Of a stretch of DNA of 46,593 bases, positions 1-46,593 are shown piece after piece. Position numbers and translations under genes: made by a program. This DNA comes from Chloroflexota bacterium (lineage in GTDB: Archaea > Iainarchaeota > Iainarchaeia > Iainarchaeales > GCA-2688035): NCBI GenBank assembly GCA_017610335.1, contig JAFCCG010000002.1:1-46593 (forward strand). Reading direction: 5' to 3'. Every line of letters begins with the position of its first letter. The stretch's first letter is position 1. The notes under the pieces are model-generated. The model worked only from the letters and a program-made list of their open reading frames with translations. It had not been told where the DNA came from and searched no databases.

Positions 1-21
1 TTTTTTAAGGGGAATTAAGTT

Positions 22-999
22 ATGTCATCAAAAAATGAAGAGTTTTTCAAAGACAAAAAAATACTGGTTACAGGCGGAGCCGGCTCAATAGGCAGCGAAA
101 TTTTAAAAAATCTGCTCAAATTCGGGGCAAAAACTGTAAGAAGCATTGACATAAATGAAAACGGGCAATTTGAGCTAAAGCACGAATTAGAATCCACTGG
201 AAATGCAAGTTTCTTTATTGGAGACATCAGGGACAGGGGCAGAATGCTGATGGCGGTAGAAGACATTGATATCATTTTTCACGCAGCAGCCCTGAAACAG
301 GTTCCGTTATGCGAATACAACCCGTTTGAAGCGGTTAAGACAAACGTGTTTGGAACACAAAACCTTATTGAGGCAGCACTTCAGGCAGGGGTTAAAAAAA
401 TGGTTACAATAAGCACTGACAAGGCCGTGAATCCCGTAAATGTCATGGGGGCAACAAAGCTTCTTGCAGAAAGATTAACAATTTCAGCAAACAGCTACAA
501 AGGCAAGAAAAAAACAGTTTTTTCATGCGTCAGGTTTGGAAATGTTCTGGACTCAAATGGCTCAATCATACCTTTGCTGAAAAAACAGATTAAGGCAGGA
601 GGTCCTGTAACAATTACAGATAATGGAATGACAAGGTTTGTTATGAGCATTCCAAAAGCAATTGGCCTTGTTCTTGAAGCAACAAGGGAAGCACAAGGCG
701 GAGACATCTTTGTACTAAAAATGCCAATAGTTAGGATAAAAGACTTAGCGGAAGTCATGATTGAAGAGCTTGCTCCAAAATATGGTTTTAAGCAGGATGA
801 AATTGAAAGAAAGATAATTGGAAGAAGGTATGGAGAAAAGCTGTTTGAAGAGCTTATGACTTCTGATGAGTGCAGGAATATGGAAGAGTCCGAAGAAATG
901 TTCAAAATTCATTCAATGGAAAGGCTTGTTCAATTCAGGAAAAAAAAGCCAAAGAAAACAAAAGGAATTCATACGATTCAGAAAACGGAAAGCTGTTAA
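22..999 (+). CDS. UDP-N-acetylglucosamine 4,6-dehydratase-like (CapD/PseB/PglF-type extended SDR)
   Basis: ORF with TGGAGSIGSE nucleotide-binding motif, ALKQVPLCEYNPFEAVKTNVFGT and STDKAVNPVNVMGATK motifs. Confidence 0.9.
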   Translation: MSSKNEEFFKDKKILVTGGAGSIGSEILKNLLKFGAKTVRSIDINENGQFELKHELESTGNASFFIGDIRDRGRMLMAVEDIDIIFHAAALKQVPLCEYNPFEAVKTNVFGTQNLIEAALQAGVKKMVTISTDKAVNPVNVMGATKLLAERLTISANSYKGKKKTVFSCVRFGNVLDSNGSIIPLLKKQIKAGGPVTITDNGMTRFVMSIPKAIGLVLEATREAQGGDIFVLKMPIVRIKDLAEVMIEELAPKYGFKQDEIERKIIGRRYGEKLFEELMTSDECRNMEESEEMFKIHSMERLVQFRKKKPKKTKGIHTIQKTESC

Positions 1000-1188
1000 G
1001 CAAGAAAGAAACAAGAGAAATGCTGAAAGAGGCAAAAGTTCTTTAAAAAAACATTGAAAAACATAAGAAATTAAATAGCTCCATTTCAAAACAATAAACT
1101 GAAGAAAATTTGCATTTCCTGCGAAAACAGGTAAAAAAATAAAAATTCTAAAAAGCAAAATTAAATTGGAAAAGAAGGTGACAAAAAA

Positions 1189-1860
1189 ATGAAATGCCCG
1201 AATTGTGGAGCAAGATTTTATGAAAAAAAAATAGTAAAAAAAACCTTTACCAAAATAGACAATGTAAAAAATCTTAATGTTGGATGTGGAGAAGAAGAAC
1301 TTGTTAAAGGATGGCTCAATATTGGACTATTTTCAGAAGACAAAATCCCTTATGGTTCAATCATAAGCAAGAACGGAACAAGAGTATTGAATTTTGATTT
1401 AACACAAAATCTTCCATTGCCCGAAAATAGCATAGAGTATGTATATGGAAGCCATTTTATTGAACATTTGAGTTTCAACGACGGTTTAATGTTTTTGAAA
1501 AGAATGCACACAGTTATGAAAAAAGGCGGAGTAATCAGGCAATGTTTTCCAGACCTTGAATTGTGGATTAAAAACTATTATGAAAACAACAATAAATTTT
1601 TTAACGAATACAAGTCAACGTTTTCTTCATGCAAGCAGGCAAAAACCAAGGGACAGATTTTTATGACACAAGTTCATGCTTTTGGCCACAGATGGGGTTA
1701 CGATTTTGATTCAATGAAAGATTCCTTTGAAAGGGCAGGATTTTCAAATGTTGCCAAAAAAAAAGTTCATGAAAGTTTGATACCGGAAATTAAGAAAATA
1801 GAGCCCTGTTGGAGAGGGCGGGTTCTGGAAACGGCTTATGTTGAAGCTAAAAAAGCTTGA
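1189..1860 (+). CDS. SAM-dependent methyltransferase-like protein
   Basis: LNVGCGEE motif I-like sequence, GSHFIEHLS, lone N-terminal CPNCG motif. Confidence 0.7.
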   Translation: MKCPNCGARFYEKKIVKKTFTKIDNVKNLNVGCGEEELVKGWLNIGLFSEDKIPYGSIISKNGTRVLNFDLTQNLPLPENSIEYVYGSHFIEHLSFNDGLMFLKRMHTVMKKGGVIRQCFPDLELWIKNYYENNNKFFNEYKSTFSSCKQAKTKGQIFMTQVHAFGHRWGYDFDSMKDSFERAGFSNVAKKKVHESLIPEIKKIEPCWRGRVLETAYVEAKKA

Positions 1861-2393
1861 AAGGGATTAACATGAAAAAAAGAAAAAGAACTGTTCAGAA
1901 CAAGGCAAACAGCTTTAATGCCATAAGGCATGCCATAAAAGAATTTGAAAAAATTTATGGCAAGAAAGTAAGCCATATAGTGCTATTGCAGCCAACCTCT
2001 CCATTTAGGGAAGCAAGGCATATTAACAAGGCATTAGAAAAGTTTTTTGAATCAAAAGCAAATTCGCTTTCCTCTGTTGTAAAAGCAAAAGATGGAAACA
2101 AATTCCTGGTTTATCTTAAAAAAGGAAAGCCAATAATTCTTTCAACAGGAATGGAAACAATGCAGGAGATTCAAAACGCATTGGAAGTCATTTATAAGAC
2201 GGGCAACAAAAAAATAATCGCTCTGCATTGCACCACCAATTATCCCTGCGACTTAAAGCAAGTGAACTTGAATGCAATGCTTTCGATGAAAGAAGAGCTT
2301 GACTGTCTTGTGGGATTCTCAGACCATAGCTTAAGCATGGTTGTGCCAGGTGCAGCCAGTGCATTTGAAAACAGCTTACAGAAAGCAATTTGA
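1857..2393 (+). pseudogene. In-frame chimera of an N-acylneuraminate cytidylyltransferase (NeuA) internal fragment and an N-acetylneuraminate synthase (NeuB) internal fragment
   Basis: N half HIVLLQPTSPFREARHINKALEKF (NeuA-like); C half GKPIILSTGMETMQEIQNAL...ALHCTTNYPCDLKQVNLNAM...VGFSDHSLS (NeuB-like); both families' other parts are missing. Confidence 0.75.
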
Positions 2394-2478
2394 CTGCAGG
2401 AAAGGAATGCTTCCGATTACTGAAAAGATTGCAAAAAAGGTTTTAACCCTGCCATTTCATGCAAAAATCAAAGCATAA
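2383..2478 (+). pseudogene. C-terminal fragment of a DegT/DnrJ/EryC1-family sugar aminotransferase
   Basis: Frame +1 reads KQFDCRKGMLPITEKIAKKVLTLPFHAKIKA*, resembling the LPVTEKLAxEVLSLPxHP C-terminal motif; no upstream body. Confidence 0.55.
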
Positions 2479-2768
2479 GAAGCCTTGACATAAATGAGAA
2501 CAGGCAATTTGAGCTCAAGCACGAGCTTGGAAACCCAAAAAATATTGGCTTTCTGATTGGAGATATCAGGGACAGGGAAAGAATGATGATGGCGGTGGAA
2601 GATATTGAGAGAAAAATCATTGGAAGAAGGTATGGAGAAAAGCTGTTTGAAGAGCTTATGACTTCTGATGAGTGCAGGAATATGGAAGAGTCCGAAGAAA
2701 TGTTCAAAATTCATTCAATGGAAAGGCTTGTTGGAATTCATATGATTCAGAAAACGGAAAGCTGTTAA
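2478..2768 (+). pseudogene. Internally deleted duplicate of the CapD-like gene at 22-999
   Basis: Frame 3 reads RSLDINENRQFELKHELGNPKNIGFLIGDIRDRERMMMAVEDIERKIIGRRYGEKLFEELMTSDECRNMEESEEMFKIHSMERLVGIHMIQKTESC*, collinear with residues ~40-80 and ~262-325 of 22-999; 3' flank also duplicated. Confidence 0.9.
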
Positions 2769-2827
2769 GCAAGAAAGAAACAAGAGAAATGCTGAAAGAG
2801 GCAAAAGTTCTTTAAAAAAAAAAGAGA

Positions 2828-3787
2828 GTGAAAAAAATGAGACCAATATATGATGTACCAGTTATACAAATTGACGTAACCAATGCATGCACGCATGAAT
2901 GCGCAAATTGCACAAGGTTTGTAGGACACTACAAAAAGCCGTTTTTTATGGACCTGAAAACCGTAGAAAAAGCCCTTGATTCAGTTAAAGACTTTCCAAA
3001 AAACATAGGATTAATGGGTGGAGAGCCTACACTGCACCCGCAATTTGAAGAAATTTGCAAGCTTTACCAGGAAAAAATTCCGGAAAAAAGAAGGAGGAGA
3101 TTCTGGACATCCGGCTACAAATGGAAAGAATATGAAAAAATTATCAAAGAAACTTTTGACATGGACATAATAAGTTACAATGACCACTCAAACAAAGACG
3201 AAGGCTGGCACCAGCCATTGCTTATTGCTTCCGACGAAATAATAGAAGACAAGGAGCTAATGTGGAAGTTAATTGATGACTGTTGGATTCAAAAAAGATG
3301 GTCTCCCTCAATAACTCCAAAAGGTGCATTCTTCTGTGAGGTTGCAGCAGCCCTTGACATGATGTTTGATGGTCCAGGAGGCTGGCCAATTGAAAAAGAC
3401 TGGTGGAAAAAAGAGCCAAAAGACTTCCAAGACCAGGTTAAAAGATACTGCGTAATGTGCAGTGCCGCAATCCCTTTAGAGATTCCAAGCAGCCACTTAC
3501 AGTACGACATTATATCAAAAGGAAACCTGAAAAGACTTGAAAAAATTGGCTCGCCAAAATACCTAAAAAAAGCATTCAAAATATATGACAAAAAATACAC
3601 CTATGAAGACTACAAAAAATACTTCAAAAACTGGGCGCCTGGGCATTACAGGGATTTTGTTCAGCATGATCCAAAAAAAAGGGAAAAGGACACTGAAATA
3701 AAAAAGCCTTGGGCAACCTTTGACAAAAACGAAGTATGTAATGCAGGCCTAAATGCCAAAGAAAAAAAGGTAAAAGGAAAACAGTAA
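2828..3787 (+). CDS. Radical SAM domain protein
   Basis: CTHECANC (CX3CX2C) followed by GLMGGEPTLHPQ; GTG start. Confidence 0.85.
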   Translation: MKKMRPIYDVPVIQIDVTNACTHECANCTRFVGHYKKPFFMDLKTVEKALDSVKDFPKNIGLMGGEPTLHPQFEEICKLYQEKIPEKRRRRFWTSGYKWKEYEKIIKETFDMDIISYNDHSNKDEGWHQPLLIASDEIIEDKELMWKLIDDCWIQKRWSPSITPKGAFFCEVAAALDMMFDGPGGWPIEKDWWKKEPKDFQDQVKRYCVMCSAAIPLEIPSSHLQYDIISKGNLKRLEKIGSPKYLKKAFKIYDKKYTYEDYKKYFKNWAPGHYRDFVQHDPKKREKDTEIKKPWATFDKNEVCNAGLNAKEKKVKGKQ

Positions 3788-4061
3788 AAGCAATTCTTGC
3801 AGCAAACACTAAACAAAACAGGCGAATGCAAGTTGCCAGAAAAGCCTGAACAAAAAAAAAGATTTTAAACAAGATTGTACCAAATGACTTTAAATAAAAG
3901 CAAAAAACTAGGTAAAAAGCCTTACGCCAAACAAAAGCAAAATTCCAGTAAATTTGACATTGACAATGCTTTCAAATATATCAATGATCAAAATCTTGAA
4001 AAGAAGATTTTGAAAAGACATAGGAACAGGCAATGGGTCAAAAAGAATTGGATGGGAATGA

Positions 4062-4976
4062 ATGCAAATGCTGATAACTAACCAAGAGGCTGAACCAAAT
4101 TATTACTTTTCAAAGCCTGAAAAAAAGCCAAAGCCGGTACCAGGTGAAAGAGCAAGAACATTTCAGGATAAAACTATCTCAGGTCTTAACAGCGCAAGGT
4201 ATGCTGTGGAAGAGCCATTGAAGCTAAGGCTCCTAAGAATGTTGCATAAGAAAGAGTACTCAACACAGGAAAAGAACCCTTTGGTTACTGTTTACACACC
4301 AACTTATAACAGGGCAAAACTTTTGATGGAACGGGCTTTGCCGTCTGTTCTTGACCAAAGCTACAAAAATATAGAATATATTATTATTGGAGACTGCTGC
4401 ACTGATGAAACAGCAGACCTTGTCAAATCAATGAAAGATAAGAGGATTAGGTTTTACAACCTGCCAAAAAAGTGCAGTAACTTTCCCCAAGATGTAAAAG
4501 GCAGATGGTTTGCAGGGCCTGTTGGGCCGTCCAACGTCGCCCTTGATAAGGCAAAAGGCAAGTGGATTGCCCGCATTGACGACGATGACTCGTTTACAAA
4601 GGACCATATAGAATTACTGTTGAGATTTGCACAGGAAGGAAACTATGAATTTGTTTCGGCTGCCTATAAAGCAAAAAGACAGGGCAAAGAATATGTAGTG
4701 GATGTGAAAGATATTATCCCCAAAATTGGCGGAACCTCAACCTGGCTTTACCGTTCCTATTTAAAGAGTTTTAAGTATAATATAAACTGCTGGAGAAAGA
4801 ACTGGAACTGCGTCAATGATACAGACCTTGTTTACCGCCTGTATAAAGCAGGAGTGAGAATGGACTTTTTGGACAAGGTTGTTTCCTATGTGTTTCCAAG
4901 GCCTGGAGAGCAGACAATTGGCATTGAGGCCTACAAAGAAGCTGAAAAGGAAGGGCGAAAAACCTATAATGAGTGA
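4062..4976 (+). CDS. Family 2 glycosyltransferase
   Basis: VTVYTPTYNR, IIIGDCCTDET, ARIDDDDS motifs. Confidence 0.85.
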   Translation: MQMLITNQEAEPNYYFSKPEKKPKPVPGERARTFQDKTISGLNSARYAVEEPLKLRLLRMLHKKEYSTQEKNPLVTVYTPTYNRAKLLMERALPSVLDQSYKNIEYIIIGDCCTDETADLVKSMKDKRIRFYNLPKKCSNFPQDVKGRWFAGPVGPSNVALDKAKGKWIARIDDDDSFTKDHIELLLRFAQEGNYEFVSAAYKAKRQGKEYVVDVKDIIPKIGGTSTWLYRSYLKSFKYNINCWRKNWNCVNDTDLVYRLYKAGVRMDFLDKVVSYVFPRPGEQTIGIEAYKEAEKEGRKTYNE

Positions 4977-5090
4977 ATTTTAAATAGCCTGATGTGCTTT
5001 CCTATGAATTTTGTTTGTTAGCCCAAAGCTCAATGCGGCATGAGGGTTATGACAAAAACAGGCCATTGCTGAAACAATACATGCAAGCAG

Positions 5091-6662
5091 TTAAATAAAC
5101 CGCTTTATAAAGTGTCTTATTGGACCGATTCTTACACCTGTTTTCTTTTCTATAGACCTCAAAATGTCAATATCTTCTGGCTGAAGGCCCCTGAAAGCAA
5201 CAAAAAACAAGCCATAAAGGAAAAGAAAGCTAACACCAAGAGCAATCAAAAGAATAAAGTTTAACGGAAAAGCAAGGGACTCAAGGCTCGGCAAGGCATT
5301 CTTTAAAAAGTAAAACAGGATAATTGAAAGGCAGGCAACAAAAGTTGGCACAGAATATGCCTTGTTGTATGGATGCAACTTTGTGAAAGCAAACACTTCC
5401 AGAAAGGCCATAAAATTCCACAGCACATAAGAAAAGGATGTTGCAAGAGCAGCACCAATTATTGCGTTTCCACTGGCTTCAAATAATGAAATAAGCCAAA
5501 GGTTGAGAAAAATATTGAAAACACTGCATATTACCGTGTTAAAAAAAATAAGCTTTGTCTTTTTGATGCTTTCAAGAATTGAACTGACAGGGCCAATACA
5601 GCTTACTATAAAAATGCCTGAAGCAAGAATTATCATTGCTGTTGCACCCTGAACATAAACCGGGCCAAACAGCACCGCCAAAATTCCGCGGCTGAACAAG
5701 ACTGTGAAAAGAAAAACAGGGAAAATCAGGGAAAAAATCCACCTTGTGACAATCTTGAACATTTTTTGCATTTCTGCCATTTTTTTTTGCGCATAAAGCC
5801 CGGTTATTATGGGCAAAAAAAGCGAGCCAAAAGCAAACGGCGCTACCAAAAGCAGGTTTGCAGTAGGCGTTGCAACGCCGTAAATTCCTGCATCATAAGC
5901 CTGGCTAAGGTGGCCAAGCATTATTATATCAATTGAACTCAGCAATACACTAAAAAATCCAATCGCAAGCAATGGCCAGCTATAACTTAAAACATCTTTC
6001 ATGTCATTGTAATGTTTTAATCCAGAACCAAATATTGGAAAAACCTTTTTTTGAACAAAATAAAGAGACAAAACAAATGCTGTAATAATACTTAATACAA
6101 TTCCAACAACTGCTCCAAAAAGCCCAAAGCCAAGCAAAAGCAAAATTCCTGTAAACCCTACTTTTGCAACATTTTCCAGCACATTTCTGATTAAAATCTT
6201 ATACTCTATTTTTTTGAAAGCCACAGTTACAATCATTAAACTTGAGGTAAGTGTAAAGAAAGGTAAAGAAATTGAAAACAGTTGCAAAACAGATGTAAGT
6301 TCAGGATTGTGAAAGAAGGTAACAGCAAGCCAGTCAGAGGAAAAAAACAATGCAATTGCAAGAACTATTGACAAAATTAGCTGGACTTTTAATGCAAATC
6401 TAATTACACCCCTTGCATTTTCATCTTTTCCTAAAGCATTGTGTCTTGCCACAAAATGCATAATACCCTGATAAAGTCCAAAAGCAGCAAAGACAGTTAA
6501 AATTCCAACAATACTAACTCCAATTGAAAAAACACCAAATGCTTCAGGACCAAGACCGCGTGCTACAAGCACTCTGTAAAGATATGACAAAACCTTGCTT
6601 ATGGCAAATCCTGCAAAGTAAAATCCAGCACCCTTTGCAATCAACGAAAGATCTTTGCCCAA
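5091..6662 (-). CDS. Polysaccharide flippase (Wzx/RfbX-like, MATE-fold)
   Basis: Polytopic membrane protein with flippase N-terminus (GAGFYFAGFAISKVLSYLYRVLVARGLGPEAFGVFSI). Confidence 0.88.
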   Translation of the reverse strand: MGKDLSLIAKGAGFYFAGFAISKVLSYLYRVLVARGLGPEAFGVFSIGVSIVGILTVFAAFGLYQGIMHFVARHNALGKDENARGVIRFALKVQLILSIVLAIALFFSSDWLAVTFFHNPELTSVLQLFSISLPFFTLTSSLMIVTVAFKKIEYKILIRNVLENVAKVGFTGILLLLGFGLFGAVVGIVLSIITAFVLSLYFVQKKVFPIFGSGLKHYNDMKDVLSYSWPLLAIGFFSVLLSSIDIIMLGHLSQAYDAGIYGVATPTANLLLVAPFAFGSLFLPIITGLYAQKKMAEMQKMFKIVTRWIFSLIFPVFLFTVLFSRGILAVLFGPVYVQGATAMIILASGIFIVSCIGPVSSILESIKKTKLIFFNTVICSVFNIFLNLWLISLFEASGNAIIGAALATSFSYVLWNFMAFLEVFAFTKLHPYNKAYSVPTFVACLSIILFYFLKNALPSLESLAFPLNFILLIALGVSFLFLYGLFFVAFRGLQPEDIDILRSIEKKTGVRIGPIRHFIKRFI

Positions 6663-6666
6663 AAAA

Positions 6667-8220
6667 TCACCGGTTTACCCCATATAAATTTGAACAGCCA
6701 TCTGAAAAAACTTTTACCAACTTGCCCTGACTTTCAAGCTCTTCCAAAACATCTTTGTTCCATGGATTTTTGTAACATGTTTCAGCCAAATGAGTTATGC
6801 CTGATTCATTCAGCTTTAAATAAAGTTGCTCAGATTCCAATCTCATAAAAGTTGTTGGTGAAATTGCTTCTTTGCCGGCAATAAATTCAATCTGTCTTGT
6901 CTTATTTCCATGAATTACAATCTTGCTTTCATCAGGAAGATCTTTAACAAACTCATACAAAGGAACATGATTGTTATAATCCTGATTAAAATGCAGTGCA
7001 TAAAAGCAGGAAAAGACTACAGCATATAATGCTAAAAGTAAGAAAAGTAAGGTGAAAAACTTTTTCCAGGGAAACTTTAATTCCTTAAAAGCATTTGAAA
7101 ACGCTATTCCAAGCAATGGCATAACAGGTAAGATCATCCTTCCCTGCACAAACATTCGGCCTCTTGAAATTACAGGAACAAGTGATATTGCAAAGCAAAC
7201 TGCAAGCAAAACAAACGACATGAACAAAGGGCTTCTTCTGTTACCCAAACCTTTAACAAGCCCGTAAAAAAGTAACATCAGAAAAGGAAAGCTTATCAAA
7301 GTAAAAACAGCAAACACCATTGAAGATGAAATACCAAAAGGCAGTGATTCAAAACCCTGCGGCAAAAAGAACCAAAAGCCGGCATTGAAATTTAAAGGGT
7401 AAAGAAAAATTGATTCAAATGTTGCAGAAACAGTGGATGTTACAAAAAGCTCGGTTACACCAGAATCAATAGCAGAGCTTACGCCGCCTGTTGCTGCAAA
7501 GCTTATGACAAACCAGGCAGAAAAAAGAAGAATTGCTGCAACAACAAAGCAAACAGCCGGAGAAATGCTTTTGAAATCCCTTGAAGGCATTTTTTTCAGC
7601 AGTGCATAAAGGAAAAAAACAAAAAATACAGGAACAAGAATTGTTGCACTTTCCTTTGAAATGGCAAGAAGCATTAATGCAAACGGCATTACAACAATAA
7701 ACTTTTTGCTTCCTGTTTCAAGATAACGCCAGTAAACAAAAAAGCAAAACAACACTGTTACAGAAGCAAGTGTTTCAAGGTAATTTACTCCGCCAAAAAT
7801 AACCAGTAGTGGTTGTATTGCTACAAAAGCAAAGCCAAAAATCCAGTTTTTTGGAAACATTCTTTTCAGCAAAATGAAAGACAAAAGCAATTGCAGAAAT
7901 GAAAAAATAACCGGAAAAATTTTTGCCACGGCAAGAGTAACAGGAATTTGAAACAGAATAAAAAATCCAGAAGTTAAAAAATGGAACAATGGAACAGGCA
8001 TGTCAACAACACCTGCTTTAGGTATTCCCTGAAAAGGAATTGCATAATTTTGCACAATGTATTTTGTAATAGTCAAATGGTACATGCTGTCGGTTAAAGC
8101 TGTATCAGGAAGCATAAAAAGCACGAAAATTCTGGCCAAAATAGCCAAAAGTATTATGGCTGAAAAGATTTTCACTTCAAGGCTTTGCCTAAAAAAACCC
8201 TGAAAAAAATTGAACTGCAT
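6667..8220 (-). CDS. Membrane glycosyltransferase (GT-C fold, ArnT/PMT-like)
   Basis: Long polytopic protein with periplasmic-type C-terminal tail. Confidence 0.65.
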   Translation of the reverse strand: MQFNFFQGFFRQSLEVKIFSAIILLAILARIFVLFMLPDTALTDSMYHLTITKYIVQNYAIPFQGIPKAGVVDMPVPLFHFLTSGFFILFQIPVTLAVAKIFPVIFSFLQLLLSFILLKRMFPKNWIFGFAFVAIQPLLVIFGGVNYLETLASVTVLFCFFVYWRYLETGSKKFIVVMPFALMLLAISKESATILVPVFFVFFLYALLKKMPSRDFKSISPAVCFVVAAILLFSAWFVISFAATGGVSSAIDSGVTELFVTSTVSATFESIFLYPLNFNAGFWFFLPQGFESLPFGISSSMVFAVFTLISFPFLMLLFYGLVKGLGNRRSPLFMSFVLLAVCFAISLVPVISRGRMFVQGRMILPVMPLLGIAFSNAFKELKFPWKKFFTLLFLLLALYAVVFSCFYALHFNQDYNNHVPLYEFVKDLPDESKIVIHGNKTRQIEFIAGKEAISPTTFMRLESEQLYLKLNESGITHLAETCYKNPWNKDVLEELESQGKLVKVFSDGCSNLYGVNR

Positions 8221-8324
8221 TTAATACAGTTAATCCAAAAAGGTATTTAAAGAAAAGGGCAAAGTTATAGTACGTTAATCAAAAAATAACGATTTTAAAA
8301 GAGTTAAAGGCAAAATTGATTACA

Positions 8325-9296
8325 ATGAAAAAAATGTTAAAGCTTGTAGTGCTAATCCCTGCGCTCAACGAGGAAAAAACAATTGCCACAGTAATCAAAG
8401 CAATTCCAAGAAAAATTGAAGGAATTTCAAAAGTACTTGTTTTAGTAGTTGACGACGGAAGCACTGACAGAACAGTACAAAAGGCAAGACTTGCAAAAGC
8501 TAACAAAATCGTTTCACACAAGGGAAACAAAGGTCTCGGAATAGCATTCCAAACAGGACTTGACACAGCCCTTAAAATGGGCGCAAGAATTATTGTAAAC
8601 ATTGACGCAGACGGGCAATTCAATCCAAAAGACATTCCAAAAATCATTGCACCAATTTTACAAGACAAAGCAGATGTTGTCATATGCAGCCGTTTTTTGG
8701 ACAAAAGCCTTGAATCAAAAATGCCAGGAATTAAAAAATTCGGAAACAGATTGTTTACAAAAATAATAAACCTGTTTACAGGAAGCCATTTTACTGATAC
8801 ACAATGCGGCTTCAGAGCATACAGCAAAGAAGCCGCTTTGAGAATGAACCTGTTTGCAAAATTCACTTACACACAGGAAGTTTTAATGGACCTTTCACAG
8901 AAAGGAATGCGAATTGAAGAAGTTGCCTGCAAAGTAGAGGGAAAACGCAACGGTCAAAGCAGAATTGTATCACACTGGTATAGTTATGGAATAAGAGCAT
9001 TGATAATAGTAGTAAGAAGTTTAAGAGACTACAAACCATTACAGTTTTTTGGGATTATCGGCACAATCTTTTTCCTTATAGGAGCAATAAGCGCATTTAT
9101 TCTCTGGATAAGACTTATACTAATCCACCAAATAGACCCATTCATGTGGATTGTTTACACAGACGTTATCTTAATCGTTCTCGGATTCCTTTTGATAATT
9201 CTTGCACTAATCGCAGACCTTGTTGACAGACAAAAAAGAATACAGGAAGAAATCCTTTACAGAATTAAGAAAAAAGAAATTGAAAAAATTCAATAA
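8325..9296 (+). CDS. GT2 glycosyltransferase, dolichol-phosphate-sugar synthase-like with two C-terminal TM helices
   Basis: VLIPALNEEKTI, VVDDGSTD, NIDADGQFNP motifs; hydrophobic C-terminus. Confidence 0.88.
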   Translation: MKKMLKLVVLIPALNEEKTIATVIKAIPRKIEGISKVLVLVVDDGSTDRTVQKARLAKANKIVSHKGNKGLGIAFQTGLDTALKMGARIIVNIDADGQFNPKDIPKIIAPILQDKADVVICSRFLDKSLESKMPGIKKFGNRLFTKIINLFTGSHFTDTQCGFRAYSKEAALRMNLFAKFTYTQEVLMDLSQKGMRIEEVACKVEGKRNGQSRIVSHWYSYGIRALIIVVRSLRDYKPLQFFGIIGTIFFLIGAISAFILWIRLILIHQIDPFMWIVYTDVILIVLGFLLIILALIADLVDRQKRIQEEILYRIKKKEIEKIQ

Positions 9297-9304
9297 ATCA
9301 AAAA
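9134..9304 (+). repeat. Copy A of a 171-bp near-perfect direct repeat (3' end of the GT2 gene)
   Basis: Matches 12108-12278 with one mismatch seen (gcagacctt/gcaaacctt). Confidence 0.97.
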
Positions 9305-9330
9305 AAATAGAATTAAAAAAAAACAAACAA

Positions 9331-9443
9331 GTGTTTCAATTTGATTTGATTTCCAAGATTGTACCAAATTGGTTAAGTTAAAAAAGAAAACCTCTTTGAT
9401 TATTACTTATAATACTCACTTACAATACATTTTTGGAGACCGC
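9331..9443 (+). promoter_or_regulatory. Copy A of a duplicated leader/promoter with ACCAA-A-TTGGT inverted repeat and TATA-like box
   Basis: More than 50 bp identical to the block upstream of 13708 (ccaagattgtaccaaattggttaagttaaaaaagaaaacctctttgattatta). Confidence 0.8.
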
Positions 9444-9533
9444 ATGAATATTGTATGTTTTAACCCCTCCAAAGAATTGCTTAAAACAAGCTTTAGAAGC
9501 GGCTGGAGCCTGCTACAATATATCAGGGGATAA
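9444..9533 (+). pseudogene. Start-plus-end stub of a B12-type radical SAM gene
   Basis: MNIVCFNPSKELLKTSFRSGWSLLQYIRG* joins the first residues (MNIVFLNP) and last residues (NRNLLKTSFRSGWSLLQYIK) of 13708-15120. Confidence 0.9.
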
Positions 9534-9537
9534 AGAG

Positions 9538-10236
9538 ATGGCTAAAAATAATGAAAGTGTTTCCTTTTTTTTCCCAGCATACTATGATAAAAAAAGCCTT
9601 CCAAAACTTGTTTCCGACTTTTATAAAACTCTTCAAAAGACAGGGCGAGATTTTGAAATAATAATAATAGACGATTGTAGCCCTGATGGAACAGGCGCGG
9701 TTGCGAACAAACTTGCCAAAAAATTTCCAAAGGTTAGAGTAATTCACAACCCAAAAAATTTGGGATATGGTGGCGTATTGTTCGCAGGATTTAATTCAGC
9801 AAAAAAAGACCTGGTTGGCTTTACCGACGGGGATGCACAGTATTCTGCAAATGACTTTGGGAAATTTCTGGAAGCAATAAAGGACGCAGATTTTGTCATA
9901 GGATACAGGATGAACAGGGCCGAGGGTGTTAGCAGGATGATTATACAAAATGGCAACAAGGTTGCATTGTTTTTATTTTTTGGCATGCGCTTTAGGGATT
10001 GTGACTGCGGCTTCAAGATGATTAGAAAAAATGTTTTCAAAAAGGTGACACCGCATTCAAAAGGCGGATTTTTCAGCGCGGAAATGATTTACCGTGCAAA
10101 AAAGAACGGTTTGAGAATTAAAGAAGTTCCAGTAACACATTTGAAAAGGCCTTTTGGAAAAAGTACTTTTTTGAGATGGGGCAAAATTTTTGACTTTATT
10201 GAGGATATGCTGAAAATGCGGATTGGAAAACTTTAA
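9538..10236 (+). CDS. GT2 glycosyltransferase (dolichol-phosphate mannosyltransferase-like); track start at 9451 reads through the upstream relic
   Basis: VSFFFPAYYDKKSLP, IIIDDCSPDGTG, GFTDGDAQY motifs. Confidence 0.85.
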   Translation: MAKNNESVSFFFPAYYDKKSLPKLVSDFYKTLQKTGRDFEIIIIDDCSPDGTGAVANKLAKKFPKVRVIHNPKNLGYGGVLFAGFNSAKKDLVGFTDGDAQYSANDFGKFLEAIKDADFVIGYRMNRAEGVSRMIIQNGNKVALFLFFGMRFRDCDCGFKMIRKNVFKKVTPHSKGGFFSAEMIYRAKKNGLRIKEVPVTHLKRPFGKSTFLRWGKIFDFIEDMLKMRIGKL

Positions 10237-10265
10237 TAAAAGGTTTTGCACCAATAAGTTTTGCA

Positions 10266-11183
10266 ATGAGTAATTACCTTGTTTTAGGAGCAAATGGTCT
10301 TATTGGCAGCAGTGTTTCAGAACGACTTGCTATAGAAGGCCATAACATACGAGCCTTTGACCTGTTTCAGGGACATGACAACCTTGTAGGCATTGAATCT
10401 ATTGAAAAAATGAAGGCAGATTATTTGAAGGAAGAAGACTTAAAAAAAGCAGTCAAAGAAATTGAAACAGTGTTTCATTGCATTCATACAACGATTCCAA
10501 GAACAAGTGTTGAAAAACCATTGTTTGACGCTGAAACAAACATTGTTCCAAGTCTCAGACTTTTGGAACAGGCAACAAAGGCAGGCGTGAAAAAAATCGT
10601 TTACATCAGCTCTTTGGCAGTTTATGGAAACCCATTAAACAATCCAATTAAGGAAACTGATGCCATGCAACCAATTTCCCCATATGGTGTGTCAAAGCTT
10701 GCAATTGAAAAGTATTTGGAATTGTTTTACAAAAACCATGGACTGGATTACACAATATTAAGACTTGCACCAACCTACGGTGAAAGGCAAAGAGTTTCTC
10801 CAGGATCAGGAGTTATAGCAAACTTTGTTTTTAATTCACTGCATGAAAAGCCAATTATAATGTACGGAAACGGAAATGCTGAAAGAAACTTTTTGTTTGT
10901 TGAAGACTCTGCAAAAGGCATTTCCAAAGCAGCTTTCAAGAAAACTAAATCAAAAATTTTCAATTTGGGCGGCTCCGAAACTGTAAGTGTGAAGCAATTA
11001 GCAGGGAAGGTGGCAAACGCAACAGGCAAAAAATTGAAAATAAACCATATTGAAAAAAAAAACGAGATTGAAAAGCTTGTATGCGATTTTACCAGGGCAA
11101 AACAAGAACTTTTATGGAAACCAGAAGTCAAGTTGGATGAAGGCATAAAAAGATGTGTTGCAACATTTAAAAAAGGAGAGTAA
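10266..11183 (+). CDS. NAD-dependent epimerase/dehydratase (GalE-like extended SDR)
   Basis: GANGLIGSSV, YISSLAVYG, SPYGVSKLAIEKY motifs. Confidence 0.88.
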   Translation: MSNYLVLGANGLIGSSVSERLAIEGHNIRAFDLFQGHDNLVGIESIEKMKADYLKEEDLKKAVKEIETVFHCIHTTIPRTSVEKPLFDAETNIVPSLRLLEQATKAGVKKIVYISSLAVYGNPLNNPIKETDAMQPISPYGVSKLAIEKYLELFYKNHGLDYTILRLAPTYGERQRVSPGSGVIANFVFNSLHEKPIIMYGNGNAERNFLFVEDSAKGISKAAFKKTKSKIFNLGGSETVSVKQLAGKVANATGKKLKINHIEKKNEIEKLVCDFTRAKQELLWKPEVKLDEGIKRCVATFKKGE

Positions 11184-11188
11184 TTTGA

Positions 11189-11947
11189 ATGGAAAAAAAG
11201 TATGCCTCAAAGTACTTCAATCTGGAAGACGAGCATTGGTGGTTTAAGGCAAGGCGTGACATAATAGGCAGAATAATTAAAGAAATGCCAAAGAAGGCAA
11301 AGATTTTGGATGTCGGATGCAGCGGAGGCGTTTTAATTAATGCGCTCAAGGAAAATGGCTTTTGGGACATCAGCGGAATTGACATCAGCGAAGAAGCCAT
11401 TGAAAAGTGCAAAAAGACAGGGCTAAAAAAAGTAAAAAAAGCCGACGGAGCAAAAACCGGCTTTAAGGCAAACAGCTTCGACCTGATAATTGCTTCAGAT
11501 GTCCTTGAACACATTAAAGAAGAAAAGAAAGCACTAAAAGAATGGAAAAAGATTTTGAAGAAAAACGGAAAACTTCTGGTTTTTGTGCCAGCAGTTGATT
11601 TTTTGTGGAGCGCTCACGATGTGGCAAACGCGCATTGTAGAAGATACAAAAAGAAAAAGCTTTGCAAAGCGTTAAAGGAAGCTGGTTTTGAAGTGTTGCA
11701 ATCAGGCTATTGGAACTTTTTTTTGTTTCTTCCGGTAAGCATTTCAAGAATTGTGCAGAACCTTTTTATTCAACCGGAAAAGAGACATGAAAGGAGAGAC
11801 CAACTGGTAAAAGCTGGTAGAATTTCAAACAGGCTGTTGACTGAATTACTTTTGCTTGAAAACAGGATGTTTTCAAACAAGGTTAACTTTCCTTTTGGAG
11901 TAAGCATTTTTGCACTAGGCAAAAATTTTGAGATTGCACCAAAATAA
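11189..11947 (+). CDS. Class I SAM-dependent methyltransferase
   Basis: ILDVGCSGGVLINAL, FDLIIASDVLEHI motifs. Confidence 0.87.
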   Translation: MEKKYASKYFNLEDEHWWFKARRDIIGRIIKEMPKKAKILDVGCSGGVLINALKENGFWDISGIDISEEAIEKCKKTGLKKVKKADGAKTGFKANSFDLIIASDVLEHIKEEKKALKEWKKILKKNGKLLVFVPAVDFLWSAHDVANAHCRRYKKKKLCKALKEAGFEVLQSGYWNFFLFLPVSISRIVQNLFIQPEKRHERRDQLVKAGRISNRLLTELLLLENRMFSNKVNFPFGVSIFALGKNFEIAPK

Positions 11948-12107
11948 TTTATAATCTGTTGCAAGCCATATTTTAGTATTGGCAAAGCCGGTGAATCAAA
12001 TAAATATTGCCAACAGAAACTATACTTATAGAATTAGTAGAAAACAAACGGAGTCAATTAAATAGCAAAGGCATTAGCTGAAAAGAAAACAGTTCTATTG
12101 GTTCAGC

Positions 12108-12278
12108 AGACCCATTCATGTGGATTGTTTACACAGACGTTATCTTAATCGTTCTCGGATTCCTTTTGATAATTCTTGCACTAATCGCAAACCTTGTTGA
12201 CAGACAAAAAAGAATACAGGAAGAAATCCTTTACAGAATTAAGAAAAAAGAAATTGAAAAAATTCAATAAATCAAAAA
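12108..12278 (+). pseudogene. 3' stub of the GT2 gene at 8325-9296 (copy B of the 171-bp repeat)
   Basis: About 170/171 identical to 9134-9304; encodes (M)WIVYTDVILIVLGFLLIILALIANLVDRQKRIQEEILYRIKKKEIEKIQ*. Confidence 0.95.
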
Positions 12279-12279
12279 C

Positions 12280-13575
12280 TTACGATTTCTTTTTTCTAAA
12301 CATTTGTGAAAAGTATTTTATACCTGAAAGCAAGAGCTTTGGATTTTTTGCAACCCTTTTCAAAACATAACCTGGCCTAAAGTAAACTTCTTTGTAAGCC
12401 TTTTTGTACATTTTTTCAACAAGGTCTTTGTCAAGGTCGCCAAATTCATAATATGCTTTTCCAGAATAACTACCAAAAGATGCCCAATCTTCTACCAAAA
12501 ACTTTCCTTCCTTTTCAACCATTCCATAAAGCTCGGTTCCGGGATAAGGAACTGTCACAGTAAATTGCACAAGATCCAAAGGAAGTTTTTTTGCAAAATC
12601 AATTGTTTCCTGCATTGTTTTCTCATTATCAAAAGGCAATCCAATCATAAAAAATCCAATTGTTTCAATCCCTGCTTCCTTTGCCCATCTTACAGCATTC
12701 TCAACCTGCTCTAACTTAATTCCTTTCCCAACTTTATCTAATACTTTCTGATTTCCTGATTCAACACCAAAAGAAAGCTGATAACATCCTGCTTTTTTCA
12801 TAAGCTTAAGCAAAGGCAAATCCATAGTGTCAACCCTTACACCATTAGGGCAGGTCCAGGCAATTTTTATTTTTCTTTGAATTATTTCCCTGCAAATGTC
12901 AACAGTTCTTGCTCTATTTTGTGAAAAATTATCATCAATAAAAGCAATTTCCTTAACGCCGTACTCTTTTTGTAAATTTTCAATCTCGTCAACCACATTT
13001 TTTGCAGAACGCATTCTGTAAGTCCTTCCAAAAATTCCCTTAAAGCAGTAAACGCAGCCCCATGGACAGCCCCTTGAAGTCATAACCTTAAGGTAAGGAT
13101 GACGCCTTGTTGGTGCAGTATACTTTTCTAAAGGAAGGCCATGCCAATCAGGAAAAGGAATTAAATCAATGTCTTTTACTAAGGTCCCTCGGATTATTTT
13201 TTTCTTTGAAGAAAAAATTTCAAGAACACTGTTTTCTCCTTCTCCAACAACAACTTTATCAGCATGTTCCAATGCTTCTTTTGGCATTATTGAAGCATGC
13301 GGACCTCCAATCACAACCTTTTTTCCACTTGCCCTGTAAGCGTCAGCCATTTTGTAAGCTTGTTTTGCAGTAGGAGTAAAAATTGTTAAACCAACCCACT
13401 CTGTTTCAACAGATTTGGGAGATGTTGACATTCCTGCTGTTTCATCAATAAGCACTGTCCTAATCCTGTTCTTTTCAAGAATTGCTTTCAAATAAGCAAT
13501 GCCCAAAGGCGGGCTTGGATGTGCTACATATACCCCAAATGCAGGATTAATCAGGGTAATTGAATGTTCTACCAT
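12280..13575 (-). CDS. B12-binding-type radical SAM protein
   Basis: N-terminal B12-binding-like domain (VVIGGPHAS) and RGCPWGCVYC; start at MVEHSITLINPAFGVY. Confidence 0.88.
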   Translation of the reverse strand: MVEHSITLINPAFGVYVAHPSPPLGIAYLKAILEKNRIRTVLIDETAGMSTSPKSVETEWVGLTIFTPTAKQAYKMADAYRASGKKVVIGGPHASIMPKEALEHADKVVVGEGENSVLEIFSSKKKIIRGTLVKDIDLIPFPDWHGLPLEKYTAPTRRHPYLKVMTSRGCPWGCVYCFKGIFGRTYRMRSAKNVVDEIENLQKEYGVKEIAFIDDNFSQNRARTVDICREIIQRKIKIAWTCPNGVRVDTMDLPLLKLMKKAGCYQLSFGVESGNQKVLDKVGKGIKLEQVENAVRWAKEAGIETIGFFMIGLPFDNEKTMQETIDFAKKLPLDLVQFTVTVPYPGTELYGMVEKEGKFLVEDWASFGSYSGKAYYEFGDLDKDLVEKMYKKAYKEVYFRPGYVLKRVAKNPKLLLSGIKYFSQMFRKKKS

Positions 13576-13594
13576 AAAAAAAATTAAACCAGCA

Positions 13595-13707
13595 AGTGTT
13601 TTAATTTGGTTTGGTTTCCAAGATTGTACCAAATTGGTTAAGTTAAAAAAGAAAACCTCTTTGATTATTATTTATAGTAATCACTTAGAATTAGTTTTGG
13701 TGACCTT
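13595..13707. promoter_or_regulatory. Divergent intergenic promoter, copy B of the leader repeat, with ACCAA-A-TTGGT inverted repeat
   Basis: Duplicate of 9331-9443; TATA-like tttatagta about 35 nt before the ATG at 13708. Confidence 0.75.
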
Positions 13708-15120
13708 ATGAATATTGTATTTTTGAACCCCCCATTTAAAGGAATATACAACAGAGAAGTCAGGTTTCAGGCAGTTTCGCCACAAAAGGCACTGCACCCG
13801 CCGATAATTTTAGGATATGCCACAGCAGTCTGCCAAAGAAACAAACACAAAGTTGATTTGATTGACGCACCAGCTCTTGAAATTTCAATGGAAGAAACCA
13901 TAAAAAGAATTTCAGATTTCGAACCGGAATATGTTGTAATGCTTACATCAACAGCATCTGTTGAAAGCGATGCAGGTCTTGCAAAAAAAATTGCTGCAGA
14001 AACAGGTGCAAAAACAATTGCAGTAGGAGTTCACGCAACAGCTATTCCGGAAGACACATTAAAACAAGGCTTCGACATTGTTGCAAAAGGAGAATACGAA
14101 TATACAATTGCTGAAATTGCAAAAGGAATTCCTTTGGAAAAAATTGAAGGAATTTCATTCAAAAAAGGCAACAAGTTTATACATAACAAAGCACGTCCGT
14201 TAATCAAAGATCTTGATAATTTACCATACCCTGCAAGAGAATTCCTTCCAAACGAAAAATATTATTCGGCTTTATACAAAAACCCGTTTACTTTTGTGCT
14301 TGCAGGCAGAGGCTGTCCACACCAATGCATTTATTGTGCAGGACCACAACTCATGTCTGGCAGGGGTTATAGAATGAGGTCTCCTGAAAACGTTGTTAAA
14401 GAATTAAAATACCTTAAAGAAAATTTCAAATTCAAAAGCGTGCTGTTTAATGACGATACTTTGAATGTCAACAAAAAATATTTGCTTGAATTATGTGATT
14501 TGATTGTTAAAGAAAAGATTGAAATGCCATGGGTTGCATACAGCAGAGTTGACTCTGTTGATGAAGAGATTGCAAAAGCAATGAAAAGGGCCGGGTGCTT
14601 TCTTGTAAAAATAGGATTTGAATCAGGTTGCGATGAACAACTTAAAACAATGAAGAAAGGACCAAGGGCAACAACAGAACAAGGAAAAAAAGCTGCAAAA
14701 TGTTTTGAGAACGCAGGCATTCAGGTTCATGGAACATTTGTTTTTGGAATGCCTGGCGAAACAGTTGAAAGCATTAAGAAAACCATCAAATATGCAAAAG
14801 AACTTAATATTGACTTTGTACAGTTCAGTGTTGCCCAACCATACCCTGGAACAGAATTTTATGATTTCCTTAAAAGCAAGAACTATTTAAAATTTGAAAA
14901 ATGGTCAGATTACCTTGATTCCGATGGAAAAATCAGACCAATTTTTGAATATCCAAACCTTAGTGCAAAAGACATGCAATACTGGCTAAAACAAGCTTAC
15001 AAAGAATATTATTTAAGACCAAAATATATGTTTAAAGCATTAAAGCAAAGGATTACAAACAGGAATCTTCTAAAAACAAGCTTTAGAAGCGGATGGAGTC
15101 TTTTGCAATATATAAAATAA
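13708..15120 (+). CDS. B12-binding-type radical SAM protein
   Basis: MNIVFLNPPFKG, VGVHATAIPEDTL, GRGCPHQCIYC motifs. Confidence 0.9.
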   Translation: MNIVFLNPPFKGIYNREVRFQAVSPQKALHPPIILGYATAVCQRNKHKVDLIDAPALEISMEETIKRISDFEPEYVVMLTSTASVESDAGLAKKIAAETGAKTIAVGVHATAIPEDTLKQGFDIVAKGEYEYTIAEIAKGIPLEKIEGISFKKGNKFIHNKARPLIKDLDNLPYPAREFLPNEKYYSALYKNPFTFVLAGRGCPHQCIYCAGPQLMSGRGYRMRSPENVVKELKYLKENFKFKSVLFNDDTLNVNKKYLLELCDLIVKEKIEMPWVAYSRVDSVDEEIAKAMKRAGCFLVKIGFESGCDEQLKTMKKGPRATTEQGKKAAKCFENAGIQVHGTFVFGMPGETVESIKKTIKYAKELNIDFVQFSVAQPYPGTEFYDFLKSKNYLKFEKWSDYLDSDGKIRPIFEYPNLSAKDMQYWLKQAYKEYYLRPKYMFKALKQRITNRNLLKTSFRSGWSLLQYIK

Positions 15121-15235
15121 CAGAATTCAAAAAAAAAGCACCAGCTTTAGCACATAAAACAACAGGATTTGAAAAAGCACCAGCTTTAGCATAGGAAATA
15201 AAAGAATTTGAAAAAGCATCAGCTTTTTTGCAAGC
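15121..15235. repeat. ~39-bp-period imperfect tandem repeat (about 3 units) covering the stop codon of the GT4 gene
   Basis: gaatttgaaaaagcaccagctttagca-type units seen three times. Confidence 0.85.
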
Positions 15236-16424
15236 GCAGAATCTTTTGGTATATTTCAAAACCCTTTTCAACAGCAGAATACCATGAAAAGTTTTTTTCA
15301 GTATAATCACGCGCATTCTTTGACATTCTTTTTCTCAAGATCTCATCTTTCAACAAAATATTCAGCTTTTTTGCAATTTCTTTTGGATTTTTTGGCTTTA
15401 CAAGAAATCCATTAAAGCCGTCCTTTACAACATCAATAAGACCACCAACTTTTGAAACAATAACCGGTTTACCACAAGCAGTTGCTTCTAGTGCAACAAT
15501 TCCCAAAGTTTCTGTTTCACCACGCGAATCAACAATTGAAGGAATTACAACAATATCTGCTTCATTCATCCACAAAGGCACATCAGCATTCTGCACCTCA
15601 CCAATAAAAATTATTTTGTCACTCAACCCTTTGCCCTTAACCATTTGCTTTAACTCTTTTTCTAAAGGTCCATGCCCAGCAATAACACATACCGCACCAT
15701 CTGATTTCACATAATGCATTGCTTCAATAAGGTAAACAAAACCCTTTTTTTCAACAAACCTGCCAATTGAAAAAATAATTTTTTTATTATTTTCAACGCC
15801 AATTTTTTTCCTAAGCCCAACTCTCGTCATTACCTTAAACTTTTTTTCATCAATGCTTGGCGAAACAATTCCAAAATCCTTAAGCTTTACAACAGCTTTT
15901 GCTTTTTCAAGAGTGTAAGAAGAATTAAACATTACAAAATCGCAGTTTCGCAACACAAACTTGGTCAAAGCCGTTTGAATAAAATTTCCAAAGACCATTC
16001 TGTGAACCCAAAGCACAACAGGCTTGCCAGTAAGCTTTTTTAAAATAATTCCAACAAGCCCGCTTGGAATCCACTGCGCATGAATTATATTTTTGCCCCT
16101 TGAATTTCCTAAAGCCTTGAGAAAAAAAGAAAGCATAAAAAAAGGAAACTGTATTTTTGCCACCAGGCTATTGGCAAGATTAAAAGCAACCCCGCCATGA
16201 TAGGCAATCCTCTGCCATTGCTTTGGAAAAAAATACTGAAAACGGTGAATTCTTATGCCGTCAACTTCTTCAAAGCCAAGGCTGTTTTCCCTGTTATGTG
16301 GAACAACAACATCAATGCCAACGCCTTTTTTTACAAGCCTTGACATAAACTCGTAATTGAAACTGTAATCGCCCTTAAAGCGAAGGAAAGATGTTACAAG
16401 CTGCAGTACTTTTGGTTCAGCCAT
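15219..16424 (-). CDS. Family 4 glycosyltransferase
   Basis: SIGRFVEKKGFVYLIEA, IAGHGPLEKEL, ETLGIVALEATACGKPVI motifs. Confidence 0.92.
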   Translation of the reverse strand: MAEPKVLQLVTSFLRFKGDYSFNYEFMSRLVKKGVGIDVVVPHNRENSLGFEEVDGIRIHRFQYFFPKQWQRIAYHGGVAFNLANSLVAKIQFPFFMLSFFLKALGNSRGKNIIHAQWIPSGLVGIILKKLTGKPVVLWVHRMVFGNFIQTALTKFVLRNCDFVMFNSSYTLEKAKAVVKLKDFGIVSPSIDEKKFKVMTRVGLRKKIGVENNKKIIFSIGRFVEKKGFVYLIEAMHYVKSDGAVCVIAGHGPLEKELKQMVKGKGLSDKIIFIGEVQNADVPLWMNEADIVVIPSIVDSRGETETLGIVALEATACGKPVIVSKVGGLIDVVKDGFNGFLVKPKNPKEIAKKLNILLKDEILRKRMSKNARDYTEKNFSWYSAVEKGFEIYQKILRLQKS

Positions 16425-16546
16425 TAATTAAATAAAACAACAATCCAAATTTAAAAAGACTTGAAAAACCATGCAATGATTGCACCAAAGAAAGAAAAAG
16501 CTATATAAGCATTTTTGCAGCCGTTTGCAAATCAGCCTCTTTATTA

Positions 16547-17980
16547 TCACTTTCTTAAAACATTTTTTAGAACCAAAAAATCAAATGGCTTTAATTCACG
16601 CAAAGCAAGCAAAGCTAGTACATAAAGAATTGATAGTATGAGATATTTAAAAATCAGTAGCAAGCCAGATGCGGGAAATATACTGCCAAAAGCAAAAACA
16701 AGCAATGCCGAAAGCAGGATTTTTACAGTGACAGTTGCTGAAAGAAGCGAACCAAACACCCTTTTGATAACAATTCCTAACAATATAAGACCTAAAAAAG
16801 ATGCAATAGTTGTTGAAAAAGCTGCTCCAACCATTCCAATTTTTGGAACAGTAAACAGGTTTAGTGCAAAATCTACTATAAGTACAATAACTCCAATCAA
16901 AAAAGTTATTTTTGCCATGCCTACTGCCGAAAGAATTGTTACGAAAATTAAAAAAAAGGCAAAAACTCCAAATCCAATTGCAAGAATTTCCAATGGAACA
17001 GCAGCAGGAGCATATCCTGAACCATAAACAAAGTCAATTATTTCCGAGGCAGTTGAAGAAAAAATCGCTGAAAGAAAGGCAATTATAAAAAAAGAATAGC
17101 GCAAAGAATGGTTTATGTAAAAGGCGGTCTTTTTCTTGTTGCCTTTGAAGGAAGCACTTGAAACAAGAGGAAATGCAACAAATGAGATTGCAACCACCAG
17201 TGTTGGAATGACCTTTGCAATTGTGCCAGCTGCATTATAATATCCTGCAAGAGCACTTGAAATTGAAATGTCTGTAAAAGCTTTGACTGCAAAAAGGTCA
17301 AAGCTCATCAAGAGAGTGGTTATTAGTGCAAGACCACCAATTGGAACAGCAAATGCAATCATTTTGTCAGGATTTAAAGGCTTACTGTTAATCTTTAAGC
17401 CGGCCATGAAACAGGCAACCAGCAGTAAAAACAGTGATGAAAGAATAAAACCAGATATTGCTCCAAAAAGCCCAAAGCCAAGCAGTACAAGTCCAATTAT
17501 CAGAACTACTTTTGCAAAAGAGTGAATGCCAACAAGTTTTGATTGCAGGGAAAAACGCTTGAGACCGTTTAAAGACCCTGAGAAAAGCCTGAAAAGAGGT
17601 TGCAAAAGAATCAATGGCGAGATTAAGTAGATAAAAGGCGTGAGGGAAATATCGTTCAGCATGAATGCGATAAATGGCACAAGTAAAACAAAAACAATGA
17701 AAATAACGGATGAAATGGAAAGATGCAGCAGTAGTGCGGTTTTTTTGACACGTTCGTTTTGATCTGGTCTTTCAGAAACAAATTTTGAAACTGTTTGCTC
17801 CATAGTAGTCACTAAGACGGTGTTTATGACCATAACCAGTGAGATTGTAACTCCATAGATTCCAAAATCAGCTGCTCCCAAAAGCCGCCCCAAAGCAAAG
17901 TATACAATATAGCTTGAAATGAAAGACGCAAAGTATGACAAAAAGATGAAAAAAGCACCTCTTTCAATTGTTCCTGCCAA
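16547..17980 (-). CDS. Polysaccharide flippase (Wzx-like)
   Basis: Polytopic membrane protein with flippase-type N-terminus. Confidence 0.87.
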   Translation of the reverse strand: MAGTIERGAFFIFLSYFASFISSYIVYFALGRLLGAADFGIYGVTISLVMVINTVLVTTMEQTVSKFVSERPDQNERVKKTALLLHLSISSVIFIVFVLLVPFIAFMLNDISLTPFIYLISPLILLQPLFRLFSGSLNGLKRFSLQSKLVGIHSFAKVVLIIGLVLLGFGLFGAISGFILSSLFLLLVACFMAGLKINSKPLNPDKMIAFAVPIGGLALITTLLMSFDLFAVKAFTDISISSALAGYYNAAGTIAKVIPTLVVAISFVAFPLVSSASFKGNKKKTAFYINHSLRYSFFIIAFLSAIFSSTASEIIDFVYGSGYAPAAVPLEILAIGFGVFAFFLIFVTILSAVGMAKITFLIGVIVLIVDFALNLFTVPKIGMVGAAFSTTIASFLGLILLGIVIKRVFGSLLSATVTVKILLSALLVFAFGSIFPASGLLLIFKYLILSILYVLALLALRELKPFDFLVLKNVLRK

Positions 17981-17989
17981 GAAAACACC

Positions 17990-19270
17990 TTATCGTCCAA
18001 TTCCCTTGTAACAAATTCCCTGTTTTTTAATTCCATTTTTGTCAAGAACATTTCTTGCGTCAATAACCGCTTTAACACCCTTTGATTTTAAAAAGATTGG
18101 CGAAAGCTTTTTCAGGAAAACCGTGTGATTTGTTACAAGCACAATAAGGTCTGCTTTATCCAAGGCTTTGTCTAAAGAATTTACAGTACTTGTTTCTTTT
18201 ACCCAAGGGTCAAAGATTGTTGTCCTGTAACCCTTTAATTTAAGAAGACTAATTATTTTTAGTGCAGGACTTTTTCTTGTGTCTCCAACATTTGGCTTGT
18301 ATGAGAGACCAAGTACTGTAACTTTGCTTTTTTTTGGGTTAAGATTCATTTTTAGCAAAACTTCTTCTGCTAACAAGACAACATATGATGGCATACTTTC
18401 ATTAATTGAACGCGCAAGCTTTAGGAATTGATGCTCAAAACCGGCCTTTTCAGCTCTTGCAATAAGATAGTAAGGGTCTTGTGCAATACAATGGCCTCCA
18501 ACTCCTGGACCAGGGTAAAAAGGCATGTAACCAAAGGGTTTTGTACTTGCCCCCTTTATTACTTCAGCCAAATCAATGCCCATTTTGTCAAAGCTTTTGG
18601 CAAGCTCATTTACAAAAGCAATATTTACATCTCTAAAAGTGTTTTCAACAACCTTTACGGCTTCAGCACTTTTAACGCTTTTCAAAACATTTATTTTTGC
18701 ATCAATTATTGACGCATAAAACTTTCTTGCCTTTTCAGTTCCTTCAACTGAAAGACATGCAAGAACTCTTGGAATCTTTTCAATAGTAAATTCTTTATTT
18801 CCCGGGTCAATTCTTTCAGGACAATGACCTAAGAAAAAATCCTTTCCGGCCTTAAGACCTGAACCATTTTCAAGAATTGGCAATACAATTTCTTCAACAG
18901 TGCCAGGATAAATTGTTGACTCAATTATTATAAGCTCTTTTTTTGAAACAAAAGGAGCAATTTCTTTGCAGGCAGCCTCAACAAAACCAAGGTCTGGTTT
19001 GCCATCAATTGCGGGTGTTGGAACACACACAATTACAATATTTGTCAAATTAAGAGCTGTTTTTGCGTTGGTTGTCACCATTATTTTTCCAGCAACCAGA
19101 TTTTCTTCAACATAACTGTCTTTTATCGGAGATCTACCATTGTTTATCAAAGCAACCTTTTCACTATCCAAATCAAGCCCCCTTACTTCAAAGCCCTTTT
19201 TTGCGCAAAGGCAGGCAAAAGGCAATCCAACATAACCCAAACCAACAATGCAGACAGTATTTTGATTCAT
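17990..19270 (-). CDS. Nucleotide-sugar dehydrogenase, UDP-ManNAc dehydrogenase (WecC)-like
   Basis: VCIVGLGYVGLPFACLCAKKG, GPGVGGHCIAQDPYYL motifs. Confidence 0.88.
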   Translation of the reverse strand: MNQNTVCIVGLGYVGLPFACLCAKKGFEVRGLDLDSEKVALINNGRSPIKDSYVEENLVAGKIMVTTNAKTALNLTNIVIVCVPTPAIDGKPDLGFVEAACKEIAPFVSKKELIIIESTIYPGTVEEIVLPILENGSGLKAGKDFFLGHCPERIDPGNKEFTIEKIPRVLACLSVEGTEKARKFYASIIDAKINVLKSVKSAEAVKVVENTFRDVNIAFVNELAKSFDKMGIDLAEVIKGASTKPFGYMPFYPGPGVGGHCIAQDPYYLIARAEKAGFEHQFLKLARSINESMPSYVVLLAEEVLLKMNLNPKKSKVTVLGLSYKPNVGDTRKSPALKIISLLKLKGYRTTIFDPWVKETSTVNSLDKALDKADLIVLVTNHTVFLKKLSPIFLKSKGVKAVIDARNVLDKNGIKKQGICYKGIGR

Positions 19271-19407
19271 TAAAAAAATTAATACAAAAAGTGATTTAAA
19301 GGGATTATTGTGTGAAGATTGTATTAAGCTAGGAAATATTCATTCTTTTACAAAACCTTATTTCATTTTGCCACAGTACATTAATCAAAAAATGCGCATA
19401 AAAATAA

Positions 19408-19599
19408 CTATTTAAACTAAAAGACAACTGCAAAAAGTTCAGGACAAGAAATATTTCAATTGACGAAAAAGAAAGCGAAAAGACAATTGAAGCAAGAATC
19501 AAAAAGAATAAGGAAAGCAAATTGCTACAGGAAATCAAGGCTTTGAAAGGAGTTAAAAAGGTTGTCTTGTTTACCCACGAAGGAGAACTCGCTGAATGA
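19408..19599 (+). pseudogene. Start-less C-terminal ORF fragment, unknown family
   Basis: LFKLKDNCKKFRTRNISIDEKESEKTIEARIKKNKESKLLQEIKALKGVKKVVLFTHEGELAE*; open frame after a TAA at 19405 with no ATG. Confidence 0.35.
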
Positions 19600-19648
19600 A
19601 AAAGCGATATGCAAAGAGATTTAAATCTATTATTATACGAGAATTATA

Positions 19649-21313
19649 TTAGTTTTTTACCCTGTACAAACCAATTTCGTCCCTTCCAACATAGTAATTT
19701 TTTATGAATTCAAGCCTGTTCCTCCAGCCATTTGGATAAATCTTATCCAAAAGTTTATCGTCACGACCAGATTTTATAAGCAGATGACTTGGTTTAAATC
19801 TTTCAAAAGGCTGTTTGTTATTAAAAGTATAGAACATCAAAATGCATTTTAGGTTTGTTTCAAAACAAAGGCAGTCAGTTGAAAGGCCCAAAACAACACT
19901 TTCTTCCGGAATATCTTTAGCAAGCTGCCTTGATGAATTAACCAACGTATATTTAGGATTAGAAGCCCAGTCAAAATATGGCACAAGGTTTGAAACAAGG
20001 AATGCAAACAAGACAATTAGAAGAATAGCCTGTCTTGCCTTTCTTGAAACACCAAAAGAAAAACCCTGCTTTCGCTTAACCAGTAAGAAAAGCAATGTAC
20101 CAATGACGAAGATTGCGGCAGAAAGCAACAAAACAGTTATAGCCTTTGCTGTCATATCATCGGAATTAAATAAGAACTTGACGGACCATATTGAAAATGC
20201 AAAACTTGCTAATGCAAGCCAGGAAAAAAAGCCAAGAACCGCAAGCCTTGAAAGTTTTGGCAAAGAAAACTTTTTTGAATCAAAAAAACTTATCAAAAAA
20301 TCGGCTGCCAGAAATGAAAGCGGAGGAAGCAAAATAAGGAAATACCGCGGAGGCTGATAAGACAAAAGAGCAAGCCCTGCAGAGCCAAACAAAAGCCAGC
20401 TTGCCATCAAAAGCCTTCCTTTAGAAGCGGAAAACCCTTTGGAGAGAAATTCCTGCAAAGCAAAAAGCAAAGCAATTAATGCAAGACCTGTAACAACAGC
20501 ACTTTGGAAAAAAATCCTGTTTACAAAAAAAATGGTAAAATTCCTAAGCATTTCAAACAAGGAAAAGGCTAAATGTGTTGGAACGTTTCCGCCAGAGAGG
20601 TCAAAAAACCTTGAATCCAGAAAAGAAATAATGCCAAAAAAAACAAAGAGGGCAATCGCAAGAATACCAGTCTGCGAGAGGGATGGTTTTTTGCTTGCCT
20701 TTCTTGAGGCAAGCAATACCACAAGCAAAACCGGAACAAAGATAATCGCCGTTGGCTTGAACAAAAAGGCAATGCAAAAAGAGGCAAGCGAGCCAGCCAC
20801 TAAGGCAAATGAATTTCCATTTCTGCTTTTATTGAAAAGGAAAAGCGAAAGCAACAAAAAGAAAACAACAAATGTTTCCAAAAAGCCAATTTTGTCAAAC
20901 ATCATTGCAGGAAAAGACAGAGCAAGAAAGAAGGCTGAAAGGAACGCAACTTTTTGGCCTGAAAAGCTTTTTGCAAGAAAGTAAAGCAAGGCAATTGACA
21001 AAACAGAAAAAATTACTGAAACAAGCCTCAATTGAATAACACCAACCCCGAACAAAGAAAATACAGGGTACAAAAGCCCGGTCATTACCGGTGACATAAA
21101 GGTCTTTGGGAGATCACAGTCAATTGGATAAATCTGACCAAAAAGCGCAAGGTTTCTTGCTTCAACAGCCCTTGACTCAGAGTCTGAAAAAGTGCTGCTG
21201 CTCCAAGTAAGATTTAAGGGCGCGTCAGCTTCAATAAAAACAGACCTCGACACAAAAGCAAGAAGCAAAATTCCCAAAAAGAAAAAAACCTCTTTTTGAT
21301 TTGACCGAAACAT
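19649..21313 (-). CDS. Membrane glycosyltransferase (GT39/ArnT-like)
   Basis: Polytopic protein with early acidic loop (FSDSESRAVEARNLALFGQIYPIDCDLPKTFMSPVMTGLLYPVF). Confidence 0.75.
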   Translation of the reverse strand: MFRSNQKEVFFFLGILLLAFVSRSVFIEADAPLNLTWSSSTFSDSESRAVEARNLALFGQIYPIDCDLPKTFMSPVMTGLLYPVFSLFGVGVIQLRLVSVIFSVLSIALLYFLAKSFSGQKVAFLSAFFLALSFPAMMFDKIGFLETFVVFFLLLSLFLFNKSRNGNSFALVAGSLASFCIAFLFKPTAIIFVPVLLVVLLASRKASKKPSLSQTGILAIALFVFFGIISFLDSRFFDLSGGNVPTHLAFSLFEMLRNFTIFFVNRIFFQSAVVTGLALIALLFALQEFLSKGFSASKGRLLMASWLLFGSAGLALLSYQPPRYFLILLPPLSFLAADFLISFFDSKKFSLPKLSRLAVLGFFSWLALASFAFSIWSVKFLFNSDDMTAKAITVLLLSAAIFVIGTLLFLLVKRKQGFSFGVSRKARQAILLIVLFAFLVSNLVPYFDWASNPKYTLVNSSRQLAKDIPEESVVLGLSTDCLCFETNLKCILMFYTFNNKQPFERFKPSHLLIKSGRDDKLLDKIYPNGWRNRLEFIKNYYVGRDEIGLYRVKN

Positions 21314-21376
21314 TCAAAAATTACAGTAGAAAACTATTTTAAACATTTATTGTCAATCTAACTGCGGAAAACCAAA

Positions 21377-21940
21377 TTAGAGTTGGTCTTTAGGCTTTAA
21401 CACCATAATCCACTGCAAAAAGAAAAAGTTTTTCACCTTGACTGGCTCAAAGTAATCTGAGTGAATTTCCACAATTTTTTTCCAACCAAGCTTGTGTTCC
21501 CAAGCATGCTCAAAAGTAAATTTGCAAAAAAGCCTTAGAATCTTGCTAAGCAGACTTGTTTCTCGTGGTATTGCAACAACCAAATATTTTGGCTTTAGCG
21601 CAAGAATTTGCTTTATTGCCTTCCTTAATTCAGATTCTGTCAAATGTTCAAAGACATTTGAAGCAAAAACTACATCGGGTCTTTGCTTTAATTCTGTCAA
21701 AAAAGAGATATCTGGTTTAAATAGTGGATTGATGTCGTAGGAAATATATTTCACACCAAATGGCAAAAACTTTTTCAACTGCTTTTCTCCAGCGCCAAAA
21801 TCCAAAACAGACATTCCACTTTTAAGCTTCGGGGTTTTTGCAACAGCTTTCATTAGAAAATTCCAGTAGAAATTAAAAAAAACGCTTTTCTGGCTGTTTT
21901 CATTAAAATGCATTTCTTGTTTTGTCATCTTAATCAACAA
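21377..21940 (-). CDS. SAM-dependent methyltransferase
   Basis: MSVLDFGAGEKQLKKFLP, VVFASNVFEHLTESE. Confidence 0.8.
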   Translation of the reverse strand: MLIKMTKQEMHFNENSQKSVFFNFYWNFLMKAVAKTPKLKSGMSVLDFGAGEKQLKKFLPFGVKYISYDINPLFKPDISFLTELKQRPDVVFASNVFEHLTESELRKAIKQILALKPKYLVVAIPRETSLLSKILRLFCKFTFEHAWEHKLGWKKIVEIHSDYFEPVKVKNFFFLQWIMVLKPKDQL

Positions 21941-21998
21941 AGATTGGAAATGTTTTTATAACATTAAACTTTTTGCTTTTCACCCTAGTTTATAACAT

Positions 21999-23579
21999 TT
22001 AACTCTTTACTTTGCTTGCCATTCTCTTTAAGAGAAAAACAAGATAACCAGCCATCATCTTTGGATGACCAAACATCAATGCTGAAAATCGCTTGAAGAA
22101 ACGCGTTGGGTGCCTGAATGCAAGACTCAGATTGTATGAAAGCATATAACTACTTAGCATTGACTCAAGTTCTTTTGGAGTGAACTCATCAGTAACAATG
22201 TTGCCAACATAGAACTCTATGGCTCTTTTATCAAATCCTTTTCTCAAAAAGCCTTTTTTCTTGCAAATGTCATAAAGTTCAGAACCAGGCAAAGGCGTCG
22301 CAATAGCAATTCCAATCCCATCCAAATCAAGCTCTTTGGCAAAATTAAAAGTATCTTGGATTTGGACTTTGGTTTCTCCAGGAAATCCTATCACAAAAAG
22401 AGCCTTTGCAAGAATGCCATGCTTTTTAAGCAATGCAACAACTTCTCTGACCTTGTCAAGATTTACTGGCTTTTTGATTATCTTGTTTAAAACCTCTTGG
22501 TTACCAGACTCAATTGCGAGGTCAACCATATAACAACCGGATTCTTTCATTTTCTTTATAAGGGACTCGTCTAAAGTCCAAAGCGCGATACCGTTTGGAG
22601 CGCACCAGGAAAGATTAAACTTTCTGTCAATCATGCCCTGAAAAATTTTCATAGCCCTTTCCTTATCTGCAGTGAGATTGTCATCAATAAAACTTACTTC
22701 TTTTACACCATACTTTTTCACAAGCTGTTCAAGCTCATCCAAAACATTTTTAGGGCTTCTTGCCCTAAATCGCATTCCCCAAAAATGTGTGCTTGCGCAA
22801 AAAACACATTTTCCAGGACACCCCCTGCTGGTCATAACAGCAGTATTTCTTTTTTGGGTATAGCTAAGTCCGTGAGGCAGGGCTATTTCAAAGTATTTTT
22901 CCATTGGCAAAAGGTGCCTTGCAGGTAAAGGAAAGTCATCCAAGTTTTCAATAAACTTCATCTTTGGATTTATTTTAATTTTACCATTTTTTATGTAGGC
23001 AAGACCGTCCACTTTTGAAAAGTTTCTCTCACCCTGCAATTCATTAAGCATATTAATAAAAGAAATTTCACCTTCCCCTAATATTACAAAGTCGATGTTT
23101 TTCTCTTCTGCGAACTCTTTTGGAAGAGCGCCGGCATGTTCTCCACCAACAACAACCACAATTTTTGGGCTAATTTTTTTTGCAATTTCAGCAATTTTTA
23201 GAACATTTTCAAACTGAAAAGAAAAAAGGCAGGTTATTCCCAAAACACATGGATTAAATTTGCGAATTCTTTTCTCAATCTCCTCAAATGAAAGACCGTA
23301 TCTTACTCTTTTGCCATCAACATTTTCCTCATGAGTTATATCTTCAACCACTGCATCCAAAAGTTTAGTGTTGTAGCCGGCTTTTTCAACCATCGCTCCA
23401 AGACAAGCTAGGCCTAGAGGAACTGTGCAATACTTAAAACTTCCCTTTAGGGAGATTCCAGGTGGAGAAATAAGCATTATTCTTTCAATCTTTTTTTGCG
23501 AATTTCCAATTATTTTTCCTTGGTTTTCTGCGATATGCACTGGCCTCACCAAACCTTCCACGGTTTTGAGATTTTCCAC
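21999..23579 (-). CDS. B12-binding-type radical SAM protein
   Basis: VVVVGGEHAGALP and TSRGCPGKCVFC motifs. Confidence 0.9.
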   Translation of the reverse strand: MENLKTVEGLVRPVHIAENQGKIIGNSQKKIERIMLISPPGISLKGSFKYCTVPLGLACLGAMVEKAGYNTKLLDAVVEDITHEENVDGKRVRYGLSFEEIEKRIRKFNPCVLGITCLFSFQFENVLKIAEIAKKISPKIVVVVGGEHAGALPKEFAEEKNIDFVILGEGEISFINMLNELQGERNFSKVDGLAYIKNGKIKINPKMKFIENLDDFPLPARHLLPMEKYFEIALPHGLSYTQKRNTAVMTSRGCPGKCVFCASTHFWGMRFRARSPKNVLDELEQLVKKYGVKEVSFIDDNLTADKERAMKIFQGMIDRKFNLSWCAPNGIALWTLDESLIKKMKESGCYMVDLAIESGNQEVLNKIIKKPVNLDKVREVVALLKKHGILAKALFVIGFPGETKVQIQDTFNFAKELDLDGIGIAIATPLPGSELYDICKKKGFLRKGFDKRAIEFYVGNIVTDEFTPKELESMLSSYMLSYNLSLAFRHPTRFFKRFSALMFGHPKMMAGYLVFLLKRMASKVKS

Positions 23580-24304
23580 AACTCGTTTAGGTCAATATAG
23601 TCCTTATAGGTGTCCATCGAAGCAAAAAAACCATTGTGCTTGAACACAGCAAGCTTTCCAAGTGCAGCAATTTTTTTGAATGCTTCGTAGTCCATTTTAG
23701 AATCTTCCACATAATCAAAGACTGCCTTTTCCAAAACCATAAAGCCAATATTTATCCAGTTATCTGTCAAGGGCTTTTCAACAAAACAGATTGCAATTCC
23801 ATTTTTTTCCTTTACAGCCCCGTAATTAAGCCTTCTTCTCGAAATTGTCAAGGTTGCAATTGTTCCCTTTTCATTTTTCATTTTTTCATGAAATTCAATT
23901 ACTTTGTTTATATCAACATTTGAAACCCCGTCTCCATAAGTAAGCAAAAATGTTTCACCCTTAATATCTTTTTTTACCATATTTAGCCTTTTTCCAGTAG
24001 TGCTTTCAAGATCTGTGTTCTTTAGCACAACATCCCAATCATCAGCACAGTTTGAAGAAATTGACATGGGCTGATTTATTTCAAAAGAACTCTTGTGTGA
24101 AGGGTGTTTCAAAAAGAAATTCTTTATCATTTCTCCTTTGAAACCAACAGGAAGAATAAAACGCTTATGCCCAAAATAAGCATATCCCTTCATTATGTGC
24201 CAGAGAATTGGTTTTTCTCCAATTGGCACAAGTGGCTTTGGAGTAACATCTGTTTTTTCTGCAAGCCTTGTTCCCCTTCCACCACAAAAAATGACTACAT
24301 CCAT
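23546..24304 (-). CDS. Glucose-1-phosphate cytidylyltransferase-like (RfbF-type)
   Basis: VVIFCGGRGTRLAEKTDVTPKPLVPIGEKPILWHIMKGYAYFGHKRFILPVGFKGEMIK. Confidence 0.85.
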   Translation of the reverse strand: MDVVIFCGGRGTRLAEKTDVTPKPLVPIGEKPILWHIMKGYAYFGHKRFILPVGFKGEMIKNFFLKHPSHKSSFEINQPMSISSNCADDWDVVLKNTDLESTTGKRLNMVKKDIKGETFLLTYGDGVSNVDINKVIEFHEKMKNEKGTIATLTISRRRLNYGAVKEKNGIAICFVEKPLTDNWINIGFMVLEKAVFDYVEDSKMDYEAFKKIAALGKLAVFKHNGFFASMDTYKDYIDLNELWKISKPWKVW

Positions 24305-24339
24305 AGCAAAATATTTACTACAGAAATGATTTAAATGCT

Positions 24340-25692
24340 TTAGTTGAGAGATGTTAATCCAACTGAAACAAATTTTGTGCTTTTTGGCAGGAGTTCCCTT
24401 TTAAGAAACCCACGGGAATCAAACAATAACTTAACATTAGTATAATTTGCCTCTTTGTATTCTAGCCAGGCTGTTGCAAGCACAACCGCATCAAAATTTT
24501 GCTGCAAGAAATCCGACAGACTTTCAAAAAAAACAACTTTTTTAGAATTATCATTCAAAGCCTTTTTTGCATTTTTAATAGCCATTGGATCGTGTGCCAA
24601 AACTATTGTTCCTTTCCCTAAAAGGTTTTGAATTATTTTTAAGGATTGTGATTCCCTTATATCGTCAGTTTCCGGCTTGAATGCAAGACCAAGAACGCCA
24701 ACTTTTTTTCCATTCAAAGAACCAAGTTCTTTTGAAAGCCTTTCAACAATGTGATCTGCTCTTTTCTGGTTTATTCCAACCACACTTTTCAAAAGATTTG
24801 GCAGATAACCCTTTTCCTCTGAAAAATGAATTATAGCATTCAAATCCTTCGGAAAGCAGCTTCCGCCAAAACCGCAACCCGCCCTAAGATATGTTAAAAT
24901 GTTTGGATTAACTCTTTTTTTATTAATAATTGGATTTAGTCTAAAGTCAAGGTGAACTGCCTTTAAGACATCTTCAACTGAAACACCAGGCAGTTTCTCA
25001 CAGAGATTAGCAAACTCGTTGCTAAAGCTTATTAAAGTTGCAATCAAACTGTTGTTTGCATACTTTATCATTTCAGCAGTAGACAAATTGGTTAAGACAA
25101 AAGGGGCGTTGTAAGAAGAATAAAGCTTTCGCATTATGCCTTTTTCTTTTTCACCAAGGCAACCCAAAACAATTCTGTCGGGCTCATTAAAGTCTTTTAC
25201 TGCACTACCCTCCCTCAAAAATTCAGGATTCATACAAAGACCAAAGTCGGTTCCTGCCTTTTTTCCAGAAGCCTGTTCAAGCAACGGACATACAATTTCC
25301 TGTGTTGTACCAGGAACAACAGTACTTTTTACAACAATTGCTGAAAAATCCTGCTTTTCTTTTAATTCATTTCCCAATTGCTTTGCAGCATTTTCCACAA
25401 ATGAGATGTCAATGCTTTTATCTGGCCTCATCGGAGTTCCAACAGCAATAAAAATTACTTCAGCTTCTTTTACAGCTTTGCTTAAATCAGATGTAGCCTG
25501 GAAAAGGCCTTTTTCTTTTGCTTGCAGAAAAATTTCTTCAAGACCTGGCTCAAAGATTGGAAGTTTACCCTTCTGCAACAAGCCAAGCTTTTCCTTATCA
25601 ATATCAAAGCAAATTACCTTGTGACCTTTTTCTGTAAAGCAAAGACCTGTTGTAAGACCAACATAGCCACAGCCCAAAATTGCAATATTCAT
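24340..25692 (-). CDS. UDP-glucose 6-dehydrogenase-like, copy 1
   Basis: IAILGCGYVGLTTGLCF, GCGFGGSCFPKDLNA. Confidence 0.9.
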   Translation of the reverse strand: MNIAILGCGYVGLTTGLCFTEKGHKVICFDIDKEKLGLLQKGKLPIFEPGLEEIFLQAKEKGLFQATSDLSKAVKEAEVIFIAVGTPMRPDKSIDISFVENAAKQLGNELKEKQDFSAIVVKSTVVPGTTQEIVCPLLEQASGKKAGTDFGLCMNPEFLREGSAVKDFNEPDRIVLGCLGEKEKGIMRKLYSSYNAPFVLTNLSTAEMIKYANNSLIATLISFSNEFANLCEKLPGVSVEDVLKAVHLDFRLNPIINKKRVNPNILTYLRAGCGFGGSCFPKDLNAIIHFSEEKGYLPNLLKSVVGINQKRADHIVERLSKELGSLNGKKVGVLGLAFKPETDDIRESQSLKIIQNLLGKGTIVLAHDPMAIKNAKKALNDNSKKVVFFESLSDFLQQNFDAVVLATAWLEYKEANYTNVKLLFDSRGFLKRELLPKSTKFVSVGLTSLN

Positions 25693-26753
25693 ACTTCAAC
25701 CTCCAAATGATACTGCCAGGTCCTTTCAAGACCCTCTTTTAGCATTACTTCCGGCTTCCAGTCTGAAAAAAACTCTTTCAATTTTGTTACGTTTGGACAT
25801 CTCCTGTTTGGATTATCTATAAGATAGTACTTGTCCTTGCTTTTTTTAAATTCAACTTCAAGATTTTTGCCACTTGTTTTAACAATGCACTTCGCCAGTT
25901 CTAGAATGCTTATTTCTTCCAAATCATTTCCAATGTTAAAAACTTCGCCATTGGCATCTGACAAAAGAACCTTAAAATGGCCTCTAATAGAATCAGTAAT
26001 GTAACAAAAACCCCTGGTTGGAGAGCCGTCACTTAATAACACTATGTTTTGATTGTTCCAAGCGTTTAACATAAAATCCGGCAAAACACGCTTGTCATGC
26101 AAGCCAAGCCTTGGACCATAAACATTAAAAGAACGGGAAATTCTTATTGGAACATTGAATTTTGTAAAGTAAACCATGCAAAGAGTTTCACCAAAGCGTT
26201 TGCTTTCATCATAACATGCACGTGGACCAGTACAGGAAACATTTCCCCTATAGGTTTCCTTTGTCGGAATGTTTTCCGGCGAAGGGTCACCATAAACTTC
26301 ACTTGTGCTGGTGAAAAGAAACGCCTCTACTTTATTTTTTTTAGCTAATTCAAGCAGATTTTTTGTTCCAAGAGTATTCGAATCCATTGTTTCAAGCGGG
26401 TTTTGCCTGAAAATTATGGGAGAAGCAATGCTCGCAGCATGTATTATAAAGTCAAGTTTTTCCTCAATCTCAAACGGTTTTGAGACATTTGCTTCAATGA
26501 ATTTAAAAAAAGGCTTTTTAAGCAAATTGGAAATTTTGCTTTTGTTACCCGAAATAAGATTGTCAACCGCGATTATTTTACAGTTTTTTTCAAGAAAATT
26601 TTCATTAAAGTAGGCTATTACATCACAAAAATAACTGCCCATAAAACCTGCTGCCCCAGTTATTAGCACTGTTTTTCCATTTAACTTTTTGCAGTCTTCC
26701 TTTAGAAATTTTGCTATGTTTTCAATATCTTCCTTTACTATTTTGGTTTGCAA
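25689..26753 (-). CDS. NAD-dependent nucleotide-sugar epimerase/dehydratase
   Basis: VLITGAAGFMGSYFCD, STSEVYGDP, YDESKR motifs. Confidence 0.88.
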   Translation of the reverse strand: MQTKIVKEDIENIAKFLKEDCKKLNGKTVLITGAAGFMGSYFCDVIAYFNENFLEKNCKIIAVDNLISGNKSKISNLLKKPFFKFIEANVSKPFEIEEKLDFIIHAASIASPIIFRQNPLETMDSNTLGTKNLLELAKKNKVEAFLFTSTSEVYGDPSPENIPTKETYRGNVSCTGPRACYDESKRFGETLCMVYFTKFNVPIRISRSFNVYGPRLGLHDKRVLPDFMLNAWNNQNIVLLSDGSPTRGFCYITDSIRGHFKVLLSDANGEVFNIGNDLEEISILELAKCIVKTSGKNLEVEFKKSKDKYYLIDNPNRRCPNVTKLKEFFSDWKPEVMLKEGLERTWQYHLEVEV

Positions 26754-26853
26754 GAAAACCCCCCTCCACTTTTTTTGCGTTAAAATAATAAGAACTGTGT
26801 TGTTTTTTAATATATTGCAAACATGATTAAATTAAAGAAATAGTGCTTTTTTT

Positions 26854-27732
26854 ATGGCAAAATTGGTTGAATTGAAAAAAAAGGCTGCAGGCATTAGAAA
26901 GAAAATTGTTGAAATGTCCTACAAGTCAAACGCTTCGCACATTGGCGGTGCATTGAGCTGTACAGATATTCTTACTGTTTTGTATTTTGATGTAATGAAA
27001 ATAAACCCTAAAAGACCATTGGAAAAAACAAGAGACAGACTTGTTTTAAGCAAGGGCCATGCTGCGGCAACTCTGTTCTCTATTTTGGCAGAAAAAGGTT
27101 TTTTTGAGAAAAAAACTTTGGAAGAATTTCATGTAGAAAACGGCAGGCTTTGGGGTCACCCAAATTTAGGAATTGTGCCAGGAGTGGAAGCAACAACCGG
27201 GAGCCTTGGACACGGCCTTCCGATAGGTGTTGGAATGGCATTAGCCGGAAAATTAGACGGGTTGAATTACAATGTTTTTGTCGTGCTAAGCGACGGAGAA
27301 TGCGAGGAAGGAAGCAACTGGGAAGCAGCATTAAGTGCAGCGCACAACAAGCTTGACAATCTTGTTGCAATAATTGACTACAACAAATGGCAGTGCTTTG
27401 GAAAAACCAACGAAGTGGTTAATTTAGAGCCGCTTGCCGAAAAATGGAAAGCGTTTGGCTTTTCTGTAAAAGAAGTAAACGGCCACAATTTTGAAGAGCT
27501 TGTTTCGACCTTTAAAGAAGTGCCTTTTGAAAAGGGAAAGCCAAGCATGATAATTGCTAACACAGTAAAAGGAAAAGGAATTAGTTTTATGGAAGACTGC
27601 CTTGAATGGCACTATAAAAGTCCGAACAAAGAGCAGTGCAGGCAGGCGTTTGAGGAAATTGAAAAACAGGCAATACCCGGCAGCAAAAGCAAGGAAAAAG
27701 AAAAAAATAAAATTAAAGGTGAAAGCAAATGA
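26854..27732 (+). CDS. Transketolase N-terminal (TPP-binding) subunit
   Basis: HIGGALSCTDILTVLYF, SKGHAAATLF, LSDGECEEGSNWEA motifs. Confidence 0.93.
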   Translation: MAKLVELKKKAAGIRKKIVEMSYKSNASHIGGALSCTDILTVLYFDVMKINPKRPLEKTRDRLVLSKGHAAATLFSILAEKGFFEKKTLEEFHVENGRLWGHPNLGIVPGVEATTGSLGHGLPIGVGMALAGKLDGLNYNVFVVLSDGECEEGSNWEAALSAAHNKLDNLVAIIDYNKWQCFGKTNEVVNLEPLAEKWKAFGFSVKEVNGHNFEELVSTFKEVPFEKGKPSMIIANTVKGKGISFMEDCLEWHYKSPNKEQCRQAFEEIEKQAIPGSKSKEKEKNKIKGESK

Positions 27733-28661
27733 GGCAAGCATTTACAAAAGCACTGGTTAAGGCATCTGAAAAAGACAAAAGCATTATTTTGCTTACAGGA
27801 GACCTTGGCTTCACGGTTTTGGAGCCGTTTATGGAAAAATTCCCAAAAAGGTTCTTCAACATGGGGGTTTCAGAGCAAAACATGGTTGGGGTTGCAGCAG
27901 GTCTTGCATTGTCCGGCAAAAAGCCCTTTGTTTACAGCATTATTCCTTTTGCAGCAATGAGGCCTTTTGAGCAAATCAGGAACGACATATGCTACCAAAA
28001 AGCAAACGTGAAGATAGTGGGGGTCGGAGCAGGACTTTCTTATGCTTTGGACGGGCCAACACACCACAGCATAATAGATATTGCAATAATGAGGGCTTTG
28101 CCAAACATGACAGTGGTTTGCCCGGCTGATTCAATTGAAGCAGGCCTTGCAACAAAGGCTTTGGCAGAATTTAAAGGGCCGGCTTACTTAAGGCTTGGAA
28201 AAAGCAGGGTACCGCAAGCGCACAAGCAAAACATCAGCTTTGAGATTGGAAAGGCAATTGAAGTAAGAAAAGGAGAGGACGCTGCCCTTATTGCAACAGG
28301 CGAAATGGTTTCAGTTGCCTGCGATGCAGCCGAATCTTTGGCTGAAAAAGGCATTGAATGCAGGGTGTTAAGCATGCACACAATAAAGCCATTGGACAGG
28401 GAAGCCGTGCTAAAGGCTGCAAAGGAAACAAAACTTGTCCTGTCAATTGAAGAGCACAGCGTGATTGGCGGCCTTGGAAGCGCCGTAACAGAAGTGCTTG
28501 CAGAATCAGACAGGTGTGTTTTATTTGAAAGGCTTGGTGTCCAAGACAGGTTTGCTGAAAAGATAACAGACCAAAACGGGCTGCGGGAAGAAAATGGCTT
28601 AACAGCAAAGCAGATTGCTGAAAAGGTCTTGAAAAGAATCGGAAAACAAGCACACAGGTGA
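27729..28661 (+). CDS. Transketolase C-terminal (pyrimidine-binding) subunit
   Basis: NMGVSEQNMVGVAAGLAL; overlaps the N-terminal subunit by ATGA. Confidence 0.93.
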   Translation: MRQAFTKALVKASEKDKSIILLTGDLGFTVLEPFMEKFPKRFFNMGVSEQNMVGVAAGLALSGKKPFVYSIIPFAAMRPFEQIRNDICYQKANVKIVGVGAGLSYALDGPTHHSIIDIAIMRALPNMTVVCPADSIEAGLATKALAEFKGPAYLRLGKSRVPQAHKQNISFEIGKAIEVRKGEDAALIATGEMVSVACDAAESLAEKGIECRVLSMHTIKPLDREAVLKAAKETKLVLSIEEHSVIGGLGSAVTEVLAESDRCVLFERLGVQDRFAEKITDQNGLREENGLTAKQIAEKVLKRIGKQAHR

Positions 28662-28700
28662 TTGTGTTTGAAAAAAACTAATCAAAATTAGAAGAAGACT

Positions 28701-29399
28701 TTAATTGCTTTTCCTCTTCCAGACCTTGTACGCTCTTCTTGTGTCTTTAATAAGCTTTTCCGGATTAAGGCCCATTCTGATTAGTTCCAATTCAATCAGC
28801 CACTTCGAAAAAAACTCCTTGTCCAAAAGGCGGATTTTGCCCTTTACCGAACCCTTTTTGCTCAAATGCCTTTCAAGCAATGTTCCATAAGCATCTTTCA
28901 AAGCAAAGATATCCTGCCCCCATTTAGTTGGATTGCCCTTTTTATCATACGCCACCGGCACACCCCTGCAAACACCGTCAGCATACAAAACAATTTTTTG
29001 CTCCAAGGACAGCTTGTCGAGGTTTTTTGGAGTAATCCTTTGAAAGTGAAGCGATTCCATTGGAGCAACCAATTGAGCAAGCTCCGGGAAACCCATTTTT
29101 TCAAAATATCTAATTGCAACACGTTCCTCATTCATGCCTTTTTCTGCCAAGTGCCTGAATATATCGTGTGCAAAAGCGCCTCTTGAAACAAAAATAGGGT
29201 CAACTTTTGCCTTTCCGGCCGCATTCAACTGCTTTGCTGTTTTTCTGGAAGCAATCTCACAAAGCCTGCAGTGGTCTCTCACTCCAAAATAACCGTGTTT
29301 GAATAAGCCCTTGAGCATTCTGTCAATTTTTTTCCTTGAAGGAAGAGGAGGCTTTTTGGAAGCTGCCCGAGAAGCATGAGAAAGCTTTCTTGAACGCAT
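28701..29399 (-). CDS. HD-domain-like protein (predicted metal-dependent phosphohydrolase)
   Basis: VRDHCRLCEIASRKTAKQL ... SRGAFAHDIFRHLAE resembling H...HD. Confidence 0.55.
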   Translation of the reverse strand: MRSRKLSHASRAASKKPPLPSRKKIDRMLKGLFKHGYFGVRDHCRLCEIASRKTAKQLNAAGKAKVDPIFVSRGAFAHDIFRHLAEKGMNEERVAIRYFEKMGFPELAQLVAPMESLHFQRITPKNLDKLSLEQKIVLYADGVCRGVPVAYDKKGNPTKWGQDIFALKDAYGTLLERHLSKKGSVKGKIRLLDKEFFSKWLIELELIRMGLNPEKLIKDTRRAYKVWKRKSN

Positions 29400-29447
29400 A
29401 CAAGTTTAATGGCAACAAACCTTTAAAAAAACTTTTAGAAAAAAAAG

Positions 29448-30185
29448 TCATTTAATTCTTCCAGACGCCGACTTTAGCCTGAATGCAAGCATTGCCCTAA
29501 AGTTTTCCATTGGAACACGCAAATTCATTTTGCTTTTTCCCTTCGGCCTTTTTAGAAAATGAACTTCCACATGGTTTATTTTAAAGCCCTTTCTTGTTGC
29601 TATGGCAAGCATTTCCGCATCAAAAAAACCGTCGTTGTGCTCTGCCTTAATCGCATTATAGCATTGCCTTGTCATAATCTTTGGATAGCCATTTATATCG
29701 CCCAACCTGTAGCCAAGAATAATAAAAGAAAGAATGTTGTACATTTTGCTTTCAAAACGCCTCCAAAAATTATAGCCGCGGCTAATTCTATAGCCCTTGC
29801 ATAAGTCAAGGTCTTGGTCAACAAGCTTTTTGAAAATCTTAACACAGGCATCTGCCTTTACCTCGTTGTCTCCAGCATCATAACCCAAATAATCGCCTTT
29901 TGCGATTTTCAAACCTTGTTTTATTCCAAACCCAAAACCCTTGTTTTTTTTGACGGTCACAATCCTTACTTTGGAACTTTTTAACCTTTCAAGAATTTCA
30001 CCTGTTTTATCCCAAGAACCATTGTTTACGCCAATCAGTTCGTACTTGAATCCTGCTTTGTCAAATTCTTTAATGCGCTCTTTAATGCAGTCTTCGGCAT
30101 TTTCCTCCTCGTTATAGAAAGGAATTGCAAGCGACAAAAAGCCATACTTGTTATTGCTTTTCTCTAACCCTGTTTGATTTTTCAT
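29448..30185 (-). CDS. GT2 glycosyltransferase
   Basis: LAIPFYNEEENAE, GVNNGSWDKT, DAGDNE motifs. Confidence 0.82.
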   Translation of the reverse strand: MKNQTGLEKSNNKYGFLSLAIPFYNEEENAEDCIKERIKEFDKAGFKYELIGVNNGSWDKTGEILERLKSSKVRIVTVKKNKGFGFGIKQGLKIAKGDYLGYDAGDNEVKADACVKIFKKLVDQDLDLCKGYRISRGYNFWRRFESKMYNILSFIILGYRLGDINGYPKIMTRQCYNAIKAEHNDGFFDAEMLAIATRKGFKINHVEVHFLKRPKGKSKMNLRVPMENFRAMLAFRLKSASGRIK

Positions 30186-30289
30186 ATTTATTCAAACCCC
30201 TAAAAAGAAATAGCCATATAAATTAAATAATACTGCAAAGATATATAAATTTTTCTCCTTTAAAAAAAACCCGCACACAGGGCAGGCTG

Positions 30290-30328
30290 GTTTTTTAAAA
30301 CACACAGCGGACAAGTTTTTTAAAACAC
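30290..30328. repeat. 14-bp direct repeat (gttttttaaaacac x2, 25-bp period) spanning the stop codon of 30320-31273
   Basis: Copies at 30290-30303 and 30315-30328. Confidence 0.85.
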
Positions 30329-31273
30329 TTTCTTTTTTTCGCCAAGCGTTAAAAGGAATCCGGGAACTCCGAGGAGTATGGTTGCAATAAACACAAGCAA
30401 CGAAAAAGAAACCGCGGAACTTGCAGGAAGAGAAACAAGCGCGAAGAAGAACACCAATGAAAATTCCCTTGTTCCAATTCCATTGAATGCAATCGGCAAA
30501 ATTCCCAAAAGGTTTACTATGGGCATTATAAGGAAAAGGTATTCAAAGGATATTGGAATATTAAGGGACAGGGCAAGAACATAATATTGAATCGCCGAAA
30601 TAACCCATAATAGAACAGTAAGAAGGCCTGCTTTAAGCATTAGTCCCTTTTTTGACTTGTAAATTTTTACGCCGTCAAAAAATTCATCAAGGCCCCCTTT
30701 TATTTTTTCGTTAAACCTCTTTGGAATAAAAAACCTGTAAAATGGCCTGAAGACAACAAAAACAAGATTTTTTTTTGTCAAAAGATATGTACACGCAAGA
30801 AAAAGCAAAAATATTGCAAGAATTGGAATAAAAAGGTCAACATCAAAAATCAAAAAAGAGGACATCACAAAAATCCCTAAAAGGGTTAATGCAAAAAGCA
30901 CGGCAACATCAAAAAAGCGCTCAACAACAACCGCCAAAAGCCCTTTGCCAACACTAACCGTTGTTTTGTCAGAAATATAAACACATTTTATTACATCGCC
31001 TGACTTGCCGGGAGTAATAATTGAAAAGAAAAACCCAATAAGCCAGATTTTTGCAGAATCCAAAATGCCCAACTTTACCCCAAAGCCATTTACTAAAAGC
31101 GATTGCTTGTATGCTTTGAGCAAAATGATTGGAACCAAAATCAGCAAAGCAATTGCAAAAAGCAATAAATTCATCTGCAAAAAGCTTTGGATTATATTAT
31201 CAATTCCAATTGCCCAAATGATATAGGCAAAAACAGCAAGCCCTACCAGCCCAAAATACTTTATGTATTTCAT
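30320..31273 (-). CDS. Lysylphosphatidylglycerol synthase TM region/AglD-like integral membrane protein (UPF0104 type)
   Basis: Polytopic; TPGKSGDVIKCVYI and NGIGTREFSLVFFFAL motifs. Confidence 0.82.
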   Translation of the reverse strand: MKYIKYFGLVGLAVFAYIIWAIGIDNIIQSFLQMNLLLFAIALLILVPIILLKAYKQSLLVNGFGVKLGILDSAKIWLIGFFFSIITPGKSGDVIKCVYISDKTTVSVGKGLLAVVVERFFDVAVLFALTLLGIFVMSSFLIFDVDLFIPILAIFLLFLACTYLLTKKNLVFVVFRPFYRFFIPKRFNEKIKGGLDEFFDGVKIYKSKKGLMLKAGLLTVLLWVISAIQYYVLALSLNIPISFEYLFLIMPIVNLLGILPIAFNGIGTREFSLVFFFALVSLPASSAVSFSLLVFIATILLGVPGFLLTLGEKKKVF

Positions 31274-31393
31274 AAAATTAACACCCTTAACGCTTTTGCA
31301 CCCCCAAACCACATAAAATTAACACCCTTAACGCTTTTGCACCCCCAAACCACATAAAATTAACACCCTTAACGCTTTTGCTGCCCAAACCAT
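31271..31393. repeat. 41-bp tandem repeat, about 3 units
   Basis: cataaaattaacacccttaacgcttttgcacccccaaacca at 31271, 31312 and 31353. Confidence 0.97.
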
Positions 31394-32304
31394 TCAATCG
31401 TTTTTGCAAGGCCTTCTTCAAGCCTGACTTTTGGAGCCCAGCCAAGCTTTTTTTCCGCAAGCGTTATATCGGGCTTTCTTCTTACAGGGTCGTCTTCCGG
31501 AAGGCTTGTGAAAGAAAGTTTGCTTTCACTTTTTGAAATTTTTAAAACTGTTTCTGCAAATTCTTTTACGGTTATTTCATGAGGGTTTCCAATATTAACA
31601 GGCTTACCGTAATCGGATTCCATTAATGCAATTAAGCCCGCAACCAAATCAGTTACAAAGCAAAAAGACCTTGTCTGCAGGCCTTTACCGTAAATTGTAA
31701 TATCCTTTCCGCTTATTGCCTGCATAATAAAATTTGGAGTAACCCTTCCATCGCCAAGCCTCATTCTTGGGCCATATGTATTGAAAATTCTCGCAGTCCT
31801 TGTTTCCAGGCCAAACTTTCCTGCATAGGAAAAAACAAGTGCTTCTGCAAACCTCTTGCTTTCATCATAACAGCTTCTTTCACCAATTGTATTAACGTTT
31901 CCCCAATAGCTTTCCTTCTGCGGATGCTCTAAAGGCTGGCCGTAAACTTCACTTGTTGAAGCCTGCAAAATTCTTGCCTTTTTTTCAACAGCAAGGTCAA
32001 GGCTGTTTTTTACGCCAATTGAATTTGCAAGCATTATTTTAATCGGAATTTTTGAAAAGTCTTTTGGCGAGGCAGGGCTTGCAAGATTGTATACAAAATC
32101 AACCTCTTCTTTAACAGTAAACGAAATGGTTATGTCGTGTTCAAGAAGTGAAAAATTTTTTTCCTGCATTAAATGCTCTATGTTTTGCTTTTGCCCTGTT
32201 AAAAAGTTGTCAACACAAATTACGCGCAGGCCTTTTGAAAGAAGTACTTCACACAAATGGCTTCCAATAAAGCCTGCTCCACCTGTTACAACAGCTGTTT
32301 TCAA
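31369..32304 (-). CDS. UDP-glucuronate decarboxylase/epimerase-like extended SDR
   Basis: TGGAGFIGSHLCE, STSEVYGQP, YDESKRFAEAL, ARIFNTYGPRM. Confidence 0.88.
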   Translation of the reverse strand: MKTAVVTGGAGFIGSHLCEVLLSKGLRVICVDNFLTGQKQNIEHLMQEKNFSLLEHDITISFTVKEEVDFVYNLASPASPKDFSKIPIKIMLANSIGVKNSLDLAVEKKARILQASTSEVYGQPLEHPQKESYWGNVNTIGERSCYDESKRFAEALVFSYAGKFGLETRTARIFNTYGPRMRLGDGRVTPNFIMQAISGKDITIYGKGLQTRSFCFVTDLVAGLIALMESDYGKPVNIGNPHEITVKEFAETVLKISKSESKLSFTSLPEDDPVRRKPDITLAEKKLGWAPKVRLEEGLAKTIEWFGQQKR

Positions 32305-32339
32305 ACTAGAACACCTGATAAATTGAGTAATAAAAACTA

Positions 32340-32441
32340 TTTAAAGCATCTGCTTGTCTAATGGCCCAAACCATTTAAAGCATCTGCTTGCCCAAAGGCT
32401 CAAACCATTTAAGGCATCTGCTTGCCCAAAGGCTCAAACTC
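32340..32441. repeat. 34-bp tandem repeat, 3 units, spanning the stop codon of 32409-33161
   Basis: tttaaagcatctgcttgcccaaaggctcaaacca at 32340, 32374 and 32408. Confidence 0.95.
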
Positions 32442-33161
32442 TTTTCTTGATTTCTCAAGGGCAGAATGCCACCCAATGTCAAACCATTTTTCTTTATAGG
32501 CATATCCATATACCTTATCGTTTTTCAAAAGCCATATCATGAAATAGCCCATTTTGTCAGGGTCGTTTCCTTCTTCAATGAATTTCTTGAAAAGGCTTAC
32601 CTTTTCCTTTGGAAAAAAATATATTCCCAAAGAAATCAGTGTGCTCTTTGGATTTTCATCCTTTTCCTGGAAATCAACAAGCTTTCCTGAACCGTCAATT
32701 ACGCCAATGCCCTGCTGTTTTGCAACCTCAAGGCTTTGGCTGTCCCAAAGCCCGTTCACAACCAGATTTTTCTCTTTGAAGAAACAGTATGCCGGCCTCA
32801 AAGAAAAGTTAAACAGATTGTCGCCTGCCACAACCAAGAGGTTGTCATCGATTTTTTCCTGTTCTATTACAAACTGTATGTCTCCAACCTGACCTTTTCT
32901 GTCCTCATTACTTTTTGTGCCATCGTTCAAAATTTTTATTGAAACATTGCTTGAAAAGCCTTTTAGCCATTGGTCAAAATTTTGAAAGTATTTGCCATTG
33001 CTGACAATAAAAATTTCGCTTACGTTGGGCAATTCCTCAATTCGCTTTACAATGTGTTCAAGAATTGGCCTGCCTTTTACTTCAAGCAATGCCTTTGGCT
33101 TGTTTTCAGTTAAAGGATAGAGCCTTGTTGCATAACCAGCAACAGGAATTATTACCTTCAC
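32409..33161 (-). CDS. Sugar-1-phosphate nucleotidyltransferase
   Basis: IIPVAGYATRLYPLTENKPKALLEVKGRPILEHI. Confidence 0.9.
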   Translation of the reverse strand: MKVIIPVAGYATRLYPLTENKPKALLEVKGRPILEHIVKRIEELPNVSEIFIVSNGKYFQNFDQWLKGFSSNVSIKILNDGTKSNEDRKGQVGDIQFVIEQEKIDDNLLVVAGDNLFNFSLRPAYCFFKEKNLVVNGLWDSQSLEVAKQQGIGVIDGSGKLVDFQEKDENPKSTLISLGIYFFPKEKVSLFKKFIEEGNDPDKMGYFMIWLLKNDKVYGYAYKEKWFDIGWHSALEKSRKEFEPLGKQMP

Positions 33162-33163
33162 TT

Positions 33164-33194
33164 AATCAGCCTCTTGAAAACAATCAGCCTCTTG
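33164..33194. repeat. 13-bp direct repeat (aatcagcctcttg x2, 18-bp period) between two genes
   Basis: Copies at 33164-33176 and 33182-33194. Confidence 0.9.
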
Positions 33195-33209
33195 GGAAAT
33201 TGCCATTCC

Positions 33210-34511
33210 TTACAACCTTCCAATGCTTTCGTACTTGAAACCTTTTGCTCTCATTGCAATCGGGTCAAAAATGTTTCTTCCGTCAAAAACAAAAACATCT
33301 TTCATTAACTTTTTCAGTTTATCCAAATCAATTTCCACAAACTGCTTCCATTCAGTCAAAAAAAGCACTGCATCAACCCCTTCAGAAACAGCATACATGT
33401 CTTTACAGTACTCTATTTTATCTCCAAGAATTGCCTTTGCTCTTTCCATTGCCTCTGGGTCAAACGCCTTTACTTTTGCACCCTCTTTTAACAAAGCGTT
33501 TATGATATCAATGCTTGGGGCAAACCTCATGTCATCAGTATTTGGCTTAAATGCAAGTCCAAAAACACCAATTGTTTTGCCATTTAAATTCCACAAAGCA
33601 TCTTCTATAGTTTTTACAAAATTTTCTTTCTGAAACTTATTTACTGCCTGAACTTCTTCCAAAATCTTAAATTTATAACCATTTTTTTCAGAAATTCTGA
33701 TAAATGCTTCCACATCCTTTGGAAAACAAAAACCACCATAACCAATTCCAGCATTCAAAAAACTCGGACCAATTCTTTTATCCAAACCCATTCCCTTTGC
33801 AACCATTGCAATATCAGCACCTGTTTTTTCACAAACGTTTGCAACTGCATTGATAAAGCTTATTTTTGTTGCAAGAAAGCTGTTGCTTGCATGCTTTATC
33901 AATTCAGCACTCTTAATATCTGTAAAAACCATTTCAGCTTTCAAAGGAGCATACAATTCTTCCATTGTCTTTCTTGCATTTTCGTCATTTGACCCAATCA
34001 CAATTCTGTCAGGATTTAAAAAATCCTTTACAGCACTTCCTTCCCTTAAAAATTCAGGATTGCTTACAACAATGTGTTTTATACATTTTCCATTATTATC
34101 TCCGTCATTGCAATCCAGTACCTGGATAATTCTTTCACAGGTTTGAACAGGAACAGTGCTTTTTTCCACTACAATCTTTGGCTTTTTTGCAGCTGCTGCA
34201 ATTCCTCTGGCAACATTTTCAACAAAACTCAAATCTGCTCCACCGCTTGCTTTTGGTGGAGTTCCAACTGCAATAAAAACAACTGTGCTTTTTCTTACAG
34301 CATCATCAAAATCAGTAGTAAAAACAATTTTTCCTTTATTCTTTGCAATTAATTCTTCCAATCCAGGCTCGTAAATCGGTACTTTTCCCTCATTTAGTAT
34401 CTTTATTTTTTCTTTATCAATATCAACACATATAACGTCATGTCCCAGTTCTGCAAAACAAGTGCCTGCAACCAATCCGACATATCCTGTTCCAATAACA
34501 GCTATATTCAT
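33210..34511 (-). CDS. UDP-glucose 6-dehydrogenase-like, copy 2
   Basis: MNIAVIGTGYVGLVAGTCFAELGHDV, GIGYGGFCFPKDVEAF. Confidence 0.92.
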   Translation of the reverse strand: MNIAVIGTGYVGLVAGTCFAELGHDVICVDIDKEKIKILNEGKVPIYEPGLEELIAKNKGKIVFTTDFDDAVRKSTVVFIAVGTPPKASGGADLSFVENVARGIAAAAKKPKIVVEKSTVPVQTCERIIQVLDCNDGDNNGKCIKHIVVSNPEFLREGSAVKDFLNPDRIVIGSNDENARKTMEELYAPLKAEMVFTDIKSAELIKHASNSFLATKISFINAVANVCEKTGADIAMVAKGMGLDKRIGPSFLNAGIGYGGFCFPKDVEAFIRISEKNGYKFKILEEVQAVNKFQKENFVKTIEDALWNLNGKTIGVFGLAFKPNTDDMRFAPSIDIINALLKEGAKVKAFDPEAMERAKAILGDKIEYCKDMYAVSEGVDAVLFLTEWKQFVEIDLDKLKKLMKDVFVFDGRNIFDPIAMRAKGFKYESIGRL

Positions 34512-34568
34512 TCTGTTTACCACCCTAAAAGGAAAAAAGCTAAAACACTTAAAAAGGGTATTTTTTTG

Positions 34569-34676
34569 ATGAATGTATTAGGAGAAAAGAAGGGACTGTT
34601 TAGAGGTTTTTCGCAGCCACCTTACTTAAGAAAAATAATAAATAAAAAATTAAATACACCGAAAGCCAGACATTAA
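34569..34676 (+). CDS. Putative 35-aa small ORF, unknown
   Basis: MNVLGEKKGLFRGFSQPPYLRKIINKKLNTPKARH*; no further support. Confidence 0.25.
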   Translation: MNVLGEKKGLFRGFSQPPYLRKIINKKLNTPKARH

Positions 34677-34723
34677 TCTGAACTTAAACGCCGCCGCTCC
34701 ACTTACTAGTTCTAAGAAATTTT

Positions 34724-35269
34724 TTAACAGTCAACAAATTTAAATTCAGCCGGTTTTCGAAAGCCTCTTTTTAACAAAATGTCCCGTTCTTTTAGCAGAC
34801 AACTTCTGTTATGGGCAATTGCTTTGTTTAGATCGCCCTTTTCCCATGCTTGCATGCAAAGAAGTCCTTTGTCATTGAATGGATCACCGTATTGTGAAAT
34901 GCTAAGTAGTTTGACAGCAGTTTTCTTTGCTTCAAATTTTTCTTTGTTTAATTCTCTTTCAAACAAAAACTTTGTTTTAAGAAAATGAAAAAGAACACCC
35001 ATTTCAAAATCACAATTAAAAGCATGAAACGGCTTTGTTAAATCGTTTAATACAATAGAAATCCTTTCCTTTAATTTAACCAAATCAGCAGTTTTTTGGG
35101 CAGTAAGAATTCTTAGTTCCTGTCCATTAATATATCCAAAAATTACAGGCTCAATAGCAGCATATTGCCTTGAATCACTAAAACCGCAAGAAAAACCTCC
35201 AATGGTTTCAATGTCAATAATTGTTCCATCAAAAGCAAACTCGTTGCGTTCACAATGCTCCAAAATCAT
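34724..35269 (-). CDS. Possible DEDD-type 3'-5' exonuclease-like protein
   Basis: TIIDIETIGG (Exo I-like), HAFNCDFEMGVL (Exo II-like), AIAHNRSCLLKERDIL (Exo III-like). Confidence 0.6.
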   Translation of the reverse strand: MILEHCERNEFAFDGTIIDIETIGGFSCGFSDSRQYAAIEPVIFGYINGQELRILTAQKTADLVKLKERISIVLNDLTKPFHAFNCDFEMGVLFHFLKTKFLFERELNKEKFEAKKTAVKLLSISQYGDPFNDKGLLCMQAWEKGDLNKAIAHNRSCLLKERDILLKRGFRKPAEFKFVDC

Positions 35270-35334
35270 TTTTTACAGCCCCATTAATCAAAAGAGTCAA
35301 GGGATTTAAAAAGAATTAGGGCAAATTCGACAAT

Positions 35335-36186
35335 TTATTCCTTTTCCAAAAACTCTTCCAGAATCTTTTTTTCCAACTTGATTTCTGTTTCAGAAATGTT
35401 TGTTCCGTGTTCAAAAATTATTGGAATTTTATTAAGCTGTTTTATTGCCGCAAGTGATTCAAGTTGTGTTATTGAAGTAATTGGATTGTGTTCGTCTGCT
35501 TTTGGAGCAATGGCCTCAGGCCTGCTCATATGCAAATGAAGCTGGCAGACCTTATCTGCAAAGTGTTTGACGAGATTGTCCAGTCTGCTGCTGAAAAGAG
35601 CATGCCCGACATCCAAAAGCATTTTAAGATCTGGAAATTTTTTAAAAACATTTTCAAAATCCTGTACAGAACTCACAAGTGGAACAGCTGCACAGGGAAT
35701 GTTTTCAATTGCAAAAGAGCAGTTTGTTTCATCTGCCTTTGCAAGACAGCATTCAACCAAGTCAAAAAAGCCTTGCCATGCTTTTTCAATAGGTATTTTT
35801 TCCTTTGGCAAAAACTCATACATAGGACTGGCTCCTTCGACCCATTCAACTTCTTTTCTAAAACCAGGGTGAATTGAAACAATTTTTGCTTCAACAATTT
35901 GCGCAGCCTTAAAAAAATTTTCAACAATTTTTTCATTCTGCTTTGTCAAACCAAGGCTTGCATTAAACCAAAACCTTTTCTCCAAAGGCGGAAAAAGGCC
36001 ATGCACAGTATAATTTTTGTCAGGAAAATCACGCTTTATTCTTTTGACTGCATCCCAAACCTTTGACTCAGGATTGTGCCCTGCTCCAAGCTCTACAGTG
36101 TCAAAACCAAGGCCAAAAACCTTTTTTGCAGACTCATAAACAGGAATTTTTTGAAAACCGTAATAGCTGCTGCTTAAACCAATCAT
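35335..36186 (-). CDS. Sugar phosphate isomerase/epimerase (xylose isomerase-like TIM barrel)
   Basis: FDTVELGAGHN, FAIENIP, MLLDVGHALFS motifs. Confidence 0.78.
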   Translation of the reverse strand: MIGLSSSYYGFQKIPVYESAKKVFGLGFDTVELGAGHNPESKVWDAVKRIKRDFPDKNYTVHGLFPPLEKRFWFNASLGLTKQNEKIVENFFKAAQIVEAKIVSIHPGFRKEVEWVEGASPMYEFLPKEKIPIEKAWQGFFDLVECCLAKADETNCSFAIENIPCAAVPLVSSVQDFENVFKKFPDLKMLLDVGHALFSSRLDNLVKHFADKVCQLHLHMSRPEAIAPKADEHNPITSITQLESLAAIKQLNKIPIIFEHGTNISETEIKLEKKILEEFLEKE

Positions 36187-36488
36187 AAAACCACAAAAAA
36201 TTAAGGAATTGATTCAATTTAAATGATTTGGTGCAGCCATTGGTGGAAAAAACAGAAAAAAAGATAAAGTTTAATTCAAGCCTTTCTTGAGCCCTTTTCC
36301 TAATCCTTTTATGTAATAAATTTATAGAGGCGCCCTTCTTTAAATTTCTTATAAAACACGCAGGTTTCTCTTGGCAAGCACACTAATCATACCGCACAAT
36401 AAAAGAAAGTGACTGTATATAAATAGTATACTCCACAAAAATATATATAAATTTTTTTCTTTTAAAAAACTATATTTTATCCAAGTTA

Positions 36489-38177
36489 TTAAATTGCCTC
36501 AACTTTGTAAAGCCAAATTTTCCAAGGTGAATCATTGCGTTCAAAAACCTTTAACAGCTTTAACCCTGTTTGTTCAGCGTTTAAAATTTCAACAGAAGAA
36601 AATACAAATTCTCCCCCCAATTCCTTTAACGCAACAGTATTCAATTCAAGGTTTTTAACAACCGCATTTAAGTCTTTTGTATAATAATAAGGTAAAGGAA
36701 GCTCTGCAACAAAAACATAGCAACGGCTTCCCCAGCCATCAAAATAACGCTTTAAATGAAGAGGACTTTTATCCAGTTCTTTTTCAATAACCACCCTAAA
36801 CCGGTGCTTGTAATCCAAAGGATAATTTGATTGATAGGAATCAACAGTATAAAATCTATTGTATTGAGCAATGGCAGGATGCAAACCAATACTTACAACT
36901 TTATAACTCTCTTTTGGCAATCCAATAAAGCCATCAATTTCATCAAACAACTTTGTTGAATAAAATTCTCCGTAAGACATTTTGTCAGATAACAAAGTTC
37001 CAATTCCCCCTTCTTGCACACCCCACTCAGTATAACAAAACAAGAACGCAATTTGCAAAAATATAAAAGCCCAGGCAACAATAGGCTTACGTTTCAAAAT
37101 AACTTTTAAAGAAACTGCAAAGGCAATAAACCAAACTACCGGCAGCATAAAAATTACCCTGCCAAAGCCAAAAGTTCTAAGCAAAGAAAAGTTTGCCTTC
37201 AATGGCTCAAGCAAATCAAGCCCCTTCATTATTTCACCAAAAAGGCAAGCTGCAGCAATTATAAAAATAAGCAATAGCAAAAACCTGTTCTTAAATCGCT
37301 GAAAAGCCAATGCAACCAAAACACAAAGAGCAATAATCCAATGCAGGCTTCTGGAATGACCACTGCTAAAAATAAACGACCTGGCGCTTCTGCCAAGAAT
37401 CATTAAAAAATTATTCGGATAACCCAAAAATTCTACACGATGACTAACAAAGTTTGGATTAAAAAACATTAAGTAAACAAGCCTGTATTCTTTCAAAAAA
37501 CTTATTGAAGTCAACAACACTACTGCAAGCAAAAGCTTTTTGTTAAACCGCTTGTGCTTAAACCAATCCCAAGCAAACAAGGCAAAAGAAAAACCCAAAA
37601 AAACAAAACCACCTAAAACAAGGTCAAAAAACAAAGGAACAAACAGCACAATCAGCCAGTCAAAAAACCGGTCATTGTTATGCCTAATGTTAAACAAAGC
37701 ATACAAGGCCAACGGCGTTCCGGCAATAGTCAGACTAATAAGGGGCAAAAAAGGCAACAATGCAAAAGCCGTTGCAACCCCAAGAGCAATGCGCCAATCT
37801 TTAACAAAATATTTTTTTAAAAGCAAAAACATTCCAATCAAAGCAACAACATGCATTATTACAAGGTTTACAACATAAACAGCAAAAGGCGAAAGCAACA
37901 AATACATCCACAAAATAGGATTAAACTCTGAGCCAAAAATATCACGCTGCAAGCCACCCATTACAGCAGGAATTTCTCCAGTTCCCAATGGAGCAAACGC
38001 CTGCCCTGAATCAGCCAAAACCTTGTTGAAAAGCATTACGTTATCAAGATTGTCATTCAACAAAACAGGCGCATCTTCCCATAAAACAAAAAACGGCAAA
38101 AGATACAAACAAACTACTAAAAGCGAAACGCAAAACCACTTAATCTCACGACATTGTTTAAGGTCCATTCTTTTCAA
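36489..38177 (-). CDS. Large polytopic membrane protein of the DUF6044-like type
   Basis: Multiple TM segments with DNLDNVMLFNKVLADSG near the N-terminus; family assignment tentative. Confidence 0.55.
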   Translation of the reverse strand: MKRMDLKQCREIKWFCVSLLVVCLYLLPFFVLWEDAPVLLNDNLDNVMLFNKVLADSGQAFAPLGTGEIPAVMGGLQRDIFGSEFNPILWMYLLLSPFAVYVVNLVIMHVVALIGMFLLLKKYFVKDWRIALGVATAFALLPFLPLISLTIAGTPLALYALFNIRHNNDRFFDWLIVLFVPLFFDLVLGGFVFLGFSFALFAWDWFKHKRFNKKLLLAVVLLTSISFLKEYRLVYLMFFNPNFVSHRVEFLGYPNNFLMILGRSARSFIFSSGHSRSLHWIIALCVLVALAFQRFKNRFLLLLIFIIAAACLFGEIMKGLDLLEPLKANFSLLRTFGFGRVIFMLPVVWFIAFAVSLKVILKRKPIVAWAFIFLQIAFLFCYTEWGVQEGGIGTLLSDKMSYGEFYSTKLFDEIDGFIGLPKESYKVVSIGLHPAIAQYNRFYTVDSYQSNYPLDYKHRFRVVIEKELDKSPLHLKRYFDGWGSRCYVFVAELPLPYYYTKDLNAVVKNLELNTVALKELGGEFVFSSVEILNAEQTGLKLLKVFERNDSPWKIWLYKVEAI

Positions 38178-38339
38178 CCTCTTTGTTTAAACCTGCAATC
38201 GCAAAAGCAGCCAAGACCATTTGCTGTTCAACTTGCTCAATTCCAGCATTTTAACATTCAACTTAAATGTTTTTTTAAATAGATACGCAATCAATAAAAA
38301 AAAATAAGTTTAACATTAATTCAAATAATGGAACATTAA

Positions 38340-38427
38340 AAAAAGATAAACTTTAATTAACTTAACAGACTCAAAACTTGCCCCCTAGTACAATTAGGAA
38401 AAAGATAAACTTTAATTAACTTAACAG
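38340..38427. repeat. 29-bp direct repeat upstream of a nucleotidyltransferase (59-bp spacing)
   Basis: aaaaagataaactttaattaacttaacag at 38340-38368 and 38399-38427. Confidence 0.95.
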
Positions 38428-38440
38428 GCTATTAGTTTTT

Positions 38441-39184
38441 ATGCAGAAAAAATTTAACATTAACAAAGCATTCATTCTAGCAGGAGGACTTGGCACAAGA
38501 CTAAGGCCAATAACCCTTGAATTAAGCAAACTAATCCTTCCAGTACAGGGCAAGCCATGCCTGCAGTGGAACATAGAGCTTGCAAAAAGGTTTGGAGTAA
38601 AAGACATTACGCTTGCAGTTGGCTTCAAGCACGAACAAATTCAGGAAAAGTTTAAGAATGGAAAAAAGCAGGGTGTTGAATTACATTACAATGTTGAAGA
38701 AGGATATATGGGAACAGCAGGCGCACTCAAAATTGCAGAACCACATTTCAAAGGCGAGCAAAAATTCATTGGAATGAACGGAGATGAATTAAAAGATGTT
38801 AATTTTGCAGCAATGGCAAAAGTCCACGAAAAAAACAACGCTATTGTAACCCTTGCGCTTGCAACAGTAGCCTACACCAAAGCAGGCGGACTTGTAAGGC
38901 TTGAAGGCGAAAAGGTAACAGAATTCAGCGAAAAGCCACCAGACGAAGAAGAAGGCTTTAAACTAATTCATGCAGGAGCATACATTCTCTCGCCAAAGAT
39001 TTTTGAACTCATTCCAGCAGGAAAAAAAGTAAGCATTGAAAAAGAAATCTTCCCAAAACTTGCAGAAGAAGGAACCTTATGCGGAGTGGACATGGGCGAA
39101 AGGCAATTCCTCCAAACAGACACTTTTGAAAGGTATGACAAGGCAATCAGGGAATGGAAAGGATTTACAAAATCAAGCAGGTAA
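38441..39184 (+). CDS. Sugar-1-phosphate nucleotidyltransferase
   Basis: FILAGGLGTRLRPITLELSKLILPVQGKPCLQWNIE. Confidence 0.9.
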   Translation: MQKKFNINKAFILAGGLGTRLRPITLELSKLILPVQGKPCLQWNIELAKRFGVKDITLAVGFKHEQIQEKFKNGKKQGVELHYNVEEGYMGTAGALKIAEPHFKGEQKFIGMNGDELKDVNFAAMAKVHEKNNAIVTLALATVAYTKAGGLVRLEGEKVTEFSEKPPDEEEGFKLIHAGAYILSPKIFELIPAGKKVSIEKEIFPKLAEEGTLCGVDMGERQFLQTDTFERYDKAIREWKGFTKSSR

Positions 39185-39189
39185 CAGAA

Positions 39190-39807
39190 ATGGCTGCAAA
39201 GAAAAAAACCCAATCGCCTCTTAGAAGAAGAATTAGACGCCGCATAAGAAAGCACATCAGACCAAAGCAAACAGGCCTGAAGCAGGTCTTCAAAGACGGC
39301 TTAATCTCCCACAGTCAGGTTCGCGTAGGCAAACCCGGACCAAAAAGCAACACCTTCCCAAAAGGAAAGCCAAAAGCGATTGTTGTCACAAAATTTAGGA
39401 CAATGAAGGACAAAGCGCACGAAGACTTCGGGAATAGGGGGAGAAAGGACGAGCACTATAAGACTTGGTTTGGAAAAATTGTAAGAAAACTTTATCACAT
39501 TGACGAGCTTCCGCAAATCATTAGCATCCTCAAAGGAGATCTCAGATTTACAGGAATAAGACCACTGCCAAAAAAGGAATACAGAATGCTTTCACCAGAA
39601 CTGAAAAAAATTTATGACGAAGTTGGACCAGGCCTTTTTGGATTAGTCTATGCCTGCAAAAGCAAAAATCCTACAATAAAAGAATTTACCCAAGTTGCAA
39701 ATGAATTCTACAAAATGTGGAAAAAAAATAGGGCAAAAGCATACCTTGTTTTTGGGAAAAGAAGCCTTATGGGATCCAAAGGCAGGGAACTTACAATAGT
39801 GGAATAG
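39190..39807 (+). CDS. Sugar-phosphate transferase catalytic domain (Bac_transf/WcaJ-C-like) lacking the N-terminal membrane helix
   Basis: KFRTMKDKAHED ... HIDELPQIISILKGDLRFTGIRPLPKKEY ... GPGLFGLV; basic N-terminus instead of the usual hydrophobic segment. Confidence 0.82.
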   Translation: MAAKKKTQSPLRRRIRRRIRKHIRPKQTGLKQVFKDGLISHSQVRVGKPGPKSNTFPKGKPKAIVVTKFRTMKDKAHEDFGNRGRKDEHYKTWFGKIVRKLYHIDELPQIISILKGDLRFTGIRPLPKKEYRMLSPELKKIYDEVGPGLFGLVYACKSKNPTIKEFTQVANEFYKMWKKNRAKAYLVFGKRSLMGSKGRELTIVE

Positions 39808-39932
39808 AAAAATAAATAGCTTTCAGATTATCCACTAAAAAGGCAGCCCCCCTAAAATCACAATTATACATTGCACAAGCCTTTAAATTCTTTTTTACAC
39901 AGAAAATTGTTTGTTAATTGGAGAATTTTTAA

Positions 39933-40484
39933 ATGGACTTGAGCAAAAAAATTCGGACAATTCCAAACTTTCCAAAAAAAGGCATTTTGTTCTACGACGT
40001 AATGAGCCTTTTCCAAGACGCCTCGGCCTTTCGGCAGGCGGTTGACGACCTGGTTGAATACTTTATGAAAAAAGACATGCACTTTGACAAAGTAGTAAGC
40101 ATGGAATCACGCGGATTCATCCTTGGCTCTGTTCTGGCATACGAATTCCACGCAGGATTTGTCCCGCTGCGAAAGCCTGGAAAGCTGCCATACAAAACAA
40201 TAAGTCAGGAATTTGAAAAAGAATACGGCAAGGACTCATTTGAAATACACGAGGACGCAATAGAAAAAGGGGAAAGCGTTTTGATTGTGGACGATTTGCT
40301 TGCCACATCGGGAACAATGAAGGCATCAATCGACCTTGTTGAAGCCCTTGGCGGAAAGATAAATGGAATCGCCTGCCTTATTGAACTAACATTCCTAAAA
40401 GGAAGAGAAAAAATAAAAGGATACGACCTGTACACCCTACTCAAATTTGACAGCGAAAAGGTTGAAGAGGGACAGCATGCCTGA
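39933..40484 (+). CDS. apt: Adenine phosphoribosyltransferase
   Basis: VVSMESRGFILGSVLAYEF, GFVPLRKPGKLPYKT, VLIVDDLLATSGTM motifs. Confidence 0.95.
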   Translation: MDLSKKIRTIPNFPKKGILFYDVMSLFQDASAFRQAVDDLVEYFMKKDMHFDKVVSMESRGFILGSVLAYEFHAGFVPLRKPGKLPYKTISQEFEKEYGKDSFEIHEDAIEKGESVLIVDDLLATSGTMKASIDLVEALGGKINGIACLIELTFLKGREKIKGYDLYTLLKFDSEKVEEGQHA

Positions 40485-40920
40485 AAAAATTTCAAAAGGA
40501 AAGCTTGTGATAAGGGCGGCAAAGAAAAGCGAATTGGAAAGGTTCGAAATCAATCTTAGAAAAGACTTAGTGTAGCCTAAGCTTTTTGTCGCAGTTTATG
40601 ATGGCGAAATCGTGGGAGCAACTTTTGTCGGAAAGAGTCCAAAAAAGAACAATGGCATTATTCAAAATATCGAAATATTTGTTAAAGGGCTTAGAGATAA
40701 AGGAATTGGCCACAAGCTTTTGGGAAAAGCCCACTCCTATCTCCACAAAAAAGGTATAAAAGCCAGCACAACAACGGCAATAAGAGGAACAAGCGGATTC
40801 TACAAAAGCGCAGGTTATAGAGAACTAGAAAAAATCGGGCCTGTTGGCGACCACTTCTTCAGCAAAATGGTAAGGGTTCCAAAAAGGAAACAAAGAATCA
40901 TTAGGAGAAGAAGAAAATGA
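40477..40920 (+). pseudogene. GNAT-family acetyltransferase with one in-frame TAG
   Basis: MPEKISKGKLVIRAAKKSELERFEINLRKDLV*PKLFVAVYDGEIVGATFVG...LRDKGIGHKLLGKAHSYLHKKG...SGFYKSAGYRELEKIG; TAG at 40573-40575. Confidence 0.8.
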
Positions 40921-41020
40921 TTGGAATAATCGAAGGCAAAAGCCCTGGCAAACAGGAAATATTAAAAGAAATGAAAGATTTAAATATAACTTGCGATATA
41001 ATTTTATTATAGGTGATATT

Positions 41021-41215
41021 ATGGAAGTTTTGGTCAGGACAAGAAAAATTGGCGGTTCGATTGTTACAACCATTCCAAAGCCGGTTGTGGAAAAAGAAGG
41101 CATAAAGGGAAACGAATTTGTAAAGCTTGACATAAAAAAAGTCAAAAAAAGCTTTTTTGGAAAGCTCAAAGGAATTGGGCCCTTTACCGAAAAAGACGAA
41201 CTCAATATAAAATAG
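41021..41215 (+). CDS. AbrB/SpoVT-like antitoxin
   Basis: VRTRKIGGSIVTTIPKPVVEKEGIKGNEFVKLDIKK; GGTGAT upstream of the ATG. Confidence 0.85.
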   Translation: MEVLVRTRKIGGSIVTTIPKPVVEKEGIKGNEFVKLDIKKVKKSFFGKLKGIGPFTEKDELNIK

Positions 41216-41227
41216 GGAGATTAAGGC

Positions 41228-41617
41228 ATGAATGTAATAGTTGACAGCTATGCTTGGATAGAATACTTTGAAGGAAGCAAAAAAGGGCTTTTGGCAAAAG
41301 AAATAATAGAAAATGAAAATAATAGCATATTTTGTTCAGCATTAACAGTTTCAGAAATTGTAAGCAAAAGCGAGAGACTTGGAAAAGACAGCAGCCAATA
41401 TATTGAAGCAATGCAATCACTATCTCGAATTTTGAAAATAGACGAAAAGACAGCAATAGAAGCAGGAAAAAAACACGCAGCCATCAGAAAAAAAGTGAAA
41501 AACTTTGGGCTGGCAGATGCCTTTATCATAGTGCAAGGGGAAAAAGAAAAAGCAAAAATTTTAAGCGGAGACAAACACTTTAAAGAAATGAAAAATGCAA
41601 TCTTTATAGGCGATTGA
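41228..41617 (+). CDS. PIN-domain toxin (VapC-like)
   Basis: [36 protein letters not shown] conserved acidic positions. Confidence 0.9.
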
Positions 41618-41618
41618 A

Positions 41619-42407
41619 ATGATTGGAATAATCGGCGGCTCAGGCCTTGACGACCCAAAGCTTTTGAAAGAAGCAAACGAAAAGAAAGTTGAAACACCCT
41701 ATGGCAAGCCAAGCTCGCCTATTGCAATTGGAAAAATTGGCAATGTTGGGGTTGCAGTCCTTGCAAGGCATGGGAAAAAGCACGGGATAATGCCCTCAAA
41801 TGTTAATTTCAGGGCAAACATCTGGGCATTAAAGGAATTGGGGGTAAAGCACCTGCTTGCCACAACTGCCTGCGGCTCATTGCGCGAAGAAATCATGCCT
41901 GGGCAAATTGTTTTTCCCGACCAGTTCATTGACTGGACAAGCAAAAGGGCAAGCACTTTCTTTGACAAGAAAGAAGTATGCCATATTCCAATGGCAGACC
42001 CATTCTGCCCAAAAATAAGGGAAACACTTATCGAAACAGCAAAAGAACTCAAAATAGGCCACCACGAAAAAGGAACGGTTATTACAATAGAGGGGCCGCG
42101 CTTTAGCACAAGGGCAGAATCAAAAATGTTCAGGAGAATCGGCGGGGACATAATCAACATGAGCACAGTCCCCGAAGTTGTCCTTGCACGCGAAGCCGGA
42201 ATGTGCTATCAAAGCATTGCAATGGCAACAGACTACGACTGCTGGCGTGAAGAAGACAGTGTTGATATTGCAACAGTCATGAAAGTATTTGCAAAAAACG
42301 TTGAAAACGTGAAAAGCCTTTTGCTTGCATCAATTCCAAAAATCTCTTTTTCAGAATGCGAATGCCAAAAGCACATTAACAACGCGATAATAAAGCACGA
42401 AGACTGA
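41619..42407 (+). CDS. S-methyl-5'-thioadenosine phosphorylase-family protein
   Basis: [50 protein letters not shown]. Confidence 0.93.
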
Positions 42408-42408
42408 A

Positions 42409-42455
42409 GCAAAACCGTTCAAAAAAACAGGTTCAAAAGGCAAAGCCGTTCAAAA
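42409..42455. repeat. 16-bp imperfect direct repeat flanking the stop codon of 42433-42966
   Basis: gcaaa(a/g)ccgttcaaaa at 42409-42424 and 42440-42455, partial middle copy acaggttcaaaa. Confidence 0.75.
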
Positions 42456-42966
42456 GCCCAAGCGTTACAGCAGTTACCATTGCAGCCGCTATCAGCACCC
42501 CGACCACGCAGGCAATTGCAAAATCCCGAAAACACACCCCAAGCAGGTAAGCAGCCAAAGCCCCTGTCCAGACACCTGAACCAGGCAAAGGAATGCCAAT
42601 AAAGATTGCAAGCCCTACTGCCCCGTATTTTTCAACAAAGGGCTTTGCTTTTCTCTGTGTTCTTTCCACAATTCTATTATATAATACTTTAATATATTGG
42701 ATTCTGGTAAAAAGCCTTACAAGAAAATCCAAAGCAAAATACAGAAAAAGACCCAAAAGAATGTTTGTTATTACCACAATTGGCAAAACCTCAAACACAG
42801 ACATACCAAACCCGTTTATTGTTCCAATCAAAGGCAGGTCAATTGGCTTATTCCAAAGCCCGAGTGGAATACTCCACCTTAATTCAAAAACAGGAGCAAG
42901 AGTAAACAACACAAGATAAAAAATATTATATAAGCTCATAATTACACCAAAAGGGAAACTTAACAC
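42433..42966 (-). CDS. Small multidrug export-like membrane protein (COG2426 type)
   Basis: ELRWSIPLGLW and PLPGSGVWTGALAAYLLG motifs. Confidence 0.82.
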   Translation of the reverse strand: MLSFPFGVIMSLYNIFYLVLFTLAPVFELRWSIPLGLWNKPIDLPLIGTINGFGMSVFEVLPIVVITNILLGLFLYFALDFLVRLFTRIQYIKVLYNRIVERTQRKAKPFVEKYGAVGLAIFIGIPLPGSGVWTGALAAYLLGVCFRDFAIACVVGVLIAAAMVTAVTLGLLNGFAF

Positions 42967-43142
42967 AGAAAGTTGGTTGTTTTATTTTCTGTTTGGAAAT
43001 ATTTAAATAAAGCTTCAGCAGAATTTTAAAGCTATTGGTAAAACAAGAAAAAAAGTAGTAAGGTAAAAAGATTATTTTGTGAGCGGAAAAATCAAGCTGT
43101 TTTAAGAGTTAATGTAGGGCAAAAAACTATTTTCAGCGGAAA

Positions 43143-43168
43143 TTCTGGTGAAGCACTTTTCACCGGAA
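43143..43168. other. Imperfect hairpin upstream of TnpB (candidate left-end structure)
   Basis: ttctggtgaa-gcactt-ttcaccggaa: 10-bp stem with one G-T pairing. Confidence 0.6.
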
Positions 43169-43219
43169 ACCTGTTCTCTTTCAGTTTATTTAAGAAGGGA
43201 AAATGAATAAATACTTATC

Positions 43220-44467
43220 ATGCAAGCTGTAAAAACTGTTAAGCTGAAGCTATTTAAGCCAACTAGGGTAAAGCGACAGTTGTTGTTTCTTTTGCAAGAG
43301 AATCAGCAACTGTTGAATAATTATATTGGTTTGATTGAGAAGCATAGTACAACCAACAAGTCGTTGTTGCACAGTCTTAGTTACAGTAGACTTCGTTCAG
43401 ACTATAAATTACCTTCTGCGATTGTGCAGAGTGCAAGGGATAAGGCAGTAGAGGCCTATAAGAGCTATAAAGCAAAGAAACGTAGAGGCGAAAAGTCTAG
43501 TAAACCTTGTTTTTCTGATCGTGTCCCTGTGCGACTTGATAAGAGAACATTTTCAGTGATTGAAACAGACAACAGGTTTAGGTATTTTGCTTCAATAGCA
43601 ACTGTTGAAGGCAGAGTTTTTGTTCCATTGCTTGGCCAACGTTACCAGTACAAGTATTTAGCAAGGTTGTTTAAAGGCGAGTTACAGCAAGGAACAGCAG
43701 AACTGCTACTAAAAGGAAACGAGTTTTACATCTATCTTGCAGTGAAAAAAGAGTTAAGCGTTCCTCGGCCTGATGCTAGCTTTACTCCTATTGGTATCGA
43801 CCTTGGCTTGAATAATCTCTTAACTTCTGTGATTTTGAGAGACAAGCCTTCTGGAGCAAAGTTTTTCAGTGGAAAGCCTGCATTAAAGATGAGAAAGCAT
43901 TTTTCCACATTCAGGACAAGCCTTGGGAAAGCTAAACTATTATGGCGAATCAAGAAAAGCAAGGAAAAAGAGTCAAGGTGCATGCGGGACATAAACCACA
44001 AGGCAAGCACAGCAATAATAAAACAAGCACTAACAGTCGAAAACCCAGTGATTATTTTAGAGAGACTGCGAGGAATAAGGCGAAAAGCAAAGTCTGGCAA
44101 AAAGCTTAATAGGATGCTGCACAGTTGGGCTTTTGCACAACTACAAAGTTTCATCGAATACAAAGCCAACTGGAATGGCATCCCAGTTGTGTATGTAAAC
44201 CCTGAGTTCACTTCGCAGCGTTGCAGTGTGTGTGGTTACACCGATAAAGCAAATAGGAAAGGAAATTCTTTTGTTTGCAGCAAATGTGGCTATCAACTGA
44301 ATGCAGACCTAAATGCAGCAATCAATATAGCAAAACAACATAAGAACTTTGCATTTGGCTATATGCTAGATGCACTGGGCGATGTGGCAACGCCCTTAAC
44401 CCCTGCAGTGAACAAAAAGGAACATAAAATGGTTTCAGTAGTCGACAGGGGAAGCCCATGCTTTTAG
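43220..44467 (+). mobile_element. tnpB: TnpB (IS200/IS605-family OrfB, RNA-guided nuclease family), no TnpA nearby
   Basis: RuvC-like GIDLGLNNL, ILERLRGIRR, NADLNAAINIA; zinc finger CSVCGYTDKANRKGNSFVCSKCGY. Confidence 0.95.
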
Positions 44468-44659
44468 GCCTGGGAAGATGTTACGTAGACTCATAAAAAT
44501 CACATTAAAGCGCGCGATATACCCTCAAAATGCAAAAAAGTTTTTAAATAGAATGACTCCAAAGTAGTACGAGCAAAAAGCTCAGATGCCAACATTAACA
44601 GACCATAAACAAATATACATAACAAATTCCTTCTGGTGAAGGAACGTGGGGGATTGGGA

Positions 44660-46593
44660 GTGATAAAAAAATTTGCCTTTCTGTTACTAACATTTCTAAT
44701 TTTAAGCGGGATTCCGGGGGAACCTACACTAGTTATAGGAATACTAACATAGATTTGAATGGCTCTGCCACAGACATCTACGGCGACATCACGAGCATCT
44801 ATTGGGAATATCCTACAGCAGACTGTATAATAACGGAATTCGAGGACATTAGTGACCCGCACAATGCCAAGAACAACGCAATAATCAGTTGCACCAGCAT
44901 AGGCGTTAAAGACCTCAATTTGATTGCCGACAACAACTATGGAGAGCAAACAATAGAGAGTACTAGCCTTACTATTTCAAACCAAGACCCAATAGCCAAT
45001 TTAGAAGAAGATGTTGTAACAGGAAACCCTACACTTACAGTTACTTTTACTGGATTTTGTTCTGACCTAGACGGAAATGGAACAATTAACACCTGTTTTT
45101 TGGATTACGGTGACGGAGAAGGAAAAGCAATATCGGGGCCACCTTATTATTTTACAGAAACACACAATTACGATACTGAAGGAACGTATTATGCAAAACT
45201 AATGGCAAATGACGACCAAGATATTAACGGTTCAGATATTGATGGAATTACTGTAACCCAACCATCCGCGCCGACGATAAACAATAAGAACCCAACTTCA
45301 AATATAAACAACGTACTGCCAACCATAAGTTTTGACGTGAACGATTCTGGTTCAGGGGCGAACATTGCTAGCCTTGCGCTTTTTGTTGACAATGAAACGG
45401 TAGCACCAACGACCACAGCATTTGGAAGCAGTTATCATGTTTCTTGGATATTTGGCTCAGCCATTTCAAATGATCACATAGTTTATGTTGGATTAAGTGT
45501 TGAAGATTCTCTTGGAAACAGCACAGGAGACGTAAACTGGAACTTTACAATCGACACAGAAGCACCAACGTTTGATGACATAGACGTTGCCGATTATACT
45601 AACGACAGCACGCCAACTATTTCATTAGAAGACGTTTCAGGCTCTCCAACAGAAATGGCTTTAAGCTGCGATAATTCAAACTGGAAAGGCTGGCAGGCAT
45701 ATTCTGCAAGCGTAACAGATTTTAGCATAACAAGCTCTTCATACGGCTGCCTTGACGGAAGCGAAGGAAATGTTGAAATTTACTTAAAGCTGCGTGATGA
45801 AGCAGAAAATGAATCAGACCCTGAAAATGATTCAAGCACCTATGACAATAGCAATCCTGATTCCCCGACACTTAACGTTGCAACTGCTGGAAATGAAGAT
45901 GTTTACTTAGACTGGCCCACTGTTTCAGACAACGGCCCAAGCGGCATTAAGGAATATGTTATTTATAGAAACAACTCGCAAATAGGCACTACAACCGACA
46001 CAGAGTATAATGCCGAAGGGCTCAGCAATGGAACTGAGTATGACTTTAAGATAAGAGCAAGAGACAACGCAAACAACATTTCCGGATATAGCAATGAAAA
46101 GAGTGCAACACCAACAAGCGGTGGAACAAGCAGCGACACAGTCGACACAAGTCCGCCTTACTTGAATTGGGAACTTCCAAACAGAGATAGCACTATAAGC
46201 GGAATTGTTACACTAAAAGTTTGGGTTTATGATGACGAAAGCACCCTTCACCCAGTCAGGTTTTATGTTGACAATGAAACCATAAACATTGGAAGCGACG
46301 GAAGCCCTTCAGGAGAAAGATATAGCATTGAATGGAACAGCGAAACAGTTGTTGACGGCACTCACACCTTAAAGGCTTTGGCAAAGAACAGGAGCGGTGA
46401 CGAAGACCATGACACAACAATCAAAACAATCACTATCACAACAAACAATGGCATTACAGAGATTGACGGAACAATAACCGATTCCATCGATGAAAACAAC
46501 GATGAAGATAAAATTGCCGCAGAAAACGCCCTTGATGTCGCTTCCGCTGTAAAGGAAACTGTTGATTCTTTACTTGCAGAGCTTGATGTTTTG
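44660..46593 (+). CDS. Large secreted/surface protein with PKD and FN3/Ig-like domains; appears frameshifted after the signal peptide and runs off the window
   Basis: Frame 2 GTG at 44660: MIKKFAFLLLTFLILSGIPG...; frame 1 open from 44623 to 46593: ...GGTYTSYRNTNIDLNGSATDIYGD...FLDYGDGEGK (PKD)...YVIYRNNSQIGTTTDTEYNAEGLSNGTEYDFKIRARDNANNISGYS (FN3). Absent from the ORF track because it has no stop in the window. Confidence 0.85.

Follow-up and report, generated by a model that had tools for sequence, protein, structure and literature searches.

The locus lies in a window of 46,593 nucleotides, which is contig 72 of the draft genome of an uncultured archaeon (G000; 95 contigs, 1.29 Mb, 87% complete), and this window contains a surface-glycan gene cluster. 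On the minus strand, a membrane protein gene (6667-8220) is GT39-like by general resemblance only, without a Pfam match. It is followed on the plus strand by GT2 (8328-9296; PF00535), the functional copy of a dolichyl-phosphate-sugar-synthase-like glycosyltransferase gene. Further to the right, two genes for B12-binding radical SAM proteins, RS1 (12280-13575, minus strand) and RS2 (13708-15120, plus strand), diverge from a native bidirectional leader, leader B (13576-13707, numbered on the plus strand), which carries TTGTACCAAATTGGTTAA at 13624-13641 and a GGTGA ribosome-binding site. The right neighbour of RS2 is a GT4 gene (15219-16424, minus strand). No Rfam family was matched between positions 7500 and 16500.

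Both RS1 and RS2 carry the B12-binding (PF02310) and radical SAM (PF04055) domains above the gathering score. The RS1 orthologue of the related genome G002 is 90.5% identical, and RS2 orthologues of 66-93% identity are present in 13 relatives. RS2 is HpnJ-like, as it aligns to the HpnJ family (TIGR03471) over its entire length (1.6e-104), but its 350 bits stay below the curated cut-off of 577.6 and the gene is set in a glycan cluster, with no hopanoid genes noted. In the same way, the AglJ-like score of GT2 (NCBIfam TIGR04182, 1e-41) is 143 bits, below the cut-off of 325. Since both scores fall below their cut-offs, no substrate is claimed for RS2 or for GT2. Orthologues of GT2 in the family are 63-89% identical, and a search of the genome collection with the GT2 alignment returned mainly distant paralogues.

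The interval between GT2 and RS1 is occupied by plus-strand features. The last 171 bp of the GT2 region (9134-9304) recur next to the RS1 stop (12108-12278) as an orphan GT2 3' fragment. Between these two repeats lie leader A (9315-9443), a diverged copy of the leader/promoter region containing TTGTACCAAATTGGTTAA at 9359-9376 and now placed upstream of GT2b, and an RS2 stub (9444-9533). They are followed by GT2b, a second glycosyltransferase (9538-10236; PF00535), by SDR, an NAD-dependent sugar epimerase/dehydratase (10266-11183; PF01370), by MT, a SAM-dependent methyltransferase (11189-11947; PF13489), and by an unstranded spacer of 160 bp (11948-12107).

The two GT2 tails are identical at 170 of 171 positions. 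Their sole mismatch, at 9216, makes the fragment D297N, and D297 is invariant in 11 GT2 orthologues. This fragment is the only near-identical extra piece of GT2 in the genome (93% at the protein level, E=2e-26). Leader A matches leader B at 88% (9315-9433 against 13580-13698), a second match of 86% (9431-9467 against 13695-13731) spans the ribosome-binding region and the RS2 start, and a third, also of 86% (9480-9523 against 15070-15113), spans the RS2 end. Leader A shares with leader B and G002 an identical core longer than 50 bp, and the leader was found at exactly two sites in the whole 1.29-Mb genome, the second at E=6e-49, with no third. Chance is ruled out as the source of the GT2-tail, leader and stub matches. 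The stub is an in-frame ORF of 29 residues (MNIVCFNPSKELLKTSFRSGWSLLQYIRG*) in which both ends of RS2 are joined, about the first 8 and about the last 19 codons; its 3' end matches those of RS2 in G001, G011 and G002 as well as the intact RS2 of the window, and its stop codon lies 4 bp upstream of the GT2b start. Considering that the RS1 start is most likely the ATG at 13575, the left-hand layout (copy A) lacks RS1 from start to stop. The pieces stated in the initial annotation, the start-plus-end stub of the forward radical SAM gene and the absence of RS1 from copy A among them, are all confirmed, at coordinates that were exact or almost exact. A short similarity between 9307-9328 and 12028-12049 was also seen; it was set aside as A-rich chance and not kept as a meaningful repeat.

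The gene order in relatives was then compared. In two genomes of the same genus, G002 (RS2 93% identical) and G001 (76%), the order is GT39<- GT2-> <-RS1 RS2->, once each, and the ancestral unit proposed in the initial annotation, GT2-> / <-RS1 / leader / RS2->, is thereby recovered intact and in single copy. When positions 9305-12278 are removed from the window (2,974 bp on the plus strand, equivalently 9134-12107), the G002 order is restored: the remaining sequence aligns with G002 from inside GT2, past the GT2 stop codon and into the stop of RS1, and the junction is ungapped. What lies to the right in the window is therefore the ancestral locus in intact form. The close relative G002 presents an empty site that is collinear across the junction, the unit is absent from the relatives, and its edges bear near-identical direct repeats (170/171), the right junction being at 12107/12108. 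The left edge of the foreign DNA coincides with the right edge of the 99.4% repeat, as predicted by one insertion. No second leader, GT2 fragment or duplicated unit was found in any other genome searched; relatives showed single units only, so the duplicated state supposed earlier has no counterpart among them. We consider it probable that a cassette of 2,974 bp, with a diverged leader, was recently inserted into an intact unit and that 171 bp of GT2 were duplicated in the process. The apparent segmental duplication looks like mostly ordinary cassette shuffling.

A single segmental duplication requires equal divergence of all the duplicated parts. The GT2 tails differ at 1 of 171 sites (0.6%), whereas the leader and RS2 ends of copies A and B differ at 21 of 158 (13%; Fisher p about 1.5e-6). 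The same leader and RS2-end sites differ at 9 of 158 between copy B and G002, and each GT2 tail differs from G002 at 23-24 of 171 bases (86% identity for the left copy); overall, G000 and G002 diverge by 12-14% in GT2 and by about 6% in the leader region. Copying of the GT2 tail therefore took place long after G000 and G002 split, unlike that of the leader. These two ages do not support the initial annotation's claim of a segmental duplication with complementary loss. In the maximum-likelihood tree of the leader and RS2 ends, copy A falls outside the pair formed by copy B and G002, with a support of 63, and the 3' end of the stub is identical to G001 at 39 of 45 positions, against 37 of 45 for the genome's own RS2. 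Read most simply, these alignments suggest that the cassette brought leader and stub with it, probably from a related lineage.

A refined form of the initial claim starts from an old duplication of the entire unit in tandem, after which copy A lost RS1 and the RS2 body, copy B lost most of GT2, GT2b-SDR-MT were inserted between the copies, and a recent gene conversion restored identity between the GT2 tails. Such conversion could have homogenised the tails, which is a point against the insertion, and the shared GT2 tract stops exactly at the end of homology, as conversion would give. Both flanks also carry parts in the right order, and a sister relationship of A and B is compatible with the AU test (p=0.12). 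However, this history takes five events or more, where one or two would do, leaves GT2 and leader identities in disagreement, still requires an insertion for GT2b-SDR-MT and obliges the copy B GT2 fragment to persist as exactly one conversion tract, and two units occur in no relative searched. We regard it as unlikely.

The losses themselves occur without duplication. In G004, GT2 is directly followed by the leader and RS2, without RS1 there. RS1 is reduced to about its first 56 and last 55 residues in G013; in G005 its last 67 residues are kept and RS2 is absent from this place. Neither gene is present at the locus in G006 and G003, and several kb are inserted between RS1 and RS2 in G009 and G008. 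The locus is a turnover region. As RS1 and RS2 are lost in single-copy relatives (G004, G005 and G013 speak against the tandem duplication), a redundant or backup copy is not required to explain the complementarity, and the reciprocal loss between copies proposed at first is not supported, the removal of 9305-12278 leaving an intact unit behind. G004 normally has the layout of copy A, GT2 being followed directly by the leader with no RS1, and this counts for the insertion. The 171-bp GT2 piece of copy B is real, but the best interpretation is a fragment at the insertion's edge, not the remnant of a decayed gene.

Among the genomes searched, the best relatives of the inserted genes reach 62% for GT2b (G011, followed by G029 and G007, both 59%), 57% for SDR and 40% for the methyltransferase, the last figure being that of its best in-order relative. 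Homologues of GT2b and SDR adjoin each other in G011 (contig C26) in a different setting, so this pair behaves as a module; the three-gene order GT2b-SDR-MT was not found in relatives, which showed only GT2b-SDR, in G011. None of the 75 genomes searched within the order contained a donor with diverged leader, stub, GT2b, SDR and MT, which counts against the insertion. Searches of the own genome and of the same 75 genomes with the leader-stub junction gave only RS2 leaders and ends, and with the 160-bp spacer no strong match. Considered as a transposon or integron, the insert contains no transposase or integrase, GT2b, SDR and MT being its only genes, and the 171-bp repeat is GT2 coding sequence. 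The base composition of the cassette resembles that of its surroundings, with no separation, so the case for a foreign origin is solely phylogenetic.

An origin within one species was also considered, in which two conspecific alleles, one with GT2, diverged leader, stub, GT2b, SDR and MT and the other with GT2-RS1-leader-RS2, were fused head to tail by an illegitimate crossover. Near-identical GT2 tails are expected within one species, and the contents of this slot vary across the genus. On the other hand, recombination would have to end precisely at the GT2 stop to set 0.6% beside 13% divergence, and no allele with GT2, diverged leader and stub but without RS1/RS2 downstream is known. We judge this fusion distinctly unlikely.

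The assembly could in principle produce the same picture. In a strain mixture, the 2,974-bp unit would be a circle or a minority variant merged with empty-site chromosomes through the 171-bp repeat. The genome is a draft of 95 contigs, a near-identical repeat of 171 bp is a classical collapse point, and a circle plus an empty site gives identical sequence paths. However, the mismatch at 9216 leaves identical stretches of 82 and 88 bp, which ordinary reads can phase. The assembled phase places D297 in the full GT2 and N297 with RS1, which is impossible from a one-copy empty-site chromosome of the order GT2-repeat-RS1, and the junctions would be real even so. This mixture is very unlikely in our estimation. 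Plain misassembly appears unlikely as well, given that the identical stretches are just 82 and 88 bp and that the assembled phase agrees with biological expectation.

Under the preferred cassette insertion, the ancestral GT2-> / <-RS1 / leader / RS2-> unit would never have been duplicated as a block. The cassette, made of the diverged RS2 leader, the in-frame RS2 stub, GT2b, SDR, the methyltransferase and the 160-bp spacer, would have entered just 3' of the GT2 stop codon, and each of its sides would since then carry 171 bp from the GT2 3' end. Probably the GT2 end paired homologously and the opposite side was joined without homology, i.e. by homology-facilitated illegitimate recombination, for which bacterial cases serve as the analogy (PMC5361080, PMC3240628); alternatively, a circle bearing a GT2 tail may have integrated by one crossover. 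The leader and stub presumably derive from a related lineage's version of the GT2/RS1/RS2 locus in which RS1 and the RS2 body had already been lost, and the decay of the stub would then be earlier than, or separate from, the insertion. Leader A may still be a promoter, with the mini-ORF giving a translation start coupled to GT2b, and together they probably provide promoter and translation start for GT2b-SDR-methyltransferase. With these three genes, one sugar may be attached to a glycan, lipid-linked or at the surface, and then modified, and the RS1/RS2 pair would remain intact beside the cassette.

The leaders share the element TTGTACCAA, which lies 69-85 bp upstream of the RS2 start in G000 (both copies), G002, G001, G004, G013, G009, G011, G015 and G008; G001 has it twice, one at 112 bp. 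It was not seen upstream of RS2 in G007, G012, G016, G017 and G019. Most leaders bearing it are otherwise only about half identical, and the element is conserved before RS2 in most of the family. A TTAA..TTAATAAA stretch usually found 3' of it could be a TATA box. In G000, exact matches to the 18-base form occur only at the two leaders, with a third site of one mismatch at 3875 in the same cluster. Chance composition could account for the count of TTGTACCAA (18 occurrences for one shuffled motif, against 11), and its conserved position is therefore the argument. A genome-wide operator was rejected, the loose pattern giving 44 matches against 35 in the reversed control. TTGTACCAA is also present upstream of other glycosyltransferase genes in G000 and G005, and in G005 the site was retained 81 bp upstream of a GT4 gene. 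One could propose that the RS1/RS2 intergenic element (TTGTACCAA, promoter and RS2 start) is a recurrent socket in which RS2 bodies are lost and newcomer glycan genes come under RS2 control, the 171-bp repeats permitting cassette loss and thus a switchable glycan; we hold this to be rather unlikely. Examples of such placement would be copy A of G000, leading to the GT2b operon with the translation start also kept, and G005, leading to its GT4 gene.

An apparent duplication with reciprocal loss is thus better read as cassette accretion. Genes turn over fast at this surface-glycan locus and leave stubs as traces; the archaeal lineage concerned is uncultured and has Candidatus Diapherotrites as its named relative. 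TTGTACCAA, conserved upstream of B12-dependent radical SAM genes, offers a candidate regulatory site that can be tested in organisms for which genetics hardly exist.

Among published systems, the nearest parallel comes from the effector-immunity clusters of the Vibrio T6SS and in Rhs loci, where modules are inserted by homology-facilitated illegitimate recombination and leave orphan genes and 3' ends (PMC5361080, PMC3240628). In both cases a newcomer module lies next to a homologous anchor that is conserved, and partial duplications are mimicked by the orphan genes or displaced 3' pieces that follow downstream. The present locus differs in consisting of archaeal surface-glycan genes, to which the bacterial mechanism is applied by analogy, and its fragment is a near-identical copy of a still intact upstream gene, not of a displaced one. 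Variable surface-polysaccharide loci, i.e. the bacterial capsule and O-antigen clusters and the archaeal Agl clusters, similarly combine glycosyltransferases, flippases and nucleotide-sugar genes, with conserved flanks, a variable middle and gene remnants; the locus described here is distinguished from them by its paired divergent B12-dependent radical SAM genes with one common regulatory interval.

The TTGTACCAA element is located approximately 70-85 bp 5′ of the RS2 radical SAM gene starts and is conserved across most of the family. Within the window, it is present at 13624-13641 in the native RS1/RS2 leader, at 9359-9376 in the diverged leader copy and at 3875-3892, this last site being within the same glycan cluster as both leaders. 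In the other extracted loci, it was found in L024 (4048 and 4089), L025 (13240), L026 (9862), L027 (7726), L028 (2260), L029 (4897), L030 (9871) and L133 (5198), and in the relative G005 it precedes a GT4 glycosyltransferase gene. The element is a possible operator or upstream promoter element. In the window, the RS2-GT4 intergenic region presents a 39-bp unit in two imperfect tandem copies (85%) with a partial third (15133-15210).

End-fragments of RS1 are found in the relatives G013 (L026, 8897-9232) and G005 (L133, 5263-5463), with in-frame stops in one of the two loci; they are independent remnants left after loss of the gene body. In the window, a short forward-strand ORF (1857-2393) retains only the NeuB middle (PF03102 positions 110-192 of 241), preceded by a stretch that we take to be CMP-sugar synthetase-like, for which the Pfam search gave no match. 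This ORF looks like an in-frame fusion of two truncated nonulosonate genes, and like a second stub-like relic of the glycan cluster.

A TnpB-like gene (43220-44467, forward strand) exhibits a Cas12f1-like_TNB domain and a weak IS605 OrfB match; the window's ORF list shows no obvious TnpA next to this gene.

The contig L136 (JAFCCH010000010.1, 45,016 bp), from a MAG labelled Thaumarchaeota, is identical in size and gene order to contig C52 of G004, a relative belonging to this genus. This label looks wrong, since the nearest other named relative is Candidatus Diapherotrites.
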